Positions 1-64,000 of a DNA stretch of 64,000 nt are shown here, in pieces. Source of the DNA: Alphaproteobacteria bacterium (GTDB lineage: Bacteria > Pseudomonadota > Alphaproteobacteria > UBA6615); the NCBI GenBank assembly GCA_021774575.1, contig JAJFIX010000031.1:278264-342263 (forward strand), written 5' to 3'. How positions within the stretch are numbered: position 1 is the stretch's first letter; each line of letters begins with the position of its first letter. The notes below the pieces were generated by a model. It saw only the letters and a list, made by a program, of their open reading frames with translations, ran no database searches and was not told the DNA's origin. The position numbers were made by a program, and so were the translations under genes.

Positions 1-966
1 ATTCCTGTTGACCGCATGCTTGCCGGAGAACGTGACAAATTGCTGACCATGGAAGACGCCATTGGGCGGCGTGTCATCGGCCAAAAGCCTGCCGTTACTG
101 CGGTTTCAAACGCCGTTCGACGGGCCCGCGCCGGCCTGCAAGATCCGAGCAAACCAATTGGCTCTTTCCTGTTTTTGGGTCCAACAGGCGTCGGCAAAAC
201 GGAACTGACAAAGGCCCTGGCCGAATTCTTGTTCGACGACGACCAGGCCATGATCCGGGTCGATATGTCGGAATATATGGAAAAACACTCGGTTGCCCGA
301 CTGATCGGCGCCCCGCCAGGTTATGTTGGTTACGACGAAGGTGGCGCTTTAACCGAAGCCGTGCGGCGGCGGCCCTATCAGGTAATTCTGTTTGACGAGG
401 TTGAAAAGGCCCATCGCGACGTCTTCAATGTACTGCTTCAAGTGCTTGACGATGGCAGATTGACCGATGGGCAAGGCCGCACAGTCGATTTCCGCAACAC
501 GCTGATCATCTTGACCTCGAACCTCGGCAGTGAGTTTTTAGTTGAACTCGGCCCTGACGGCCGTAGTGAAGACGTGCAAGAGCATGTCTTGGCTGTCGTT
601 CGCGACGCCTTTCGTCCGGAATTCCTCAATCGACTTGACGAAATATTGCTGTTTGATCGCCTGACACGCGACCACATGGCCAAAATTGTTGAAATACAGC
701 TCAGCGAACTACGTCAGCGCCTTGCAGATCGCCGAATTGAGATCACTATCAGTGAAGGTGCGACCCGCTGGTTGGCCGAGAAAGGATTTGACCCTGCATA
801 CGGTGCGCGCCCGCTAAAACGGGTGATCCAGCAGAGCGTCCAAGATCCGCTATCAAGGCTGTTGCTCGAAGGCCGAATTAATGACGGTGCCTCTATCGAA
901 GTTACCGCGGGCGACCACGAGCTCGCCATCAAGGTTCGCGCAAAGCTAAGCGCAGCAGCAGATTAG
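1..966 (+). CDS. clpB: ATP-dependent chaperone ClpB, C-terminal part (5' end outside window)
   Basis: Class I AAA+ disaggregase that works with DnaK to pull proteins out of aggregates in the cytoplasm. The reading frame is open from base 1 (IPVDRM precedes the first Met at 16), so only the last 321 residues are present. They cover the second nucleotide-binding domain: Walker [11 protein letters not shown], pore loop GYVGYDEGG, Walker [12 protein letters not shown], sensor-1 LTSNLGS, the arginine-finger region [10 protein letters not shown] and the sensor-2 motif GARPLKR. All catalytic elements of this domain look intact. The IPVDRM junction matches the ClpB segment that precedes the second AAA domain, which favours ClpB over ClpA or ClpC. 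The next gene is convergent, 32 bases away. Confidence 0.97.
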
Positions 967-998
967 GAAGATATGGAAACTATATGGAATTAAACGAT

Positions 999-2612
999 TT
1001 ATTCGCTTTCGGGTGGAATTTCCGCGAGTAATGTTGCCGGGGCCATCAGATTGTAGCGCCGGTCCATCTCGTCACGAAAATCCTGGAAGGCGGCCAGCTC
1101 ATCGCCGTCTAATTTTTCGCCCCGCGGCAAATCCAAGGACTGCGGATTGATCTTATTGCCGTCCTGGATCACTTCGTAATGCAAGTGCGGTCCCGTCGAA
1201 CGACCGGTGGTCCCGACAAAGCCGATAATTTGCCCTTGCCGAACACGACTGCCTTGACGCAAGCCCGTGGCGAAACGGCTCATATGAGCATAAGCGGTCT
1301 TATGACTGCCGTTATGGCGGATCCGGATGTAATTTCCGTAGCCACCGTTCGTGCCGATACTTTCAATCAACCCGTCACCGGCGGCATAAATCGGCGTACC
1401 ACTCGGCGCGGCGAAATCCGTGCCCGTGTGCATGCGGCTATAACCGAGAATAGGATGATGACGCATGCCGAAATTCGACGAAACCCGCGCCCCTTCAATC
1501 GGTGTCCGCATCAGAGCGCGACGCACGCTTTGCCCGTCATGATCGTAATAATCGACTTCACCGTCCAGAGCCTCAAATCGATAGAGAGGCAGGCGGGTGC
1601 CGCTAATCGTCAACATTGCAAATGCGATATCGCCATATTGGATTTCTTCGCCGGTTAGACCGTCATAGAGGGTTTCATAAATGACTTCGAACCCATCACC
1701 TTGACGCACTTCACGCTGGAAATCGATGTCGAAACTGTAAAGTTGGATCATATTCGCCAAGACTGCTTGCGGCACACCGGCCGCCGCGCCATCGGCAAAT
1801 AAGCTATTATTGATATAGCCCGCGCCATGGGTATTGCGTGTCTCAAGCTCCCGAACAACCTCTTCAGCCCGGAAATCATCGCCATCGCGGCGGATGATCA
1901 CATTCCGGTCGAATGCCACCGGCAAGATCATTGAGGCGAGTTGACGCCCCTCGCCTTCATCCCCACGCAACTCCAATTCCTGATCAAAAATCAACGCGAG
2001 TTGTTGTCCGGCTCTTAAGTCGCGGCGTGGATCATATAGTTCGCCCAGAGATTCTATGACTTTCTCGGCATGATTGGTCAGCACCCCGGCTTTGGTCAAA
2101 ACGCTGAAAAGATTGTCGCCAGATTCGACCGTCACAGAATCCGGGTCGGGAAATCCGACCGGTCCTGTTTCAGAAATCAACAATAACTCCAGCGGGTTAG
2201 TTGCCTCATCCGGTGGCGGAGCCAAAGACGAGCTCGCCGACATGCCTTCCCAATGGGAAAAAGCCGCCACCTGGATAAATCCATCTAGCGCCGCATCACT
2301 ATCGGACGTATTCACCCCCGAGCCAACGGTTTCACTCTCCGCTGTACCGCCCACCTGACTGATATCAGGTGCGTACAAAGCGTAGGCGCCAAGCCCCGAA
2401 GTAAAAACGATGGCACCAAAAGTGCCCGCCAGGGTCAGTTCCCTGAAACGCATATAAAAAAACCTCTTCCAACCGGTAGCCAGACCAGGTGTCAAGACCT
2501 CTCTCGCCGAACCTGAAAATAGCCTTATTTTTCTAGAGATAAGATCGCCCAGAGCGGTTTTCATGTCAACAAAATGATGCACTATATTCACTCGAAATTT
2601 ACTCGAAATCAC
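999..2612 (-). CDS. M23 family peptidoglycan DD-endopeptidase
   Basis: Membrane-anchored LytM-type metallopeptidase of 537 residues that should cleave peptide crosslinks in the periplasmic cell wall. A single hydrophobic segment lies at about residues 58-75, followed by a LysM/OapA-like region (VESGDNLFSVLTKAGV). The C-terminal M23 domain has the zinc ligands HTGTD (about residue 393) and HLH in GPHLHYEV (about residue 476). The start used is GTG at 2612; ATG at 2564 (MKTALGD) is an equally good choice, since neither has a strong ribosome site. Without an enzyme assay one cannot exclude a regulatory (EnvC/NlpD-like) role, but the ligands look complete. It is transcribed alone, convergent with clpB. 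Confidence 0.92.
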   Translation of the reverse strand: MISSKFRVNIVHHFVDMKTALGDLISRKIRLFSGSAREVLTPGLATGWKRFFYMRFRELTLAGTFGAIVFTSGLGAYALYAPDISQVGGTAESETVGSGVNTSDSDAALDGFIQVAAFSHWEGMSASSSLAPPPDEATNPLELLLISETGPVGFPDPDSVTVESGDNLFSVLTKAGVLTNHAEKVIESLGELYDPRRDLRAGQQLALIFDQELELRGDEGEGRQLASMILPVAFDRNVIIRRDGDDFRAEEVVRELETRNTHGAGYINNSLFADGAAAGVPQAVLANMIQLYSFDIDFQREVRQGDGFEVIYETLYDGLTGEEIQYGDIAFAMLTISGTRLPLYRFEALDGEVDYYDHDGQSVRRALMRTPIEGARVSSNFGMRHHPILGYSRMHTGTDFAAPSGTPIYAAGDGLIESIGTNGGYGNYIRIRHNGSHKTAYAHMSRFATGLRQGSRVRQGQIIGFVGTTGRSTGPHLHYEVIQDGNKINPQSLDLPRGEKLDGDELAAFQDFRDEMDRRYNLMAPATLLAEIPPESE

Positions 2613-2708
2613 GCTATTTCCGAACCGGATCGGAACAAAACCAACTAGCGGCTGTGCCGTCTAAAAGCATGCAACCTTCTCCCCGTTAGCTACACAAAAC
2701 GCCAATTA

Positions 2709-4031
2709 TCACCCCAGAAGGGCACGGTCGATGCGCGGTAGCCAAAAACCTAGCGTCAGTGCACGAGTCGCCATAAAAACTAAAAGCGACAGCCACAGCC
2801 CATGCGCACCAAAATATGTGGGGAAAATAGAGATGCACGCCAAATAGACGGCCAGCGAAATAATCATGCCATTTCGCATTTCCCGGGATCGCGTCGTTCC
2901 AATGAAAATTCCGTCCAGCTGATAACTCCAGACGGAAATTAACGGACTGAGATACACCCAAATCAAAAAACTATCAGCCATCTCTCTAACAACATCAATA
3001 TCCGTCAATAACCATATGATATATTTTGAAAAAATTAAATATATGAGAATATACAACACAGCCACGGCGGCCGCCAAAATGGTCGATGTTATCACCACGT
3101 TTCGAAATGCATGACGATCATCGGCGCCCTTTGCGCTGCCGACAAGCGCCTCGGTCGCGTGGGCAAATCCGTCGAGGCCATAGGCAAGGAAAGTTTGGAA
3201 ATTCATCAATACCGCGTTCGCTGCCAGCACCGCGGTGCCATATGTTGCGCTCTTAGCGGTAAATAATGCCCAGGCAAAAATCAGGCACAGGGTCCTGATA
3301 AATATATTGGCATTGACCCGAAGCATAGCGATGAGCTGAGCCCGCTCGGCGATGCGCCCCCACCGCCACAGATCAGCCCCAGCCGGGCGTGGCCATATCC
3401 GAAAGATGATCGCCAAGCCAAGTATCACGGCAAAATATTCGGCAAAAACCGTCGCCAAAGCTACGCCGGCAACATCCATGTGAAAACCGGAAACAAAGGC
3501 AAAATCGAGGATAATATTCAGGCCATTCATCGATATTTGAATGAGGAGGGCCAGCCGCGGCCGCTGCATACCCAGCAGCCAACCAAGCACCGCATAATTT
3601 GCCAATGTCGCCGGCGCACCCCAAATTCGGATGTCGAAATACTGGCGGGCCAGTGTTTCGACAAACGGGTCTGCCTCGAGCACTGAAAATGCTACCCAGG
3701 CTGCTGGGCGTTGAAGCATAAAAATGCAAAGAGAAAGCCCAAAACCAAGGATCAGCGCGCGCAAAATAATGTCGCGTATCTCCATCAGATCGCCAGAACC
3801 CAGGGCCTGGGCGGTAAACCCGGTTGTGCCCATGCGTAAAAAGCCGAAACCCCAATAGAGAAAAGAGAAAATCATGGCGCCCAGCGCGACAGCACCAATA
3901 AATGCCGGGTCAGGCAGATGTCCAACGACGGCGGTATCCACTGCGCCCAGCAACGGCACCGAAAGGTTTGAAATAATAACCGGCCAAGCCAGCCGCCAAA
4001 TTTTTCGAAATTCAGCAACCTTGGGTATCAT
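2709..4031 (-). CDS. MATE family efflux transporter (DinF-like)
   Basis: Inner-membrane multidrug/toxin extrusion protein of 440 residues with about twelve hydrophobic segments. The N-terminal signature WPVIISNLSVPLLGAVDTAVVGHL, in two parts, is typical of the DinF branch of MATE exporters, which couple export to H+ or Na+. The frame is open further upstream, but ATG at 4031 (MIPKVAEFRK) is chosen because it overlaps the stop of the gamma-glutamyltransferase gene as ATGA, the usual sign of translational coupling. The pairing suggests the two products act on related compounds, for example glutathione conjugates, but that is inference. The substrate is unknown. Confidence 0.93.
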   Translation of the reverse strand: MIPKVAEFRKIWRLAWPVIISNLSVPLLGAVDTAVVGHLPDPAFIGAVALGAMIFSFLYWGFGFLRMGTTGFTAQALGSGDLMEIRDIILRALILGFGLSLCIFMLQRPAAWVAFSVLEADPFVETLARQYFDIRIWGAPATLANYAVLGWLLGMQRPRLALLIQISMNGLNIILDFAFVSGFHMDVAGVALATVFAEYFAVILGLAIIFRIWPRPAGADLWRWGRIAERAQLIAMLRVNANIFIRTLCLIFAWALFTAKSATYGTAVLAANAVLMNFQTFLAYGLDGFAHATEALVGSAKGADDRHAFRNVVITSTILAAAVAVLYILIYLIFSKYIIWLLTDIDVVREMADSFLIWVYLSPLISVWSYQLDGIFIGTTRSREMRNGMIISLAVYLACISIFPTYFGAHGLWLSLLVFMATRALTLGFWLPRIDRALLG

Positions 4032-5851
4032 CTGCCGACGACATAGGCTTGTGACGCACGTGGCTGAGCACCGCCTTTTAAAATTGTGTCCCCATCCGAC
4101 GTCTCGATACCGACCGCAGTCATTCGGCCAAGGGCCCAATCCCCGGCCCGTTCGAGCTTATGCCCACGCCGTTGCAATTCATCGAGAGTATCCGTTGGCA
4201 GCCGGGTTTCGACCTCCAAGCTACCGAGCCGCGACCCACGTGGGTAGAAACTCGACGGCATATGGGCTGAATTAAATGACGGCGCATCACAGGCGGCTTG
4301 CAGATCCATGCCATGATGCACGTGCCGCAAAAACATAGTCAGAGCCCATTGATCCTGTTGATCACCGCCCGGCGACCCGAAGGCCATTGCCGGCGCGCCA
4401 TCCCGCGTCGCCAGCGATGGGCTCAGCGTGGTACGGGGGCGAACACCCGGTTTTAACGAGGAGGCAAGCCCCTCCTCCAGCCAAAACATTTGCATTCGCG
4501 TCCCGAGGCAGAACCCAAGCGCCGGTATCACCGGCGAAGATTGCAGCCAGCCACCGCTCGGCATACACGAAACGATGTTTCCGGCAGCATCGACCACGTC
4601 CAAATGAACCGTGTCGCCACAGTTTGGGCCACTTGCAGGGCCGCTCGTCGGATCGCCAATGTCGAGTGCCTTATTGGGCTTATCGATGCCAGGGCCCTGA
4701 GCCTGGGGTTGGCCTCGTTCATCGGTGACGTAGGCTGGTAGCTCCGGTTGGCGGCCATCGGGGGCGCCGGGACGCAGTTCGTTTAGCGCCATCTCACCAA
4801 TCAATTCGCGTCGCTCAGCACCGTACGCGTCACTGATAAGCGTTTCTATCGGCACGTCGAAATGTTCGGGGTCGCCGTACCATGCTTCGCGATCGGCAAA
4901 TGACAGTTTTGCCGCCTCGACAACTAAATGGATGAAATCCGGGCCAAGTGGATCGAGCTTGCCAAGGTCATAACCCTTTAAAATGCTGAGTTGTTGCAAC
5001 GCCACCGGCCCCTGCCCCCACGGCCCGGTTTTGTGAACCTCGTACCCAGCGTAATCGAGCGAGACGGCAGTTTCCTTGGTCGCGCGCCAATTTGACATAT
5101 CGTCGCCGGTCAAAAATCCGTTTTGCCGTTCGCCGGTCCCGTCTAACCATTTAGTTTCACGGCAAAACCGGTCGATCTCTTCGGCAATAAACCCTTGGTA
5201 AAATTGCGACCGGGCCGCTTCGACGCGATCTTCACGGTTTTTCCCGGCGCTGGATTCGGTAGCCAGACGGGCCAAAGTCTCTGCAAGTTTGGTATTTCTC
5301 GATAATTCACCAACCTTGGGCACATTGCCGTTTTTCAGATAAGTATCGGCCGAACTCGTCCATTCGGCGGTAAAAAACGTGGCAATCGCCTCCAATGTCT
5401 GATGCAGCATCGGAATAACCGCAAACCCGTCACGTGCATAGGAAATAGCCGGCGCCAAAACTTGGGATACTTCGAGGGTTCCGTAATCTCGCAACAGGGT
5501 CATCCAGCCATCAAATGTCCCCGGAACGCACGCCGCGAGTAACCCTGTCCCTGGCGTAACGTCGATATTGCGGGCCTGGAAAGCCTCAATACTCGCCGCT
5601 TGAGGTGACACACCTTGGCCGCAAATTACTTCAACCACTCGTTTTTCAGCGCTTCGTAAGATAATCGGCATATCTCCGCCGAGGCCACTTTGGTGCGGCT
5701 CAACAACATGTAAAGCCATCCCGGTGGCGACTGCCGCGTCGAACGCGTTCCCTCCCGCCTCAATCATCGACCAGCCAGCCATACTGGCCAACCAATGGGT
5801 TGATGCGATAACGGCTTTGGTGCCGCGAATTTCCGGACGGGTGGTGAACAT
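4028..5851 (-). CDS. Gamma-glutamyltransferase family protein
   Basis: Ntn-hydrolase that hydrolyses or transfers gamma-glutamyl groups from glutathione-type substrates; 607 residues, the normal length. The autoprocessing and nucleophile threonine is in NCGDTVHLDVVD (Thr about 414), and a glycine-rich SPGGDQQDQW segment lies downstream. The N-terminus (GTKAVIASTHWLAS, then GGNAFDAAVATG) is typical of the family. There is no signal peptide, unlike classical periplasmic GGT, so this is more likely a cytoplasmic GGT-like enzyme (YwrD-type); its substrate may differ from glutathione. The stop codon overlaps the start of the MATE exporter gene. The upstream 175 bases before the divergent kinase gene must hold the promoter, but no clear consensus is visible. 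Confidence 0.92.
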   Translation of the reverse strand: MFTTRPEIRGTKAVIASTHWLASMAGWSMIEAGGNAFDAAVATGMALHVVEPHQSGLGGDMPIILRSAEKRVVEVICGQGVSPQAASIEAFQARNIDVTPGTGLLAACVPGTFDGWMTLLRDYGTLEVSQVLAPAISYARDGFAVIPMLHQTLEAIATFFTAEWTSSADTYLKNGNVPKVGELSRNTKLAETLARLATESSAGKNREDRVEAARSQFYQGFIAEEIDRFCRETKWLDGTGERQNGFLTGDDMSNWRATKETAVSLDYAGYEVHKTGPWGQGPVALQQLSILKGYDLGKLDPLGPDFIHLVVEAAKLSFADREAWYGDPEHFDVPIETLISDAYGAERRELIGEMALNELRPGAPDGRQPELPAYVTDERGQPQAQGPGIDKPNKALDIGDPTSGPASGPNCGDTVHLDVVDAAGNIVSCMPSGGWLQSSPVIPALGFCLGTRMQMFWLEEGLASSLKPGVRPRTTLSPSLATRDGAPAMAFGSPGGDQQDQWALTMFLRHVHHGMDLQAACDAPSFNSAHMPSSFYPRGSRLGSLEVETRLPTDTLDELQRRGHKLERAGDWALGRMTAVGIETSDGDTILKGGAQPRASQAYVVGR

Positions 5852-6026
5852 AGCGCTGCTCCTATAAATCAGTTGCCGGCAGGCGCTTCCACGACCGCGG
5901 TCATCGCATGTTTTTTAGGGATTTTCCCCGTCGAAATACAGCCCAATTCTTCCCGACAGCTTAGAAGGCCAATCCTAATACGAGACAAAACCGGATAAAA
6001 CAGCTACCATGGGTATCACCTAATAT

Positions 6027-8309
6027 ATGCCTAGTGGACTGCCCATGCCGGACAACAGATCAAACATTGATACAAACGATCCCGCAGACGCCTCCGCATT
6101 TTTTGCCGCGACCATTGAGGCGATGGACGAAGGTTTGATCCTTCTCGACGCCAATGATCGATTGAAGCTGATCAACCGTAGGGCCCTAGATTTGTTGGAC
6201 CTGCCCGCCGATCTAGTAAGTATCGGCACACCTCACGAAAATATTGTCACTCACCTCGCTAATCGCGAAGGCTCCGAATCCAAAGGAATGTCCATTGGTT
6301 TTCGGTTTTCCGAAGCACTGTCTGCGGACGATAAGTATGAATTTGTGCACCTATTTAAAAATGGGCTGGTCCTAAACATTTCCAGTAAGCCAACGGCCAA
6401 AAATTGCCGACTTACTATCTTCCGGGATATTACTGCAGAGCATAACACAGAGGTAAAACTGCGCCGTAGCGAGCAGCGGTACCGGAGTATCGTCGATTCG
6501 AACTCAGAGGCGGTATGCCGGTGGCGACCCGATGGGCTACTGACATACGCCAATGAACCTTATTGCCGGCTCCGGGGAATCTCTCCTGGCTCCGTTAAGG
6601 GTCAGAAGGCCTATGGCCTCACACACCCCGATGATCGCCAAGGCGTATTGACGGAGATAAAATCGCTCGGCCCGGAAAAGCGCCATGTCGAGATCGAAAG
6701 CCGAATAGTCGACAGCCAGGGAACCGTCACCTGGATGTTGTGGGCGACAACAGTTTTCATCGACGAACATAGCGCCATACTGGGCTATCAGGCATCGGGG
6801 CGCGAAATTACCGATCGCATTATTGCAGAGGAAGCCGCGCGCGAGGCTGAACGCCAGTTGCGCCTGGTAATCGACGCCCTTCCTGTCTGCATCGCCTACA
6901 TAGGTGCAGATGGCTGTTATCAGATGGTCAACGAAACTTATGAAAAATGGTTTAAAAAATCACGTGAACAAATCATCGGCCGCCATGCAAAAGAAGTGAT
7001 CGGTGAAGTAGCCTTCGCAACCCTGCAGAGCCAAATGGAGAATGTACTATCTGGTAATGCCTCAACCTTTGAAGGCAAGGTGCCGTATCAAAATGCCGGC
7101 GAACGCTTCGTCCAATGGTCATATGTGCCGAACTTTTCGCCCGGCGGCGCTGTGCACGGCTTTTTCAGTGTGGTCACAGATCTCTCGGAGCATTTACGAA
7201 CGACCCGCGCCTTGGAGGAAAGCGAAAATAGATTTCGCCGGATGATCGAAAGCTCTCCCGACATAATTCTCGTTCACCATGACGGCATTATTCTATTTGT
7301 AAACACGGCGGCGGCGTCTCTCCTACGTGCCGCAAAAACGGAATTGCTGGGCCGCTATATCGACGAGTTTATTGACGGGAAATATTTTAAGCTCTCTCCG
7401 CCTGTCGCTGAACTGGACGGTCCAGTGCAATTCGAAGAACTCATGCTGACCCGCAACGACGGCACCTGCTTTGCCGTTGAGCTCTCGAGCATCAAACTTA
7501 TTTTTGAAGGCAAGCCGGCGGTGCAACTTGTCTGCCGGGACATAACCGCGCGCAACACCGCCCAAGCACAAATAATGCAATCGTCAAAACTTGCCTCCCT
7601 CGGCGAAATCGCTGCAGGCATGGCTCATGAGTTGGCCCAGCCGCTAAACGTAATTCGCATGGCTGCTGACAACGGCATGTTTGGTATCGAGGATCAAAAA
7701 AATGACAACGGACACGATATCGATTTTGATTATCGACAATTTGAAACGATAGCCGGTCAAACCATTCGCATGGCTGAAATTATCAACCATATGCGCGAGT
7801 TTGCCCGCATAGATAACGAACATGCACTACCCCTGGACCCCCTCATGACAATTCGCCGTAGCGGTGGATTTTTTACCGAAATGTTTAGAACTGAAAATAT
7901 TCTGCTCTCTTTCGACCTGCCTGATATTCAAATTGAAATACACGGACAAAGAATACTCTTCGAGCAGCTATTTGTTACGCTCATTCAAAATGCCCGCGAT
8001 GCAATTTTGGGGCGCCAGGGAGATAACAAAGTAGAAAATCCCCAAGGACGCATCGATATTGCCGCAGAGGTGCATAAAAAAATGAAACTGATTTTGATCA
8101 CCGTCAACGATGATGGCGGTGGAATTTCTCCGTCATTATTGGAGCAGATTTTTGACCCATTCATTACGACAAAGCCAGCGGGACGCGGCACCGGTCTCGG
8201 TCTCTCTGTCGCACGGGAAATCGTCAATCGGATGGGGGGCAGTATCATCGCCAAAAATATTCCGAATGGGGCTCAATTTGTCGTCAGCCTGCCCTTAATC
8301 AATGACTAG
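6027..8309 (+). CDS. Multi-PAS sensor histidine kinase
   Basis: Soluble histidine kinase of 760 residues with no membrane segment, so it should sense a cytoplasmic signal. I see four PAS-like domains at about residues 20-135, 145-270, 275-395 and 395-515. A dimerisation/phosphoacceptor domain follows, with the H-box MAHELAQPLN (His about 534). The ATPase domain (about 625-755) has the N-box LIQNARDAI, G1 box NDDGGGIS and G2 box GRGTGLGLSVAREIV. ATG at 6027 was used; ATG at 6045 is possible and neither has a strong ribosome site. It sits 14 bases upstream of a receiver-only response regulator, its likely partner. No haem- or flavin-binding signature was recognised in the PAS domains. Confidence 0.95.
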   Translation: MPSGLPMPDNRSNIDTNDPADASAFFAATIEAMDEGLILLDANDRLKLINRRALDLLDLPADLVSIGTPHENIVTHLANREGSESKGMSIGFRFSEALSADDKYEFVHLFKNGLVLNISSKPTAKNCRLTIFRDITAEHNTEVKLRRSEQRYRSIVDSNSEAVCRWRPDGLLTYANEPYCRLRGISPGSVKGQKAYGLTHPDDRQGVLTEIKSLGPEKRHVEIESRIVDSQGTVTWMLWATTVFIDEHSAILGYQASGREITDRIIAEEAAREAERQLRLVIDALPVCIAYIGADGCYQMVNETYEKWFKKSREQIIGRHAKEVIGEVAFATLQSQMENVLSGNASTFEGKVPYQNAGERFVQWSYVPNFSPGGAVHGFFSVVTDLSEHLRTTRALEESENRFRRMIESSPDIILVHHDGIILFVNTAAASLLRAAKTELLGRYIDEFIDGKYFKLSPPVAELDGPVQFEELMLTRNDGTCFAVELSSIKLIFEGKPAVQLVCRDITARNTAQAQIMQSSKLASLGEIAAGMAHELAQPLNVIRMAADNGMFGIEDQKNDNGHDIDFDYRQFETIAGQTIRMAEIINHMREFARIDNEHALPLDPLMTIRRSGGFFTEMFRTENILLSFDLPDIQIEIHGQRILFEQLFVTLIQNARDAILGRQGDNKVENPQGRIDIAAEVHKKMKLILITVNDDGGGISPSLLEQIFDPFITTKPAGRGTGLGLSVAREIVNRMGGSIIAKNIPNGAQFVVSLPLIND

Positions 8310-8323
8310 CGTGTTAGCAGCAC

Positions 8324-8710
8324 ATGCCCCCATTAAATCAAGACACGCCCCTCATTGAGATATTGGTCGTCGATGATGATCGATCGGCATTGCGGGAATT
8401 ACGCTTATTCCTCGAGCGGCGCGGCTATCAGATTCATACGGCCGAAACCGGCGAGATCGCAGTCCAGATCGTTGCCGCCACAAAAATAGATTTCATTCTT
8501 TCCGACATCCGCATGCCGGGCATGAGTATCCAAGAGATGATCGCTGCAATTCGGCTCCATACCCCCGACGTTCCAATTGCCCTCATGACCGGTCAGCCAG
8601 CTGCAGGCCACAGGCTTGACGCAGAAGAACTGGATGTAAAATCTATTTTACGGAAACCGCTTAGCCTCCGCGAGGTCAGCTCAATGATCGACGACGCCTT
8701 AGCAAAATAA
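8324..8710 (+). CDS. Single-domain response regulator (CheY-like receiver)
   Basis: Receiver domain of 128 residues without any output domain. The acidic pocket is VVDDD (Asp17-19), the phosphoacceptor is Asp61 in FILSDIRMPG, the conserved Thr is Thr89 and the lysine is Lys111 in LRKP, so phosphorylation should work normally. It follows the PAS histidine kinase by 14 bases and both end at a strong hairpin terminator, which makes them a two-gene unit. Having no DNA-binding domain, it must act by protein contact, as a phosphate sink or as a phosphorelay intermediate. The final target is not in this window. Confidence 0.93.
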   Translation: MPPLNQDTPLIEILVVDDDRSALRELRLFLERRGYQIHTAETGEIAVQIVAATKIDFILSDIRMPGMSIQEMIAAIRLHTPDVPIALMTGQPAAGHRLDAEELDVKSILRKPLSLREVSSMIDDALAK

Positions 8711-8712
8711 AA

Positions 8713-8741
8713 GCGCCCGTCCGGAATTTCCGGACGGGCGC
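8713..8741. terminator. Bidirectional intrinsic terminator
   Basis: A perfect 13-bp inverted repeat (arms 8713-8725 and 8729-8741, 3-base loop) lies between the convergent response regulator and hppA genes. The flanks are A/T-rich on both sides, so it can stop transcription from either direction. Confidence 0.85.
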
Positions 8742-8771
8742 ATATTTGAAAAACTTAACTTGATCGAGGAT

Positions 8772-10883
8772 TTATAGACCTGCCAACACTGCCAGCAATA
8801 GCAAGGCGACGATATTGGTGATCTTGATCATCGGGTTTACCGCCGGCCCCGCCGTGTCCTTATAGGGGTCGCCAACGGTGTCGCCAGTTACCGCAGCCTT
8901 ATGCGCCTCGGAGCCTTTACCACCATGGTTGCCGTCCTCAATGTATTTCTTGGCATTATCCCAGGCGCCGCCACCAGCGGTCATGGAGATCGCGACAAAA
9001 AGCCCGGTCACAATAACACCGAGCAGCATCGCGCCAACGGTGGAAAACGCCGCAGACTTGCCAGCAATGCCCCACATGACAAAGAACACAACAATTGGTG
9101 CCAAAACCGGCAGCAAGGAGGGCACGATCATTTCTTTAATCGCCGCCTTGGTCAAAAGATCGACCGCCCGGCTATAGTCGGGTTTGCCCGTCCCTTCCAT
9201 GATACCAGGGATTTCCTTGAACTGGCGACGGACCTCAACGACCACCGAGCCCGCAGCACGCCCAACAGCCGTCATGCTCAACGCACTGAACAGGAATGGC
9301 AGCAGGCCCCCCAGCAAAAGGCCGATGACCACATAAGGATTGGTCAGCGAGAAGTTAAGCTCAACCCCGGCAAAGAATGGATAAGTTCCGCTGTCGGCGA
9401 TAAAGAAATCCAGATCCGACGTATAGGCCGCAAACAGTACAAGTGCACCGAGACCGGCCGAACCGATCGCGTACCCCTTGGTTACAGCTTTGGTCGTATT
9501 GCCGACCGCATCAAGGGCATCGGTGGTTTTACGCACGGCTTCATCCAGCTCAGCCATCTCGGCAATGCCGCCGGCATTATCGGTCACCGGACCGTAAGCG
9601 TCGAGGGCGACAACCATCCCGGCCAAGGCCAGCATGGCCGTTACCGCAATAGCGATGCCGAACAATCCGGCCAACGCGTAAGTCACGCCAATCGCAATCA
9701 CGATTATTAGCGCCGGAATAGCTGTTGCTTCCATTGAAACAGCGAGGCCCTGAATGACGTTTGTACCGTGTCCCGTCTCCGAGGCCTTAGCAATGGAGCG
9801 AACCGGCCGATACTCGGTACCGGTATAAAATTCAGTCACCCAGATCAGTAATCCGGTCACCACCAAGCCGACGGTTGCGGAAAGCAACAGCGACATGCCG
9901 GTGAAGGTTTTGCCATCGACGGTAAAACTTTGATCGAAGCCGATTAACCAATGTGTGACCCCAGCAATTGCGATCAACGACAAAACGGCCGTGACGACAA
10001 AGCCTTTATAGAGCGCCCCCATGATATTTTGGCTGGCGCCCAAACGGACAAAAAATGTGCCGATAATTGACGTCACAATGCAAACGCCGCCAATCGCGAG
10101 GGGATAAAGCATCAGCGATTCTAAGATCGGCGAACCGACAAAGAAAATCGAGGCCAGCACCATCGTCGCAACAATCGTCACCGCATAGGTTTCAAACAAA
10201 TCGGCGGCCATACCGGCGCAATCACCAACATTATCGCCAACATTATCGGCAATAACCGCCGGGTTACGCGGGTCATCCTCGGGGATACCGACTTCCACCT
10301 TACCGACAAGGTCGGCACCAACATCGGCGCCCTTGGTGAAAATACCGCCGCCGAGGCGGGCAAAAATGGAAATGAGCGAAGCGCCGAAGCCAAGAGCAAC
10401 CAGCGCGTCAATCATCTCGCGCCCATCAACACCCATAGACAACAGCGAAGCGTAATACCCAGCAACTGCCAGCAGCGCGAGCCCGGCCACCAACATGCCG
10501 GTAACCGCGCCGGCCCGAAAGGCAACAGCCAGTCCTTGGGCCAAGCCGGTCCGTGCAGCCTCGGTCGTCCGGACATTGGCTCGCACCGAGATATTCATGC
10601 CGATATAACCAGCCGCGCCTGAAAGAATGGCACCGATCAAGAAACCAAGCCCTTCACGCCACCCCAGCAAAAGTAAAATGGCGACGAATATGACAGCCCC
10701 GACAATAGAAATGGTGCGGTATTGCCGATTGAGGTAAGCGGCAGCGCCTTCTTGCACCGCGCGCGATATCTCTTGCATCTTTTCGCTGCCGGCGCTGGCC
10801 GACAAGACGGAGGACGAGGCCCAAGCGCCATATACAAGCGCCAGTACACCGCAGCCTAAGGCCAACCAAAGAGCTTCAGTCAT
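8772..10883 (-). CDS. hppA: Membrane-bound H+-translocating pyrophosphatase, K+-independent type
   Basis: Integral membrane enzyme of 703 residues that hydrolyses pyrophosphate and pumps protons across the inner membrane, with about 16 membrane segments. Substrate-binding motifs are visible: [39 protein letters not shown], and near the C-terminus [15 protein letters not shown]. The sequence GNTTKA carries Lys at about residue 465. In this family Lys at that position marks K+-independent pumps, whereas Ala marks K+-dependent ones. It could supply proton-motive force from the PPi released by biosynthesis. The gene is transcribed alone from a likely promoter at 10938-10966, 187 bases downstream of thiL. 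Confidence 0.97.
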
Positions 10884-10937
10884 CGAGTTTCCGTTCCTTC
10901 GTAAGTGGAAATTGCCATAGATGGAATTTGGATCAGA

Positions 10938-10966
10938 AATAATTTATCGGTGTTAAACACCGTCAA
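10938..10966 (-). promoter_or_regulatory. Likely sigma-70 promoter of hppA with a palindrome in the spacer
   Basis: On the minus strand TTGACG (10966-10961) is followed after 17 bases by ATTATT (10943-10938), about 55 bases before the hppA start. A perfect 7-bp inverted repeat (CGGTGTT and AACACCG around one base, 10948-10962) fills the spacer and could be an operator. This is pattern matching by eye; the -10 match is only moderate. Confidence 0.4.
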
Positions 10967-11070
10967 CCTGCGTTCGCGTCCATCCTGTATCAGGCCTGAC
11001 TTGAGTCGCGGGGGAACATGCCAAAAAGAGGTTCGAATAGCAACCGCCATATTAACGCAGCAAATATCGA

Positions 11071-12099
11071 CTAAAAGTGTTTGTACCCGTGGGTTTCTAT
11101 CTTCATTTCTTGACCGTTAGTGTCAAGTATCCGCACCCGGCCGCCGCTGGCGGATATTGTTCCAATGGGCGAAACCGGTATTTTGAGGCCAGCGCACACG
11201 GCTTCAACTTCCCCACCATGCCAACCAGGCACGGTAAACAGTAATTCGTAATCATCGCCGCTGGCGATCAAGTCAAGGCAGGCATCATCGCGAAGATTGG
11301 AATGCTCGATCACCCGCCGCGCCGGTTCCGAAAAGGGAATATCAGCGAGCTTCACGTCCGCGCCAATGCCCGACGCCTGACAAATATGGCCAAGATCGGC
11401 CACCAGCCCGTCTGAAACGTCGATCCCGCTACCGGCCAATTCGGCAATAGCCGCGGCCAGTTTTGTACGTGGGGCTGGCAAGTAGTAGCGGTTCTTCAAA
11501 AATTCAACATCGGCGGCACCGCCAGCCTCTATTTCGCCGCGCAATATTTTCAACCCCAAACCCGCGTCCCCGATCGTGCCCGAGACATATATGATATCGC
11601 CCGGCCGCGCATTTGAACGCAAAAGGCGTTTTGCCGGTTCTACCCATCCAAACATCGAAACGGTCAGCGTCACCGGACCTGGGGTTCGAACCGTGTCACC
11701 GCCAACGAGACTTATTCCCCAGTTTTTTTGCTCGACCCCAAGACCAGCGGCAAAATCGCCGAGCCACGCGTGGTCAACCCGGTCATTAATCGCCAAACTG
11801 AGATTATACGCATAAGGCCTCGCCCCCATCGCTGCGAGATCCGACAGATTGACCCGCAGTAATTTTTGCGCAACCAACTTTGCCGGCGCGTCATGGAAAT
11901 AATGTATCCCAGCAACAATTGTATCGGTGGTCACGGCGAGCCGTTCTTGGCTTCCCGGCACGACATTTTCGCAGGCTAATAGGGCCCCATCGTCGGTCAG
12001 CCCCACCGCCCCTGTGCTTGCCTCGCTTAACGGGGCAAAATATTTTGCTATAATTGCGAATTCATCAAGCCCCTCGGGGTCGCTTTTTTGTTCGGACAT
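11071..12099 (-). CDS. thiL: Thiamine-monophosphate kinase
   Basis: Phosphorylates thiamine monophosphate with ATP to give thiamine diphosphate, the active cofactor. The 342-residue protein has the expected PurM/AIR-synthase-like fold motifs: GLTDDGALL near the N-terminus, LVGGDTVRTPGP in the middle, then GIDVSDGLVADL and ASGDDYELLF. The N-terminal GGDT and DDGA acids bind magnesium-nucleotide. It is the last gene of the rpiB-to-thiL operon, 15 bases after nusB, a linkage common in proteobacteria. No TPP riboswitch is visible nearby. Confidence 0.96.
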   Translation of the reverse strand: MSEQKSDPEGLDEFAIIAKYFAPLSEASTGAVGLTDDGALLACENVVPGSQERLAVTTDTIVAGIHYFHDAPAKLVAQKLLRVNLSDLAAMGARPYAYNLSLAINDRVDHAWLGDFAAGLGVEQKNWGISLVGGDTVRTPGPVTLTVSMFGWVEPAKRLLRSNARPGDIIYVSGTIGDAGLGLKILRGEIEAGGAADVEFLKNRYYLPAPRTKLAAAIAELAGSGIDVSDGLVADLGHICQASGIGADVKLADIPFSEPARRVIEHSNLRDDACLDLIASGDDYELLFTVPGWHGGEVEAVCAGLKIPVSPIGTISASGGRVRILDTNGQEMKIETHGYKHF

Positions 12100-12114
12100 G
12101 GCGGCGTCGCCCGT

Positions 12115-12603
12115 TTAGCTCTTTCGCCCGGCGCGAACGGATTTGGCGATGCTGTCTAAGACGCCATTGACCAGGCCTGGCTCATTCCCCGAATAAAATG
12201 CGTGGGCAATATCGACATATTCATTTATCACCACCGATGCCGAACGGTCCTTATTCGACTGTAATTCGCCCGCGCCACATCTCAAAATCGCGCGCAATAC
12301 GGCTTCGAGGCGGGCAACCTCCCGCTTTTCCGATAGAGCATCGGCGATTAACATGTCGACTGGTGCGGCACCATCACATGCCGCCGCAAGAACCCCCTCA
12401 AAAAGATCCACATCGGGTATGCCGGAGACATCCTCGTCGCCATCTCCGAGAATGAATTCCCGGGCTTGGAAATCCTGCACAATTTCCGCGACCGGCCTCC
12501 CCGTCAGGTCATTCTGATATAGGGCCTGGACCGCGTAAAGGCGCGCCAAACTCCGTGGGTCGCCTGATTTTTTCTCTTTTTTCGCCATGACTGAGTCCGA
12601 CAT
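12115..12603 (-). CDS. nusB: Transcription antitermination factor NusB
   Basis: All-helical RNA-binding protein of 162 residues that joins NusE (ribosomal protein S10) on boxA RNA and supports rRNA antitermination. Recognisable family segments are RSLARLYAVQALYQ near the N-terminus, RAILRCGAGEL in the middle and VINEYVDIAHAFYSG followed by FVNGVLD-like LVNGVLDSIA at the end. ATG at 12603 is used because an AGGG ribosome site precedes it; ATG at 12588 (MAKKEKK) is an alternative. It starts 3 bases after the ribH stop. The ribH-nusB-thiL order is conserved across proteobacteria. Confidence 0.95.
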   Translation of the reverse strand: MSDSVMAKKEKKSGDPRSLARLYAVQALYQNDLTGRPVAEIVQDFQAREFILGDGDEDVSGIPDVDLFEGVLAAACDGAAPVDMLIADALSEKREVARLEAVLRAILRCGAGELQSNKDRSASVVINEYVDIAHAFYSGNEPGLVNGVLDSIAKSVRAGRKS

Positions 12604-12606
12604 GTT

Positions 12607-13059
12607 TTATCCCTGGCCCTGTCCACCGTTGAGATGATTTTTCAAGGCAATCATCGCCAAACAGGCGTCGGCGGCACCGCCGCCCTTATTGCGCCGATCA
12701 ACAGCGGCGCGTTCCTCGGCTTGCCCCATATTTTCAACCGTCAAAATGCCATTTCCAATCGCCAATCCGCCCCCAACAGCAAGGTCTTGGAGGGCCCGAG
12801 CGGTTTCCCCGGCAACATAATCATAGTGGCTCGTCTCACCGCGAATGACGCAACCCAGGGCGACATAACCGTCAAATTTTTGCCCTTCTGCTGCTTCCGC
12901 CATGCTGATGGCAGCGGGGATCTCAAAAGCGCCCGGCACCTTGAAACTTTCAAAGCGCGCCCCGGCGGCCTCAATTGCGGCAATCGCCCCCAGTTCAAGT
13001 GCCCGGCCAATATCTTCGTAAAAAGTCGCCTGGACGATCATTATATGAGCATTTTCCAT
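12607..13059 (-). CDS. ribH: 6,7-dimethyl-8-ribityllumazine synthase
   Basis: Joins 5-amino-6-ribitylaminouracil with 3,4-dihydroxy-2-butanone 4-phosphate to make lumazine, the penultimate riboflavin step. The 150 residues include the substrate-binding stretches VPGAFEIPAA and LGCVIRGETSHYDYV (catalytic His) and the phosphate site GNGILTVEN. The frame is open to 13140, but that would run into ribBX; ATG at 13059 (MENAHIMIVQ) gives the normal length and a 25-base gap. The product of the preceding ribBX gene is one of its substrates. Confidence 0.95.
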   Translation of the reverse strand: MENAHIMIVQATFYEDIGRALELGAIAAIEAAGARFESFKVPGAFEIPAAISMAEAAEGQKFDGYVALGCVIRGETSHYDYVAGETARALQDLAVGGGLAIGNGILTVENMGQAEERAAVDRRNKGGGAADACLAMIALKNHLNGGQGQG

Positions 13060-13084
13060 ATTCGGGCTCTTAAAACCTTTCTCG

Positions 13085-14221
13085 TTACCCGACCGCGCGT
13101 CGCTCGACGACCCGCAATCCAAATCCATCAAGGCCGACAATCGACCGCTCCGAATTCGATAATAAAATCATGTCGCGCACCCCCAGGTCTAATAGGATTT
13201 GGGCCCCAACACCATAATCGCGCAAATCACCGCTGTGTTTTCCCACTTGCTTGCCGGCCTCGGCATTCAATTGGTCACTGAGCCCCGTTGCCCGTGGCTC
13301 ACGTATGACGACAATGGCCCCGGTTCCGGCTTCACCAATTTGGCTCATCGCGTCGTGCAGACCCCCGCCACCGTGGGTCGAATCACCCAATACATCGCCC
13401 ATTAGATTGAGCGCATGCATACGCACCAGCACCGGGGATTCAGCGCTTATATCGCCTTTAACAAGGGCGACATGTTCCGCATATTCTACTTTATTAAAAT
13501 AGACTATCATCTTGAATTCGCCACCAAAACGACTATCCAATACGACTTCTTTGAGACGTTCGACAATGCGATCATTGCGCCGACGATAGGCGATCAAATC
13601 GGCAATTGAGCCAATTTTCATGCCATGAAACTGGGCAAATTTTATGAGATCCGGCAAACGGGCCATCTCGCCATCGTCGTTCATGATTTCGCAGATCACC
13701 GCGGACGGGTTGAGACCCGCTAGTCGCGACAAGTCTATTCCCGCTTCGGTATGACCGGCCCTAACCAGGACCCCACCGTCACGCCCGGCCAACGGAAAAA
13801 TATGCCCTGGGGTGGTTATTTCGTCCGGGCCGCTGCGCGGATCAATGGCCACGGCAATCGTGCGCGCTCGATCTGGCGCGGATATGCCGGTCGTCACCCC
13901 GTCCTTGGCTTCCATAGAAACAGTAAAGTTGGTCTCCAGTCGGGACGAATTAGTCTGAGGCATGAGCGGCAAACCGAGCTGTTGCACCCGCTCGCGCAGC
14001 AGGCTCAGGCAAATCAGGCCCCTGCCATGGGTCGCCATGAAATTGATCGCGTCGGGTGTCGCCATTTGCGCCGGAATGACGAGGTCGCCTTCATTTTCGC
14101 GCCCCTCATCATCGATCAGGATATACATGCGCCCATTCCGGGCTTCCTCGATTATATCCTCGGTTGGCGAAAGATAGGCTAGATCGGTTTCCGCGCGTTC
14201 ACTGTCGCCTTGGTCGCCCAT
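13085..14221 (-). CDS. 3,4-dihydroxy-2-butanone 4-phosphate synthase with degenerate RibA-like domain (RibBX type)
   Basis: The N-terminal RibB domain (about residues 15-210 of 378) turns ribulose 5-phosphate into 3,4-dihydroxy-2-butanone 4-phosphate. It has the expected motifs DDEGRENEGDLV, THGRGLICL, TTPGHIFPL and GVLVRAGHTEA. The C-terminal part resembles GTP cyclohydrolase II but lacks the zinc-binding CDCG cysteines: the matching stretch reads GDVLGDSTHGGGG. This fits the proteobacterial RibBX variant, in which the second domain is not a cyclohydrolase. A separate ribA should therefore exist elsewhere in the genome. ATG at 14221 is chosen over GTG at 14248 because AAGGG lies 7 bases before it. 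Confidence 0.9.
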   Translation of the reverse strand: MGDQGDSERAETDLAYLSPTEDIIEEARNGRMYILIDDEGRENEGDLVIPAQMATPDAINFMATHGRGLICLSLLRERVQQLGLPLMPQTNSSRLETNFTVSMEAKDGVTTGISAPDRARTIAVAIDPRSGPDEITTPGHIFPLAGRDGGVLVRAGHTEAGIDLSRLAGLNPSAVICEIMNDDGEMARLPDLIKFAQFHGMKIGSIADLIAYRRRNDRIVERLKEVVLDSRFGGEFKMIVYFNKVEYAEHVALVKGDISAESPVLVRMHALNLMGDVLGDSTHGGGGLHDAMSQIGEAGTGAIVVIREPRATGLSDQLNAEAGKQVGKHSGDLRDYGVGAQILLDLGVRDMILLSNSERSIVGLDGFGLRVVERRAVG

Positions 14222-14251
14222 ACCCAAACCCTTTATTCCAGTTTCCACTCA

Positions 14252-14863
14252 TTATTCAAAAGCCGTCAGGCGCGCTGCATACCGCGCCATCATGTCGACT
14301 TCAATATTCATTATCGTGCCTGGAACCATTTCACCGAAATGCGTGTTCGCCAGGGTATGGGGAATAATATTAACCTCAAATGTTTGTGGGTCGGCACCGG
14401 CGTCACTCACAGCGTTAACCGTCAAAGAAACACCATCTACCGCGACCGACCCTTTCGGTGCCAAAAAGACAGCGAGATCTTGTGCGGCAGGCTCCAACGC
14501 GATCACCAATCGGCGATTATCCCCGATATCGTCGACACGTAATAGCTTAGCGACACCATCAACATGGCCGAGCACAATATGCCCACCGAGCTCGTCGCCA
14601 ATTACCAGCGGTCGTTCCAAATTAATCCGGTCCCCCGGACGCCAGCGCCCAAGGCTCGTCACAGATTTCGTTTCGAGAGAAACGTCTACCCCAAACCATC
14701 CAACTCCGGTTTCGACCACGGTCAAACAGACACCATTGCAGGAAATGGATGCGCCCAGCGGAAATGACCCCGTGTCATAGCCAGTATCCAGCGTATATCT
14801 GCCTTTGCTGGTACCCTCAACGGTTCGCACTGTGCCGATATCGGTGATGATGCCTGTAAACAT
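14252..14863 (-). CDS. ribE: Riboflavin synthase alpha subunit
   Basis: Dismutates two lumazine molecules to riboflavin and a pyrimidine that is recycled. The 203 residues show the two homologous beta-barrel halves: the first begins MFTGIITDIGTV and includes SCNGVCLTV; the second includes GGHIVLGHVDGV and SVAVDGVSLTVN. The C-terminal helix that holds the trimer together follows. It sits between ribD and ribBX in the riboflavin operon. Some annotations call this gene ribC. Confidence 0.96.
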   Translation of the reverse strand: MFTGIITDIGTVRTVEGTSKGRYTLDTGYDTGSFPLGASISCNGVCLTVVETGVGWFGVDVSLETKSVTSLGRWRPGDRINLERPLVIGDELGGHIVLGHVDGVAKLLRVDDIGDNRRLVIALEPAAQDLAVFLAPKGSVAVDGVSLTVNAVSDAGADPQTFEVNIIPHTLANTHFGEMVPGTIMNIEVDMMARYAARLTAFE

Positions 14864-14912
14864 CGCCCGTCTTTCAACTCATTTTAAAAAAAAAGATATT
14901 TCGTCTACCGTA

Positions 14913-16028
14913 TTAGGCTAACCGTCGGTAAGTTTCCAGAATGTCATCGCCATACCGAGTTGTATCAGCAAGTCCCCAGCGCGATGCCAAGTCCACCGTA
15001 TCGACACCAAACCCGGCGATCGCCGACAAACCGTCACCGCCGACAATCATCGGGGCACGAAACCAAGCGATGCGATCAATTAGGTCTGCGCGCAACAATG
15101 AGGCCGACAGCTGCGCACCGCCTTCGACTAGGATTCGCGTCAAACCGAGCTCGCCGAGCTTGGACAAGGCCACCCCAAGGTCAACCCGCCCTTCGTCATC
15201 CGGTGGCGTCTGGATTATTTTTACGCCAGCATCTTTAAACGCTCGGGCGCGGCTTTTGTCGCCGCCGGTAATGGTGATTATATAGGTTGGGGTTTGCGCA
15301 GCAGACACGACCAGGTCCGCCGTTAACGGCAATCGCAAACGGGAATCGACAACGATGCGGACCGGCGACTTATCCGCCAGTCCGGGCAAACGGCAGGTTA
15401 GGTTAGGATCATCCAAGATCGCGGTCTCTGTTCCGACCATGACACCATCAAATTCGGCCCGCATAAGATGGGCACGCCGACGTGCGGCAACACCTGTGAT
15501 CCATTGGGATTGGCGACTATGGGTAGCAATTTTACCGTCAAGACTAGTGGCGGTTTTTAAGGTGACCATTGGTCGTCCGGAAAGGACACGGGTCAAATAA
15601 CCTTCATTTGCTTGCACGCCAAGCTCTTGGTCGATCCCGTTTATGACCTCGACCCCGGCAGCTTCAAGCAACGCTACGCCCTTGCCCGACACACGCTTAT
15701 CCGGGTCCTCCATCGGCATGACAACTCGCGAAATTCCGGCGGCAATTAGGGCCTTGGCGCAGGGCGGTGTCTGACCTTTATGGCTGCACGGTTCGAGAGA
15801 GACATAGGCGGCTGCCCCCTTCACCAAATCGGCCCCATACAAAGTCAACGCCTGGTCCAATGCCTGGGTTTCGGCATGGGGCCGCCCCCCTTTCTGGGTC
15901 CAGCCGCGGCCCAAGACCCGACCATCCTGGGGCCTTACAATAACCGCCCCTACCGACGGATTTGGCCATGTATCGCCGAGCCCCCGACGCCCAAGTCGCA
16001 GCGCCATCGACATAAAACGGTCGTGCAT
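14913..16028 (-). CDS. ribD: Bifunctional pyrimidine deaminase/reductase RibD
   Basis: Catalyses the deamination and the side-chain reduction in the early riboflavin pathway. The N-terminal deaminase (about residues 1-145 of 371) has the zinc site HAET plus PCSHKGQTPPC and the motif PNPSVGAVIV. The C-terminal NADPH-dependent reductase (about 150-370) starts PMVTLKTATSLDGKIA and carries ILVEGGAQLSASLL. Both halves look complete. It starts 7 bases after nrdR, consistent with shared transcription. Confidence 0.96.
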   Translation of the reverse strand: MHDRFMSMALRLGRRGLGDTWPNPSVGAVIVRPQDGRVLGRGWTQKGGRPHAETQALDQALTLYGADLVKGAAAYVSLEPCSHKGQTPPCAKALIAAGISRVVMPMEDPDKRVSGKGVALLEAAGVEVINGIDQELGVQANEGYLTRVLSGRPMVTLKTATSLDGKIATHSRQSQWITGVAARRRAHLMRAEFDGVMVGTETAILDDPNLTCRLPGLADKSPVRIVVDSRLRLPLTADLVVSAAQTPTYIITITGGDKSRARAFKDAGVKIIQTPPDDEGRVDLGVALSKLGELGLTRILVEGGAQLSASLLRADLIDRIAWFRAPMIVGGDGLSAIAGFGVDTVDLASRWGLADTTRYGDDILETYRRLA

Positions 16029-16035
16029 TCCGGGC

Positions 16036-16500
16036 TTAATCGTCCTCTCCGGCTAATTTTTCGTTGCCGATAAAATCTTCAAAGTCCTTGGCTTCCCTGA
16101 AGTTTCTATATACTGAGGCGAAACGCACATACGCCACCGGATCAATATTTGCCAGCGCGTCCATAACGGCGGAGCCGATTTGCGCCGCATCTATCTCCGG
16201 TTCCCCGGCGGATTCAAGTCGTCGCACAATGCCGTTGATCATGCGTTCAATCCGCTCGGGTTCAACCGCTCGCTTGCGCAACGCGATATTGATCGAGCGT
16301 GCCAGCTTATCCCGGTCAAAAGGCGCCCGGGTTCCGTTTTTCTTCAATACAACGAGGTCGCGCAGCTGCACGCGCTCAAAAGTCGTAAACCGAGACCCGC
16401 AATTGGCACAAAGACGTCGACGCCGTATCGAGGCGTTATCCTCGGTCGGCCGCGAATCCTTAACTTGCGTGTCGTCATGTCCGCAAAATGGGCACCGCAT
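16036..16500 (-). CDS. nrdR: Transcriptional repressor NrdR
   Basis: Nucleotide-sensing repressor of ribonucleotide reductase genes. The N-terminal zinc ribbon is complete (CPFC at residues 3-6 and CANC about 31-34), followed by the conserved [10 protein letters not shown]. An ATP-cone domain (about 49-139) starts [16 protein letters not shown]. The 154-residue length is typical. Its place between glyA and ribD is the standard proteobacterial arrangement; its targets (nrd genes) are not in the window. Confidence 0.97.
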
Positions 16501-16555
16501 TTTAAAGCCTCATTATCTATGTTTTGCCAGGTCGCAAGTGACGAGGCCTCAGTTC

Positions 16556-17851
16556 TCAGTATATTGGAAATCGAGCGCACAAAGCCTCGACCTTCGCTCT
16601 AACAGCCGCTTCAATACCTCCATTGCCCGCCTCACTATCAGTGGCAAGACCATCGAGCACTTCGGCAACCAAATCGCCGATTTCGTCAAATTCCGCAGTC
16701 CTGAACCCTCTGGTCGTGCCGGCCGGTGACCCCAGACGTACCCCCGACGTTACAGTCGGTTTTTCCGGATCGAAAGGAATACCGTTTTTATTGCAAGTGA
16801 GTCCGGCCCGCTCCAGCGCTGCCTCGGCAATATTCCCCGTCAACCCTTTGGGGCGCAAATCGACCAGCATCAGGTGGGTATCGGTCCCCCCCGACACGAT
16901 ATCTAGGCCTTTGGTTTGCAGTTTTGCCGCGAGCGCTTTTGCATTATCTGCGACGGCTTGCGCGTATACCTTGAAAGACGGCTCCAGTGCCTCGCCAAAA
17001 GCCACTGCTTTGGCGGCGATGATATGCATCAGCGGGCCACCTTGCAGCCCGGGAAATATCGCCGAATTAATCTTCTTTCCCAAGTCGGCGTCTCTCGACA
17101 AAATCATACCGCCCCGCGGCCCTCGCAGCGTTTTATGGGTCGTTGTCGTAACAACATCGGCCACCGGAAGCGGGCTTGGATGAACGCCGCCGGCAACCAA
17201 GCCGGCAAAATGCGCCATATCGACCATTAAATAAGCACCGACACTGTCGGCTATTTCCCGAAATTTGGCAAAATCAATAAAACGCGGATAAGCCGACCCA
17301 CCAGCTACAATCAGTTTTGGCTTATGCTCGGCCGCGAGGTCGGCAACGGCGTCGTAATCTATTTGGGCGTCCTGACGGCGCACGCCATATTGAACCGCGT
17401 TAAACCACTTACCCGACTGGTTTGGCGGCGCCCCATGGGTCAAATGCCCACCGGCAGCCAAAGACATGCCCATGATCGTGTCACCGGGTTGCAGCAAGGC
17501 GAGAAAAACACCCTGATTGGCCTGGGCGCCAGAATGAGGCTGAACATTTGCAAAGGCGCAGTCGAAGAGCCGGGTGGCGCGTTCTATCGCAATCTCTTCG
17601 GCAACATCGACATATTCGCAGCCGCCATAATACCGTCTGCCCGGATACCCTTCAGCATATTTATTTGTCAACACAGAGCCCGCCGCCTCAAGCACCGCCC
17701 GTGAAACTATATTTTCCGATGCAATGAGCTCAACCTGATTTTGCTGCCGGGCCAATTCACCGACGACGGATGCCGCCACCAAGTCATCCCGTTCGGCCAA
17801 ACTCTGCTCAAAAAAGCCCGAAACCGTCATATTGGCATTTACTGAACTCAT
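16556..17851 (-). CDS. glyA: Serine hydroxymethyltransferase
   Basis: PLP enzyme that interconverts serine and glycine while charging tetrahydrofolate with a one-carbon unit. The 431 residues include the PLP lysine motif [15 protein letters not shown] and the N-terminal family segments [17 protein letters not shown] and [18 protein letters not shown] at 17851 (MSSVNANM) is preferred to an upstream TTG because GGGGGACC precedes it by about 9 bases. It is the second gene of the operon, after rpiB. Confidence 0.97.
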
Positions 17852-17888
17852 CGGCGCAAGGTCCCCCAAATCAATTTTTTACAGTTCA

Positions 17889-18389
17889 TTACTTGCCTGA
17901 TTGCGTCGCATCGAAATGCGCCCCAGCCGACAACATGGCAACGCGACCGGCATGCCGACCGCCCTCAAATTCAGTTGTCAAAAAAACCTTCATACATTCA
18001 AGCGCGACTTCGGCTCCTACTATTCGAGCACCGAGTGCTAAAATATTTGCGTCATTATGCTGACGCGAGAGCCGTGCCGTTGTTGCATCGTGGCAGAGGG
18101 CAGCCCGGGCACCAGACTGGCGATTGGCGGCGATCGAAATTCCGATACCGCTGCCGCAAACAGCAATACCCAGTTCCGCGTCCCCACCGGCAATGGCCCG
18201 CGCAATGGCAAATCCATATTCAGGGTAATGCACAGAATTTTCGGCGTCAGTCGTCCCCAGATCGACAACTTCGTAGCCAATTTCACCGGCCGTCTGATAA
18301 AGCATGTGCTTTAACGCAAAGCCTGCGTGATCGGACGCGAAAACTATGCGCCGACGATTTTCATCAGCCTGGTTAATTGGATCACCCAT
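17889..18389 (-). CDS. rpiB: Ribose 5-phosphate isomerase B
   Basis: Interconverts ribose 5-phosphate and ribulose 5-phosphate, the latter being the RibB substrate made further down the same operon. The 166 residues include FASDHAGFALK near the N-terminus and the active-site stretch AVCGSGIGISIAANR (catalytic Cys). ATG at 18389 is used; the frame is open to a GTG at 18431, which would add 14 atypical residues. A perfect TATAAT lies on the minus strand at 18448-18443, about 55 bases upstream, though without a good -35 box; it may be the operon promoter. Confidence 0.93.
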   Translation of the reverse strand: MGDPINQADENRRRIVFASDHAGFALKHMLYQTAGEIGYEVVDLGTTDAENSVHYPEYGFAIARAIAGGDAELGIAVCGSGIGISIAANRQSGARAALCHDATTARLSRQHNDANILALGARIVGAEVALECMKVFLTTEFEGGRHAGRVAMLSAGAHFDATQSGK

Positions 18390-18745
18390 CGAATTTATTT
18401 TTCCAGATCGCCAAACATCCACTCGAGACACTATATATCGCCATTATAGCCCGACGCACTACTACTTATTCACTTCTGACGGTGATTTCATATTGTCGCG
18501 CCGCTCGCTCAGCGCCTTCCCACCCATTTCCCACACATTCCCCATGGCCCTAATTTACCATTCGCACAATTACCTTGAAGACTTGGGATACCAAATGTTC
18601 GAAACATTTAGTTCTAAATGCTAAACCGAAATTAAAGAGCGAAGCCAATTAGATTTATTTTATAAGTATTGTTTATACTTGACATGCAAATAACCCCATG
18701 CGAGTCAATATTTATCGAACATTGAAATGCCAAAGGACCGAAGTC
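18390..18745. other. Divergent intergenic region between rpiB and the MucR-like gene
   Basis: No gene seen. It holds a perfect TATAAT on the minus strand (18448-18443) toward rpiB, a strongly A/T-rich stretch from about 18600, and a TTGACA at 18679-18684 toward the MucR-like gene with no clear -10 at proper spacing. Confidence 0.5.
18664..18680. promoter_or_regulatory. Inverted repeat in the MucR-like gene promoter region
   Basis: AAGTAT (18664-18669) and ATACTT (18675-18680) form an inverted repeat that touches a TTGACA box at 18679-18684. MucR-type regulators bind A/T-rich DNA and often control their own genes, so this is a candidate autoregulatory site; the assignment is inference. Confidence 0.35.
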
Positions 18746-19186
18746 ATGCCGGATAACGAAACAGAAAACACCAACAATAGCGAACTGCTGCAAATGACCG
18801 CGCAAGTTGCGTCAGCTTATTTGGGCAATAACTCGGTCCCGTCCGGGCAAATTTCGGAAGTCATTAAGTCAGTTCACGCGAGCCTTGTCGAAATCGGCGA
18901 CGGATCCGGCACGCGACAGCTCAATCAAAAACCAGCGGTTCCGATCAAGAAATCGATCACGCCGGACTATGTCATTTGCTTGGAAGACGGCAAAAAGCTG
19001 AAGATGCTGAAACGTCATTTGCGCACCACTTATAATTTGACGCCAGACGAATATCGCGCAAAGTGGGGCTTGCCGGCTGACTACCCAATGGTCGCCCCAA
19101 ATTACGCCAAACAGCGTTCACAGTTTGCTAAGAAAATCGGGCTTGGCCGCGGCAACCGGAAGACGAAGAAACGCAAATCTCGGTAA
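18746..19186 (+). CDS. Ros/MucR family transcriptional regulator lacking canonical zinc ligands
   Basis: Small DNA-binding regulator of 146 residues of the alphaproteobacterial Ros/MucR family, which controls exopolysaccharide, motility and cell-cycle genes in known species. The helical N-terminus is followed by the zinc-finger-like region around residues 79-115. Classical MucR has CxxC and two His ligands; here CLEDGKKLKMLKRHL keeps one Cys and one His, the second Cys is Asp, and the second His position reads TTYNLTP. The hallmark TPDEYRAKWGLPADYPMVAPNYA follows, then a basic tail. Known family members lacking zinc still fold and bind DNA. ATG at 18746 has AAAGGA 8 bases upstream. Transcribed alone. 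Confidence 0.93.
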   Translation: MPDNETENTNNSELLQMTAQVASAYLGNNSVPSGQISEVIKSVHASLVEIGDGSGTRQLNQKPAVPIKKSITPDYVICLEDGKKLKMLKRHLRTTYNLTPDEYRAKWGLPADYPMVAPNYAKQRSQFAKKIGLGRGNRKTKKRKSR

Positions 19187-19200
19187 AGTCAATTAAATCG

Positions 19201-19227
19201 GGGGGTCAATTCATGTGACCCCCTTTT
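19201..19227 (+). terminator. Intrinsic terminator after the MucR-like gene
   Basis: Stem GGGGGTCA (19201-19208) pairs with TGACCCCC (19216-19223) around a 7-base loop and is followed by TTTT. It lies 15 bases after the stop and just before the end of the convergent binding-protein gene. Confidence 0.8.
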
Positions 19228-19239
19228 CAATTGCGAATA

Positions 19240-20469
19240 CTAATTACCAATTATTTTCACTATCTCAATCGACCCATTGCGAAATACCCAGTGGGCGAAA
19301 GATCCGTCGACATCACCCGCATTATCAAAATTTTGGCGACCAGCTGCGCCTTCGTAATTAATATCTGCACCGGCGGCGATTAACTCTTTAGCCCGCGCAA
19401 ATTCACTCGGCCGAACAATTTCACCAGGAGGATTGGCGACAACGCGCAAGGCATTGCGCACAGCGCTCGGCTCTGCAGACCCGGCAGACTCAATTGCCAG
19501 GGCAAGCAGAATTGCCGCGTCATATGCATTTCCGACAAATGGCTGATCTTCGGGAAATTCCCCATATGCGATTTCGTATTGATTTTTATAAAGCGCATAA
19601 TTTTCGCTGTCGGACCCCTCCGGCGCCGTGCCGAATGAAGTTTCAAGATATTCTTGTCCAATTGCTTGGACGACTTCATTTGCTTTCATGCCATCGGCAA
19701 ATATAAAGTTTTTAAAATAACTGCCGTCGATTGATTTTTGCAATATTGGAATGCCTTCTTCCAAATGCGATATCAACACCAAGGTGTCTGAAATTCCGCC
19801 AATTGCCGCCTGCTCAATTTCCGCAGTATATATTGGTTGACCCGGCTCATAGCCGACAATCGCAGTGACGATACCGTCGAAGTTAAGCGAAAAAATTTCC
19901 GCCAAACTGCGCCCGTAATCATCGTTGCGGAAAAGAATAGCAACGGTTTCAACCCCTTGATCCTCCGCCAACTGGGCCAGTAATTTGCCCTGGATTTCGT
20001 CATGCGGGGTGGTGCGGAACAGAAAATCATCGTCGGCAAGGTCGGATAAAATTGGCGACGTCGAAGAAGGAGAGATCAAAGAAACGCCGGTAAATTTCGC
20101 CACGGACTGGGCAACCGGTATGGTAACACTGCTGGCCATTGCGCCAACAATACCCGAAACTCCATCGATATTCGTCAACGATTGGGCCGCCATAACACCG
20201 GCCTGGGGGTTCGTCTCGGTGTCCGCCGTTACCAATTCGAGCCGGCCATTAAGGACACCGCCCGCATCATTTACCTCCCTAATCGCAAGTTCAACGCCAA
20301 TGAGGCTGGCCTGCCCAAAGGCACTCAAGCTGCCCGTTAACGGTAATAGCCCGCCAATTCTCGCCGTTACCGGCAATTCCGCAGAAGGACCAAAGAAACG
20401 CCAAGCAGCGGCACCACTCAGTCCGATTAACACCACAACACCAGCTAAGATCGTTATCTTTCGCATCAT
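19240..20469 (-). CDS. ABC transporter substrate-binding protein (LivJ-like, periplasmic)
   Basis: Type-1 periplasmic binding fold of the branched-chain amino acid/amide family, 409 residues. An N-terminal hydrophobic segment (ITILAGVVVLIGLSGAAAW) acts as signal peptide or anchor; there is no lipobox Cys. The mature part begins IGGLLPLTGSLSAFG and has the usual LISPSSTSP ligand loop. ATG at 20469 (MMRKITIL) is chosen with AAGGGCG upstream. It is divergent from a second, related binding protein at 20849, and both flank the livGFHM operon, so they may feed one permease with different ligands. The ligand cannot be deduced. Confidence 0.9.
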   Translation of the reverse strand: MMRKITILAGVVVLIGLSGAAAWRFFGPSAELPVTARIGGLLPLTGSLSAFGQASLIGVELAIREVNDAGGVLNGRLELVTADTETNPQAGVMAAQSLTNIDGVSGIVGAMASSVTIPVAQSVAKFTGVSLISPSSTSPILSDLADDDFLFRTTPHDEIQGKLLAQLAEDQGVETVAILFRNDDYGRSLAEIFSLNFDGIVTAIVGYEPGQPIYTAEIEQAAIGGISDTLVLISHLEEGIPILQKSIDGSYFKNFIFADGMKANEVVQAIGQEYLETSFGTAPEGSDSENYALYKNQYEIAYGEFPEDQPFVGNAYDAAILLALAIESAGSAEPSAVRNALRVVANPPGEIVRPSEFARAKELIAAGADINYEGAAGRQNFDNAGDVDGSFAHWVFRNGSIEIVKIIGN

Positions 20470-20848
20470 CGATCGGCGCCCTTTGTTCGCAGACAGCCCC
20501 ACCCGGATATGTGATTCCTATCACATTCGCTAGACCGCCCGCCATAGAGGCATCAAGTCCCTGGGGATCAAATTTGCTAGGCCATAACCTAGGACTAGTA
20601 CATATATGCCCGAAATTTTGGCAATGTTACCTTGCCTGTCAGTGAAAACCATAGCCCATCCTTTCCCAAAACACTTGCATCGGTAAAATTGGCTGCCGGT
20701 CTGGATATAAATTATGTTTCGGCCTAATCGAGCGCTTGTGCATAAGGGGGGGCTTAAAGAGCACATAATAATGCCTTATTATTGTGACACCAACTCTGAT
20801 ACCCATATTCGGGACAACAATAACAATATCTTCAATTGGAGGAATGCT
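20470..20848. other. Divergent intergenic region between two binding-protein genes
   Basis: No convincing gene. The region is A/T-rich toward the right gene, ends with a strong GGAGG ribosome site (20838-20842), and should carry both promoters; I see no consensus pair that I would defend. Confidence 0.4.
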
Positions 20849-22042
20849 ATGAAAATCTCTGTTAATCTTGTTGCACTCGGTCTGGCGAGTGCGATGCTGC
20901 TTCCGGCAGCCGCGAGCGCAGCCGAAATTAAAATCGGCGTTATCCTCGGTTTCACCGGACCGATCGAATCTTTGACACCTGAAATGGCCGCGTCGGCCGA
21001 ACTGGCTTTCAAGGAAGCTTCCGATTCGGGTTTGCTGCTTGGTGGTGACACGATCACGCCGGTCCGTGCCGATTCAACCTGTATCGATAGTGCAGCTGCA
21101 ACAGCCGCAGTCGAACGCCTGGTGACATCCGACGGCATTGCCGCTCTTTTCGGACCCGATTGCTCGGGCGTTACCATTGCTGTGACAAATAACGTCGCAG
21201 TGCCAAATGGCCTGACGGTTATATCTCCCTCGGCCACATCGCCGGCGCTTACCACCATTGACGACAATGGGTTGTTCTTCCGCACTGCCCCGTCCGATGC
21301 ACGCCAAGGCGAAATCCTGGCTCAAATCGTCAAAGAACGCGGTATTGATGAAGTCGCCGTGACCTTCACCAATAACGATTATGGCAAAGGTCTCTCCGAA
21401 TCCTTCGGGTCAGCCTTTAGCGCCCTCGGCGGCAATGTGATCTTTGAAGCACCGCACGAAGATGGCAAGGCAGATTATTCGGCCGAAGTCGGCGCCCTTT
21501 CCGCATCCGGCGCCGATGAGCTGGTCGTATTCGGCTATGTCGATCAAGGCGGGCGCGGCATCATCCAGTCTTCACTGGACGCTGGCGCTTTTGACCGCTT
21601 CATTTTCGCCGACGGTATGGTTGGCGACGCACTGACCACGGTTGATGGCGACCTGTCCGGTTCATTTGGCACATTGCCGGGCACCGACTCCCAGGGTGCC
21701 GCGACTTTCCTTGATGTTGCAGCTGCTGGTGGTGTCGATGGCGCTGGCCCGTTCCGTGGCGAGTCCTACGATGCCGGCGCATTACTCGCACTGGCGATCC
21801 AAGCGGCCGGATCCGCTGATCGCGAGGGAATTTCCGCCAACATCATGAATGTCGCCAATGCCCCGGGTGTTGAAATTTTCCCAGGTGAGCTAGCTAAAGG
21901 CCTGCAAATTCTGGCCGACGGCGGTGAGATCAACTACCAAGGCGCCAGCGATGTCGAGTTTGGTGAAGTCGGCGAAGCTGCCGGCTCCTACAAAGAGCTC
22001 GAAATTCAGGGTGATAGCTTTGAGACAATTAGTGTCCGTTAG
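20849..22042 (+). CDS. ABC transporter substrate-binding protein (branched-chain amino acid type)
   Basis: Second LivJ-like binding protein, 397 residues, with a clear Sec signal peptide (MKISVNLVALGLASAMLLP, cleavage after ASA about residue 23). The mature protein starts AEIKIGVILGFTGPIESL and contains VISPSATSPALTTI, the ligand-binding loop. ATG at 20849 has GGAGG 6 bases upstream, which excludes the longer open frame from 20714. It carries its own promoter region and its own strong terminator, and lies just upstream of the convergent livMHFG genes. Likely the main, highly expressed binding protein of that system; the ligand (amino acid, amide or other small carboxylate) is not known. Confidence 0.93.
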   Translation: MKISVNLVALGLASAMLLPAAASAAEIKIGVILGFTGPIESLTPEMAASAELAFKEASDSGLLLGGDTITPVRADSTCIDSAAATAAVERLVTSDGIAALFGPDCSGVTIAVTNNVAVPNGLTVISPSATSPALTTIDDNGLFFRTAPSDARQGEILAQIVKERGIDEVAVTFTNNDYGKGLSESFGSAFSALGGNVIFEAPHEDGKADYSAEVGALSASGADELVVFGYVDQGGRGIIQSSLDAGAFDRFIFADGMVGDALTTVDGDLSGSFGTLPGTDSQGAATFLDVAAAGGVDGAGPFRGESYDAGALLALAIQAAGSADREGISANIMNVANAPGVEIFPGELAKGLQILADGGEINYQGASDVEFGEVGEAAGSYKELEIQGDSFETISVR

Positions 22043-22066
22043 AGTTTAATACAACTCAAACCGAAG

Positions 22067-22098
22067 AGGCCCGGCAGCACTGCTGCCGGGCCTTTTTT
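22067..22098 (+). terminator. Strong intrinsic terminator
   Basis: A 12-bp G/C-rich stem (22067-22078 with 22082-22093, 3-base loop) followed by six T residues ends the binding-protein gene. It lies between convergent genes. Confidence 0.92.
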
Positions 22099-22103
22099 GT
22101 GCC

Positions 22104-23477
22104 TCAACGAATATGACGAACATATTCCGGCAATATTCCGCGCGGACTAAATCTGAGAACCATGATCAAGGTCAACCCCATCAGCAGTTGACGCATATGG
22201 GGTGCCGCATCAATCATTCGTTGGGCGATGGCACTGCCATCTCCAAGCACCGCTATGGCATGACCAAGGACCCAAAGAGATGCCGGCTCGGCCTCGATCC
22301 AGAAAAACCAAATGAGGAAACCACCCAGTACTGCGCCAAGGTTATTGCCGCTCCCCCCGATAATCACCATCACCCAAATCAAAAAAGAATATCGCAGGGG
22401 ATTATAGGAACCGGGGGTAAATTGCCCATCGATAGTGGTCAGCATGGCCCCCGCGACACCAATTATTGCCGAGCCAAGGATAAAAATTTGGCGGTGCCGG
22501 AAGATAACATTCTTGCCCATGGCGCTCGCGGCATCTTCCCGGTCCCGAATGGCCCGCATCATTCGGCCCCAAGGTGAATTGAGGGCCCGCACACTCAGCC
22601 CCAGAACGATCAGCAGAACCGTCCCAAACAGGCCCATATAGCAAAGTTTCACAAAAATACTCGACCCACTAATAATAAACTGGGCCAGAATATCTTGCCG
22701 CTCGGCAGCGCTCGCAGCAGATGAGAGCGCCCCCGCATGAAGGCGCTCGATAGCTGCGATAAACCAGTCGCTCGATTGCAACTCAACTTCATATGGAACC
22801 GGGCGTTTCAACCCCGATACATTTTTGGGCCCACGGGTCAGCCAATCTTCGTTTTTCAGCAGAGCGACAACGATTTCCGAAATACCCAGGGTCGCAATGG
22901 CAAAATAATCAGCCCGCAACCCCAGTGCGATCCTACCAATCAGCCATGCGACACCGGCGGCAAACAAACCACCGACAACCCAGGAAAAAATAATTGGCAT
23001 TCCGAGGCCGCCAAGGAACCCTGTGCGAACCGGATCAACAGATTCGATGGCACGGACAGCGTCTGAGAAAAAACCACGAAACGACCAATACCCAATGAGT
23101 ATGACGCCCAGCATGACTAGCCGGCGCGCATTTCCCGCCGCCATCCGCCGATGCACAATATACCCCACCGCCACTGTTAGGGCGAATAACCCCAGGGCAA
23201 TTAAAAGATTACCGCCGCCGGCGGACCATGCCTCTTCAACCGGCGCATGAGAGACCAAAATCGCAGCAACCCCACCCAACGCCGCAAAGCCCATTACACC
23301 AGCATTAAATAGCCCGGCATATCCCCATTGAAGATTGAGCCCCAGGGCCATAACTGCTGAAACCAGGCACAAATTTATAATCACCAGAGCGACCGACCAT
23401 GACTGGCCGAAACCGACGAACAGCAACAATGCCGCCAATATGGAAAACGCGAAAATAGTTCGCTGGCGATGGGTCAT
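22104..23477 (-). CDS. livM: Branched-chain amino acid ABC transporter permease LivM
   Basis: Inner-membrane permease of 457 residues, longer than typical LivM (about 300-420) because of extra loops (for example RLHAGALSSAASAAERQD). Family segments include ALGLNLQWGYAGLFNAGVMGF near the N-terminus, RADYFAIATLGISEI, and RDREDAASAMGKN, the coupling helix that contacts the ATPases. Near the C-terminus, GGSGNNLGAVLGGFL is also typical. Its start overlaps the livH stop (ATGA), so it is the last gene of livG-livF-livH-livM. Confidence 0.94.
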   Translation of the reverse strand: MTHRQRTIFAFSILAALLLFVGFGQSWSVALVIINLCLVSAVMALGLNLQWGYAGLFNAGVMGFAALGGVAAILVSHAPVEEAWSAGGGNLLIALGLFALTVAVGYIVHRRMAAGNARRLVMLGVILIGYWSFRGFFSDAVRAIESVDPVRTGFLGGLGMPIIFSWVVGGLFAAGVAWLIGRIALGLRADYFAIATLGISEIVVALLKNEDWLTRGPKNVSGLKRPVPYEVELQSSDWFIAAIERLHAGALSSAASAAERQDILAQFIISGSSIFVKLCYMGLFGTVLLIVLGLSVRALNSPWGRMMRAIRDREDAASAMGKNVIFRHRQIFILGSAIIGVAGAMLTTIDGQFTPGSYNPLRYSFLIWVMVIIGGSGNNLGAVLGGFLIWFFWIEAEPASLWVLGHAIAVLGDGSAIAQRMIDAAPHMRQLLMGLTLIMVLRFSPRGILPEYVRHIR

Positions 23478-24487
23478 AGCACTTTGCCTCTGAATATGCC
23501 CGTGGGCCGGACGAGTAGGACAACCACCAAGAGAACGAAAGAAACGGCAAATTTATATTCCGTTGGCAGGACCTGCGCCATGCCAGTGGGCTCCAGGCTT
23601 TCTGGCATGACGTAAATGAGAAATTTTCGATAAACATAGGTCGAGGCAATTTCCGAAAAGGCGACAATATAGCCGCCCACGATCGCCCCAATCGGTTGAC
23701 CAATACCCCCGACGATAGCTGCGGCGAATATCGGCAGAAGCAGTTGAAAATAGATGAACGGCTTAAAACTCTTATCCAGGCCATAAAGGACCCCGGCAAT
23801 GGTAGCCAGCGACGCCGCAATTATCCATGTGACCATGACCACCCGGTCCGGGTTTATGCCGGAAAATAGCGCTAGGTTTTCATTGTCAGAATAGGCCCGC
23901 ATCGCTTTACCGGTGCGGGTACGTTGCAGAAACCAAAACAATGCGGCAACGACCAGTACCGCAAGAGCAATTGTTAAACCCTGGGTGACTTTAAAGGACA
24001 ACCCCTCACTCAAACCGGTCATTTGTTTAAAGTCATTGGCGTGAATGATGAATTTTTGGCCATCGGAAAACAACTGATCCTCGGTTCCGATGAGTATTCT
24101 AACCAAACCGTTCAACACGAACATGACCCCTACCGAGGCAACAATATAGACCACCGGCACAGCCTTTATCCGTCGATAATACCGATAAACGAGGCGATCC
24201 GTTAGCAGGGCGAATAATGCGGTGATGACGATAGCGGCAGGCAGCGCCAAAAGAGCCGTGGGCAAAGGCCCGAACGATACCCCCAGAGATTGCAGCCACC
24301 AGGTTAAAAAAATTGTGACCATCGTCCCAAAGGCCATCAGATCGCCATGGGCGAAATTGGCAAAACGCAGAATTCCAAAAACCAAGGTGACGCCAAGCGC
24401 GCCGAGCGCCAGCTGCGACCCATAAGACAGGGCTGGAATGATGACAAAATTTGAGAGGAGAATAATTGCGTTTAGGAACTCAGTCAT
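23474..24487 (-). CDS. livH: Branched-chain amino acid ABC transporter permease LivH
   Basis: Partner permease of LivM, 337 residues, multiple membrane segments. The N-terminal signature GALGVTLVFGILRFANFAHGD is diagnostic of LivH. The coupling-helix region reads TRTGKAMRAYSDNENLALFSGIN, and GGIGQPIGAIVGGY lies near the end. The start at 24487 (MTEFLNAIILL) follows a G-rich ribosome site (AAGGGGGGCAG) and lies 10 bases after the livF stop; the longer open frame to 24574 would overlap livF. Confidence 0.95.
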   Translation of the reverse strand: MTEFLNAIILLSNFVIIPALSYGSQLALGALGVTLVFGILRFANFAHGDLMAFGTMVTIFLTWWLQSLGVSFGPLPTALLALPAAIVITALFALLTDRLVYRYYRRIKAVPVVYIVASVGVMFVLNGLVRILIGTEDQLFSDGQKFIIHANDFKQMTGLSEGLSFKVTQGLTIALAVLVVAALFWFLQRTRTGKAMRAYSDNENLALFSGINPDRVVMVTWIIAASLATIAGVLYGLDKSFKPFIYFQLLLPIFAAAIVGGIGQPIGAIVGGYIVAFSEIASTYVYRKFLIYVMPESLEPTGMAQVLPTEYKFAVSFVLLVVVLLVRPTGIFRGKVL

Positions 24488-24497
24488 CTGCCCCCCT

Positions 24498-25202
24498 TCA
24501 ACCACCAAGAAATGAGCGACGGACATCGGGATTAGCAAGCAAGGCGTCTCCGGTGTCGGTAAACCGGTTCTCACCGGTAACTAAAACGAAGCCACGATCG
24601 GCAACATTTAACGCCTGTCGCGCATTTTGTTCGACCATCAAAACCGCGATTCCAGCCTTTTTAATTTCCACGATACGGTCGAAAAGTTCATCCATCACAA
24701 TCGGCGAGACCCCCGCCGTCGGTTCGTCCAACATCAAGACGGTCGGGTCGGTCATAAGGGCGCGACCAACAGCGACTTGCTGACGTTGTCCGCCGGAAAG
24801 CTCGCCCGCCGCTTGATTTCGTTTTTCCGCAAGAATGGGAAACAAGGAATAAATCTGGTCCATTGTTTCCATATAATTGTCGCGGCGCAAATAGGCGCCC
24901 ATTTCCAAATTTTCCTGCACGGTCATACTGGCAAAGACGTTATTTGTCTGCGGAACGAAGGCCATTCCTTCTTTGACCCGATCCTGGGGAGAAAGGTCCG
25001 ATATATCCCTTCCGTCCAACAAGACTTTTCCCTCACTCAAATTCAACATGCCGAGCAGCGCGTTCATTGCGGTGGATTTCCCGGCACCATTGGGACCGAC
25101 AATGACCGCAATTTCACCCCGGTCGACGTCGATGCTACAGCCCTGAAGGATGTCAGCGCCCCCATAACCGCCGCGTAAATTCTCTCCGCTCAAATAACTC
25201 AT
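24498..25202 (-). CDS. livF: ABC transporter ATP-binding protein LivF
   Basis: Cytoplasmic ATPase of 234 residues that energises the LivHM channel. Walker A is GPNGAGKST (about residue 36), the Q-loop is FVPQTNN, the signature is LSGGQRQQ, Walker B is VLMLDEPTAG and the switch His position is replaced by Glu-Gln in MVEQNA, as is normal for LivF. Its start overlaps the livG stop by ATGA. The length and C-terminus (FTDTGDALLANPDVRRSFLGG, in two parts) are typical. Confidence 0.95.
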   Translation of the reverse strand: MSYLSGENLRGGYGGADILQGCSIDVDRGEIAVIVGPNGAGKSTAMNALLGMLNLSEGKVLLDGRDISDLSPQDRVKEGMAFVPQTNNVFASMTVQENLEMGAYLRRDNYMETMDQIYSLFPILAEKRNQAAGELSGGQRQQVAVGRALMTDPTVLMLDEPTAGVSPIVMDELFDRIVEIKKAGIAVLMVEQNARQALNVADRGFVLVTGENRFTDTGDALLANPDVRRSFLGG

Positions 25203-25984
25203 GAGGCTTCAGGTCCGGTTTTATTCTTCATTCCGCGTCCTAGATATGCCTCGATAACATCCTCATTATTCCTAATTTCCTCAGCGCTACCCTGGGCGAG
25301 CACACTACCATCGGCCATCACGATGACCGGATCACAAAGTCGGCCGATAAAATCCATGTCATGTTCGATCATGCAGAACGTGTAGCCATGTTCCTGGTTT
25401 AGTCGCAAAATGGCGTCACCAAGAGAGTTGAGCAACGTTCTATTAACCCCGGCGCCGACTTCATCGAGCAAAACTACCTTGGCGTCGGTCATCATCGTTC
25501 GGCCAAGTTCCAGCAGCTTTCTTTGACCACCCGACAACTTGCCTGCCTCTTCCTGGGCGACATGGGTCAGTCCCAGAAATTCAACGACCTCTTCAGCCTT
25601 TTGATGATTGGCTTTTTCCTGCTGGCGGATTTTCGGCGACCTCAGTAGCGCACTAATTAATCGCTCACCGGCTTGCGCCGGTGGCACCATCATCAGGTTT
25701 TCCATAACCGTCAATGTCGGAAACTCGTGAGCAATCTGGAAAGTTCGCAAGAGGCCTTTTTGAAATAATTCGTGGGGCTTACGCCCGGTCACATCCTCGT
25801 CATCCAGCAGTATTTTGCCTGAAGTCGGTTCCAGGTTGCCGGCGATTACATTGAATAAAGTTGTTTTTCCAGCACCGTTCGGCCCGATCAACCCGGTTAT
25901 CGTCCCGGCCTCAATAGTCAGACAAGCACTATCAACCGCGCGTACACCGCCAAACGTCTTGGTTACATCCAAAACCTTGATCAT
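25199..25984 (-). CDS. livG: ABC transporter ATP-binding protein LivG
   Basis: Second ATPase of the Liv transporter, 261 residues. Walker A is GPNGAGKTTLFN (about residue 35), signature LSGGQRKLLELGR, Walker B KVVLLDEVGAG and the switch IEHDMDFI. LivG is usually LDEPxAG in Walker B; here Pro is replaced by Val (LDEVGAGVN), a minor variation. It is the first gene of the operon, starting about 250 bases from the divergent hypothetical gene, so the operon promoter should lie in 25985-26230. Confidence 0.94.
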   Translation of the reverse strand: MIKVLDVTKTFGGVRAVDSACLTIEAGTITGLIGPNGAGKTTLFNVIAGNLEPTSGKILLDDEDVTGRKPHELFQKGLLRTFQIAHEFPTLTVMENLMMVPPAQAGERLISALLRSPKIRQQEKANHQKAEEVVEFLGLTHVAQEEAGKLSGGQRKLLELGRTMMTDAKVVLLDEVGAGVNRTLLNSLGDAILRLNQEHGYTFCMIEHDMDFIGRLCDPVIVMADGSVLAQGSAEEIRNNEDVIEAYLGRGMKNKTGPEAS

Positions 25985-26231
25985 CGACCGGTGCTCGAAT
26001 GGTTAGGGCTGAGACAGGTTTGCGTCACGGTTACTCACTAATACTTTGGGAGGCGTCATGGAGGAATTAGTTTAACGGCGGAGATATAAGCATTCTAACG
26101 GGATTGGACCAGATCCGGCCACAACGAAATTATCGCCAACGAATAATTGCCGGGCAAAGCCCCACCTTATTGTTCACGTCAATGTGGCTTGTTCCATTTT
26201 GGTTTTTGCGGCTATTTCTCTGACCATCACC

Positions 26232-26930
26232 ATGAAACATAAACGCACAGTCAAATATATACTCATTACCGCACTTGCCGTTGGATGCGGGCTGGCAATC
26301 TACGCCCTAGTACCACCACGCGGGTCAGGTCCGGATGCGGCTCTGACTGCTGCGCTAATCGCGTTGGAAAGCGCGACAACTGCTGAACTCACCGAGCTAA
26401 CGGCCGAGTTAGGCACACCAATGTTAAAAGTTATTGTGCCAACCGCTCTTGCCCATGACGGCTGGTTGCTTCGGCAAGCCAATATCAACGCAATCAACCG
26501 GGCACGCCGGGAGGCCCAAATCCCAGCATCTGCTGCTGCTATTTTAAATCACGAACGCCAAGAGGTCGAAGCGCTCATCGCTCAATCGAGAAACTTTGAA
26601 ACAGAAAATAAAGGGCAGGCGCTAATTTTCCTCAATGACGTCCAAGGGACCTATTTCAACCATATTGAACAATCATATTCGGCTCGGATCGGTTATTTAC
26701 TGGCAATCGGCGAGCTGGCGGCCAATCTCAATACGGTCGTCGGTTATTTTCGAGTCGAAGATGACACCCTGATTTTTGAGCAATCCAGCCTCCAATTTAC
26801 TTATATGAATAATCTTAACGCCATTGAAGCCCAGGCCAGTGAAATGGAGAATCTTGCACAACATCTGCAAGATTTGGCCCTTACACGCAGCGCCTACCCG
26901 GCCCGCATAACCGCCATCTTGGCCGAGTGA
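26232..26930 (+). CDS. Hypothetical membrane-anchored helical protein
   Basis: I do not recognise this gene. It would encode 232 residues with one N-terminal membrane segment (YILITALAVGCGLAIYALV) after a basic start (MKHKRTVK), then a mostly helical, soluble domain rich in Ala, Glu and Leu that would face the periplasm. Heptad-like patterns occur at about 100-150 and 195-225. The frame is also open from a GTG at 26184; neither start has a clear ribosome site. It lies between livG and the Tad locus, transcribed toward the TadD-like gene, but no functional link is evident. Confidence 0.6.
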   Translation: MKHKRTVKYILITALAVGCGLAIYALVPPRGSGPDAALTAALIALESATTAELTELTAELGTPMLKVIVPTALAHDGWLLRQANINAINRARREAQIPASAAAILNHERQEVEALIAQSRNFETENKGQALIFLNDVQGTYFNHIEQSYSARIGYLLAIGELAANLNTVVGYFRVEDDTLIFEQSSLQFTYMNNLNAIEAQASEMENLAQHLQDLALTRSAYPARITAILAE

Positions 26931-27144
26931 CCCGGGAAAAGGCGATAAATCCCATAACAATCAAATAAGGCGATATTTTTCAATTCGATATGGGCTTTTA
27001 TTTTGCCAAATCGGAGACCATTCCGGTATTTACAAAAGTCTAATCATTTTCAATGATGATCTATTATCTTTTTAGGGTTTTTACGCCCGATATGCGTAGG
27101 TAACGCAATCTGAGCGAATTTGAACACTTTCGGGAGCTTTTGAG

Positions 27145-27993
27145 ATGATCTCGACACGATCGCGTCGCCTATCTGCCGCCCTCGCCGTCGGCGCAATATT
27201 TGCTGTTGGCGGATGTTCTAAACTTGGGTCTCCCGTCGACCGGGCGGTTGAAGATGCTGGGGCGAATTCATTAATGCACGCCGGTGCGACCATCCATGCA
27301 GCAGGCGACCCGGTCAGAGCAATTTCCTATTACCAAGAAGCTTTACAGCTTTCGGTGAATGACCCTGCAATATTGCTCGCCCTCGCCCACGCACTGAGCG
27401 ATGCTGGCGATCATGAGGGTGCGATAATCGCCTTTGATCGAGCCATAGATGCAGGCGCCGATGATGCGGACACCCTACGCGGTATTGGCAATGCGCTGAT
27501 GGCAATTAATCGCCCTGAAATTGCCCTGCCCAAACTCCAGCAGGCCGTTATTATGCAACCCAGCCCCGCTGGCTTTAACAGTCTCGGCGTTGCCTATGAC
27601 GCCCTCGGCCAGGCCGAAATAGCTCAGAAATCCTACCGCGAAGGCCTTGCCCTAACCCCAAGCCATATCGGGTTAGCCAATAATCTCGCCCTTTCCCTGG
27701 CGCTCAGCGGAAACACAGGCCAAGCCATTGAAATATTGGAAGAGTTAGTCATGGAGCCCGGTTCGAGCGCGGCAAATCGACAGAGCCTGGCTCTCGCCTA
27801 TGGTCTGTCGGGAGACTATGTCCGCGCTGAAGAGATTGGCCGCGAGGACCTTGATGAACAATCAGTGATCATGAATATTTCCTATTATCGGACACTTGAA
27901 GCGATGGAAGATCACGCCAGAAAAGTCGCAATTCTAGGTATTCTCCGATCAAACCGAACGCCAAATGCCGTTGGCAGTGTAGACCCTCGCTAA
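27145..27993 (+). CDS. TPR-repeat lipoprotein, TadD-like
   Basis: Predicted outer-membrane or periplasmic lipoprotein of 282 residues. The signal peptide ends in the lipobox VGGC (Cys about 24). Tetratricopeptide repeats fill about residues 38-240 (for example GDPVRAISYYQEALQLSVNDP and GDHEGAIIAFDRAIDAG, then GQAEIAQKSYREGLALTP). TadD lipoproteins of this design act as pilotins that help the secretin in Flp/Tad pilus assembly. The gene is convergent with tadC (14-base gap), which supports that role. ATG at 27145 has GGGAG 8 bases upstream. Confidence 0.85.
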   Translation: MISTRSRRLSAALAVGAIFAVGGCSKLGSPVDRAVEDAGANSLMHAGATIHAAGDPVRAISYYQEALQLSVNDPAILLALAHALSDAGDHEGAIIAFDRAIDAGADDADTLRGIGNALMAINRPEIALPKLQQAVIMQPSPAGFNSLGVAYDALGQAEIAQKSYREGLALTPSHIGLANNLALSLALSGNTGQAIEILEELVMEPGSSAANRQSLALAYGLSGDYVRAEEIGREDLDEQSVIMNISYYRTLEAMEDHARKVAILGILRSNRTPNAVGSVDPR

Positions 27994-28007
27994 GCTCGCG
28001 ACCGGCG

Positions 28008-28997
28008 CTACATATTGATCAGCTGATCCAGCACCTGAAGGATTGCCGGCCCGATCAGTACGACAAACAGAGCAGGCAAAATAAACAAGATCATTGGCAC
28101 TGTCATAATCGCCGGTAGACGGGCGGCTTTTTCTTCGGCAATCATCAATCTATTTACCCGCATTTCGGCTGCCAGAACCCTGAGCGCCTGTGACAGAGGC
28201 GTGCCGTAACGCTCGGATTGGATCAACGAATTTACTAGCGCCCGCATATGGGGCAGGCCGACACGCTTGGTCAGGTTTTCCATTGCCATCCGCCGTTCGG
28301 GCAAGAAACCCAATTCGATCGATGTATGTCCTACCTCATCAGCAAGTTCAGGCCAGGGGTTTTTTAATTCCCGACTGACGCGCGCCATGGCCGCATCAAG
28401 GCTGAGACCGGCCTCGGCACAAATCACCAGTAAATCAAGACCGTCTGGCATGCCTTTTTGCAGAAGTTTTCGTCTTTTTGTCACCGCGTTTTTGACAAAT
28501 ATTTTGGGTGCGTAAAAACCTAGCGCCACCGATGCGACAACTGCGAAAACCTTCCCAACGGACGGAATATCAAATAATTGGAGAATGTAGACAACTATGA
28601 TCGCCGCCATGCCAAACAATATTGGCATAGCCAAACGGGCGGCAAGGAACAATGTCAGCGTATCTCTGCTGCGCCAGCCCGCTTGGGCGAGGCTATCTGC
28701 AATCATCTGAGTTTGCGCGCCCTGGAACAGTTGAAACCGCTCGACCAGCCCTTGAGCCGCCTCCAGACTTTTATCGTGGATTGGATGCCCCGTTACCCGC
28801 ACACGTTTGGACTGGGCCTTGGCCATTTGCTCACGCCGTTCCTTCAGCGATTTAAGTCGACCCTGCATTTTGCGAGGTTCGATTAAACCGTACCAGACGG
28901 CAAAAACCGTAACGAAGGTCGCAATACCGATCAGCAAGGAAATAAACGCGCCATCACCGAATGGATTGCCTATTGCTGCAAATATTGCTGAGAACAT
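28008..28997 (-). CDS. tadC: Tad pilus inner-membrane platform protein TadC
   Basis: Type II secretion F-domain protein of 329 residues that forms the inner-membrane platform on which the Flp pilus is built, together with TadB. Membrane segments lie at about residues 18-38, 115-150 and 295-325. The F domain contains PDGLDLLVICAEAGLSLDAAM and YGTPLSQALRVLAAEMR, both standard for TadC. It is the last gene of the flp-to-tadC transcription unit, 15 bases after tadB. Confidence 0.93.
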   Translation of the reverse strand: MFSAIFAAIGNPFGDGAFISLLIGIATFVTVFAVWYGLIEPRKMQGRLKSLKERREQMAKAQSKRVRVTGHPIHDKSLEAAQGLVERFQLFQGAQTQMIADSLAQAGWRSRDTLTLFLAARLAMPILFGMAAIIVVYILQLFDIPSVGKVFAVVASVALGFYAPKIFVKNAVTKRRKLLQKGMPDGLDLLVICAEAGLSLDAAMARVSRELKNPWPELADEVGHTSIELGFLPERRMAMENLTKRVGLPHMRALVNSLIQSERYGTPLSQALRVLAAEMRVNRLMIAEEKAARLPAIMTVPMILFILPALFVVLIGPAILQVLDQLINM

Positions 28998-29012
28998 GGG
29001 CCTGACCTTTGC

Positions 29013-30035
29013 TTAAATCTCGAAATTAACCATTTTAACCATGATCGCCACGCCGACCGCCTCGCTTAACAAGCCAATGCCAAGAATGAACATGCCCCTC
29101 GGATCCTCGAAAAGGGTCATGATATATCCGGAATTCAGCACGAAAATGATGGCGAACATGATGAAGGGTAGCGAGCCAAGGATCATCGCACTGGTTTTCG
29201 GTTCGGCGGCAAGTGCTTTCACTTTTTTCTTCATTTGGCCGCGCTTGCGTAACACATCCGAGAGGTTTTCTAAGGTTTCTGCCAGGTTACCACCGGTTTC
29301 ACGTTGAACCGAAAGAGCAACAACGAAAAAATCGAATTCGGGCCTTTTGATACGTTCACCGATTTCCAGGAGCGCTTCGTCAAGAGTTTTACCGAACCGC
29401 AGATTGTCGGCAATCATCGAAAATTCGGTGCCCATCGGTTTTATCATTTCGCTGCCGACTACCCCCATCGCCTCGGTAACGGGCAAACCGGATTTTATGC
29501 CGCGAATAATCATGTCGATGGCCTCGGGAAACTGCTCGACAAATTTTTTGCGCCGTCTTCCCCCAAGATAACCCAAAACGAAATGCGGAAACCCGACCCC
29601 CATGAGCAAAAACACGCACAAAACCAAGAAAGGTGAGAGACCAACGCCTAGCCCGGCAATCAATGAAAAGACAATGCCTGAAATGAGGCTGGCCACTAGA
29701 TAATCACCGATGCTTATTTTGTAACCGGTCCGAACGAGACGCATTTGTAACTGCCGGCGGTTCGGCAAAACTTGTTTAATTAAACGATCAAGAATAACGA
29801 CGGAACTGTCTGAGTTTGAACGGCGAATACTGGCAACAGTATCAGCACCGCCCATACCCCCGCCAACCGCACGACTGGTAATCGTGGCCAATCTCCGATC
29901 GACTTGCCGCTTTTCATTCGCTGCGGTAAATATCCAGAACACACCGCCCAAAGTAAGCGCCGTGGTCAATCCGGTGAGAACAATAATAATTAAAGTTCCA
30001 TCCCCACCGAAAAACAAACTTCCAAAATCAGTCAT
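29013..30035 (-). CDS. tadB: Tad pilus inner-membrane platform protein TadB
   Basis: Type II secretion F-domain protein, 340 residues, the partner of TadC. An N-terminal membrane segment is followed by two central ones (about 108-150), then the F domain with FPEAIDMIIRGIKSGLPVTEAM and QRETGGNLAETLENLSDVLR, and two C-terminal membrane segments. These motifs are hallmarks of TadB. Its start overlaps the cpaF stop by four bases (ATGA), so the ATPase and platform are translated together. Confidence 0.94.
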   Translation of the reverse strand: MTDFGSLFFGGDGTLIIIVLTGLTTALTLGGVFWIFTAANEKRQVDRRLATITSRAVGGGMGGADTVASIRRSNSDSSVVILDRLIKQVLPNRRQLQMRLVRTGYKISIGDYLVASLISGIVFSLIAGLGVGLSPFLVLCVFLLMGVGFPHFVLGYLGGRRRKKFVEQFPEAIDMIIRGIKSGLPVTEAMGVVGSEMIKPMGTEFSMIADNLRFGKTLDEALLEIGERIKRPEFDFFVVALSVQRETGGNLAETLENLSDVLRKRGQMKKKVKALAAEPKTSAMILGSLPFIMFAIIFVLNSGYIMTLFEDPRGMFILGIGLLSEAVGVAIMVKMVNFEI

Positions 30036-31792
30036 TGCAATGCCTCCTGCAGCGCACTGGCCAAGCCAAAGTATGACGCTTTTTCTTCAAAGTTTGCGCG
30101 GACACCGCTTGCGTTGAAATCACCTATAAGGTTGCCAGAACTGTCTTCACCTTTGAACACAAAGGTGAACAAATCTTGCATGGTGATAACGTCACCCTCC
30201 ATACCAACGACTTCGGAAATATGGGTGATGCGCCGCATTCCGTCACGCATTCGGCTGATCTGAATAATCATATCGACCGCGTCAGCGATCTGGGTGCGCA
30301 CGGCGCGCGGCGACAAATTGACTCCCGCCATGCCGACCATATTTTCCAGCCTGGTCAATGCCTCACGTGGACGATTGGCATGAACCGTACTCATAGATCC
30401 TTCGTGACCAGTATTCATCGCTTGCAACATATCAATTGCCGCACCGTCGCGGATCTCACCGAGAATGATGCGATCAGGGCGCATGCGCAGTGCATTCTTA
30501 ACTAGATCCCGCATTGATATTTCGCCCTGGCCTTCCATATTGGCCGGCCGAGTTTCCAGGCGAACAACGTGGGGCTGTTGAAGTTGCAATTCGGCGGCAT
30601 CCTCAATTGTCACAATGCGTTCGCCGGTATCGATATTGCGTGAAATTGCATTCAATAAGGTCGTTTTTCCAGAACCGGTGCCCCCGGAAATGACAATATT
30701 TAGGCGCGCTCGACCGGCAATTTTCAGCACCGTACCCATAGCTGGGGAGACGTTTCCCTGACGCTCCATAGTCTCGATGGTAATTCTTTGTTTGGAAAAT
30801 TTCCGGATCGAGATACTGGCGCCATCAATCGCCAGTGGCGGAATAATAATATTCACTCGGCTGCCGTCTTCGAGGCGCGCATCAACCAGCGGTGTCGTCT
30901 CGTCGACACGGCGGCCCACTTGGCTGACAATCCGCTGTGCGACATTCATCACATGCTGATTGTCCCGGAATATCGCGTCGCTGAGCTGCAACTTACCCTT
31001 CTTCTCAATATATATTTGCTTCGGGCCATTGACCATGATGTCGGTGACACCGTCGTCAGCCAGCAATGGTTCGAGAGGGCCCAAGCCCATCATCTCGTTA
31101 ATCAAAACCGCGAGCAATTCCTGTTGCTCAGTCCGATTGAGCCGCAACTTCAGTTCGGCGATGATCTCCATGACCACTTCGCCGACCTGGCGTTTTAGTT
31201 CTTCGGGATCAAGAGAAACGGCGGCCTGAATATCGAGCCGTTCAACCAAGACCGGCTGCACCTGTTCACGAGCCACCTCAACAACGGTCGGGCCCTTTTT
31301 GCCATCATCATTGTCTAAATCTGGGTCGACCTCCGACGCAAATGGGGTAAAGGTCGCCGCACCCTCCCCGGAATCGGTCGCCCCGTCGACGGCACTCACG
31401 CCGCCATCATTCTCCGGCTCAATTGCAGACCCTTGTGCCGAATCTTGCGAATTTGTCGGCGTAATCTCATCTGTTGCCCGCACCAATAAACTATCGATTG
31501 CTGCACCGACGAGTTTGCGCTGATCAAGAAGGTTTAGGGCGGTAAATTTCTTGCCCAATGTATCACGGCATCTGCCGCCAACTTGATCGGCGAGTTCGGC
31601 TTGGGTTGCTTTCGCAACGTCCTCTGCACTGAAACCATCGTCCAGCGCTGGACGCATTTTCTCCAATAAATCCCCAAGTTCACCGCCGATAGACCTGTTG
31701 GCCAGACTCCGACGCCGCGCCTGTAGGCGTTCAGGACTGATGACATTTCCCGAACCTGTTTCTCCGATATTTTTGCGGCGGCCGAAACTCAT
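30032..31792 (-). CDS. cpaF: Tad pilus assembly ATPase CpaF/TadA
   Basis: Hexameric secretion ATPase of the GspE/VirB11 superfamily that powers pilus extension. The 586-residue protein has an N-terminal low-complexity region (about 1-190) with an acidic stretch (about 120-175), longer than in many homologues. The ATPase core has Walker A SGGTGSGKTTLLNAIS, Asp box IEDAAELQLQ, Walker B RIILGEIRDGAA and His box STVHANRPREAL. The motif VTDIMVNGPKQIYIEKKGKL is typical of CpaF. It sits 3 bases after cpaE and overlaps tadB. Confidence 0.95.
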   Translation of the reverse strand: MSFGRRKNIGETGSGNVISPERLQARRRSLANRSIGGELGDLLEKMRPALDDGFSAEDVAKATQAELADQVGGRCRDTLGKKFTALNLLDQRKLVGAAIDSLLVRATDEITPTNSQDSAQGSAIEPENDGGVSAVDGATDSGEGAATFTPFASEVDPDLDNDDGKKGPTVVEVAREQVQPVLVERLDIQAAVSLDPEELKRQVGEVVMEIIAELKLRLNRTEQQELLAVLINEMMGLGPLEPLLADDGVTDIMVNGPKQIYIEKKGKLQLSDAIFRDNQHVMNVAQRIVSQVGRRVDETTPLVDARLEDGSRVNIIIPPLAIDGASISIRKFSKQRITIETMERQGNVSPAMGTVLKIAGRARLNIVISGGTGSGKTTLLNAISRNIDTGERIVTIEDAAELQLQQPHVVRLETRPANMEGQGEISMRDLVKNALRMRPDRIILGEIRDGAAIDMLQAMNTGHEGSMSTVHANRPREALTRLENMVGMAGVNLSPRAVRTQIADAVDMIIQISRMRDGMRRITHISEVVGMEGDVITMQDLFTFVFKGEDSSGNLIGDFNASGVRANFEEKASYFGLASALQEALQ

Positions 31793-31795
31793 GCC

Positions 31796-33034
31796 TTATC
31801 CCCTTTTCGCTCGCGCAAGGAACCCCTTCTTCTTCGCCACGGGTTCCGTAGCGATACCAGCAATGGAGCTGACAAAAGTTTTGAAATCACTCAGTTGTTT
31901 TTTCTTATGGGTCAATTCAGCAAGAGGTTTGCCCGCTGTCGACGCCGCAGCCGCATTCTTGTGATCCTCGCCGATCTGGCAAGTAACCTTAGTCTCGATG
32001 CCTCGTTCAAATTGCGCCATAGTCAACCCATCGCCATGACTGCTATCTACGCGATTGAGTACGACAGCCACATCCACATGTGGCGCGCGGCCTTTACAAA
32101 ATGTCTTAAACCGCAGCGTATCGCGCATTCCGGCCAACGACAGATCGGACACGATGATAATTTGTTGAATGTTGTCGAGGCTATTACCCAATTGTCCAAA
32201 TGATGACCGAGGCACGTCGATCCAAATCCACTCAAAAGATCCGGTCAACGCGTTCAACATCATGTCGAACCCTTCTTGTTCGAAATGCGCGTCACGACCC
32301 AAATCGTCTTCTGCCGCCAAAATCGATAGTTTTTTCGTCTTTGGCGTTATCGCGCTTGCCATAAAAAGGCTATCGACCCTGGACGGGTGCTGCAAGGCCT
32401 CAACAAGTCCCCCGGCGGGCAACACATCAAGCGCTAGAGCGGATGTGCCAAATTGCAAATCCAAATCAAGCAGAACGGTTTTTTTGTCCAAGACCTCGGC
32501 CATTAACCAGGCACCGTTAGCCGCGACCAAACTAGCCCCAACGCCACCGCGCGCACCAACAACAATCACTGCCTTGGTCGATTCGGCATTCTCCGTAACT
32601 GGCTCAACCTTGTTGGTTGCAGCTTTGGTCAGGGCCAGCACGAGATCATCCGAACTGACTGGTTTGACCAAATAATCAGACACCCCCGCTCCAATGATTT
32701 GGCGGTAAAGAACGAGATCGTTTACCATGCCAATTGCAATAACTTGGGTTGCCGGGTCGCAAAATTCAGACAAGGCCATCAGATCGTCAAACGGTTTTTC
32801 GCTGTCACCCAAATCAACGACCAACAGGTCAGGAGCCGACCCGTCGCGAAGATACTCGGTCGCCGCCCCCACCCCACCTGCTTTGATGTCGGCGCTGGGC
32901 CAGTTGCCGGCGGTTGCGGCTGCCAATATTGCTCTGGTCTCATCATCATCGGCAAAGGCGGCGAGGGACACCTGACCAATATCAGAAGCGCCTGGATTGC
33001 TTGTACTCACTGCCTTTGCCGTGGATGCGTTCAT
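31796..33034 (-). CDS. cpaE: Tad pilus localisation protein CpaE/TadZ
   Basis: Fusion of a receiver-like domain (about residues 20-140) and a MinD/ParA-like ATPase (about 150-370), total 412 residues; such proteins place the pilus machine at the cell pole. The receiver has LLVVDLGD at the phosphoacceptor site and YLVKPVSSDDL after it. The ATPase P-loop reads GARGGVGAS: the signature lysine and the catalytic lysine are both changed compared with KGGVGKS. DLDLQFGTSAL and WIDVPRS match later ParA motifs. TadZ/CpaE proteins often have such atypical Walker A boxes, so nucleotide may be bound but hydrolysed weakly. Confidence 0.9.
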   Translation of the reverse strand: MNASTAKAVSTSNPGASDIGQVSLAAFADDDETRAILAAATAGNWPSADIKAGGVGAATEYLRDGSAPDLLVVDLGDSEKPFDDLMALSEFCDPATQVIAIGMVNDLVLYRQIIGAGVSDYLVKPVSSDDLVLALTKAATNKVEPVTENAESTKAVIVVGARGGVGASLVAANGAWLMAEVLDKKTVLLDLDLQFGTSALALDVLPAGGLVEALQHPSRVDSLFMASAITPKTKKLSILAAEDDLGRDAHFEQEGFDMMLNALTGSFEWIWIDVPRSSFGQLGNSLDNIQQIIIVSDLSLAGMRDTLRFKTFCKGRAPHVDVAVVLNRVDSSHGDGLTMAQFERGIETKVTCQIGEDHKNAAAASTAGKPLAELTHKKKQLSDFKTFVSSIAGIATEPVAKKKGFLARAKRG

Positions 33035-33058
33035 AACAAGGGTCCGCTTCCGTGAATA

Positions 33059-33742
33059 TTATTGATCGGATGCAAGTCCGGACGGGAAAGCGACTTCCCG
33101 AACAGCGCCTGCACGATAACGAGTGACAGAGTCAGTATATGTAAAGCCGTCTGGCCTACTGGGTTTGCGGCCGCGCATCAGGTCGGCCGGATCGGCAACC
33201 ATCAGCGCTAGATTTGTCGCCGTTGCGCAGCCGTGATTGCTCGATTCCAAATTATTTGAGTTCCGGTGTGACGGCATTTGGAAATTCGGGCAATCCGGGG
33301 GCGTAACAATATACCTGCCGATAATAATCCGCATTCTCTCGTCGGTTTCCGCCCAGCCCAAATGACTGATTGAAATGGCGCTTTCGGGAATGTGACCATC
33401 TAAAAATTCGGCCAACGACTCTATTCTAGGCTCAACAATTCCACCACGGGTGCTGCCAGGATCGATAACGACACTATCGGTAGGCGAAATCGTCACGTCA
33501 CTCAAAAAGGCCGATAGACGTTCTTCTTCCAGCGATGATAGGTGATGTTCGCCGACGTCGAACATAATCTCGTGGGGTAAATCCACCCAGATCACATCGG
33601 CCTCGCGCGAGGATTGAATGTCGGTGTAGCTGGCAATCCGGTCGGACATGCAAGCCGCCAGCAAGAGCGGAGCCAGTCCAACGACAACAAAGCCACGAAG
33701 ACCACTACCGACGTTGCGGAAGGTAAATCTATGCATTGTCAT
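33059..33742 (-). CDS. cpaD: CpaD-family pilus assembly lipoprotein
   Basis: Predicted lipoprotein of 227 residues; the signal peptide ends in LLLAACMSD (lipobox LAAC). CpaD proteins help the secretin CpaC in the outer membrane. Family features include the PTDSVVIDPGS strand, a GPRGG-like variation (ISHLGWAETDERMRIIIGRY) and the segment DCPNF with a later SNNLESSNHGCATATNLALMVADPADLMRGR, in several parts, which is the CpaD signature. ATG at 33742 is used because AGGAAGGAG lies just before it; ATG at 33757 would overlap the cpaC stop by ATGA, and ATG at 33736 is also possible. Confidence 0.88.
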   Translation of the reverse strand: MTMHRFTFRNVGSGLRGFVVVGLAPLLLAACMSDRIASYTDIQSSREADVIWVDLPHEIMFDVGEHHLSSLEEERLSAFLSDVTISPTDSVVIDPGSTRGGIVEPRIESLAEFLDGHIPESAISISHLGWAETDERMRIIIGRYIVTPPDCPNFQMPSHRNSNNLESSNHGCATATNLALMVADPADLMRGRKPSRPDGFTYTDSVTRYRAGAVREVAFPSGLASDQ

Positions 33743-33753
33743 AATCTCCTTCC

Positions 33754-35214
33754 TCAATCCAATATAAAGCCGACGGGACCAATCAGCCCCTGGCTCGTTC
33801 CATCGATCGGTGCGCTCGAAGCTGAAGCAGCCCGTTGCTGGTACAACCTACCCATGACAATACGGTCGAAGTCATTCGGCACCTGTAGCCCTTCTGTTGG
33901 ATCAGCCAACGCGACATTTGACACTGGCCGGACCAAATAAGGCGTGACCATAATCACCAGTTCAGTTTCCTGGTTGCGGAAATCCGTTGACCGGAAAAGA
34001 GCACCGATAACCGGCAAATCCGCCAAGCCGGGAAATTCACTGACACTCTGATTTGTATCACTGCTCAGCAGGCCAGCGATGGCCATGCTCTGACCGCTGG
34101 ACATTTCGACCGTCGTTTCCGACCGGCGCGTACTTAGCGTCGGCACAACAAAACTGCCGAAGTCAGTTGCATTTAATGAAGAAATGCTGCTGACTTCTGG
34201 TTTTACCCGCAATGAAATCCGGCCGTTATCAAGGATTGTCGGCACGAAAGACAAGGACACGCCGAAACTGCGAAATTCAACAGAGAGCGTTCCGTCGGCC
34301 TGAGGAACGGGCACCGGGAATTCACCACCTGCAAGGAAACTGGCCATCTCACCCGATAAAGCGGTCAAATTTGGCTCAGCCAGTACATTGATCAGGTTTT
34401 CTTCTTCCAGCGCATCGATCAAAGCGTTGACGGATGTACTGCTGCCACGGAACCCAAGTCCAAGCCCTTGACCGGCTTGGGCGCCAGCACCGATTAGATT
34501 GAGTAATGACCCGGCGCCTATGCCGCCGGCGTTCAGCCCGCCGGTCGCAAGACCAACCATGAATTCACCTGCGCCACCGAGGACATCAAAGTTAAACCCA
34601 AGCTCTTTTACCGTGTCCCGGGAAACTTCGGCGATCCGAACGCGCAGATTAACCTGGTTCGGGCCGACGATTTCTATTCGATTGAGAATCCCGCCACTAT
34701 CACCCTCGTTCTGCACAAGGCCCGTCGCAAGTTGCAGTGCGTCTGAGGCATCGCTCGCCGAATAAGCCGTCCCGGCGAGTACAACATTCTGCCCTACCGA
34801 CCGCACTGTGATATTTGACTGAGGCAATGAGTGGCTCAAAATATGTTCGAGCTCGGAGACATTATGGGTCACCGTAACCCGGACATCGGCAATGACATTA
34901 TCTGCCGCATCTACGGCAATGAAGGTTGTCCAGCCAGCCCCTATGCCCAGCAGTTGCACCAAGTTCGAACTCGGGCTCTCATCTGCACCCACGACCTCGG
35001 TCACAACCTCGGCTATTTCAGGGCGACCAATAAAGATTTTCGCCGGTACCGCCGATAGGCGGAGCAATTTGCCTTGGCCGATATCGAGGGATATCTGCTG
35101 GCCGCTGCCGCGGGCCACCACGACCACTTCGGCGAGAACTTCAGGCGATGCCACCGCCCCCCAAGCCAACAGGGTGACGGAGCCAACTATCATGGCTCTC
35201 AATATTTTTTTCAT
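33754..35214 (-). CDS. cpaC: Tad pilus outer-membrane secretin CpaC/RcpA
   Basis: Type II/III secretion secretin of 486 residues that forms the outer-membrane pore for the Flp pilus. A signal peptide covers about residues 1-28. The N-terminal pilus-formation domain has GQGKLLRLSAVPAKIFIG and a BON-like segment follows (SLPQSNITVRSVGQNVVLAG, in two parts). The C-terminal secretin domain includes LAEPNLTALSGEMASFLAGGEFP and the VEMSSGQSMAIAGLL motif near the membrane-inserted part. The C-terminus ends PIDGTSQGLIGPVGFILD, typical of CpaC. It follows cpaB by 29 bases. Confidence 0.95.
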   Translation of the reverse strand: MKKILRAMIVGSVTLLAWGAVASPEVLAEVVVVARGSGQQISLDIGQGKLLRLSAVPAKIFIGRPEIAEVVTEVVGADESPSSNLVQLLGIGAGWTTFIAVDAADNVIADVRVTVTHNVSELEHILSHSLPQSNITVRSVGQNVVLAGTAYSASDASDALQLATGLVQNEGDSGGILNRIEIVGPNQVNLRVRIAEVSRDTVKELGFNFDVLGGAGEFMVGLATGGLNAGGIGAGSLLNLIGAGAQAGQGLGLGFRGSSTSVNALIDALEEENLINVLAEPNLTALSGEMASFLAGGEFPVPVPQADGTLSVEFRSFGVSLSFVPTILDNGRISLRVKPEVSSISSLNATDFGSFVVPTLSTRRSETTVEMSSGQSMAIAGLLSSDTNQSVSEFPGLADLPVIGALFRSTDFRNQETELVIMVTPYLVRPVSNVALADPTEGLQVPNDFDRIVMGRLYQQRAASASSAPIDGTSQGLIGPVGFILD

Positions 35215-35243
35215 CAGTCAATCTTCCAGGTTTCCGGGCCGAA

Positions 35244-36158
35244 CTAGTTACTAGCCCCACGGAAGACACGCAGACTTGCCCGTGCCACACCGTCATTGCC
35301 GCCACCCAAGAGCATGCTGACTTCACTGTCCCAGGTATATCCGGTGGTGCGTTCGCCATCGGCCTGGACTTGGGTAGCCTGTAAGTCGGGGCGGCTACCT
35401 GTCCCCTGACCATCATCACTTATCCCAGTTTGAGCGCCAGATTCCGCGAGTAACGCATTCTCAGCGGGCTGCAAACTGCGTAAGCTTAATGTTAGTTTAC
35501 CAAGTTCTGCGAGCAACGTCACTATTTCTGCATCTTTTGGCATTACCTCCAAAGTCACAGTCCTCGCGACGACAGGAAGCCCCTCTTGATCATCGATCGA
35601 CTGATCGATGCCGAGGACCCGCACGTCGGCCATCACAGTCTCGCTGGCACGACGTTCACTTTCGCCTCGGCTGATCGTATGGGTGAGGATCAGGTCTACC
35701 CGGTCCCCGGGAAATATGAACCCGCTGATGCCGGTTGTCGCATTGACAGAAACGGTAATCGCCCGCATGCCCGGCGCCAGTATGGCGGCGACAAACCCTC
35801 GGTCACCGGGGCGGACCAGGCGGGCCTCGGTTACCGGCTCGCCGGCAAGAACGCCGCTCCGCACGACACTGCCCAAAAACTCATCCCGGCTGTGATCGGC
35901 GCCGAGGAGGTAATTTTCGTCAATGGATTCGTCTGGCCATGCCTGCCAGCGCAGGTTATTCGGGTTGACCAGAGTGCCCGCGGGCAAATCTTGCGCCGCC
36001 ACCAAAACCAGCACTGCTTCCACATTCACTTCTTCGGTCGAAACCACGGCCCCTTCAAGCGCCTCGCGCTGGTTCGAGAGCCAACTCTGGGCACCAAACA
36101 TTGCGCCCACGGCCGCAACGCCCGCGACCAACACTAAAACGATAATACGCGGTCCCAT
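35244..36158 (-). CDS. cpaB: Flp pilus assembly protein CpaB/RcpC
   Basis: Periplasmic component of the Tad machine, 304 residues. An N-terminal membrane segment (IIVLVLVAGVAAVGAMFG) precedes a SAF domain (about residues 50-115: VLVAAQDLPAGTLVNPNNLRW). A second region carries GFIFPGDRVDLILTHT, the CpaB hallmark. The start at 36158 has an ideal ribosome site, AGGAGG, which also contains the cpaA stop codon, so the two genes are tightly coupled. It probably stabilises or gates the CpaC secretin. Confidence 0.94.
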   Translation of the reverse strand: MGPRIIVLVLVAGVAAVGAMFGAQSWLSNQREALEGAVVSTEEVNVEAVLVLVAAQDLPAGTLVNPNNLRWQAWPDESIDENYLLGADHSRDEFLGSVVRSGVLAGEPVTEARLVRPGDRGFVAAILAPGMRAITVSVNATTGISGFIFPGDRVDLILTHTISRGESERRASETVMADVRVLGIDQSIDDQEGLPVVARTVTLEVMPKDAEIVTLLAELGKLTLSLRSLQPAENALLAESGAQTGISDDGQGTGSRPDLQATQVQADGERTTGYTWDSEVSMLLGGGNDGVARASLRVFRGASN

Positions 36159-36167
36159 TTCGACCTC

Positions 36168-36737
36168 CTAAACGCTTGATTTGATGAGATTTACGGCCAC
36201 ATAAAGGCCGCCGGCAAAAATTGCGACGCCGTAAGGTACAAATACTGTTTTTTCCTCGGCCGCGCCCGCCCCACCCGACTGGGTACCGCCACCAATGGAA
36301 GAATAAAGTTTGCTGCCGAAAACCTGCCCGGCAAAATTTTTCGCCAAACGCCAGTAACGCGCCGGATAACCGCCCCGAACGCCTTCTAAAATGCTGTGAA
36401 TACCGCCGATCAGGCAGATGATGAGGATCATTTCAGTGATAAATGCAGGTCCAGCCCACACGGAAGCGACGGCAATCATCTTGACGTCGCCACCACCAAT
36501 CCAGCGCATGGCGAACATAAAGGCACCGATGCCAAAGGCCACCAATCCACAAACCAATCCGCCAGTCCAGTCAACTGCGCCCGGTGACGCAACGACATAC
36601 ACGGGATAAAGCGCTAAAATCGCCAGATTAATGCGGTTCGGAATGGTAAAAGAACGAACGTCGGTCACTGCGGCCCAGGCCAGCAGAACGACGAACGAAA
36701 TCATTATAAAGGCAAATATAGGATCGATAATCGGCAT
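36168..36737 (-). CDS. cpaA: Prepilin peptidase CpaA/TadV
   Basis: Aspartic prepilin peptidase of 189 residues and about six membrane segments that cleaves the Flp prepilin before the mature N-terminus. Both catalytic aspartates are in place: Asp26 region AAVTDVRSFTIPNRIN and the GxGD-type RWIGGGDVKMIA. It belongs to the short A24 family that lacks the N-terminal methylase domain. It is separated from flp by 128 bases that hold a large hairpin, which probably lets the pilin be made in much greater amount. Confidence 0.94.
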   Translation of the reverse strand: MPIIDPIFAFIMISFVVLLAWAAVTDVRSFTIPNRINLAILALYPVYVVASPGAVDWTGGLVCGLVAFGIGAFMFAMRWIGGGDVKMIAVASVWAGPAFITEMILIICLIGGIHSILEGVRGGYPARYWRLAKNFAGQVFGSKLYSSIGGGTQSGGAGAAEEKTVFVPYGVAIFAGGLYVAVNLIKSSV

Positions 36738-36793
36738 TGGGCGTGCCTTTCTTGACCGCTGGTGTCATATATTTCAACCAACTAGAAGCGTTC

Positions 36794-36839
36794 GCACCCC
36801 ACAATATGGGCGGTAATACTTACCAATATCGTGGGGTGC
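36794..36839 (-). terminator. Large hairpin between flp and cpaA (mRNA processing, stabilising or attenuating element)
   Basis: Outer arms of nine perfect base pairs (36794-36802 with 36831-36839) enclose an inner GGTAA/TTACC stem and a paired ATAT. It starts 26 bases after the flp stop on the minus strand. There is no T-run after it, so it is a poor terminator; a 3'-end stabiliser for the pilin transcript or partial attenuator is more likely. Confidence 0.6.
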
Positions 36840-36865
36840 ATAACGCGAAGTTCTAATCCGATATA

Positions 36866-37084
36866 TTACGGAACAGTCGGAGCTGCCGAACCACCGGTCG
36901 CTGCTGCAGTTGTAACAGCGCCGTCGAGCGAAGCTGACGCAGCGCCGAAGATACCACGCAGCGAACCGCCAAGTGCGGTCAATGCGGCGATCGCGGCAAC
37001 GGAAACCAGGGCGGCGATCAGGCCATACTCGATGGCAGTGGCGCCGGACTCGTCTGCAAACAGTTCTTTAAAAAGGTTAGTCAT
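36866..37084 (-). CDS. flp: Flp/Fap-type pilin
   Basis: Major pilin of the Tad pilus, 72 residues before processing. The short leader ends in Gly (DESG) and the mature part starts ATAIEYGLIAALVSVAA, with the conserved Glu5-Tyr6 pair. CpaA would cut between Gly15 and Ala16. The hydrophobic helix is followed by a Gly/Ala/Thr-rich tail ending PTVP. ATG at 37084 has AAGGAGA 7 bases upstream; the frame is open to 37147 but without a ribosome site. It is the first gene of the Tad operon. Confidence 0.95.
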   Translation of the reverse strand: MTNLFKELFADESGATAIEYGLIAALVSVAAIAALTALGGSLRGIFGAASASLDGAVTTAAATGGSAAPTVP

Positions 37085-37203
37085 ATCTAATTTCTCCTTG
37101 AGGCTAAACCCACGTTGACGTCCAATACAATTGACAAGAACCATCATGCTGGTAAGCCTCTAAGAAATAGTTAACGTAACTGCACCCCTCGTAAGAAAAT
37201 TAA

Positions 37204-37437
37204 TCAATAGGACAAAAACCCTAATTGTTCTGCCAGTTTCAGCTGAATTCCACGTGATAAAAAAACTTTTTCGGCATTATCGAATCCCCACTCAGCACCC
37301 AGTGCAAGAGGGCCTGCGGGCACCGTAACCAGCCGAATCAATCCGCCACCATCAAACGAGAATCTCTTGAATCTGGCGCCGGGTTCGGCGATCCTCTTTA
37401 TGACGGCGGCGTTCTGGAATGCCCCCGACGAACGCAT
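37204..37437 (-). CDS. Possible small hypothetical protein
   Basis: Unrecognised 77-residue frame between divergent genes. The predicted product is basic at the N-terminus and ends with WGFDNAEKVFLSRGIQ and a leucine-rich tail, with no membrane segment. Codon choice is compatible with coding, but no ribosome site is evident and the start overlaps the tandem repeat at 37434-37465. It could equally be a gene remnant or chance. Confidence 0.25.
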   Translation of the reverse strand: MRSSGAFQNAAVIKRIAEPGARFKRFSFDGGGLIRLVTVPAGPLALGAEWGFDNAEKVFLSRGIQLKLAEQLGFLSY

Positions 37438-37465
37438 ATAGAAGCAAAAGCATATAGAAGCAAAA
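37434..37465. repeat. Perfect 16-bp tandem duplication
   Basis: The unit GCATATAGAAGCAAAA occurs twice head to tail (37434-37449 and 37450-37465), 24 bases before the start of the SIMPL-domain gene. It looks like a recent slippage or duplication event in the leader. Confidence 0.95.
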
Positions 37466-37488
37466 ATTGAACAGGAAGGATTTGGCCA

Positions 37489-38253
37489 ATGCGCAAAATC
37501 GCCACGACCCTGGTCATCGGCCTCGCGAGCCTAATTGTACTCTTTCAACTCATTGACGAGAGCGCGACCCCGCTCAATGCCCAATCGGCGCAAGGCGATG
37601 ACAACCGCCCCTTCCCCACCCTATCGATTACCGGAACCGGCGAAATCGCCGCCGCTCCCGATATAGGGCTAATACAAATCGGTGTGCTAACCGAGGCCGA
37701 CGACGCCGGCAGCGCGTTGGCAGCCAATACGGCAAAAATGTCTGGGCTGTTTGCCGCCCTAACAGCGCGAAATGTCGCCCAGCGCGATATTCAAACCAGC
37801 AATCTATCGATCTCTCCGATATTTTCTCGCCCCGATCGTCCTCGCGAACAGGGCTTGCGCGAAGATCCACGTATCATTGGGTACCGGGTGCAAAACAACG
37901 TCAACATAAGGGTGCGCGACCTCGACGCATTTGGCGCCATCCTCGACGAACTCGTCCAGTCCGGAGCCAACACCATCCAAAACATACGTTTTTCCGTCGA
38001 AGACCCCCAGGCCCTCTTAGACCAGGCTCGCGCCGCTGCAATGAAGGACGCCGCCCGCAAGGCCGCAATCCTGGCCGACGCCGGTGGATTTGGTGTCGGT
38101 CCCATTGTCACCGTTACCGAAAACAGCGGCAGACAGGTACAACAACTTCTGAACAGATTTTCCGGTGCAACAGAATCTGCCGTTCCCGTCGCTTCTGGCG
38201 AACTAACATTTACCGTCAATGTTTCAGTGGCCTACGAGATCCTAAATAACTAG
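37489..38253 (+). CDS. SIMPL domain-containing periplasmic protein
   Basis: Exported protein of 254 residues of the SIMPL/DUF541 family, whose members oligomerise and have been linked to oxidative-stress tolerance; the biochemical role is not settled. A signal peptide covers about residues 1-31 (cleavage near LNAQSA). The domain starts FPTLSITGTGEIAAAPDIG and includes the typical QNNVNIRVRDLDAFGAILD and AAMKDAARKAAILADAGG. The start has AGGAAGGA 8 bases upstream. It is followed 20 bases later by cardiolipin synthase and may share its transcript. Confidence 0.9.
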   Translation: MRKIATTLVIGLASLIVLFQLIDESATPLNAQSAQGDDNRPFPTLSITGTGEIAAAPDIGLIQIGVLTEADDAGSALAANTAKMSGLFAALTARNVAQRDIQTSNLSISPIFSRPDRPREQGLREDPRIIGYRVQNNVNIRVRDLDAFGAILDELVQSGANTIQNIRFSVEDPQALLDQARAAAMKDAARKAAILADAGGFGVGPIVTVTENSGRQVQQLLNRFSGATESAVPVASGELTFTVNVSVAYEILNN

Positions 38254-38273
38254 CCCAACGACACAACAATAAT

Positions 38274-39695
38274 ATGTTCGATATTTCCCAGATTGCACTG
38301 GCAGGTCTGGTCTTGTCGATCATTGCGTCGGCCCATATCGTCTTACACAAGCGCGACTCGCGGGCGGCAATCGGCTGGGTTGGCATCGTATGGCTGGTTC
38401 CTTTCGTCGGGGCGGGTCTTTATTACCTATTGGGAATCAACCGCATTCGGCGCCGTGCCACACGTTTGCGGCCAGCCTCCACCCCGACATATTCCCTGCC
38501 AATGCCCGTCGAAAGCATCTCTTCCGACCGGCCAAAAACGGCAGAGAATTTGCAGCGGCTCGTCCAATTAGGTGATGCGCTTACTGGCACAAGGTTGACC
38601 AGCAGAAATTGCGTGACCACGCTGGTCGGCGGTGAAGCGGCCTTTGCCGACATGATCGATGCTATTGATCGGGCGCGGCAATTTGTCGTCATTGCAACTT
38701 ATATATTTGACCACGACCCGGCGGGCCTTTCTTTTGTCGACGCCCTCGAACGTGCGCAAAATCGCGGCGTGGAGGTCCGGGTCTTGATCGACGGGCTCGG
38801 CAGCTATTATTCCCGACCGCCGATCACCAGAATATTGCGGGCCCGCAATATTCCTTGTGCAAAATTTATGCACTCCATACTTCCCTGGCGCATGGCCTAT
38901 TTGAATTTACGATCCCATCGGAAATTGCTGATCGCCGATGGTCGGGTCGCCTTTACCGGCGGTATGAATTTGCGCGCCGGGCATCTTTTACATTCGGCGC
39001 ACCGGCGCCCCATTCGTGACGTCCAATTCCGCCTTGAAGGCCCGGTGGTCGGCCAATTAACGGAAATATTCGCGCAAGATTGGCGCTTTACCACCGGCGA
39101 GAAATTAAACGACCCCTTTTGGTTTCCGGTCACCAACGGCACAGGTGCAGCTCAGGCGCGGGCTGTCGTCAGCGGTCCCGATGAAGAAATTGAACGCATG
39201 ACCCAGCTCATCATGGGTGCGCTATCCCAAGCAACACACACGGTGCGCATTGCCACCCCTTACTTCCTGCCCGACCGGCCATTGGTCTCGGCTCTTATCC
39301 TCGCGGCGCTGCGAGGCGTCCGGGTTGAGTTAATCATCCCCCAGCGCAACAATTTGCCTGTCGTCCACTGGGCGACAATGGCCCAGATCGATCACATCAT
39401 CGGCCAAGGCGTGCGCGTCTGGCTTTCTCCCCCGCCCTTCGACCATTCAAAACTGCTGGTTGTCGACGACAGTTGGTGCCTGATCGGCTCGGCGAACTGG
39501 GATACACGCTCACTTCGTTTGAACTTCGAATTGAACGTCGAAATTTACGACACCCCCTTGGCCAGCGAAATTACCGACCTGATCGTTGACCAAATGAATG
39601 CGGGAGAGGAGCTGACACGCGAAAAACTTGCCGCGCGTTCCATTCCGGCAAAATTGCGCGACGGTACCGCCAGCCTCTTCTCGCCTTATCTTTAA
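38274..39695 (+). CDS. cls: Cardiolipin synthase (phospholipase D superfamily)
   Basis: Inner-membrane enzyme that joins two phosphatidylglycerol molecules into cardiolipin, 473 residues. Two N-terminal membrane segments (about 5-22 and 35-55, the second ending FVGAGLYYLLGINRIRRRA) precede the catalytic part. Both HKD motifs are intact: HRKLLIADGRVAFTGGMN (His about 215) and HSKLLVVDDSWCLIGSANWD (His about 391). The C-terminus ends SLFSPYL, common in Cls. It lies immediately after the SIMPL gene. Confidence 0.95.
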   Translation: MFDISQIALAGLVLSIIASAHIVLHKRDSRAAIGWVGIVWLVPFVGAGLYYLLGINRIRRRATRLRPASTPTYSLPMPVESISSDRPKTAENLQRLVQLGDALTGTRLTSRNCVTTLVGGEAAFADMIDAIDRARQFVVIATYIFDHDPAGLSFVDALERAQNRGVEVRVLIDGLGSYYSRPPITRILRARNIPCAKFMHSILPWRMAYLNLRSHRKLLIADGRVAFTGGMNLRAGHLLHSAHRRPIRDVQFRLEGPVVGQLTEIFAQDWRFTTGEKLNDPFWFPVTNGTGAAQARAVVSGPDEEIERMTQLIMGALSQATHTVRIATPYFLPDRPLVSALILAALRGVRVELIIPQRNNLPVVHWATMAQIDHIIGQGVRVWLSPPPFDHSKLLVVDDSWCLIGSANWDTRSLRLNFELNVEIYDTPLASEITDLIVDQMNAGEELTREKLAARSIPAKLRDGTASLFSPYL

Positions 39696-39746
39696 GGTCT
39701 GCTACAGTCTAGCCAACTTATCATTTCAAGCTGGAGAGCCTAACCC

Positions 39747-40958
39747 ATGACAGATACAGGCGGCGATACAGGCGGCGATACAGGCGGCGATATCGTCATC
39801 GTCGATTTTGCCCGTACTCCGATTGGCAGTTTCCAGGGCGCCTTCAATGAGCTCACCGCCCCCGAACTCGGTGCAGCAGCAATTGCGGGTGCAGTGACCA
39901 GAAGCCAATTGGACCCCACCGATATCGATCATGTCGTTATGGGCTGCGTGTTGCCCGCCGGTCTTGGACAGGCCCCGGCCCGCCAGGCCGCCCATGGGGC
40001 CGGCATCGGCTGGCAAACGCCTTGCGTCACCGTCAACAAGATGTGCGGATCTGGAATGCAGGCGATCATGCAAGGGGCCGATGCCATTCGTGCCGGTCAG
40101 GTCAAAATAATGGTCGCCGGGGGGTTTGAGAGCATGACCAATGCGCCCTACCTATTGCCCAAGGCGCGGGATGGTTATCGTCTGGGCCACGGCAGCGTCA
40201 CCGATCATATGTTCCTAGACGGCCTCGAAGATGCGTACGACCCGGGACGCTTAATGGGGACATATGCCGAAGACACGGCCCAGCATTTTCAATTCACCCG
40301 CCAGGCCCAAGATGAATTTGCCATCACCTCCCTCGCCCGCGCCACCAAGGCCACCGAGGCGGGTCAATTTGCCAGCCAAATAATTCCGGTCGAGACACGG
40401 AGCAAACGAGGCGGTGAAACCATCAATTTCGACGAGCAACCGATGAAGGCAAAACCCGAAAAAATACCCCATCTTAAACCTGCGTTTCGGCAACAGGGCA
40501 GTGTGACTGCCGCTAACTCAAGCTCAATTTCCGATGGCGCTGCCGCCCTTATATTGACCGAGCGCTGTCGAGCCGAGACAAACAACGTTGCCATTCGAGC
40601 AACGATTGTCGGTCAAGTCGTGCACGCCCAGGAGCCAGCCTGGTTTACCACGGCACCCATTAAGGCCATTCAAAATTTAGTCGACACGATTGGCTGGACA
40701 ATGGCCAGTGTCGATTTATTTGAAGTCAACGAAGCCTTCGCGGTCGTGCCAATGGCGGCAATGCGCGCTCTTGATATTCCGCATGATAAAATGAATATTC
40801 ATGGTGGGGCCTGTGCCCTGGGTCATCCTATCGGCGCATCGGGCGCCAGGATCGTTACGACTCTCATAGCCGCACTGGAAGAATACGATTTGCGGCGCGG
40901 CGTGGCCGCGATATGTATTGGTGGCGGCGAGGCAACGGCGATTGCCGTCGAGCGTTAA
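39747..40958 (+). CDS. Acetyl-CoA acetyltransferase (thiolase)
   Basis: Type II thiolase of 403 residues that condenses or cleaves acyl-CoA. The nucleophilic Cys100 is in NKMCGSGMQA; the activating His is in GGACALGHPIGASGAR and the second catalytic Cys is in AICIGGGEATA, where most homologues read GGGMG. The N-terminus carries an unusual TGGD tandem repeat (residues 4-15) coded by three identical 12-base units before the normal start of the fold (IVIVDFARTPIG). It could act in butyryl/PHB metabolism, leucine breakdown or the mevalonate route; no partner gene is nearby to decide. Confidence 0.94.
   Translation: MTDTGGDTGGDTGGDIVIVDFARTPIGSFQGAFNELTAPELGAAAIAGAVTRSQLDPTDIDHVVMGCVLPAGLGQAPARQAAHGAGIGWQTPCVTVNKMCGSGMQAIMQGADAIRAGQVKIMVAGGFESMTNAPYLLPKARDGYRLGHGSVTDHMFLDGLEDAYDPGRLMGTYAEDTAQHFQFTRQAQDEFAITSLARATKATEAGQFASQIIPVETRSKRGGETINFDEQPMKAKPEKIPHLKPAFRQQGSVTAANSSSISDGAAALILTERCRAETNNVAIRATIVGQVVHAQEPAWFTTAPIKAIQNLVDTIGWTMASVDLFEVNEAFAVVPMAAMRALDIPHDKMNIHGGACALGHPIGASGARIVTTLIAALEEYDLRRGVAAICIGGGEATAIAVER
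39756..39791 (+). repeat. Three in-frame 12-bp repeats in the thiolase gene
   Basis: Three identical copies of ACAGGCGGCGAT (39756-39767, 39768-39779, 39780-39791) encode TGGD repeated three times at the N-terminus of the thiolase. The repeats are identical at the base level, which suggests recent slippage expansion. Confidence 0.95.
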
Positions 40959-40974
40959 GTGGCCCCAACTCGTT

Positions 40975-41646
40975 ATGGATCAAGACTCGGATGAGGACAG
41001 AGACCTAATGGCCCACGGCCCCGACGGCCAATCACGGCCCATTGCATACGATCAGAGGCTTGGCACACTCATCGCGCGGGCGCTCGCGCCTACCCCCATT
41101 ACGGCCAATATGGTGACCCTGGTATCGTTCGTCACTGCCATAATGGGGGCGATCGGCTTTGCCCTTGGCCCTGGCCTTTGGTCCGGCATCGGCGCCGGGC
41201 TTTTTATATTCGCCCGCTTCATCGACCATGTAGACGGTGAATTGGCGCGAGCCCAAGGGACAACATCTCGTCTTGGATATTATCTCGATTACTGGTGCGG
41301 GGGCATCAGTTACGCCAGTCTTTTTGCTGGAATGGGCATCGGGTTTTATAGCGAGCTTGGGTCCCTGGCCTATATCCTAGGCTTTGGTGCGGCGAGCTTT
41401 GCCATGATTTCGCTGTTTCTCAATATGAGCCTAGATCGCCTGCATGGACTGAAAGCAGAAGAAGAAGCAGTTGGATACCCCCAATTTGCCGGATTCGAAT
41501 TGGAGGATGGCATTTACCTGATCGGGCCAATTACTTGGTTAGGCTGGATGATGCCCTTTTTCATCGCCTGCACCCTCGGCGCGCTCATTTACGGTTTCTG
41601 GACCTTCAATCAAGTTCGGCGGTTGCGGTTGCGCGCAGGCGACTAG
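40975..41646 (+). CDS. CDP-alcohol phosphatidyltransferase family protein with altered catalytic motif
   Basis: Integral membrane protein of 223 residues with about six hydrophobic segments, related to enzymes that move a phospho-alcohol from a CDP-linked donor (phospholipid synthesis). The family motif is DxxDGxxAR(8)GxxxDxxxD. Here it reads DHVDGELAR, then GYYLDYWCG, so the first three aspartates are kept but the last one, thought to be the catalytic base, is Gly109 (codon 41299-41301). The start at 40975 follows the thiolase stop by 16 bases. Either this is a divergent subfamily using another base, or it is not an enzyme of this type. Confidence 0.82.
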   Translation: MDQDSDEDRDLMAHGPDGQSRPIAYDQRLGTLIARALAPTPITANMVTLVSFVTAIMGAIGFALGPGLWSGIGAGLFIFARFIDHVDGELARAQGTTSRLGYYLDYWCGGISYASLFAGMGIGFYSELGSLAYILGFGAASFAMISLFLNMSLDRLHGLKAEEEAVGYPQFAGFELEDGIYLIGPITWLGWMMPFFIACTLGALIYGFWTFNQVRRLRLRAGD

Positions 41647-41942
41647 CGCTCGCTGGCCCTAGTCGTGATCGTCAAGTTTCGCGCCTTAACCATCGGTTTT
41701 GTATCTTCCTGATAGGCGGCCATATGAGCCGTTTGCCGGTGATGCTCGAGCGCCGCCATATCGTCATAAACCTCATATAGGATAACTGAATTCTCTTTCT
41801 CGTTATTGACCAGAATGTCAAATTGGCGGCAATGGACCTCTTGTTCCAACACAATGGCACGGTGCCGCAGGCCTCTATCCAAATATGCGTCCAACTGGCC
41901 GGGGAATAGCGCTAATTCAGCAATTAAGACCGTTGCGGACAT
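41643..41942 (-). CDS. ABM-fold (antibiotic biosynthesis monooxygenase-like) protein
   Basis: Dimeric alpha-beta barrel protein of 99 residues. The pattern FPGQLDAYLDRGLRHRAIVLEQE, in two parts, followed by CRQFDILVN and VILYEVYDDMAALEHHRQTAHM, matches the ABM domain found in quinol monooxygenases and in LsrG/YgiN-like proteins. ATG at 41942 has GGGAGG 4-5 bases upstream, which sets the start. Its stop overlaps the stop of the convergent CDP-alcohol transferase gene by three bases. The substrate is unknown. Confidence 0.82.
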   Translation of the reverse strand: MSATVLIAELALFPGQLDAYLDRGLRHRAIVLEQEVHCRQFDILVNNEKENSVILYEVYDDMAALEHHRQTAHMAAYQEDTKPMVKARNLTITTRASER

Positions 41943-42046
41943 GAAACCTCCCTTTTTATGATCCAACCCATTTGTTATAATCTATCACGCACCCCAGGAA
42001 CGGCCTAAACTAAGAATACCGTCGGCGAAAATTCGAGATTATTCCC

Positions 42047-42967
42047 GTGCTCCAAACTTTTTTATTAAGATGGGCGGCGCTGCCCAACCATCTGCGAGGC
42101 ATAGTGCTCGTCCTCGCAGCAAGTGTGTGTTTTGCCACCATGCATGCGATGATCCGACAAGTGGCTGATCAATTGCATCCATTTGAAATTACCTTTTTCC
42201 GCAACGTGCTGGGGCTGATAATTTTCCTGCCGGCGCTCTATCTGCACGGGTTGGCGCCGCTAAAGACCAAAGCATGGCGCCTGTTGTCGGTGCGTGCCGT
42301 GCTCAATGCATCGGCAATGTTGAGTTTTTTCTACGCATTGACCATTTCTCCCCTCGCTCAAGTTACCGCTGTCTGGTTTTCCGCGCCGATATTTGCCGCA
42401 ATTTTATCGATGATCTTTCTCGGCGAGGCGTTTCATTTGCGCCGTTGGATGGCGCTCGCAGCCGGTTTTTTCGGCATATTCTTGATCATCAGACCTGGTT
42501 TTGCCGAAGTTGAATTCGGTATCATGCTGGCTTTTGCCTCGGCGATGCTATTTGGCTGCACCATGACCGTGGTCCGGGCGCTGGGACGTACAGAGTCGAG
42601 CCTGACTATTACCGCCTACATGAATATCATGCTCGCCATATTGACCCTCGGCCCGGCGCTTTATGTTTGGCAATGGCCCAATACAGCGCTCTGGCCTCAC
42701 TTAGTCGCCATTGGCATAACCGGAACCTGCGCCCAATACGCGATGGCTCAGGCGCTAAAAGAAACCGAGACGAACATCATCGCGCCGGTCACATTCTTTC
42801 AGCTCATTTGGGCGGCAGCGTTCGGCTATATATTTTTCGGCCAGGTGCCCGGTCGTTTTATCTGGATCGGCGCCATAGTCATCGTCGCCGCAACGAGCTA
42901 TATGGCGTATAGAGAGACCAAACTTGGTCGAGCCGACAAGACCAAAGAAACCGTTGGCGCCGGGTAA
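42047..42967 (+). CDS. EamA/DMT family transporter
   Basis: Drug/metabolite transporter superfamily protein of 306 residues with ten predicted membrane segments in two EamA repeats (about 20-150 and 165-295). The first repeat has FATMHAMIRQVADQLHPFEITFFRN and the second ends TFFQLIWAAAFGYIFFGQ, in parts. The start is a GTG at 42047 without a strong ribosome site, so the exact N-terminus is uncertain. The transported solute (amino acid, nucleoside, or S-adenosylmethionine in some homologues) is not inferable. Confidence 0.9.
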   Translation: MLQTFLLRWAALPNHLRGIVLVLAASVCFATMHAMIRQVADQLHPFEITFFRNVLGLIIFLPALYLHGLAPLKTKAWRLLSVRAVLNASAMLSFFYALTISPLAQVTAVWFSAPIFAAILSMIFLGEAFHLRRWMALAAGFFGIFLIIRPGFAEVEFGIMLAFASAMLFGCTMTVVRALGRTESSLTITAYMNIMLAILTLGPALYVWQWPNTALWPHLVAIGITGTCAQYAMAQALKETETNIIAPVTFFQLIWAAAFGYIFFGQVPGRFIWIGAIVIVAATSYMAYRETKLGRADKTKETVGAG

Positions 42968-43052
42968 ATGAGCCCCGGGTGAATGAACCCTGGGTAAATA
43001 AACCATTGAATTCTAGTCCAAGGCCATTAACCGCCGCCGGAGTTTTCTTCAC

Positions 43053-43820
43053 ATGAGTATGCCCAATCAACCGTCCAGCCATAATCCAGGCCAATTACAA
43101 GTCGGTCCAACCCTGCAACGCGGCATTCAGGTCATCAGTGAAAACCCCAAATTATTCGTCGCCTTGGCCACTATTATCTATATGCCGCTATTCATTTGGT
43201 CGCTTTTCGCCGACAGCCCACAGGTTGAAACGGAAATTCAAACGGCGAAAATAGCGCGCGACATGTTGGCACTTCTATTACTGCAATTAGTGATGAATGC
43301 GGCGGCGGTTGACGCCACTCTTCGCCATTTGGATGGTGAGAATAGCTCCGTTACGGCATGTCTAAGTTTGGCTTTTCAGCGGCTATATCATATTCTTGCA
43401 GTCACGATTTTACAAACCCTCTATATCGGCCTGCCGGTTGGGCTTTCGGTTATACTTGCGGTAACAGTACCGTTTTTTGGTCCCATCACAGTTGTCGCCG
43501 CAGCAGCTATCGCCATCTTTATGATGGTTATTTGGTGGCTGGCTATTCCGTGCAATATCGCCGAATGGCTAGGCGCAAACGCAAGTTTAGAACGAAGCGC
43601 CCAACTCACCGCCGGCAGCCGTCCGCAGATATTCGCACTTGTTGTGATATTTGCCGTTGGCGGATTGCTCGCCCAGTTCATTGCGCTGCAGGTTGGCGCA
43701 ACCATCCCATTTCTTTTCGGTCCCGTATCGACGATTGCAACGGCCCTCGTTTCCACTGTGAGCGCCGTTGTTGCCAGCACGGTTTATTATGACCTCCGCC
43801 AGATTAACCAGACCAGTTAA
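43053..43820 (+). CDS. Uncharacterised integral membrane protein
   Basis: I do not recognise a named family with confidence. The 255-residue product begins with a 25-residue hydrophilic segment and has about five hydrophobic segments (about 33-55, 70-90, 110-135, 135-165, 195-250). An amphipathic QLQVGPTLQRGIQVISENPKLF near the N-terminus resembles proteins with a glycerophosphodiesterase-like membrane domain. A GGAG ribosome site precedes the ATG. The next gene starts 7 bases later, so the two are probably co-transcribed. Confidence 0.75.
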   Translation: MSMPNQPSSHNPGQLQVGPTLQRGIQVISENPKLFVALATIIYMPLFIWSLFADSPQVETEIQTAKIARDMLALLLLQLVMNAAAVDATLRHLDGENSSVTACLSLAFQRLYHILAVTILQTLYIGLPVGLSVILAVTVPFFGPITVVAAAAIAIFMMVIWWLAIPCNIAEWLGANASLERSAQLTAGSRPQIFALVVIFAVGGLLAQFIALQVGATIPFLFGPVSTIATALVSTVSAVVASTVYYDLRQINQTS

Positions 43821-43827
43821 GTCAAGA

Positions 43828-44286
43828 ATGAGTTTAATACCGGTCGGCCAAACAGCGTTTTCCACGTTGCCCGATTGTGGCGGTGCCTACGGTCTACTCA
43901 TCAATTTGGAACGGGGTTTGCTCGACGCTGGACCGGCCGGCGCCCCCGGGACGCTGATGCCCGGCCGCTATCTCTACGCTGGCAGCGCAAATGGTCCCGG
44001 CGGTATTCGCGCCCGGGTCACGCGCCACGCAAGATCGAAAAAACAACTCCACTGGCATATTGATAAATTGACCACCGCAGGTACAATTTTTGCGGTTCAC
44101 ACTTGGCAGCAGCAACGCGAATGCGAAATTGTCGATGCTTGCCTTGCAACCGGCCAAGCCGCAATCGCCATGCCGGGTTTTGGTAGCAGCGATTGTCGGA
44201 ACTGTGCGGCCCACCTGGTCAGGCTAACCCCGTGTTTCGACCCACGCCTTTTGGCGGCGAGGCTTGGTGCGGCGCAAAGTATTTAA
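43828..44286 (+). CDS. GIY-YIG nuclease family protein (DUF123 type)
   Basis: Protein of 152 residues with the compact GIY-YIG-like nuclease fold of the DUF123 family. The first motif reads GAYGLLI, the second RYLYAGSANGPGGIRARVTRH, and HWHIDKLT follows; the region SSDCRNCAAHL near the C-terminus may bind metal. DUF123 proteins are found alone or fused to endonuclease III. The upstream frame extends to 43768 but overlaps the previous gene; ATG at 43828 is the natural start. Likely a DNA-repair or restriction-type role, unproven. Confidence 0.85.
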   Translation: MSLIPVGQTAFSTLPDCGGAYGLLINLERGLLDAGPAGAPGTLMPGRYLYAGSANGPGGIRARVTRHARSKKQLHWHIDKLTTAGTIFAVHTWQQQRECEIVDACLATGQAAIAMPGFGSSDCRNCAAHLVRLTPCFDPRLLAARLGAAQSI

Positions 44287-44307
44287 AATTACCGAGAGGT
44301 GGTTGGA

Positions 44308-44910
44308 CTAATGATCATGTTGTTGGTCATCTTGATGTTCACCACTGGTTTCGTCATTTTGAACAACGCCATTATGTTCGGCATGGACCGCCGCCTCGCC
44401 CATGCTCGCCGCATGTTGACGGGCACGAATTGTCTCGGGCCAGCTATTTTTGATAAAGGCGATGGCTGCCCAAATTTCGTCATCACTCAGGTCATTTTCA
44501 AATCCAGGCATGCCGCCGTCATAATTCTCGATACCCGCCACCATGCCGGGTCCGTGTTTGACAACGTCAAAGATCTGTTGGTCGCCATGATGCCAGGTAT
44601 GACCGGTTTCGTTATGCGGCGGCGCCGGTCGTGGTCCGGCAGCAGGTGGCCGATCCCAGCCTGGCTGCCCAGCCAAATCTGCACCATGGCAAACAGCACA
44701 TTGAGTTCTATAAATCTCGGCACCGATCGTCACTTGATCCAAATTTGCCGGATCCGCCTTCATTGTCATTTCGGCCGGCTGCTCATCAATCGAGCGAAAC
44801 CCAATCCAAAAAATTACCCCGACAACCGCAACAACGGCCATCAATCCGCCAGCAATCCAGACAGTCGGCAGGCCGCCTCCTTGCGAATCTCCATTTTCTG
44901 AATTTGTCAT
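44308..44910 (-). CDS. Membrane-anchored cytochrome c with histidine-rich tail
   Basis: Single-haem class I cytochrome c of 200 residues. An uncleaved N-terminal helix (VWIAGGLMAVVAVVGVIFW) anchors it to the inner membrane with the haem domain in the periplasm. The haem site is CAVCH (about residues 71-75), and the axial Met is probably in YDGGMPGFE. The C-terminal tail beyond the helix IWAAIAFIKNSWP is rich in His, Asp and Gln and ends QQHDH, which could bind copper or zinc. There is a short GPRPAPPHNETGHTWHHGD loop typical of such alphaproteobacterial cytochromes. It is a lone gene. Confidence 0.9.
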   Translation of the reverse strand: MTNSENGDSQGGGLPTVWIAGGLMAVVAVVGVIFWIGFRSIDEQPAEMTMKADPANLDQVTIGAEIYRTQCAVCHGADLAGQPGWDRPPAAGPRPAPPHNETGHTWHHGDQQIFDVVKHGPGMVAGIENYDGGMPGFENDLSDDEIWAAIAFIKNSWPETIRARQHAASMGEAAVHAEHNGVVQNDETSGEHQDDQQHDH

Positions 44911-45637
44911 ACTAACTTTTCTCCAGCCAAATTATTTGAAAAAGGACAATCGGACATATCGCCTCCATTATAGGTCTTAGCGGGCCGAAATCCCGCTTCT
45001 TTCATCGTCGCCAATTGTCGCATCTATGATAGAAATTCGGCGATGCGCGCAAAATCAAGCGCAAGAACAATGGCGCTAGACCGGCCTCTACCCTCCTAAA
45101 GTGCCCGTGACGCCCAACACTCGTCGCGGAAAACCCGGCGGAAAACCCGATAGCTAGAACCCCACTAGCGGCCTCATCATGTTGATGTCCCACTCATCAT
45201 CTTGGCGGTATCCATTATCCCTCCAGATCGCTGGCCCGATTATTCCGATTTCCCCATCAATCGGGCTATTTTCCCGCAGGAACGATGGGCCCTGCAGCCC
45301 CCAATAGTCATTGCTCAATGCCATTGTTTATAAACACGGGCAAGAGCATAGACCTTCACGCCAACGAAACGACGAACTATCACCCGGCAAAATTACAACA
45401 CTAGAAGGAAATTTGCCTTGCATGTGGGGTAAAAAGTCGACAAAAATTACCAGCGGCCAATAATTTCGAAATAAATTGACTGTTTGGCCGTCTATCGAGG
45501 TATGCGAACCTCGATCAGAGACGTATTAACTGGGTTGATCTGCTCATGGTTACCCCGGATAAGCGAAATTGCGCCACTGGCCTAAAATTCCAGCATCGCA
45601 GATTTCGAAAAGTTGAATTCTTTTGGGAGGATCTAAG
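44911..45637. other. Long intergenic region upstream of the TAXI-TRAP genes
   Basis: About 730 bases without a convincing gene. One 63-residue minus-strand frame (45002-45193) looks like chance. The region contains an 8-bp inverted repeat at 45494-45515, a TTGACT at 45476-45481, and a GGGAGG ribosome site at 45624-45629. Small RNA genes cannot be excluded. Confidence 0.5.
45494..45515. promoter_or_regulatory. Inverted repeat upstream of the TAXI-TRAP genes
   Basis: ATCGAGGT (45494-45501) and ACCTCGAT (45508-45515) form a perfect 8-bp inverted repeat around 6 bases, about 120 bases before the binding-protein gene and just downstream of a TTGACT box. It may be an operator, for example for the GntR regulator at 51511, but no second copy was found to support this. 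Confidence 0.35.
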
Positions 45638-46654
45638 ATGAAATCGAAGTTATTTGGTGCCATCGTCGCCTGTGCGGCAGTGGCAACTATCGCCGCCAGC
45701 CCCGCTGCGGCTCAAGATCGCATTTTGAAAATTGCAACCTTTGCCCCTGGTTCAGCCCAGTTTATTATTCACAACGCCATTGCTAATGCTGTGAATAACC
45801 ATGTCGACGGCACGTCCATGGAAGTCTCGGCAACGGGTGCCGCAACCCAGCACATGGTTCAGGTCGCCAATGGCGAGATCGATTTTTCCCTGACATCATT
45901 GATTAGCTTGCGGTTGATGAGCGGCCAGCGCGGCCCATTCCAAAACTTAAGCAACGGCGCGGAATTGGCACCTAAGCTGCTCTCTATCATGGCCCATCCG
46001 ATCGGCGCCCGGCATTTTGTCGTTTACGCCGATAGCGGCATTAATAGTTTCGCCGATATTGCCGATAAGAAGGTCTTTCTTGGACCGCCGGCGGGCACGG
46101 CTGTTAGCCAGACCTCGGCAATCATCATGAGCCAAGCCGGTCTTGAGGCAGGCGCCGACTTCGAGCAAATCAGTCTCGGTTGGGGTCCCGCCGTTCAGGC
46201 TTTTCAGGATCGCCAGCTCGACGTCCTCGCTATACCGGGCAATGTACCCGACCCGCGCATTCTCAATATGATCCAAACCAACGATCTACGCCTCTTGTCG
46301 GTCGAAGAAAATGACGCAACGGCCGGAATTTTGCGTAACCCGATTAACTTTCTGACCACGACATCGTCCGCCGATTACGGCTCCGGCATCAAGAATGACG
46401 GCGATATCGTCATGTTCAATGCCGTTGTCAATGTCGCCGTTCGGGCCGATCTTGATGAAGAGACGGTTTACCAGGTTGTCAAAGCATTCTGGGAAAACAT
46501 TGATGACGCCTGGGCCCTGGCGCCTTGGATGGAAGGCAATGTCAATTTAGAGTCTGCCCTCTCCGTCATACCCGGTGGATTGCACCCCGGAGCCGAGCGC
46601 TATTATCGCGAAATTGGGCTCGACATACCCAATGCTTTGCCGATTGGCGGATAA
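45638..46654 (+). CDS. TAXI-type TRAP transporter solute-binding protein
   Basis: Periplasmic binding protein of 338 residues of the TAXI (TRAP-associated extracytoplasmic immunogenic) family. A Sec signal peptide ends near ASPAAAQD (about residue 23). The mature protein opens RILKIATFAPGSAQFIIHNAIANAVN, in parts, and includes NGEIDFSLTSLISL and the FADIADKKVFLGPPAGTAVSQT loop that lines the ligand site. ATG at 45638 has GGGAGG 8 bases upstream. It is the first gene of the transporter unit, followed by a terminator-like hairpin and the fused permease. Confidence 0.94.
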   Translation: MKSKLFGAIVACAAVATIAASPAAAQDRILKIATFAPGSAQFIIHNAIANAVNNHVDGTSMEVSATGAATQHMVQVANGEIDFSLTSLISLRLMSGQRGPFQNLSNGAELAPKLLSIMAHPIGARHFVVYADSGINSFADIADKKVFLGPPAGTAVSQTSAIIMSQAGLEAGADFEQISLGWGPAVQAFQDRQLDVLAIPGNVPDPRILNMIQTNDLRLLSVEENDATAGILRNPINFLTTTSSADYGSGIKNDGDIVMFNAVVNVAVRADLDEETVYQVVKAFWENIDDAWALAPWMEGNVNLESALSVIPGGLHPGAERYYREIGLDIPNALPIGG

Positions 46655-46680
46655 GACCGTTCAACACGAACGTATATTGA

Positions 46681-46722
46681 GAAGGCCGCCGGGGCGTTAC
46701 CCCGGCGGCCTTCTTTTTTTTA
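46681..46722 (+). terminator. Intercistronic intrinsic terminator/attenuator
   Basis: A 14-bp stem (46681-46694 with 46700-46713, 5-base loop) is followed by a T-run. It lies between the binding-protein gene and the permease gene of the same transporter, so it likely reduces permease expression relative to the binding protein. Confidence 0.88.
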
Positions 46723-46759
46723 AGCCACATTCATTTCCCGGTGGGGACCGGTCTAGCCA

Positions 46760-48730
46760 ATGAAGTTATTTGAAACACCCATCCGATGGACCGGCGGATT
46801 ACTGGCACTCGGCGCGGCACTGCTGTTTCTATTTATCGCCGGACCGTTTCCGCTGCTGCGTGATGATTTTGTAAAAATCGGCGCGCTCTCTCTCAGTGTC
46901 GTCATTCTGCTGTTGTCAACGCAGCCTCTCGCGGTCAAACACCCAAAAACATCGGCTGCATGGCGAGGGATTTTCTGGCTGATCGACGCGGGCCTATTGA
47001 TCGCATTTCTCTACGCGACCTGGTGGTTTTTCAAATTCCTAATTTCCTCACGCAATGCGCTCGTTTTTCTGAACCAAGACGATTATATCGTTGGCGCGAT
47101 CGGCATGCTCATCCTGGTTGAAATAGTCCGCCGCTCATACGGGTGGGCCATACCGATTATCGTCGCGATTTTTGTCATTTATCCATTTTTCGGACACAGT
47201 TTTTCGGTACTCGGCCTACAAATTGACTGGCTGCCCGACAGCCTCGACCTCCCCTGGATCTTTCGCTTTAGCGGCTACACAATTGAAAAAATATTTACCG
47301 ATCTTTGGTACAGCTCTTTCGGCGTTTTTGGATCTCTTCTCAGCATCGTCATCACCGTCGTAACCGCGTTCATTATCTTTGGGGCGATCCTTGAAGTCAC
47401 CGGCGGCGTGACAGTTCTTCTCCGGCTGGCCACCGCCGCCACCGGACGCATTCGCGGTGGACCGGCGCATTCGGCAATTGTCGCCAGCGCGCTCTTTGGG
47501 TCGATCAATGGGGCGCCGATTGCCAATGTGACCAGCACCGGTGTCTTCACCATTCCGTTGATCCGCAGCATCGGGTTTTCCGGCGCCTTTGCCGGCGGCG
47601 TCGAAGCAGCCGCGTCAACCGCCGGACAATTCACCCCACCGGTCATGGCCACGGTCGCCTTCCTGGTCGCCGGCAACGCCGGTGTCCCCTATACGACCGT
47701 GGCGCTGGCGGCGGTCATTCCGGCGCTACTCTATTACGCGGTTCTATTCTCGTCCGTATATACCGAAGCGGTGAGACTTGGCATCGGTCCGTCCAAAGAG
47801 AGAGTGCGGCTAAATCTTGACGATGCCCTTCAATCGCTTACCGTACTCGCACCGGTGGTGGCCGTTGTCGGATTTTTGCTGGCTGGGTTCACCGCCGGGC
47901 GTGCCGGGTTTTGGGCAGTCGTCACGGCTATTCTGTCGGGATTATTTGTAAAAATCGTTTTTACGCTACGCGGGAACCACGACGCCCAGTTGCGTCTCTT
48001 TCCCGCTCAAATATTAGGGGCGCTGATAAAAGGAGGAAATCAAAGCGCGCAGATTATCGTCCTGATCGGTGCGATCGGCATTATCATCGGCGTAAATAAC
48101 CTAACCGGCCTCGGCCTAAGGTTTGCTGCCGAAGTTGTACAGTTTTCCGGTGGAAGTATTTTTATCCCGTTTCTGTTGACGATGTTTGCGGCAATTTTTC
48201 TTGGCATGGGACTGCCCACAGTCGCCGCCTATTCAATTGTCACCGTCGTCATGGGGCCAACCATTGAAACCATCGGCGTGCCGGCTTTGTCGGCCTATAT
48301 GTTTATCCTATATTTCGCCGTACTGGCGAACATCACCCCACCGGTGGCCATCGCATCTTACGCCGCCGCTCCATTGGCCAAGGCCAACCCGCTGGCGACT
48401 TCCATGCAAGCGGTCCGCATCGCTCTTGTCGGTTTTCTCATCCCGTTTATCTGGATCTATTATCCATCGATATTGCTGGTGGTCGGATTTAGCTGGCAGG
48501 AATTCATTTGGATACTTGCGCGGATGCCCCTTGCCATCTGGCTGTTCTCGACAGCACTTTCGGGTGTAGAGCAGCGTCCCTTGTCCCTGCTGGAACGCCT
48601 GGCGCGACCGGTCCTGGCTTTTGCCACGCTGTTTGCTCCGCCGGCCGCCCAGATGGCATGTTTCGTCATCGGTGCGGGCATGGTTGGTCGCCACTATATC
48701 GGGCGGTCAAAGGCTCATCACACGCCATGA
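46760..48730 (+). CDS. TRAP transporter fused permease (4TM + 12TM)
   Basis: Inner-membrane permease of 656 residues, the fused DctQ-DctM form typical of TAXI-TRAP systems, which use an ion gradient rather than ATP. About four membrane segments near the N-terminus (residues 1-150) are followed by the large DctM-like domain with GGPAHSAIVASALFGSINGAPIANV and TGVFTIPLIRS, then VEAAASTAGQFTPPVM and, near the C-terminus, FLGMGLPTVAAYSI and LANITPPVAIASYAAA. It is translationally coupled (ATGA) to the alpha/beta hydrolase that follows. Confidence 0.95.
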   Translation: MKLFETPIRWTGGLLALGAALLFLFIAGPFPLLRDDFVKIGALSLSVVILLLSTQPLAVKHPKTSAAWRGIFWLIDAGLLIAFLYATWWFFKFLISSRNALVFLNQDDYIVGAIGMLILVEIVRRSYGWAIPIIVAIFVIYPFFGHSFSVLGLQIDWLPDSLDLPWIFRFSGYTIEKIFTDLWYSSFGVFGSLLSIVITVVTAFIIFGAILEVTGGVTVLLRLATAATGRIRGGPAHSAIVASALFGSINGAPIANVTSTGVFTIPLIRSIGFSGAFAGGVEAAASTAGQFTPPVMATVAFLVAGNAGVPYTTVALAAVIPALLYYAVLFSSVYTEAVRLGIGPSKERVRLNLDDALQSLTVLAPVVAVVGFLLAGFTAGRAGFWAVVTAILSGLFVKIVFTLRGNHDAQLRLFPAQILGALIKGGNQSAQIIVLIGAIGIIIGVNNLTGLGLRFAAEVVQFSGGSIFIPFLLTMFAAIFLGMGLPTVAAYSIVTVVMGPTIETIGVPALSAYMFILYFAVLANITPPVAIASYAAAPLAKANPLATSMQAVRIALVGFLIPFIWIYYPSILLVVGFSWQEFIWILARMPLAIWLFSTALSGVEQRPLSLLERLARPVLAFATLFAPPAAQMACFVIGAGMVGRHYIGRSKAHHTP

Positions 48731-49617
48731 ATTACGGCCAGGCGAACGTCGACGGAGAAACCGAACAAATTGGCGCTGTCGAGGGAACACACCATTTTTC
48801 GGCAGCGGGTGGCCCCCATGGCCCCATTCGCTGGCACTATGTGACCGCCGGGCCGGATGATGGCGAGGCAATTGTGTTTTTACACGGCAATGGCGAATCT
48901 TGGCATTCCTGGCATCAGCAAATCAGCCATTTTGGCTCTCGTTATAAAATCGTCGCCATTGATATCAAAGGCTACGGCCAATCGGACAAAAGCGACGGTA
49001 ATTGGCATTGGGAAAATGTCGCCGAAGAAGCGCTGGCGCTGTTTGACCAGTTGGGGCTGACACAATTCAACATCGTCGCCCATGATCGCGGGGCCGTGCT
49101 CGCCGATTATCTTGCGGGAAACCACCCGGAGCGCGTCATAAAATATGTGCGCATGTCTCAACTCGTGCATATCTGGGAACCGGACCGCTCGCCCCAGGCC
49201 AATCTCTTTGCCGACCCGGAAAAGGGTTCTGAAATTTTCCGAAACTTTTACGCCATGCGGCAATCTAAAATGCTGAAAAAACCAATCAGTGACGCGCGCC
49301 GAGACCGGTTGATCAGAGAATTTTCCTATCCCGGAATTGCTGAGGCGCTCCCCCGCTACTTTCAAGCATCAAGTTTTGCCGAGCATATAGAAGACCGGGT
49401 CACCCGGCTGTTAGAGCAGATGAACTTTCCGGTGCTACTGCTCTATGGCGACGACGACAAGGGGCAACCGGTCCATTACTACGCCGACCCGAAAAGTCCC
49501 GCCGCCGATCAATTTCCAGACGCGCGTCTGGAATGGATTGTCGGCGGCGGCCACTTTATTACCATCGATGAGCCCGAAGAAATCACCCGGCGCATCGACC
49601 GTTTCCTTGCCGAGTGA
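48727..49617 (+). CDS. Alpha/beta hydrolase with Asp nucleophile motif (dehalogenase/epoxide hydrolase-like)
   Basis: Hydrolase of 296 residues without signal peptide. The oxyanion motif HGNGESWHSW and the catalytic His in GGGHFITID fit the fold. The nucleophile elbow reads VAHDRGAV, so the residue normally Ser in esterases is Asp120. Asp there is typical of haloalkane or haloacetate dehalogenases and soluble epoxide hydrolases, which form an ester intermediate. The region after it (DYLAGNHPERV) matches that group. It overlaps the TRAP permease by ATGA, so the imported compound may be its substrate. The substrate itself cannot be predicted. Confidence 0.88.
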   Translation: MNYGQANVDGETEQIGAVEGTHHFSAAGGPHGPIRWHYVTAGPDDGEAIVFLHGNGESWHSWHQQISHFGSRYKIVAIDIKGYGQSDKSDGNWHWENVAEEALALFDQLGLTQFNIVAHDRGAVLADYLAGNHPERVIKYVRMSQLVHIWEPDRSPQANLFADPEKGSEIFRNFYAMRQSKMLKKPISDARRDRLIREFSYPGIAEALPRYFQASSFAEHIEDRVTRLLEQMNFPVLLLYGDDDKGQPVHYYADPKSPAADQFPDARLEWIVGGGHFITIDEPEEITRRIDRFLAE

Positions 49618-49620
49618 GAT

Positions 49621-51228
49621 CTAGGCCTGGAACTGAGCCAGCCCGGCCGTATCTTCCATGCGTAATCGCTCGCGCATCATCCGCTCCATGAGTTCGGCCT
49701 TGATAGTCGCGGCCCCAGGGTCACGCCATAAGTTATTGAGTTCGCCCGGATCCTCCTGGCGGTCATACAATTCGCCAAGCTCTTCCCCATCAATGATGGT
49801 CAATCGATAGCGCTCAGTAATATGGCTGCGCAGACGCATTTGATGGTCAATGCCGATATGTGACCCCAGCGCATCCTCCTCGATCGCCACCCCGTCCCGG
49901 GCCAAACTTTTGCCGGTCCGCGCTGCATCGACGAGATCAAGCCCTTGGATGCCGTTATAGGCAGCCAGTCCGGCGCGCCCCAGAATTGAATGACCGATAT
50001 CGATGATCCCACCAAGTTCGTCGGATCGACCCGAAACCGGCTGCATTGGGTCTGAGTAAATGAACGGCACCCGGATGACACTCTCATAATGCAGGCCGGT
50101 TTTGAGCATCAAACTATGGTCTCCGAGAAAATCGCCGTGGTCGGAAGTAAACATGATCACCGTATCATCATCCAGCCCAAGCTCTTTCAACTTGGCGAGA
50201 ATGCGGCCGATGCCATCATCAACCATGGAAATCATTCCATAGGTCAGCGCATGAATTTCCCGCGCCTCGCGCTCGCCGCACATGAAGGGATAGACATGGT
50301 CCATGCGCCCGCTACCATCGACAAATTGCTGGCGGAGATGACGCATCAAGGCGGTTTCGTCATTTCCCTCTTTGCCGAAATTTTCCGGCAAGGTCATTTT
50401 GTCGGGGTCATACATTCCCCAATATTTACCCGGCGGGGTAAACGGATGATGTGGATCGGGATAGGAGCAATAGAGAAAGAATGGATCATCACTATCATCT
50501 TGCCCCTGGCCCAACCCGTCGAGATATTCGAGGGCCATCTCGGTGACATAAGAAGTAGGATAATGCTCCTCGGGAATTGAGGTATGCCATGCCTGGGGCG
50601 CCACCCAGCCTTCCGTCGGTTGGGCATTTTTCGGGCCGCGCAAACTCATATGGTCTTCGTGCCGCTCTTTCAGCCAGCCGGTATAATGTCCCTGCACCAT
50701 ATCGCCATGGCCATTGGCAAATCTCACATGGTCAAAACCGTAAAACGGCATATGGTGCATGTCCCGGTTCGGGTTTTTGCCCCAAAGCGGATTTTTCTCC
50801 ATATCGTAGGCGTCGCCGCGCAACATTTTTTTTGCGTCACTCAAATCTTCGGGCGGCGGATCGCCAGCCTCGGGCACCCACTGAGGCGGATTAATCGGGT
50901 GCATGGTCATATTCTGGATATGAGATTTGCCGATATGGGCCGTTCGATAACCGGCAGCCCGCAAAAGATCGACATATGTCGTCGCCTCAACCGACAACGG
51001 CAAACCGTTATGGCGGACCCCGTTGGCCGATGGCGTTCGTCCGGTCATTAGCGTGGCTCGGCTCGGCATGCAGCTCGGCGTGGTCACATAAAATTTGTCG
51101 AAACTCATGCCGTTGGCGGCGATGCTATCGATATTGGGGGTATTTACCTCGGTATTGCCATAACAACCGAGATGATCGGCGCGTTGCTGATCGGTGATAA
51201 ATAACAAAAAATTCGGACGTTTCGCCAT
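49621..51228 (-). CDS. Sulfatase (formylglycine type)
   Basis: Alkaline-phosphatase superfamily hydrolase of 535 residues. The N-terminus NFLLFITDQQRADHLGCYGN carries the first metal ligands. The signature CMPSRATLMTGR has Cys53 in the C-x-P-S-R context, so it should be converted to formylglycine by a separate maturase. A second metal site is in MFTSDHGDFLGDH. There is no signal peptide, so the enzyme is probably cytoplasmic; choline- or aryl-sulfatases and phosphonate monoester hydrolases share this look. ATG at 51228 follows GAGGGA; the open frame to 51420 lacks a ribosome site. It is convergent with the alpha/beta hydrolase (3-base gap). Confidence 0.93.
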   Translation of the reverse strand: MAKRPNFLLFITDQQRADHLGCYGNTEVNTPNIDSIAANGMSFDKFYVTTPSCMPSRATLMTGRTPSANGVRHNGLPLSVEATTYVDLLRAAGYRTAHIGKSHIQNMTMHPINPPQWVPEAGDPPPEDLSDAKKMLRGDAYDMEKNPLWGKNPNRDMHHMPFYGFDHVRFANGHGDMVQGHYTGWLKERHEDHMSLRGPKNAQPTEGWVAPQAWHTSIPEEHYPTSYVTEMALEYLDGLGQGQDDSDDPFFLYCSYPDPHHPFTPPGKYWGMYDPDKMTLPENFGKEGNDETALMRHLRQQFVDGSGRMDHVYPFMCGEREAREIHALTYGMISMVDDGIGRILAKLKELGLDDDTVIMFTSDHGDFLGDHSLMLKTGLHYESVIRVPFIYSDPMQPVSGRSDELGGIIDIGHSILGRAGLAAYNGIQGLDLVDAARTGKSLARDGVAIEEDALGSHIGIDHQMRLRSHITERYRLTIIDGEELGELYDRQEDPGELNNLWRDPGAATIKAELMERMMRERLRMEDTAGLAQFQA

Positions 51229-51510
51229 AATTCCCTCTATGTTCCCTCGATGTTTTCTCGATTGCCAAAAACTAAAACGGCGATTACTCGCCTCAAATTG
51301 ACCTAGCAGCCGAAGTTGAGCCGCCAAATTTATCGATATACCATAAAGGCTCGCCAAATATTCTGGAATATAGCGATCGGCGGCTTTTTTTCGAAATTTC
51401 TTGAAATGGGCGCCGATCAACGAAACATTGAGGTGACGCGCAACTCGGTGTATTTATCAACTTAATTCGGTCGGCATATACTTTGTGAAGCAAATCATTG
51501 ATAGCCAAAA

Positions 51511-52257
51511 TTGGAAATGGTCATGACGATAGCCAAAGACGGGATGGGCGACGAAATGTCGAATGCCCCTAGCGACGGTGTATTAACGTCGAGCGGCACG
51601 ATGGCCTCAATTGTCTATACCCGGATGCGCAGCGATATTCTGTCGGGTGATTTGGGCCCAGGGGCACGTCTACGGGCGGAGTTTTTGCGTCAGCGTTATG
51701 CGGTTGGCAATAGCCCAGTGCGCGAGGCTCTCAACCGGCTATCTTCCGATGGGCTGGTGGTGCGGGAAGACCAAAAGGGTTTCCGGGTTTCCGCCGTTTC
51801 CAAAGACGATATGCTTGAACTCGCCAAAACCCGCAGTTGGATTGAAAACATCGCCCTCACCCAGTCGATTGCCCACGGCGATGTCGAGTGGGAAGAGGCT
51901 CTTGTCCTCGCCTTCCATCGCCTCAGCCGGGCGATCCGAAATTCCGACGCCACCGATTACGCCCAGGATGCGAATTGGGAGCAATGCCATCGCGCTTTTC
52001 ACATGGCGTTAATCGGCGCTTGCGGGTCGCGCTGGCTGCTTAATTTCGCCCAGCAACTTTATGATCAATCCGACCGTTATTGGAAACTTGCCGGCATCAA
52101 AAATACCGACCCGGGAAATGATATCGAGGAACATAGAGCAATCATGGAGGCTGCCATCGACCGCCGGTCCGATGATACAGTCGCGTTGCTGCAAAATCAT
52201 TGCCAGAAAGTCGCCGACCTCGTCCTCTCGTCTAAATCAAGCGCGTTCAAAGATTAA
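51511..52257 (+). CDS. GntR family transcriptional regulator (FCD subfamily)
   Basis: DNA-binding regulator of 248 residues. The winged helix at about residues 31-100 reads IVYTRMRSDILSGDLGPGARL then SPVREALNRLSSDGLVVRE, the standard GntR recognition region. The C-terminal FCD helical domain (about 105-235) contains the metal/ligand His residues in CHRAFHMALIGACGS and EEHRAIMEAAI. FCD regulators usually sense an organic acid and repress adjacent catabolic genes. It lies between the sulfatase (divergent) and OsmC genes, so it probably controls this cluster. ATG at 51511 is used; an in-frame ATG at 51523 (MTIAKDG) is also possible. Confidence 0.93.
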   Translation: MEMVMTIAKDGMGDEMSNAPSDGVLTSSGTMASIVYTRMRSDILSGDLGPGARLRAEFLRQRYAVGNSPVREALNRLSSDGLVVREDQKGFRVSAVSKDDMLELAKTRSWIENIALTQSIAHGDVEWEEALVLAFHRLSRAIRNSDATDYAQDANWEQCHRAFHMALIGACGSRWLLNFAQQLYDQSDRYWKLAGIKNTDPGNDIEEHRAIMEAAIDRRSDDTVALLQNHCQKVADLVLSSKSSAFKD

Positions 52258-52277
52258 TCGCGCCCATGGTTTAAACT

Positions 52278-52739
52278 TTAAGGCCGAGTAACGGTCCAAT
52301 TTTCGACGATATTGGTTCCGGCCGCGCGAAATACCGTTGCCACGGCGCAGAAGCGTTGGAGTTCCGATCTAATGGTCGCCATTTCTTCGTCGCTGGCACG
52401 GGTGGTCACGGCAATATTGAGAATAATTTTTGGAAACGGCACCGCAACGTCGGTATTGAGATTAACCCCGCGCTGATCGAGGGTCGCCTCCAACTCAATG
52501 GACATTTCATCGAATGTGACCCCAATTTTTTTGGCGATTTTTTGCGAAATCACACTGGTGCAGCCGATGAGCGCCCCCAGCATAGCTTCGGTTGGCGCCG
52601 GTCCCATATTAGTGCCGCCCCGTTGGGCCGGCTCATCTATGACATATTCGACATCGCGCACGGATATATCGATAAGGGTCGCGGTTTTCGCGACACCGGT
52701 CATCTGCCGTGGCACAAATTGCTTAAGGGTAACTTTCAC
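52278..52739 (-). CDS. OsmC family peroxide-reductase-like protein
   Basis: OsmC/Ohr-fold protein of 153 residues. The two conserved cysteines are present: IGCTSVISQKIAKK and LQRFCAVATVF. OsmC/Ohr proteins use this pair to reduce organic hydroperoxides; the TNMGPAPTEAMLGAL stretch just before the first Cys is typical of the YhfA/OsmC branch. It is convergent with the GntR gene (20-base gap) and follows the deiodinase-like gene on the same strand, past a terminator. Confidence 0.9.
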   Translation of the reverse strand: MKVTLKQFVPRQMTGVAKTATLIDISVRDVEYVIDEPAQRGGTNMGPAPTEAMLGALIGCTSVISQKIAKKIGVTFDEMSIELEATLDQRGVNLNTDVAVPFPKIILNIAVTTRASDEEMATIRSELQRFCAVATVFRAAGTNIVENWTVTRP

Positions 52740-52754
52740 GCCTCCCCTCCATCA

Positions 52755-52790
52755 TAAAAAAACCCAGGCCAGCCGGGGCCAACCTGGGTT
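52755..52790 (-). terminator. Intrinsic terminator after the deiodinase-like gene
   Basis: On the minus strand an 8-bp outer stem (52783-52790 with 52761-52768), with an inner GGCC pair, is followed by a T-run (the A-run at 52756-52762 on the plus strand). It separates the redoxin and OsmC transcripts. Confidence 0.75.
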
Positions 52791-52812
52791 CACGATATCT
52801 TTGATACCAACG

Positions 52813-53544
52813 TTATTTGCTCGGTTGTTGCTTGAACTTACCGTGCTCGCGATAATAATCATCGACCAGCTTATGTCGTTTGGCCAGTTGCGGCCCCGCC
52901 TTGACAAAATCCCACAAAGCAACAAATCCGCCGGTCCACATCGTCCGCAAGGCCGTATACATGCCCCGGCTGGCTTTCAAACTATGAACGTCGGCGTTCT
53001 CGACCGTATGAAAATTATCCCGATCGGACAGAGCTTCACGAATTCCGTCGACGGTCGTCCAGTTACAACGGTAATGGATTACGCCGTCCGGCCGCACGAT
53101 ATAGCATGTGTTGGGCATCGCGCCGTGCGCCAGATGATAGCCGCCGTTGATACTATCCACGAGAACCTTGCGCGATTCCTGATAACGCGGTGCCACCAGC
53201 TTGGCAGCCGCCATCTTTTCATCAATGGAGCGATGCTGGTGCAATCGCTCGCCGGGATGCGCCTCGCGAACATAGATCAGCAAAAATTCCACATCGGGAA
53301 AATCAGCGATCACTTCTTTCATATCGGGTATGTTTTTTGAATACATCGAGCAGGTGGATGACCCGGTTTCCAAAACCACCCATTTACCGCGAAAATCGGA
53401 TAATTTGACGTCATTTCCCTGCAGGTCGGTAAAGGTATAATCCTTGACCTCCTCACCTGCCGCCGGGCCGACAAAAACGTCCCAGTCATACTGCTTCACC
53501 TTGAAGCGCGGCGCGTTATATATCATTTTCGGTTTGTCAGCCAT
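52813..53544 (-). CDS. Deiodinase-like redoxin with active-site Cys
   Basis: Thioredoxin-fold protein of 243 residues that resembles the bacterial relatives of iodothyronine deiodinase. The segment LETGSSTCSMYSKNIPDM (Cys65) occupies the place of the selenocysteine site, and FLLIYVREAHPGER is the deiodinase-family signature. The Cys codon is TGC, not TGA, so no selenocysteine is needed. An N-terminal domain of about 45 residues and a C-terminal helical tail of about 70 residues flank the core. ATG at 53544 is chosen; the frame opens at 53592. A role in thiol-based reductive dehalogenation or in peroxide reduction is possible; the reaction is unknown. Confidence 0.82.
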   Translation of the reverse strand: MADKPKMIYNAPRFKVKQYDWDVFVGPAAGEEVKDYTFTDLQGNDVKLSDFRGKWVVLETGSSTCSMYSKNIPDMKEVIADFPDVEFLLIYVREAHPGERLHQHRSIDEKMAAAKLVAPRYQESRKVLVDSINGGYHLAHGAMPNTCYIVRPDGVIHYRCNWTTVDGIREALSDRDNFHTVENADVHSLKASRGMYTALRTMWTGGFVALWDFVKAGPQLAKRHKLVDDYYREHGKFKQQPSK

Positions 53545-53864
53545 GTCTTCAATCCCAAAGTTATTGAGTTGCACAAAAACCCGCCAGCTCACTATGTTGA
53601 CGGCTTGCGGAACTCCAATTCAAATGCGAAACACTGCGTGCAAACGCAACACGACTCCTATCAGTTATATGTGATCAGGCAAATTGATTTGTCAATATCA
53701 TCGATATTTCTTTGGCGACGCTAAAAATTTCGACAATTTCTGCTGCAAGTGCCTATAATCGACAGCAAGCAATATATGGGTTACAGAACAAGGCCGAAAG
53801 CCGGATTTTTTTCGGGTGTTTTCGGACGATGTACCGACTCCCCCTTAATCTTCGCGAGGAAAGA
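53545..53864. other. Divergent intergenic region upstream of the redoxin and YciI-like genes
   Basis: No gene. An inverted repeat ATTGA-TTTG-TCAAT lies at 53683-53696 in an A/T-rich part, a possible operator for the cluster regulator. A GAGGAAAG ribosome site precedes the right-hand gene. Confidence 0.4.
53683..53696. promoter_or_regulatory. Short inverted repeat, candidate operator
   Basis: ATTGA (53683-53687) and TCAAT (53692-53696) are separated by 4 bases in the divergent promoter region. GntR/FCD proteins bind short inverted repeats of this size, but without further copies the link to the regulator at 51511 is speculative. Confidence 0.3.
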
Positions 53865-54248
53865 ATGGGTGAATTCCTAGAACATGTGGAAAAGTCTGAG
53901 GCCAAAGGCCTGCTGGCAAAACGGCTATATGTCGTTATTTCCACCGTCGCCGACCCTGAATTGATGCAGCAGAATTTTGCCAAGCATCTGGCCTATCAAG
54001 TTGAATTGGAAGCCGCCGGGGTGCTATTTGCCGCCGGACCATTTGGCGACGACAATGAGGACGGTATGGGTGGCGAAAGCATGATCATCTATCGCGCCGC
54101 CGATCTCGCCGATGCAAAACGCCATGTCGATGCCGATCCGATGCACAAAAGTGGCGCGAAAACCGCACGCATTCGTCCCTGGCTGGTAAATGAAGGCGGA
54201 TTCACTTTGAAAGTGACATTTTCCAACGGCGGCCGCGTGTTCGACTAA
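53865..54248 (+). CDS. YciI-like protein
   Basis: Small ferredoxin-fold protein of 127 residues of the YCII-related family. The core VVISTVADPELMQQNFAKHLAYQVELEAAG, in parts, followed by LFAAGPFGDDNEDGMGGESMIIYRA and DADPMHKSGAKTARIRPWLVNEG, fits the family, in which His and Asp near HLAYQ and DADP form a putative active site. Such domains act in chlorocatechol-type pathways (TftG) and as small enzymes of unknown function. ATG at 53865 follows GAGGAAAG; the frame is open to 53712 without a ribosome site. It begins a four-gene plus-strand run. Confidence 0.82.
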   Translation: MGEFLEHVEKSEAKGLLAKRLYVVISTVADPELMQQNFAKHLAYQVELEAAGVLFAAGPFGDDNEDGMGGESMIIYRAADLADAKRHVDADPMHKSGAKTARIRPWLVNEGGFTLKVTFSNGGRVFD

Positions 54249-54316
54249 CCAGCGTCCAGTACATTACTTAAATTCGGGATAAATGAAACCGCCAGGAATA
54301 TGGGCAGGACAACGAA

Positions 54317-55438
54317 ATGACTGAGACAAAAAAAGAAATCGGTTTGGCCGTCATCGGCTGTGGCACAATCGGCCGTATTCGTGCCGAATTCGCCCGAGAT
54401 TATCCCGGTGTCGGTTGGCTTGGTGTATGTGACATCAAGGATAATCTGGCCCAAAACCTGGCCAAGGACGCCAAGGCCGATTTCTGCACAAATAATTTTG
54501 AAGAATTACTGGCCCGGCCGGAAGTCACGGCGGCGATCATTGCCACCGATGAGAACCACCATATGGCGCCGACACTTGCCGCTGTTGAGCGCGGCCTAGA
54601 CCTATTCATCGAAAAACCGCTAGCGACTGATGTGCGCGAATCCCAGACCGTGCTCGATGCCATTGAGGCGGCCGGGGTAGATGCCGTTGTCGGCTATACC
54701 AACCGTTTCCGCCGCCGATTCCTAGCGGTCAAAGAACGTCTGCGGACCGGCCAAATCGGCGAAGTTCACTCTGTGGTCACCAGGGCCTTCATGAACCGCA
54801 TGGTCCCGATCGCCACGGTGCAGCGGACCAATCAGCGCCAGAACCTAACTCCGATGGTTGTTTCGGGTACCCATGCGCTGGATATGTGCATGTGGCTGAT
54901 GGAAGGAAAAAAGCCGGTTTCGGTCTATGCCCAATCGACGGATAAGGCTTTATCTAAATACGGCACCAAGGACTCGACCTTTGGCGTGTTTACCATGGAA
55001 GACGGCACCATCTGGTCGATGAATATCAGTTGGGGCCTGCCGGTCGTTTGGCCCGGGGCTGTTTACGGGCTGGAGATCGGTATTGTCGGCGTCAACGGTG
55101 TTATCGACATCGAAGATACCCATCGCGATCTCGTCATGGCGACAGAGATCCCCCAGGGCGGCGGATATAACCCCGACGGTTTCGAGCCCGATTACCAACG
55201 CCACGTCGAATTCATGACCAGCTACCCGCCCGGCGATATGTATGACGGCCAGCTATGGGGTCCGATGCGCGAAGAAACCAATGCCTGGTTTGGACGCATC
55301 TATACCGGTCTTAAGACGCCCCATGCGACGGCGGCCGACGGCCACCGAAATCTTGTTTTAACAATGGCGATGGACCTTTCAGCAGCTCGCAACGAGCCCG
55401 TCGCCCTGCCTATCGAACTCGACGTTTTTTACGAATAG
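54317..55438 (+). CDS. Gfo/Idh/MocA family oxidoreductase
   Basis: NAD(P)-dependent dehydrogenase of 373 residues. The Rossmann N-terminus is LAVIGCGTIGRIRAEFA and the family lysine lies in LFIEKPLATDVRES (about residue 97). The C-terminal substrate domain includes GTHALDMCMWLMEG, with the His and Asp often used in catalysis (Asp and His of the HALD motif). Substrates in this family are inositols, sugars and related cyclic polyols, so it may oxidise a product formed by the sulfatase or hydrolase. It is 26 bases before the metallophosphoesterase gene. Confidence 0.93.
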   Translation: MTETKKEIGLAVIGCGTIGRIRAEFARDYPGVGWLGVCDIKDNLAQNLAKDAKADFCTNNFEELLARPEVTAAIIATDENHHMAPTLAAVERGLDLFIEKPLATDVRESQTVLDAIEAAGVDAVVGYTNRFRRRFLAVKERLRTGQIGEVHSVVTRAFMNRMVPIATVQRTNQRQNLTPMVVSGTHALDMCMWLMEGKKPVSVYAQSTDKALSKYGTKDSTFGVFTMEDGTIWSMNISWGLPVVWPGAVYGLEIGIVGVNGVIDIEDTHRDLVMATEIPQGGGYNPDGFEPDYQRHVEFMTSYPPGDMYDGQLWGPMREETNAWFGRIYTGLKTPHATAADGHRNLVLTMAMDLSAARNEPVALPIELDVFYE

Positions 55439-55464
55439 ACGCATCAGAAGAAAGGGTGACAAAA

Positions 55465-56223
55465 ATGAAATGGGTTCTCTATTCCGATATCCATGCCCAG
55501 ATACCGCAACTCGACGCCGTACAAGAAGCGATCGAAAAGGAAAATGCCGACCGTGAAGTAATCATCGGCGACCTGATCCATCTCGGCCCGCAGCCATCAG
55601 AGGTAATCGAGCGGTTCCGCCACCGTAAAGATTGCGACGTCCTGGTCGGCAATCTCGACCGCTGGATCGTCGATAAACATTGGGAAACCAAAGAGCCTAA
55701 AAACGTCTATCACGGATGGATGCTCGAACTGGCCCGCCAAACGGCTGAGCGACTAAGCCAGGATCAGATCGATTGGCTCGACGGCCTGCCGTTTTCCATG
55801 ACCTATACGCCGGAACAAAATCACTCACTGCATGTTTTTCATGCGACCCCGGATAACCTTGGGGATGATGATGCAATTCCGCCGCGCCTGACCGATGATC
55901 AAATTTGGGACAAGATCAAAAACGTCAATGCCGATGTTCTTTCATTCGGCCATATTCACGGCGCTTTTGTCCGCCCAGTGCGCGACAAAACCCTCGTATG
56001 CGCGGCCGCTGTCGGCATGAGCTGGGACGGCGATCCGCGCCCGTCCTACGCCACGATCGAATATCTCGGCGATGGAAAATGGGATTGTCAGGCAAAACGC
56101 GTCGAGGGCGATTTCGAGCCCCAGGCGAAGTTTTGTGAAGAGTCCTGGATGCCCCACGGCGACCGGGTGGCGAAGATGATAAGGACCGGGTATTTCTGGA
56201 ACCCCGATCACATGCCCCATTAA
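55465..56223 (+). CDS. Metallophosphoesterase family protein
   Basis: Binuclear metal phosphoesterase of the calcineurin/YfcE fold, 252 residues. All family motifs are seen: YSDIHA (D-x-H), IIGDLIHLGP (GDxxxxG), LVGNLDRW (GN-x-D), HVFHATP and FGHIHGAFV (GHxH). The GNLD form matches YfcE/MJ0936-type phosphodiesterases rather than protein phosphatases. ATG at 55465 is preferred because AAAGGG lies 7-8 bases upstream; a GTG at 55456 is also in frame. It follows the oxidoreductase and precedes the methyltransferase. Confidence 0.9.
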   Translation: MKWVLYSDIHAQIPQLDAVQEAIEKENADREVIIGDLIHLGPQPSEVIERFRHRKDCDVLVGNLDRWIVDKHWETKEPKNVYHGWMLELARQTAERLSQDQIDWLDGLPFSMTYTPEQNHSLHVFHATPDNLGDDDAIPPRLTDDQIWDKIKNVNADVLSFGHIHGAFVRPVRDKTLVCAAAVGMSWDGDPRPSYATIEYLGDGKWDCQAKRVEGDFEPQAKFCEESWMPHGDRVAKMIRTGYFWNPDHMPH

Positions 56224-56265
56224 GTCTGCACGGGGTATATTTTAACGCGAATGAGAACCTGACCT

Positions 56266-57021
56266 ATGGGCGCCCCGCGCCCACAAAAGCAAACAGGGTG
56301 GCAGGATCTGGTGAAAAGCCAGATCCGCCGCCGCTATGATTATCTATGTAACGCCGACGATTTTCCGCCCGAGCCCGTGGCACGGGCGCTTAAAGGCGGC
56401 TATGACCCCGACGCACTCAGCACATTGCCCGAGCCTGTATTGGCCGCCTATTCTGGCAGCGGCAATCCGCTCGCCGATATTGATCTCTCCCTATTCCAGA
56501 ATATTGCCGATCTCGGTTGCGGCGCCGGCATTGATGCCCTGCTCGCCGCTGCCGCCATGCCTCAATCAGGGCAGCTGATTGCCATCGATTTCTCACCGGC
56601 AATGATTGCCAGGCTCACCGACGCCCATGTGGCCATGGGGCGGCCTTATAATATCCACCCCATTGTCGCTGACATTGAAGCGCTGCCGCTACCCAATGCG
56701 AGCGTTGATCTGGTCATTGCCAACGCCAGCTTTAACCTCGCCGTCGCCCCGGCCCTTGCCCTGGCCCAAGCCTACCGAATATTGACCTCGGGTGGCCGGC
56801 TCGTGGCTGCCGATTTCATCCGCACCGGTCCCTTACCCGCCGAGGCGGCGATCAATCCAATGGCCTGGAGCGCCTCAATCGGCGGCGTGATGAAAGAGAA
56901 TGAATTAACGAAAGCGTTAACCAGCGCTGGATTTAAAGACATCGCGATCACCCGACACCGTAATGCGCCACCGGTGGTCGCCGTGCAGATCAGCGCCTCA
57001 AAACCAAAAATTAGCGTTTAA
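56266..57021 (+). CDS. Class I SAM-dependent methyltransferase
   Basis: Methyltransferase of 251 residues with motif I IADLGCGAGIDALLAA, followed by the acidic residue in LIAIDFSPAMIA, motif II region VADIEALPLPNASVDLVIANAS and the GGRLVAADFI strand. The long N-terminal part (about 80 residues) with GYDPDALSTLPE is shared with proteins of the ArsM/UbiE-like type, but I do not see the three ArsM cysteines, so arsenite is not the obvious substrate. Its stop overlaps the convergent Asp-rich gene by four bases. The substrate is unknown. Confidence 0.88.
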   Translation: MGAPRPQKQTGWQDLVKSQIRRRYDYLCNADDFPPEPVARALKGGYDPDALSTLPEPVLAAYSGSGNPLADIDLSLFQNIADLGCGAGIDALLAAAAMPQSGQLIAIDFSPAMIARLTDAHVAMGRPYNIHPIVADIEALPLPNASVDLVIANASFNLAVAPALALAQAYRILTSGGRLVAADFIRTGPLPAEAAINPMAWSASIGGVMKENELTKALTSAGFKDIAITRHRNAPPVVAVQISASKPKISV

Positions 57022-57572
57022 TCGGTATCGGCCGCATCGGCTGCCCGCGTTTCATCACTATCGGCCAGCGGTCGATCATCGGGGTCTTTATCACGGGCGG
57101 GAATAGGGTCCCCAATTGTCGAAAAGTCATTATCCTGAGGATCACTGCCCCCCACACCACCCTGGGGGCCACCCTGGGGCCCGCGCTCTAAATCCGAAAT
57201 TTCGGTAACATCGCTATCGCCCGCATCGGCATTCCGTCCGGTATCGACATCCACCGGATCGCCAGTCCGACCAATATCGCCATCCCCACGTACGCTGCGC
57301 GGTGCTACGCCGACAGTATCGGCAAATACTGTCTGGTCCGCATCGCCAATCGGGTCCGCAAAAGCGCCCAAATCGGTATCAACCTTGGGATCACCGACAA
57401 ATGTTACGTCAGTGGGTCCGGCCCGGACCGGGCGAGCGCCAACAAACATACCAGATGCGCTGCCAACCGTGCCCGCAACCGATCCGCCAATAAGCTGTAG
57501 AGCGGACCGGCGACCACCGCGCGCCGTCGTCACAATATCGCGCCCGTGAAGATTGCGTCGTTTTTTCGCCAT
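57018..57572 (-). CDS. Asp/Gly-rich acidic hypothetical protein
   Basis: Unrecognised protein of 184 residues. A basic N-terminus (MAKKRRNLHGRD) runs into GGRRSALQLIGGSVAG, which looks like a weak twin-arginine signal or a membrane anchor. The remainder is very acidic and repetitive: short units such as FVGDPKVDTD, FADPIGDADQ and GRTGDPVDVDTG recur, and QGGPQGGVGGSD is low complexity. DxD-rich secreted proteins of this kind can bind calcium, but no RTX consensus (GGxGxDxUx) is present. Base composition and clean codon use favour a real gene. ATG at 57572 is chosen over 57587. Confidence 0.55.
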   Translation of the reverse strand: MAKKRRNLHGRDIVTTARGGRRSALQLIGGSVAGTVGSASGMFVGARPVRAGPTDVTFVGDPKVDTDLGAFADPIGDADQTVFADTVGVAPRSVRGDGDIGRTGDPVDVDTGRNADAGDSDVTEISDLERGPQGGPQGGVGGSDPQDNDFSTIGDPIPARDKDPDDRPLADSDETRAADAADTD

Positions 57573-57818
57573 GCCATACTCCATCAATTTCGCGCGATTT
57601 CCAGCTCAAGCTTACGTGCCACATGGCTACCGATTGAAAACCGCCTTCAACATTCATAGGTATGCAAGTTTATGGCAAAACCCAATGCGCCGCCAGCCAA
57701 CGGCAAGTTACGATCACCCTCTCTTGACGTCCAAGCATCGGGCATATTGGTTGCAAGCTTGATTTGACAGGTGCGAATTGCCAAATTGAAAGCGAACGCC
57801 AAAAAAAGTCGAGGCAAT

Positions 57819-57850
57819 CCACGCGGAGAAATTACCCACGCGGAGAAATT
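57819..57850. repeat. 15-bp direct repeat in the leader of the 57862 gene
   Basis: CCACGCGGAGAAATT occurs at 57819-57833 and 57836-57850. Each copy carries a GGAG; the second ends 11 bases before the ATG at 57862. Confidence 0.9.
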
Positions 57851-57861
57851 GCGGGAAAATT

Positions 57862-58287
57862 ATGGCAAAAGGCTTTGGCCTACTGGGTCTAATAATCGTC
57901 GTGATATCTACCCAATTGACAGTCGGTCTGAATTTGATGATTGGCTTTCTTGGCTTGTTTTTTGTCACCATCGGCGCTTTGGGTGGCGACAAAATGTACT
58001 CTATTGCCGCCGTCGGAACCTTCATTACCGCCCTGCTATTCTTAAGCCCGCTCACCCTGACATTGGTGCTTGGCGGTGGGCTCTTACTCGGCTGGTTTAT
58101 CGAATTGCCCCCGTTCGTGACTATCGGATCGGTATTTTTCTTTTCCTGCCTACCGATAATCGCAATGATCATACACGCTTTAGGAAAGCACGTTTTCACC
58201 AAACCTTCGCCGCATGGGCCCCCGCCGCCTGCACCCGACCTCACCCAAGTTCGCCAGGACGACCGCCCGCCCAGTACAATTCCTTAG
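57862..58287 (+). CDS. Small hypothetical membrane protein
   Basis: Unrecognised protein of 141 residues with four hydrophobic segments (about 5-25, 28-40, 45-80 and 85-110) and a Pro-rich cytoplasmic or periplasmic tail (HGPPPPAPDLTQ). The N-terminus MAKGFGLLGLIIVVIS has no cleavage site. The ATG follows CGGGAA and the repeated CGGAGAA element. It is convergent with the DUF924 gene (4-base gap). No function can be proposed. Confidence 0.65.
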   Translation: MAKGFGLLGLIIVVISTQLTVGLNLMIGFLGLFFVTIGALGGDKMYSIAAVGTFITALLFLSPLTLTLVLGGGLLLGWFIELPPFVTIGSVFFFSCLPIIAMIIHALGKHVFTKPSPHGPPPPAPDLTQVRQDDRPPSTIP

Positions 58288-58291
58288 GGAT

Positions 58292-58915
58292 TTATTGACC
58301 AAAACTCGAACCGCTTTCGGCTAGATACTCTATTTCGTCTCTGGTTGAAGTCCGGCCAAGCACCCTATTTCGGTGCGGAAAACGACCAAAACGCATCACA
58401 ATACCAGCATGGTCAACGGCATGTTCATAAGGGTCGGTGAAACCGGTCGCCTTCGCCCTACTCCCATTGCCTATTGCGATATCCTGTGACAAGGCGCCAA
58501 AAATCTCGACCGATCGCCGGGCAATATCGCGATCTTCGGCATGCATCAACGGCATATAGAAAAAACTGCGCTCAATTAGGCGCAGCGCTTTGTCTTCCCC
58601 GGCCTCAATCGCGTCCAAAGTAATCGCCAGAGCCTTGCCATCACCAGCAAAAGCGGCTGCGGTCCCGCGGCCTGTAACCCGGGTGAACTGATCAAGCACG
58701 AGAATTAAGGCCAGACGATTTCGTGGTGTCGTCGCGTGAACATCAAATTCACCCAACAGAGCTGGGGCAACCAATGGCCCAAACCGCCGGGCGATTTCCA
58801 GATCCGTCGCCACCTCCCCCTTCCACCACAAGTCATTCTTTGATGGATCGACATCATCAGAACTCGACAAATTTCCAAACCAAAATTCCAATATATCGTC
58901 AGAACTGACATTCAT
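58292..58915 (-). CDS. DUF924 family protein
   Basis: Helical TPR-like protein of 207 residues. The family pattern is complete: ILEFWFGN at the N-terminus, NDLWWKG, LALILVLDQFTRVTGRGTAAAFAGD in parts, FFYMPLMHAED and RFGRFPHRNRVLGRTST near the end. The function of DUF924 (YfbR-adjacent-type) proteins is not established. It stands alone between two plus-strand genes. Confidence 0.9.
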   Translation of the reverse strand: MNVSSDDILEFWFGNLSSSDDVDPSKNDLWWKGEVATDLEIARRFGPLVAPALLGEFDVHATTPRNRLALILVLDQFTRVTGRGTAAAFAGDGKALAITLDAIEAGEDKALRLIERSFFYMPLMHAEDRDIARRSVEIFGALSQDIAIGNGSRAKATGFTDPYEHAVDHAGIVMRFGRFPHRNRVLGRTSTRDEIEYLAESGSSFGQ

Positions 58916-59155
58916 TTCAGATTGTTCCCCCTGGTAACGGTCGATCTCGACTTCATTATTCAGTTTGTCACGATCAGAGAGTTCTGAAAATTACTTTTGA
59001 GGCAAGAGCACCCCTCCTAGTTGTATTTTGGACATATTTTTTTTCTAGCGTCAGAATTTATTTCTATCATAAGATACATATCGCCAGTAATACTACCTTT
59101 ACATGTATTTCTCCAGACCGATCCACCAGGCAAACATTGCCGCCAGGAAACAACA

Positions 59156-60331
59156 ATGTCGAGAAAACTAAAACCCAAACATAAATTTTTTTCTCCAATT
59201 AAATTGTCGCTTTTTTGCGCGATTTTAATCATGGCCTCGGCGGTTGTGTTTTATCATGCCAGCTTCCTCTCAAGTCCTTTAACACAACAAGGTGTCGGCG
59301 ATACAAACATAATCGTCGGGCCGAAGATGACGGCCCATTTCATTGATGTTGGCCAGGGCAATTCCGCCCTATTGGAATTTTCTTGCGGCGCAATTTTAAT
59401 CGATGCCGGTGGCGAAAACTCCGCGACAACGCAAAACCTCATTTCCTACCTCGAACGCTTCTTCGCCCGTCGACCGGATCTAGATAGAACCCTCGAGTCG
59501 ATAATGATCACTCACCCGCATAGAGATCATATCCTGGCTCTCCCTGCGATATTGGAAAACTTCAAAGTCAACCGCCTGGTCCACAATGGCCGCCCTAACG
59601 TTACCGACCGCGCAACCCTGGAATATATTTCCAATAGCGAGCAACCAAGACACGGGGATATCGAGACGCTGGCCATCATCCAGGACGATATTTTCCCCAA
59701 CAACCGAGCAGAAGGCCTAACCAATAGCACCATCGACCCTTTGGCTTGCGGCGATACGGACCCAAAGATCCACGTCCTTGCCGGTCCCTACACGGATAAC
59801 CCCGGTTGGCCGACCGCCAGTTTCACCAATTTGAACAATCTGGGGATTGTGATCCGGGTTGATTTCGGCGACGCCTCGCTCCTATTCACCGGTGATATGG
59901 AAGACCATGCGATCGACCAGATGGTCGATTTTTACCGTCATACTGGGACGCTCGATATCGATCTCTACCATGTTGGGCATCATGGCTCGACCAACGGCAC
60001 GACGGAAAACTTGCTGACCGCCATGTCACCGGACCTTGCGGTCATTTCGATGGGCCGATCGGAAACGCCGAAGGCCCGGAATTATGGCCACCCCAGAGCC
60101 AGAACGGTCGATCAACTTGACCGGCGGATCACAGTGCGGCGCGCGCAGCCCATCGACGTCGATGTTGCAGCAAGCGCCCGCAATTTTACCCAGCGCGAGA
60201 TGCAGAGCGCCATTTATGCCACCGGTTGGGAGGGAACGGTGCTGGTCACGTTTGAGCCCGACGGAAACTTTCTCGTTGCACCTCAATCGACTGAGCGGGT
60301 TATGGCGCAAACGACCACTCCCGTCCCTTGA
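59156..60331 (+). CDS. ComEC-like metallo-beta-lactamase fold hydrolase (exported)
   Basis: Stand-alone version of the ComEC beta-lactamase domain, 391 residues. A basic N-terminus and one hydrophobic segment (about residues 19-37) act as signal peptide or anchor, so the domain is periplasmic. The metal-binding and family motifs are present: HFIDVGQGNSALLEF, ILIDAGG, THPHRDHILALP (HxHxDH), LLFTGDME and GHHGSTNGT. In ComEC this domain degrades the non-transforming DNA strand; free-standing versions are thought to be nucleases or phosphodiesterases. Neither the ComEC channel nor other competence genes are nearby. ATG at 59156 has AGGAAA upstream. Confidence 0.88.
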   Translation: MSRKLKPKHKFFSPIKLSLFCAILIMASAVVFYHASFLSSPLTQQGVGDTNIIVGPKMTAHFIDVGQGNSALLEFSCGAILIDAGGENSATTQNLISYLERFFARRPDLDRTLESIMITHPHRDHILALPAILENFKVNRLVHNGRPNVTDRATLEYISNSEQPRHGDIETLAIIQDDIFPNNRAEGLTNSTIDPLACGDTDPKIHVLAGPYTDNPGWPTASFTNLNNLGIVIRVDFGDASLLFTGDMEDHAIDQMVDFYRHTGTLDIDLYHVGHHGSTNGTTENLLTAMSPDLAVISMGRSETPKARNYGHPRARTVDQLDRRITVRRAQPIDVDVAASARNFTQREMQSAIYATGWEGTVLVTFEPDGNFLVAPQSTERVMAQTTTPVP

Positions 60332-60461
60332 CCAAAACACTCCAAATCGATGCGTTAACTATTTATTAATATTTTACCTGCATGTTTGCTGCCATATGAG
60401 TAGTACGAATTTATAGTCCGTCTGAATTTGACCCGCGGACGGTGCAGGAAAAGACATTACG

Positions 60462-60974
60462 ATGATCGAAACACCGGCCAACGTCGCAAATGGCCTGGCC
60501 CAACAGTCCGGTCCGATAGGCCGCCAGGTCCCAACATCCGATTCCAATTCGGATCACCGTTCAATTGCCTTGGACCCGCGACTAGATTGCGCGATCCGCA
60601 TCATCCTGGAAAATCACACACCCTATCCGGCTGTCGCCAGAACTATGTCGGGCAACATCATCAAAGCAAATGCCCCCGCCGCCATTTTGCTCGGCACGGA
60701 AAATGTTTCTAATTTCAACGATGCCCCCAAACCCGGTCGGCAATCCTGGATGCAGGATAATTGGGCACAGCTTACGACACAGACTAGTCGGCCGAATTTA
60801 GATGTCGCCCCCCTTGAGCTTCATCTAAAGTTCGGTGCGCTCATATTGCTGTTAAGCGCAACACCCCTCACCTTCGAACAAGACGGCACCGGCCCCGAGG
60901 CTGGTATTTCAATCGACCATTTCTTTCCGCTGAACGACTTAACGGCGCAGTTTTTCAGTAAACACCGGCATTAA
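60462..60974 (+). CDS. Free-standing MmyB-like ligand-binding domain (no HTH)
   Basis: Protein of 170 residues. Residues about 38-165 match the C-terminal PAS-like MmyB domain of XRE-type regulators: AIRIILENHTPYPAVART corresponds to the usual PFPAVVxDRxWN core, KANAPAAILLG to the RANxAAxxL strand, and HFFPLNDLTAQFF to the typical FFPxD ending. The helix-turn-helix that normally precedes it is absent; the first 37 residues are Ser/Asp-rich and the bases upstream to 60332 contain no HTH. It may be a stand-alone sensor or a decayed regulator. The start has GCAGGAAAAG upstream. Confidence 0.7.
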   Translation: MIETPANVANGLAQQSGPIGRQVPTSDSNSDHRSIALDPRLDCAIRIILENHTPYPAVARTMSGNIIKANAPAAILLGTENVSNFNDAPKPGRQSWMQDNWAQLTTQTSRPNLDVAPLELHLKFGALILLLSATPLTFEQDGTGPEAGISIDHFFPLNDLTAQFFSKHRH

Positions 60975-61279
60975 CCGACGCCCAACGCGGACCACACCGA
61001 ACTCCTGAGCCAAAATACCTCAAAAATATGAGGCAGTAGCCTTCTAAGGTAACTTAATATTCTCAATTGGCGGGTTGCCTTTCAACGCAAATGAGCCAAA
61101 AGCCAAAATAAATCCGAGGCCATTCGCCAGACGCACCGGCATTCAACATAATTTGGAATATATCACATATGAAATCCACCCACGGTGCCGCATCATCCTT
61201 CCGCTATTAATACCCATAAGCTACATTCTGCGAGAAACCGTCTGGCACCTTCGACCTATAGCGGACGATCACCACGACC
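60975..61279. other. Intergenic region with a degenerate repeated motif
   Basis: No gene recognised in about 305 bases. It includes a weak hairpin (CCTCA/TGAGG, 61018-61033) and one copy of a motif that recurs twice in the next 2.5 kb. Confidence 0.45.
61213..61269 (+). repeat. Degenerate intergenic motif, copy A
   Basis: The block starting CCCATAAGCTACATTCTGCG is about 70 percent identical over 34 bases to one at 63621, and both continue with a GCGGACG element (61261-61267 here). Third copy at 62339. Confidence 0.5.
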
Positions 61280-61603
61280 TCAAAAATACGGCACGTATGG
61301 GACGCGCTCCCGCTTAGAGACACGGGAAAGCAGCTCCTCCACCGCACTCAGGAAATGTGCCGATTTGTTGTGCGCATCCCATCCAGCTTCATCGACGTAA
61401 AGTTCGTAGATGAAGAACGCTAATGGATCGGTCGGTGAGCGATACGGCATAAAAAATTTCACTCCGTCTTCCGCCATTGTTGGAGCGACCAACCGCTTCA
61501 GAATGTCAGCAACGGCATCGGCTTCGCCATCCTTGGCGACAATATTGACGGCAACGACAAAGCCTTCGTTCAGGTAGGCGGCGGATGGATTGCTGTAAAT
61601 CAT
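61280..61603 (-). CDS. ABM-domain protein (putative quinol monooxygenase-like)
   Basis: Small alpha-beta barrel protein of 107 residues. The pattern FVVAVNIVAKDGEADAVADILKRLV, in parts, followed by FFMPYRSPTDPLAFFIYELYVDEAGWDAH and FLSAVEELLSR, matches the ABM domain. The motif YELYxDxAxxxAH is the core of YgiN/LsrG-like proteins. It starts 7 bases after the LysE-type gene and is probably co-transcribed with it. It is distinct in sequence from the ABM protein at 41643. Confidence 0.85.
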   Translation of the reverse strand: MIYSNPSAAYLNEGFVVAVNIVAKDGEADAVADILKRLVAPTMAEDGVKFFMPYRSPTDPLAFFIYELYVDEAGWDAHNKSAHFLSAVEELLSRVSKRERVPYVPYF

Positions 61604-61610
61604 CGCTGTA

Positions 61611-62252
61611 TCAACTCCGACTGGCTATAAGACGCAGGCCCGCGAATGCAAAGAAGGTGCCAAGAACGCCTTGTATCGCGCGCCGAGACTTTCCGTAGAC
61701 ACGCACCATCACAGGGGTCGAGAAGGCAACGGCGTAAAGCATATGGATCGCGACAGACAAAACAAAAGTTCCGGCCACGATAGCCGCTCCAACCCAGGCT
61801 GGGGCACCGTCGCTCAATCCTAGCGAGATAATTGCAATCCACGCCAATGCCGCCTTCGGGTTTGTCATCTGAATTATGTATCCGCGCTTCAAATAGCCGA
61901 ATGGAGACCGCTTACCCCCTGCCAACTCTTTCGCTTCGATGTCGTATTCGGACACAACCGATTTGAAAGACTTGTAGGCCAACCACAGAAGGTAGGCACC
62001 GCCGATGACCTTGATTGCCAGCAGTGCGGACGCATAAATCGATAGGAGCGCCGAGAGGCCGGCGACGGTGAGAACCGCCCAGGTGAATGATCCAGTCGCG
62101 ACGCCGAGAGCGAGCGCCACGCCTGAAGACCGCCCGACGCTCATGGACGTGCCGAGCACAGCAAGTATGTTGGGACCCGGGCTGGCAATAGCTAGGAGGA
62201 AGGCGGAATATGCGAGTAAAATACCGGGCAAATACATAGCGAAATCTTGCAT
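61611..62252 (-). CDS. LysE family translocator
   Basis: Inner-membrane exporter of 213 residues with six predicted membrane segments. The N-terminal signature LLAIASPGPNILAVLGTSMSVGR, in parts, and GGAYLLWLAYKSFKS are diagnostic of the LysE/RhtB family, which exports amino acids such as lysine, threonine or homoserine. ATG at 62252 follows GAGGAAGTTCGTC; the longer frame to 62288 is unlikely. It leads a two-gene unit with the ABM protein, divergent from the riboswitch-controlled EamA gene. Confidence 0.92.
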   Translation of the reverse strand: MQDFAMYLPGILLAYSAFLLAIASPGPNILAVLGTSMSVGRSSGVALALGVATGSFTWAVLTVAGLSALLSIYASALLAIKVIGGAYLLWLAYKSFKSVVSEYDIEAKELAGGKRSPFGYLKRGYIIQMTNPKAALAWIAIISLGLSDGAPAWVGAAIVAGTFVLSVAIHMLYAVAFSTPVMVRVYGKSRRAIQGVLGTFFAFAGLRLIASRS

Positions 62253-62338
62253 GACGAACTTCCTCTGTGCAAATAAATGTTCATGCATTGTTCCATGCGT
62301 TCAATGCGGAGGCAACCCTCCGAAAGAATATCAATTTT

Positions 62339-62383
62339 CCCTATAAGCCACAGTCTGCCCAAAATTTCGACCGCAGATTTTGA
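62339..62383 (+). repeat. Degenerate intergenic motif, copy B
   Basis: The block starting CCTATAAGCCACAGTCTGCC, ending with AATTTCGACCGCAGATTTTGA (in part), aligns with 63621-63687, including 18 of 20 bases over the second half. Confidence 0.5.
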
Positions 62384-62479
62384 TTTAAAACGGCCAAGTC
62401 GTCAGATTTCGATTTAGCGTGCTGCTCCACCTTTTACAGCCACATCATGTATGCTATTTTCTTTTTTACCTATCCATGT

Positions 62480-62620
62480 GCGGCTAGGGTTCCGTCGCTT
62501 TGCGAGCTGGACCGAGCGCCGTTATGAGCCGTGTACGGCAGACACCCGAGGATGAAAAACCCAGAGGGAGTGGAAAGGGCGTGATGGAGCACGCCCTCAC
62601 TCCAACTCGTAAGGTTTATC
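62480..62620 (+). promoter_or_regulatory. ykkC-class riboswitch (guanidine-I type) and leader of the EamA gene
   Basis: The conserved blocks of ykkC RNA occur in order: GGCTAGGGTTCCG (62482-62494), a short hairpin TCGC-TTT-GCGA, CTGGACCGAGCG (62507-62518), a GCCGT/ACGGC stem, ACAC (62532-62535), and GAGGATGAAAAACCC with AGAGGGAG (62538-62570). ykkC class I binds free guanidine and controls its export or breakdown. After the aptamer comes a strong hairpin (GGAGTG...CACTCC enclosing AGGGCGTG...CACGCCCT, about 62567-62603), but no T-run, then a ribosome site TAAGG and the ATG at 62621. Subtypes of this RNA recognise ppGpp or PRPP instead; the exporter context favours guanidine. Confidence 0.85.
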
Positions 62621-63478
62621 ATGACGTCTCTCGGATTTGCTCTCGTTCTCGCCGCCGCATTTTGCCACGCAACATGGAACTTCTTCGTCAAACGCATCAA
62701 CGGCGGACCAGAGCTTGTTTGGCTGTTCTCGGTAATGTCGGTCCTGATATATCTTCCGGTCGCAATCTACATTCTCGCGACGAAACAACCGGCATTTGGT
62801 ATCTGGGAAATCATATTTATCGGCGGCAGTGCGATGTTGCATCTGGGGTATTTCCTACTTTTACAAAAAGGCTATCGGAAGGGCGACTTGTCCTTGGTCT
62901 ATCCGACCGCTCGCGCGACAGGCCCATTTTTGTCAACCTGTTTTGCCGTTGTTTTTCTTGGTGAGGCTATGACTGCTCAAATAGCGATCGGGGCCATTGT
63001 TGTCATTGTCGGCATTGTCGGCCTAACCGGCGAATCTCGGAGTGGTGCCACAAATATATCCGTATCCATCTTGTTTGGCATCGGAGCAGGTTTATTAATC
63101 GGCAGTTATACGGCGTGGGATGCCTATGCCGTATCTGCCTTGTCGATACCGCCACTTCTACTAGATTACGTATCGAGCGTAGGACGGTCCTTCCTGCTTG
63201 CTCCAATCGCAATGAAACGCATCGAAATGGTCAAAAGTCAGTGGCATGAACATCGAGCAGGCGTCATCGTCATCGCCATCTTCAACCCTCTCGCCTACAT
63301 TCTTGTCCTTTACGCATTGACCTTTACGCCCGTTATGTACGTTGCTCCAACCCGTGAGGTGAGCGTTCTTCTGACGGTTCTCATGGGAAGCATCTTGCTG
63401 GGCGAAGGCAAATTGAAACAGCGATTGGTGTGGGCATCAGTCATTCTTGTCGGCGTTGCACTACTGGCCGCAGCGTGA
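62621..63478 (+). CDS. EamA/DMT family transporter under riboswitch control
   Basis: Ten-segment inner-membrane transporter of 285 residues with two EamA repeats (about 1-135 and 145-285). The N-terminal FALVLAAAFCHATWNFFVKR and the second-repeat TREVSVLLTVLMGSILLGE are typical; LSLVYPTARATGPFLST fits the PhnA-like DMT branch. The gene follows a ykkC-class riboswitch directly. Known guanidine exporters under such switches are mostly small SMR proteins, so this larger relative would be a candidate guanidine or guanidinium-compound exporter. TAAGG lies 8 bases before the ATG, so the start is firm. Confidence 0.92.
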   Translation: MTSLGFALVLAAAFCHATWNFFVKRINGGPELVWLFSVMSVLIYLPVAIYILATKQPAFGIWEIIFIGGSAMLHLGYFLLLQKGYRKGDLSLVYPTARATGPFLSTCFAVVFLGEAMTAQIAIGAIVVIVGIVGLTGESRSGATNISVSILFGIGAGLLIGSYTAWDAYAVSALSIPPLLLDYVSSVGRSFLLAPIAMKRIEMVKSQWHEHRAGVIVIAIFNPLAYILVLYALTFTPVMYVAPTREVSVLLTVLMGSILLGEGKLKQRLVWASVILVGVALLAAA

Positions 63479-63798
63479 CCGTTGCGAGAAAATCATGCTG
63501 GAGCAAACAGCCAAAACGAAATTCGGTACTAATCGCAGCGCACACCTGCATTTAACCTAATTCGGATTATGTCGCCTATGGTATTTGGCCATAGCGCGGC
63601 ATCAATATTCCGCAAAGCTGCCCATAGGATACATTATGCGCGAAATCTGTCGGCGCCCCTCCCTGAGAATTTGACCGCGGCTTTTGACCCGTTGCGGACG
63701 TTCGGTGCGACCAATGTCGCCCAATGACGTTTGATTTACGTCCGCAAATGCCTCAAAATGGTCAGTTACAGTCTGAATGATTTCTGCAAGCGATTTCT
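63479..63798. other. Intergenic region with motif copy C
   Basis: No gene recognised in about 320 bases between the convergent EamA and LysE genes. It contains the best-preserved copy of the repeated motif (63621-63700). No clear terminator is visible. Confidence 0.45.
63621..63700 (+). repeat. Degenerate intergenic motif, copy C
   Basis: Starts CCCATAGGATACATTATGCG and continues through AATTTGACCGCGGCTTTTGA (63668-63687) to GCGGACG (63694-63700). It shares its first part with copy A, its middle with copy B and its end with copy A. Confidence 0.5.
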
Positions 63799-64000
63799 TC
63801 AGCGGCTGACGAGCAAGCGAACCCCCAATGCACCCAGAATCACCGCGGCGGTACGGTCGATATAGACCTTTGCTTTGAGGTATCCATTGCTTGCGGATTG
63901 CGTGCTCATACCGAAAGCCAGTGCGGTGTAGAAAAGCATCTCAATAAATAGGTGGTTCAGCACGACAACGACATTATCGATCAAGGTCATGTTCTCGGGG
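63799..64000 (-). CDS. LysE family translocator, C-terminal part (5' end outside window)
   Basis: The reading frame is open to the window edge and encodes the last 67 or so residues of a LysE/RhtB-type exporter. VVVVLNHLFIEMLFYTALAFGMS is a membrane segment, and KAKVYIDRTAAVILGALGVRLLVSR is the conserved C-terminal signature (compare the usual RAKRWLDRxAGxxLGxLGLRLL). Most of the gene lies beyond base 64000. It is the second LysE-type gene in 2.5 kb. Confidence 0.85.
   Translation of the reverse strand, partial: PENMTLIDNVVVVLNHLFIEMLFYTALAFGMSTQSASNGYLKAKVYIDRTAAVILGALGVRLLVSR

Follow-up and report, generated by a model that had tools for sequence, protein, structure and literature searches.

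Positions 62473-62620 of the window (the whole 64,000-nucleotide stretch of DNA that was analysed) very likely encode a subtype-2 ykkC riboswitch, best filed under subtype 2d, and most likely one that works as a translational ON switch for an exporter; we are less sure that its ligand is a small anion. Subtype 2d is an orphan class with EamA (phn_DUF6) and TauE transporters as targets, and according to a 2020 review it was the only ykkC branch whose ligand had yet to be solved (PMC7266159). No solved 2d ligand was found in the later literature by a search that lay largely outside subscription journals. The window RNA is an additional member of this known orphan class and brings new evidence on its architecture. 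An earlier note, made from the sequence alone, had proposed that EamA as the sole target would mark a less studied class of guanidine transporter; EamA is indeed the only evident target here, but the association is not new, as EamA and TauE were already named for 2d (PMC7266159).

Aptamer architecture and gene layout

The same note had read five ykkC blocks in order ahead of an EamA gene, with the RNA ending about 50 bases before the gene's start, and both observations were borne out. The blocks span 87 bases at 62484-62570 (+), namely CTAGGGTTCCG (62484-62494, the 5' side of P1a/P1b), CTGGACCGAG (62507-62516), ACAC (62542-62545), GGATGAAAAACCC (62550-62562), and GGGAG (62566-62570), all on the + strand, and stop 50 bases short of the ATG at 62621. 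The window holds a single copy of the spaced pattern CTAGGGTTCCG/CCRAGYG/AGACACC, and none of 100 dinucleotide shuffles contains it. A pattern scan over 84,980 species genomes returned 43 loci, and the structure was assessed on an alignment (A1) of 43 sequences, window included.

Across A1, the helices P0, P1, P1a, P1b, P2, P3, and P4 are paired in 93% of cells, a value that drops to 29-43% when the register is slid by 1-3 columns, and 19 of the 30 pairs show changes on both sides (0/500 shuffles were as good). P0, formed by UCCAU (62473-62477, +) and GUGGA (62570-62574, +), is 92% paired over the 43 sequences with both-sided changes in four of its five pairs, and P1, formed by CGGC (62481-62484, +) and GCCG (62518-62521, +), is 98% paired with such changes in three of four. 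These are joined on the + strand by the P1b hairpin and P1a 3' strand with CUGGACC (62492-62513), the J1/2 linker UUAUGA (62522-62527), which is largely lacking in guanidine-I, the P2 hairpin GCCGUGUACGGC (62528-62539; 94.5% paired), and the distal part of P3 with its conserved A-rich loop, GG AUGAAAAAC CC (62550-62562), both pairs of which covary (GC and AU). The conserved downstream helix P4, GGGCGUG/CACGCCC (62577-62596, +), is 91% paired and has both-sided changes in six of seven pairs. The RNAs share a four-way-junction aptamer (P0, P1/P1a/P1b, P2, P3) followed by a P4 hairpin, conserved together with the EamA clade. A covariance model (R2) from which the window and its five closest relatives had been left out gave the window 129.7 bits (E 1.3e-31), compared to at most 47.5 bits for the guanidine-I RNAs tested and 32-47 bits for PRPP-/ppGpp-type RNAs. 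Diverged variants (L079, L086, L101, L104, L147, and L148) scored 41-46 bits, so the model does not separate classes below about 60 bits and key residues must be read directly.

Upstream, two promoter-like hexamers, TTTACA and TATTTT, spaced by 16 bases and with a TG ahead of the latter (62433-62460, +), would place the transcript start no more than about 10 bases from the aptamer, though such a pair is weak on its own because the region holds two such sites against 1.4 expected. Downstream, a Shine-Dalgarno AAGG (62611-62614, +) stands 6 bases ahead of the start codon of an EamA/DMT transporter of 285 aa with ten predicted membrane helices (62621-63478, +; PF00892). LysE-type translocator genes flank the riboswitch-EamA unit on both sides, one at 61611-62288 (-) with a PF01810 match and one at 63802-64000 (-), LysE-like by eye and continuing past the window end; together with EamA, they therefore make three exporter-like genes in a row.

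Subtype marker and the guanidine-I label

At gathering scores, Rfam calls no family anywhere in the window. With a relaxed threshold, the sole convincing family for the leader was RF00442 (Guanidine-I) at 33.8 bits (E 1.1e-4 for the stretch), which is not called at Rfam's own threshold since the gathering score is 63. This match is the single one of its type in the genome; the leader also gave weak hits to CRISPR-DR17, SorY, sroH, and Vax2os1_3, which were taken as chance. A comparison of the guanidine-I, ppGpp, and PRPP models, which the earlier note had proposed as a test, cannot decide the class, because RF00442 is also the only family to match the ykkC part of PRPP- and ppGpp-type control RNAs (L105, L109, L111, L068, and L098, at 50.7-60.6 bits as Guanidine-I). 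The PRPP-type controls L105, L109, and L111 have a Purine (guanine) aptamer directly upstream, and tandem guanine and PRPP aptamers have been described for PRPP riboswitches (PMC5912903); of the ppGpp-type controls, L068 precedes citramalate synthase and L098 an ilvE-like aminotransferase, named by eye. L103, subtype-2 by sequence, reaches 63.6 bits, above the guanidine-I gathering score. As RF00442 also matches these controls and L103, a guanidine-I match is no evidence of guanidine sensing.

The same model, run over 385 genomes of the same bacterial class, recovered 29 guanidine-I matches at 62-98 bits and one weaker match (L029), along with three weak look-alikes, which were the window, L030, and L031. 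The guanidine-I matches read CCGAGAG ... CACGG ... CCCGGGAG with few exceptions (e.g., L021, with G at position 46), and the strong ones keep the pocket residues almost without exception. The look-alikes read CCRAGCG ... AGACACC ... CYAGRGGG, and an EamA gene comes next in 3/3. In the window, guanidine-I residues A46, G72, G73, and G88 are replaced by C62517, C62546, C62547, and A62563, respectively, and G89 is kept as G62564. We take G72 and G73 to line the guanidine site of guanidine-I. Numbering was counted from A68 along ACACGG...CCCGGGAG, which puts G72-G73 after CAC and G88-G89 exactly at the S-turn, as named in PMC6031431. The C at 62517 (+) is the ykkC subtype 2 marker (PMC6031431), a pyrimidine at position 46 being the published criterion for ruling out guanidine-I (PMC6031431, PMC5912903).

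These residues bear directly on whether the RNA is a guanidine-I riboswitch that has diverged but remains responsive to guanidinium, with a guanidinium-exporting EamA under its control, in line with the earlier note's guanidine-I label. RF00442 is the sole Rfam family convincingly matched, EamA and SMR guanidinium exporters share a superfamily, and a guanidine-like ligand has been guessed for 2d (PMC5912903), all of which favour that reading; however, it is very improbable, given that A46, G72, G73, and G88, kept with rare exceptions in guanidine-I RNAs of the same class, are replaced, that RF00442 matches PRPP-/ppGpp-type RNAs too, and that no guanidine carboxylase, guanidinase, or SMR gene was seen to recur beside the RNA when neighbouring ORFs were clustered. 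What stands of that identification is a genuine ykkC-fold riboswitch with EamA as its only evident target; the "guanidine-I type" label falls with the four replaced residues and the score of 33.8 bits, and a guanidine-I assignment of the window RNA is not supported.

With the published equivalences A68 = A74, A46 = C49, and G89 = G96 between guanidine-I and PRPP aptamers (PMC6031431), the last C of ACACC (62542-62546, +) corresponds to G72 of guanidine-I and C78 of the PRPP aptamer. In the latter, contacts to the 5'-phosphate and ribose are made by G48, C77, C78, and a metal partly held by C49 (PMC6031431), and the window RNA keeps the equivalents of G48/C49/C77/C78. The S-turn positions G88-G89 read A-G in the window (62563-62564, +); over the 43 sequences, the first of these is A in 39, and the G73 position is T or C. 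The invariance of C46 and ACACC is partly built in because the search pattern included them, and five RNAs found by the covariance model alone (L076, L079, L086, L147, and L148) still keep C46 and CACC.

CCGAGCG, ACACC, and the P0 helix are common to the PRPP-/ppGpp-type RNAs L105, L109, L111, L068, and L098, as would be expected of a ppGpp (2a), PRPP (2b), or NDP (2c) riboswitch on an unusual gene. That explanation is nevertheless quite unlikely: A at PRPP G95 (39/43), a J1/2 of 5-6 nt, and AG before ACACC set the class apart, its targets are always transporters and never purine or branched-chain amino-acid genes, and the class model gives the window 130 bits against 32-47 for the PRPP/ppGpp controls. 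As to the individual subtypes, PRPP riboswitches are marked by G at 95-96, P0, and a purine-synthesis gene, often in tandem with a guanine aptamer; the window has A-G at 95-96 and no Purine family match, unlike the PRPP-type controls L105, L109, and L111, which do show one. The ppGpp-type RNAs are characterized by having no G at 96 and by an amino-acid synthesis gene as target; the window has G62564 there, and its target is a transporter.

Relatives, target genes, and the EamA transporter

The pattern loci are mostly from Alphaproteobacteria, with one from Saccharospirillum, two each from Anaerolineae, cyanobacteria, and Micromonosporaceae, and one from Desulfosporosinus; the last (L068), before citramalate synthase, was set aside from the relatives as a ppGpp-type control. 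The 42 close relatives span Alphaproteobacteria, a gammaproteobacterium, Chloroflexota, Cyanobacteria, and Micromonosporaceae. In 38 of them the next gene is an EamA homologue (42-75% identity), its start nearly always about 70 nt after ACACC, and the first EamA codons are visible at the contig end in two more (L032 and L057), such that 40/42 precede the same EamA clade; the other two, both from Micromonosporaceae (L054 and L065), have an MFS transporter downstream. Cohaesibacter marisflavi and Marivita hallyeonensis are cultured bacteria that carry the RNA-EamA pair. Variant RNAs precede MFS efflux-type carriers in Chloroflexota (L101 and L104) and a second, TIGR00950-like EamA type in Anaerolineae (L096 and L097) and Actinomycetota (L147), and these DMT and MFS targets are all efflux-like. 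L096 and L097 are second RNA copies or variants in genomes that also hold the phn_DUF6-like pair. When 329 neighbouring ORFs were clustered to see whether genes in the same operon hinted at the ligand, only EamA recurred across unrelated genomes.

Several loci were seen alongside these. Five pattern matches came from viral contigs, of which only L142 fits the class model; this contig (IMGVR_UViG_3300026534_000121), listed as viral, has the RNA at 9543-9690 (-; 134 bits) together with its EamA gene, and may represent a mobile copy or else a bacterial contig with the wrong label. The RNA at L053 is rearranged 3' of ACACC, having lost the P0 3' strand and P4, with the EamA start about 245 bases further off, and is possibly a broken copy. 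Three Chloroflexota loci (L103, L106, and L107) have subtype-2 ykkC RNAs (CCGAGCG, ACACC) before a gene that is histidine-phosphatase-like by eye, and three others (L105, L109, and L111) have tandem guanine and PRPP-type aptamers before purine-synthesis-looking genes; 2b examples have been reported throughout Firmicutes (PMC5912903).

Filing under 2d follows the published practice of sorting first by position 46 and next by the downstream gene, rather than an overlay on the 2d consensus: the RNA has the ykkC fold with a pyrimidine at 46, and EamA lies downstream, though it scores below the TIGR03340 cut-off. One could instead suppose a distinct ykkC subtype ("2e") whose ligand is unlike that of the published 2d, the latter being another EamA/TauE-associated group. 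Extended P1/P3 conservation is listed for 2a-2c and not for 2d (PMC5912903), P0 covaries here, no TauE target was seen, and the EamA proteins fall far under the TIGR03340 cut-off. We still regard a separate subtype as unlikely, as the sorting rule yields 2d and the RNA searches, over about 1,300 genomes, gave no other EamA-associated ykkC variant without these features.

The window protein is an EamA member (PF00892, E 4.9e-19), and its description as ten-segment in the earlier note agrees with an AlphaFold model that predicts ten membrane helices (mean pLDDT 88). Its nearest curated model is TIGR03340 phn_DUF6, at 108 bits against a cut-off of 288. Family members at E <= 1e-25 occur in 107/337 genomes of the class, and the RNA was absent beside the 30 high-scoring members that were fetched, the best-scoring TIGR03340 members being among those without it. 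In a tree, the RNA-linked EamA proteins cluster together, joined by a sister clade (L079 and L086) that carries a variant RNA, and the 30 members without the RNA lie across a branch with 100/100 support. The genome that holds the window also encodes a TIGR03340-like EamA paralogue (G000:C42:369812-370633), which scores above the window's EamA; genome-wide searches placed no RNA beside this paralogue. A link to phosphonates, suggested by the name phn_DUF6, was dropped as unsupported: PhnJ, the C-P lyase marker, is found in 11/38 genomes with the RNA versus 31/191 of the class, and its absence from the genome of the window shows that the RNA does not require it. No sequence relative of the window EamA was found among solved structures; fold matches (DMT) were LicB, TPT, CMP-sialic-acid transporter, and YddG (TM-score 0.69-0.83 for the best, 8-16% identity), with substrates that range over choline, triose phosphate, nucleotide sugars, and amino acids. 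Because the nearest solved fold is that of the choline importer LicB, the protein leaves the charge of the substrate undecided.

Proposed switching mechanism and ligand, and likeness to known systems

A predicted fold and complementarity tests place a putative switching segment at 62598-62617 (+). In the modelled free fold of the window, 62567-62572 would pair with CACUCC (62598-62603), breaking P0, and AAACC of P3 (62557-62561) would pair with GGUUU (62613-62617), which overlaps the Shine-Dalgarno. ACACCUU and the P3 strand that follows it show complementarity to the sequence surrounding the Shine-Dalgarno. Across relatives, the P3 strand pairs better with the ribosome-site segment of the same leader than with segments swapped in from others (mean -11.6 vs -9.1 kcal/mol; permutation p 5e-5), as does the P0 3' strand with its own post-P4 segment (p 1.5e-4), both uncorrected for shared ancestry. 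The P3 complementarity is perfect over 13 bases in L062, and the window's own direct duplex is weak (-6.7 kcal/mol). Forcing the aptamer raised the modelled mean Shine-Dalgarno accessibility across relatives from 0.23 to 0.28, a small gain (p 0.048). Transcription termination was rejected as the platform, with no terminator-like site or hairpin between aptamer and gene.

We suggest that, without ligand, the P0 3' strand would extend the P4 hairpin and the ACACC/P3 strand (AAACC in the window) would pair with the ribosome-binding site; ligand binding would close P0 and P3, freeing that site so that the transporter can be made. A translational ON switch setting the level of an exporter is the most likely reading of these models, based on the accessibility and complementarity results and on the fact that ON switching is common to the guanidine-I, ppGpp, and PRPP classes (PMC6031431, PMC5912903). 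The transporter would presumably export the sensed compound.

For the ligand, a small anion, probably phosphorylated, is preferred over guanidinium because the phosphate-site residues are kept and P0 is present, although we hold this less firmly. Subtype 2d has been called the one most like guanidine-I, with a small charged toxic, guanidine-like ligand guessed (PMC5912903); the P0 helix and phosphate-site residues suggest a direction away from that guess. Tentatively, and with some doubt, 2d may sense a small phosphorylated or polyanionic metabolite that is expelled in several bacterial phyla by efflux carriers of separate origin (MFS and two clades of EamA), using P0 and a phosphate site shared with PRPP/ppGpp aptamers, with the ACACC strand of its own pocket reused as an anti-Shine-Dalgarno. 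The 43-sequence alignment, the covarying P0, and the kept phosphate-site residues narrow the ligand to a short ranked list, and the 2d ligand, once solved, would at the same time reveal what a family of EamA exporters transports.

Among known systems, LicB, TPT, YddG, and nucleotide-sugar transporters have the predicted ten-helix DMT fold in common with the window EamA, from which a substrate is not transferable. Guanidine-I RNAs (RF00442) share the P1/P1a/P1b/P2/P3 core, CTAGGGTTCCG, GRCCGAG, and the A-rich P3 loop docking element, whereas the window RNA has A46/G72/G73/G88 replaced, a J1/2 linker of 5-6 nt, and P0 and P4. PRPP (2b) and ppGpp (2a) RNAs are alike in the pyrimidine at 46, ACACC, the P0 closing helix, and the G48/C49/C77/C78 equivalents, but the class described here differs in A at G95, a longer J1/2, the 3' strand CYAGRGGGRAU, and targets that are transporters only. 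Compared to 2d, for which published text descriptions mention neither a covarying P0 nor MFS targets, the class here has both, and the window RNA shares with 2d the subtype-2 marker at 46 and a sole EamA target nearest phn_DUF6.
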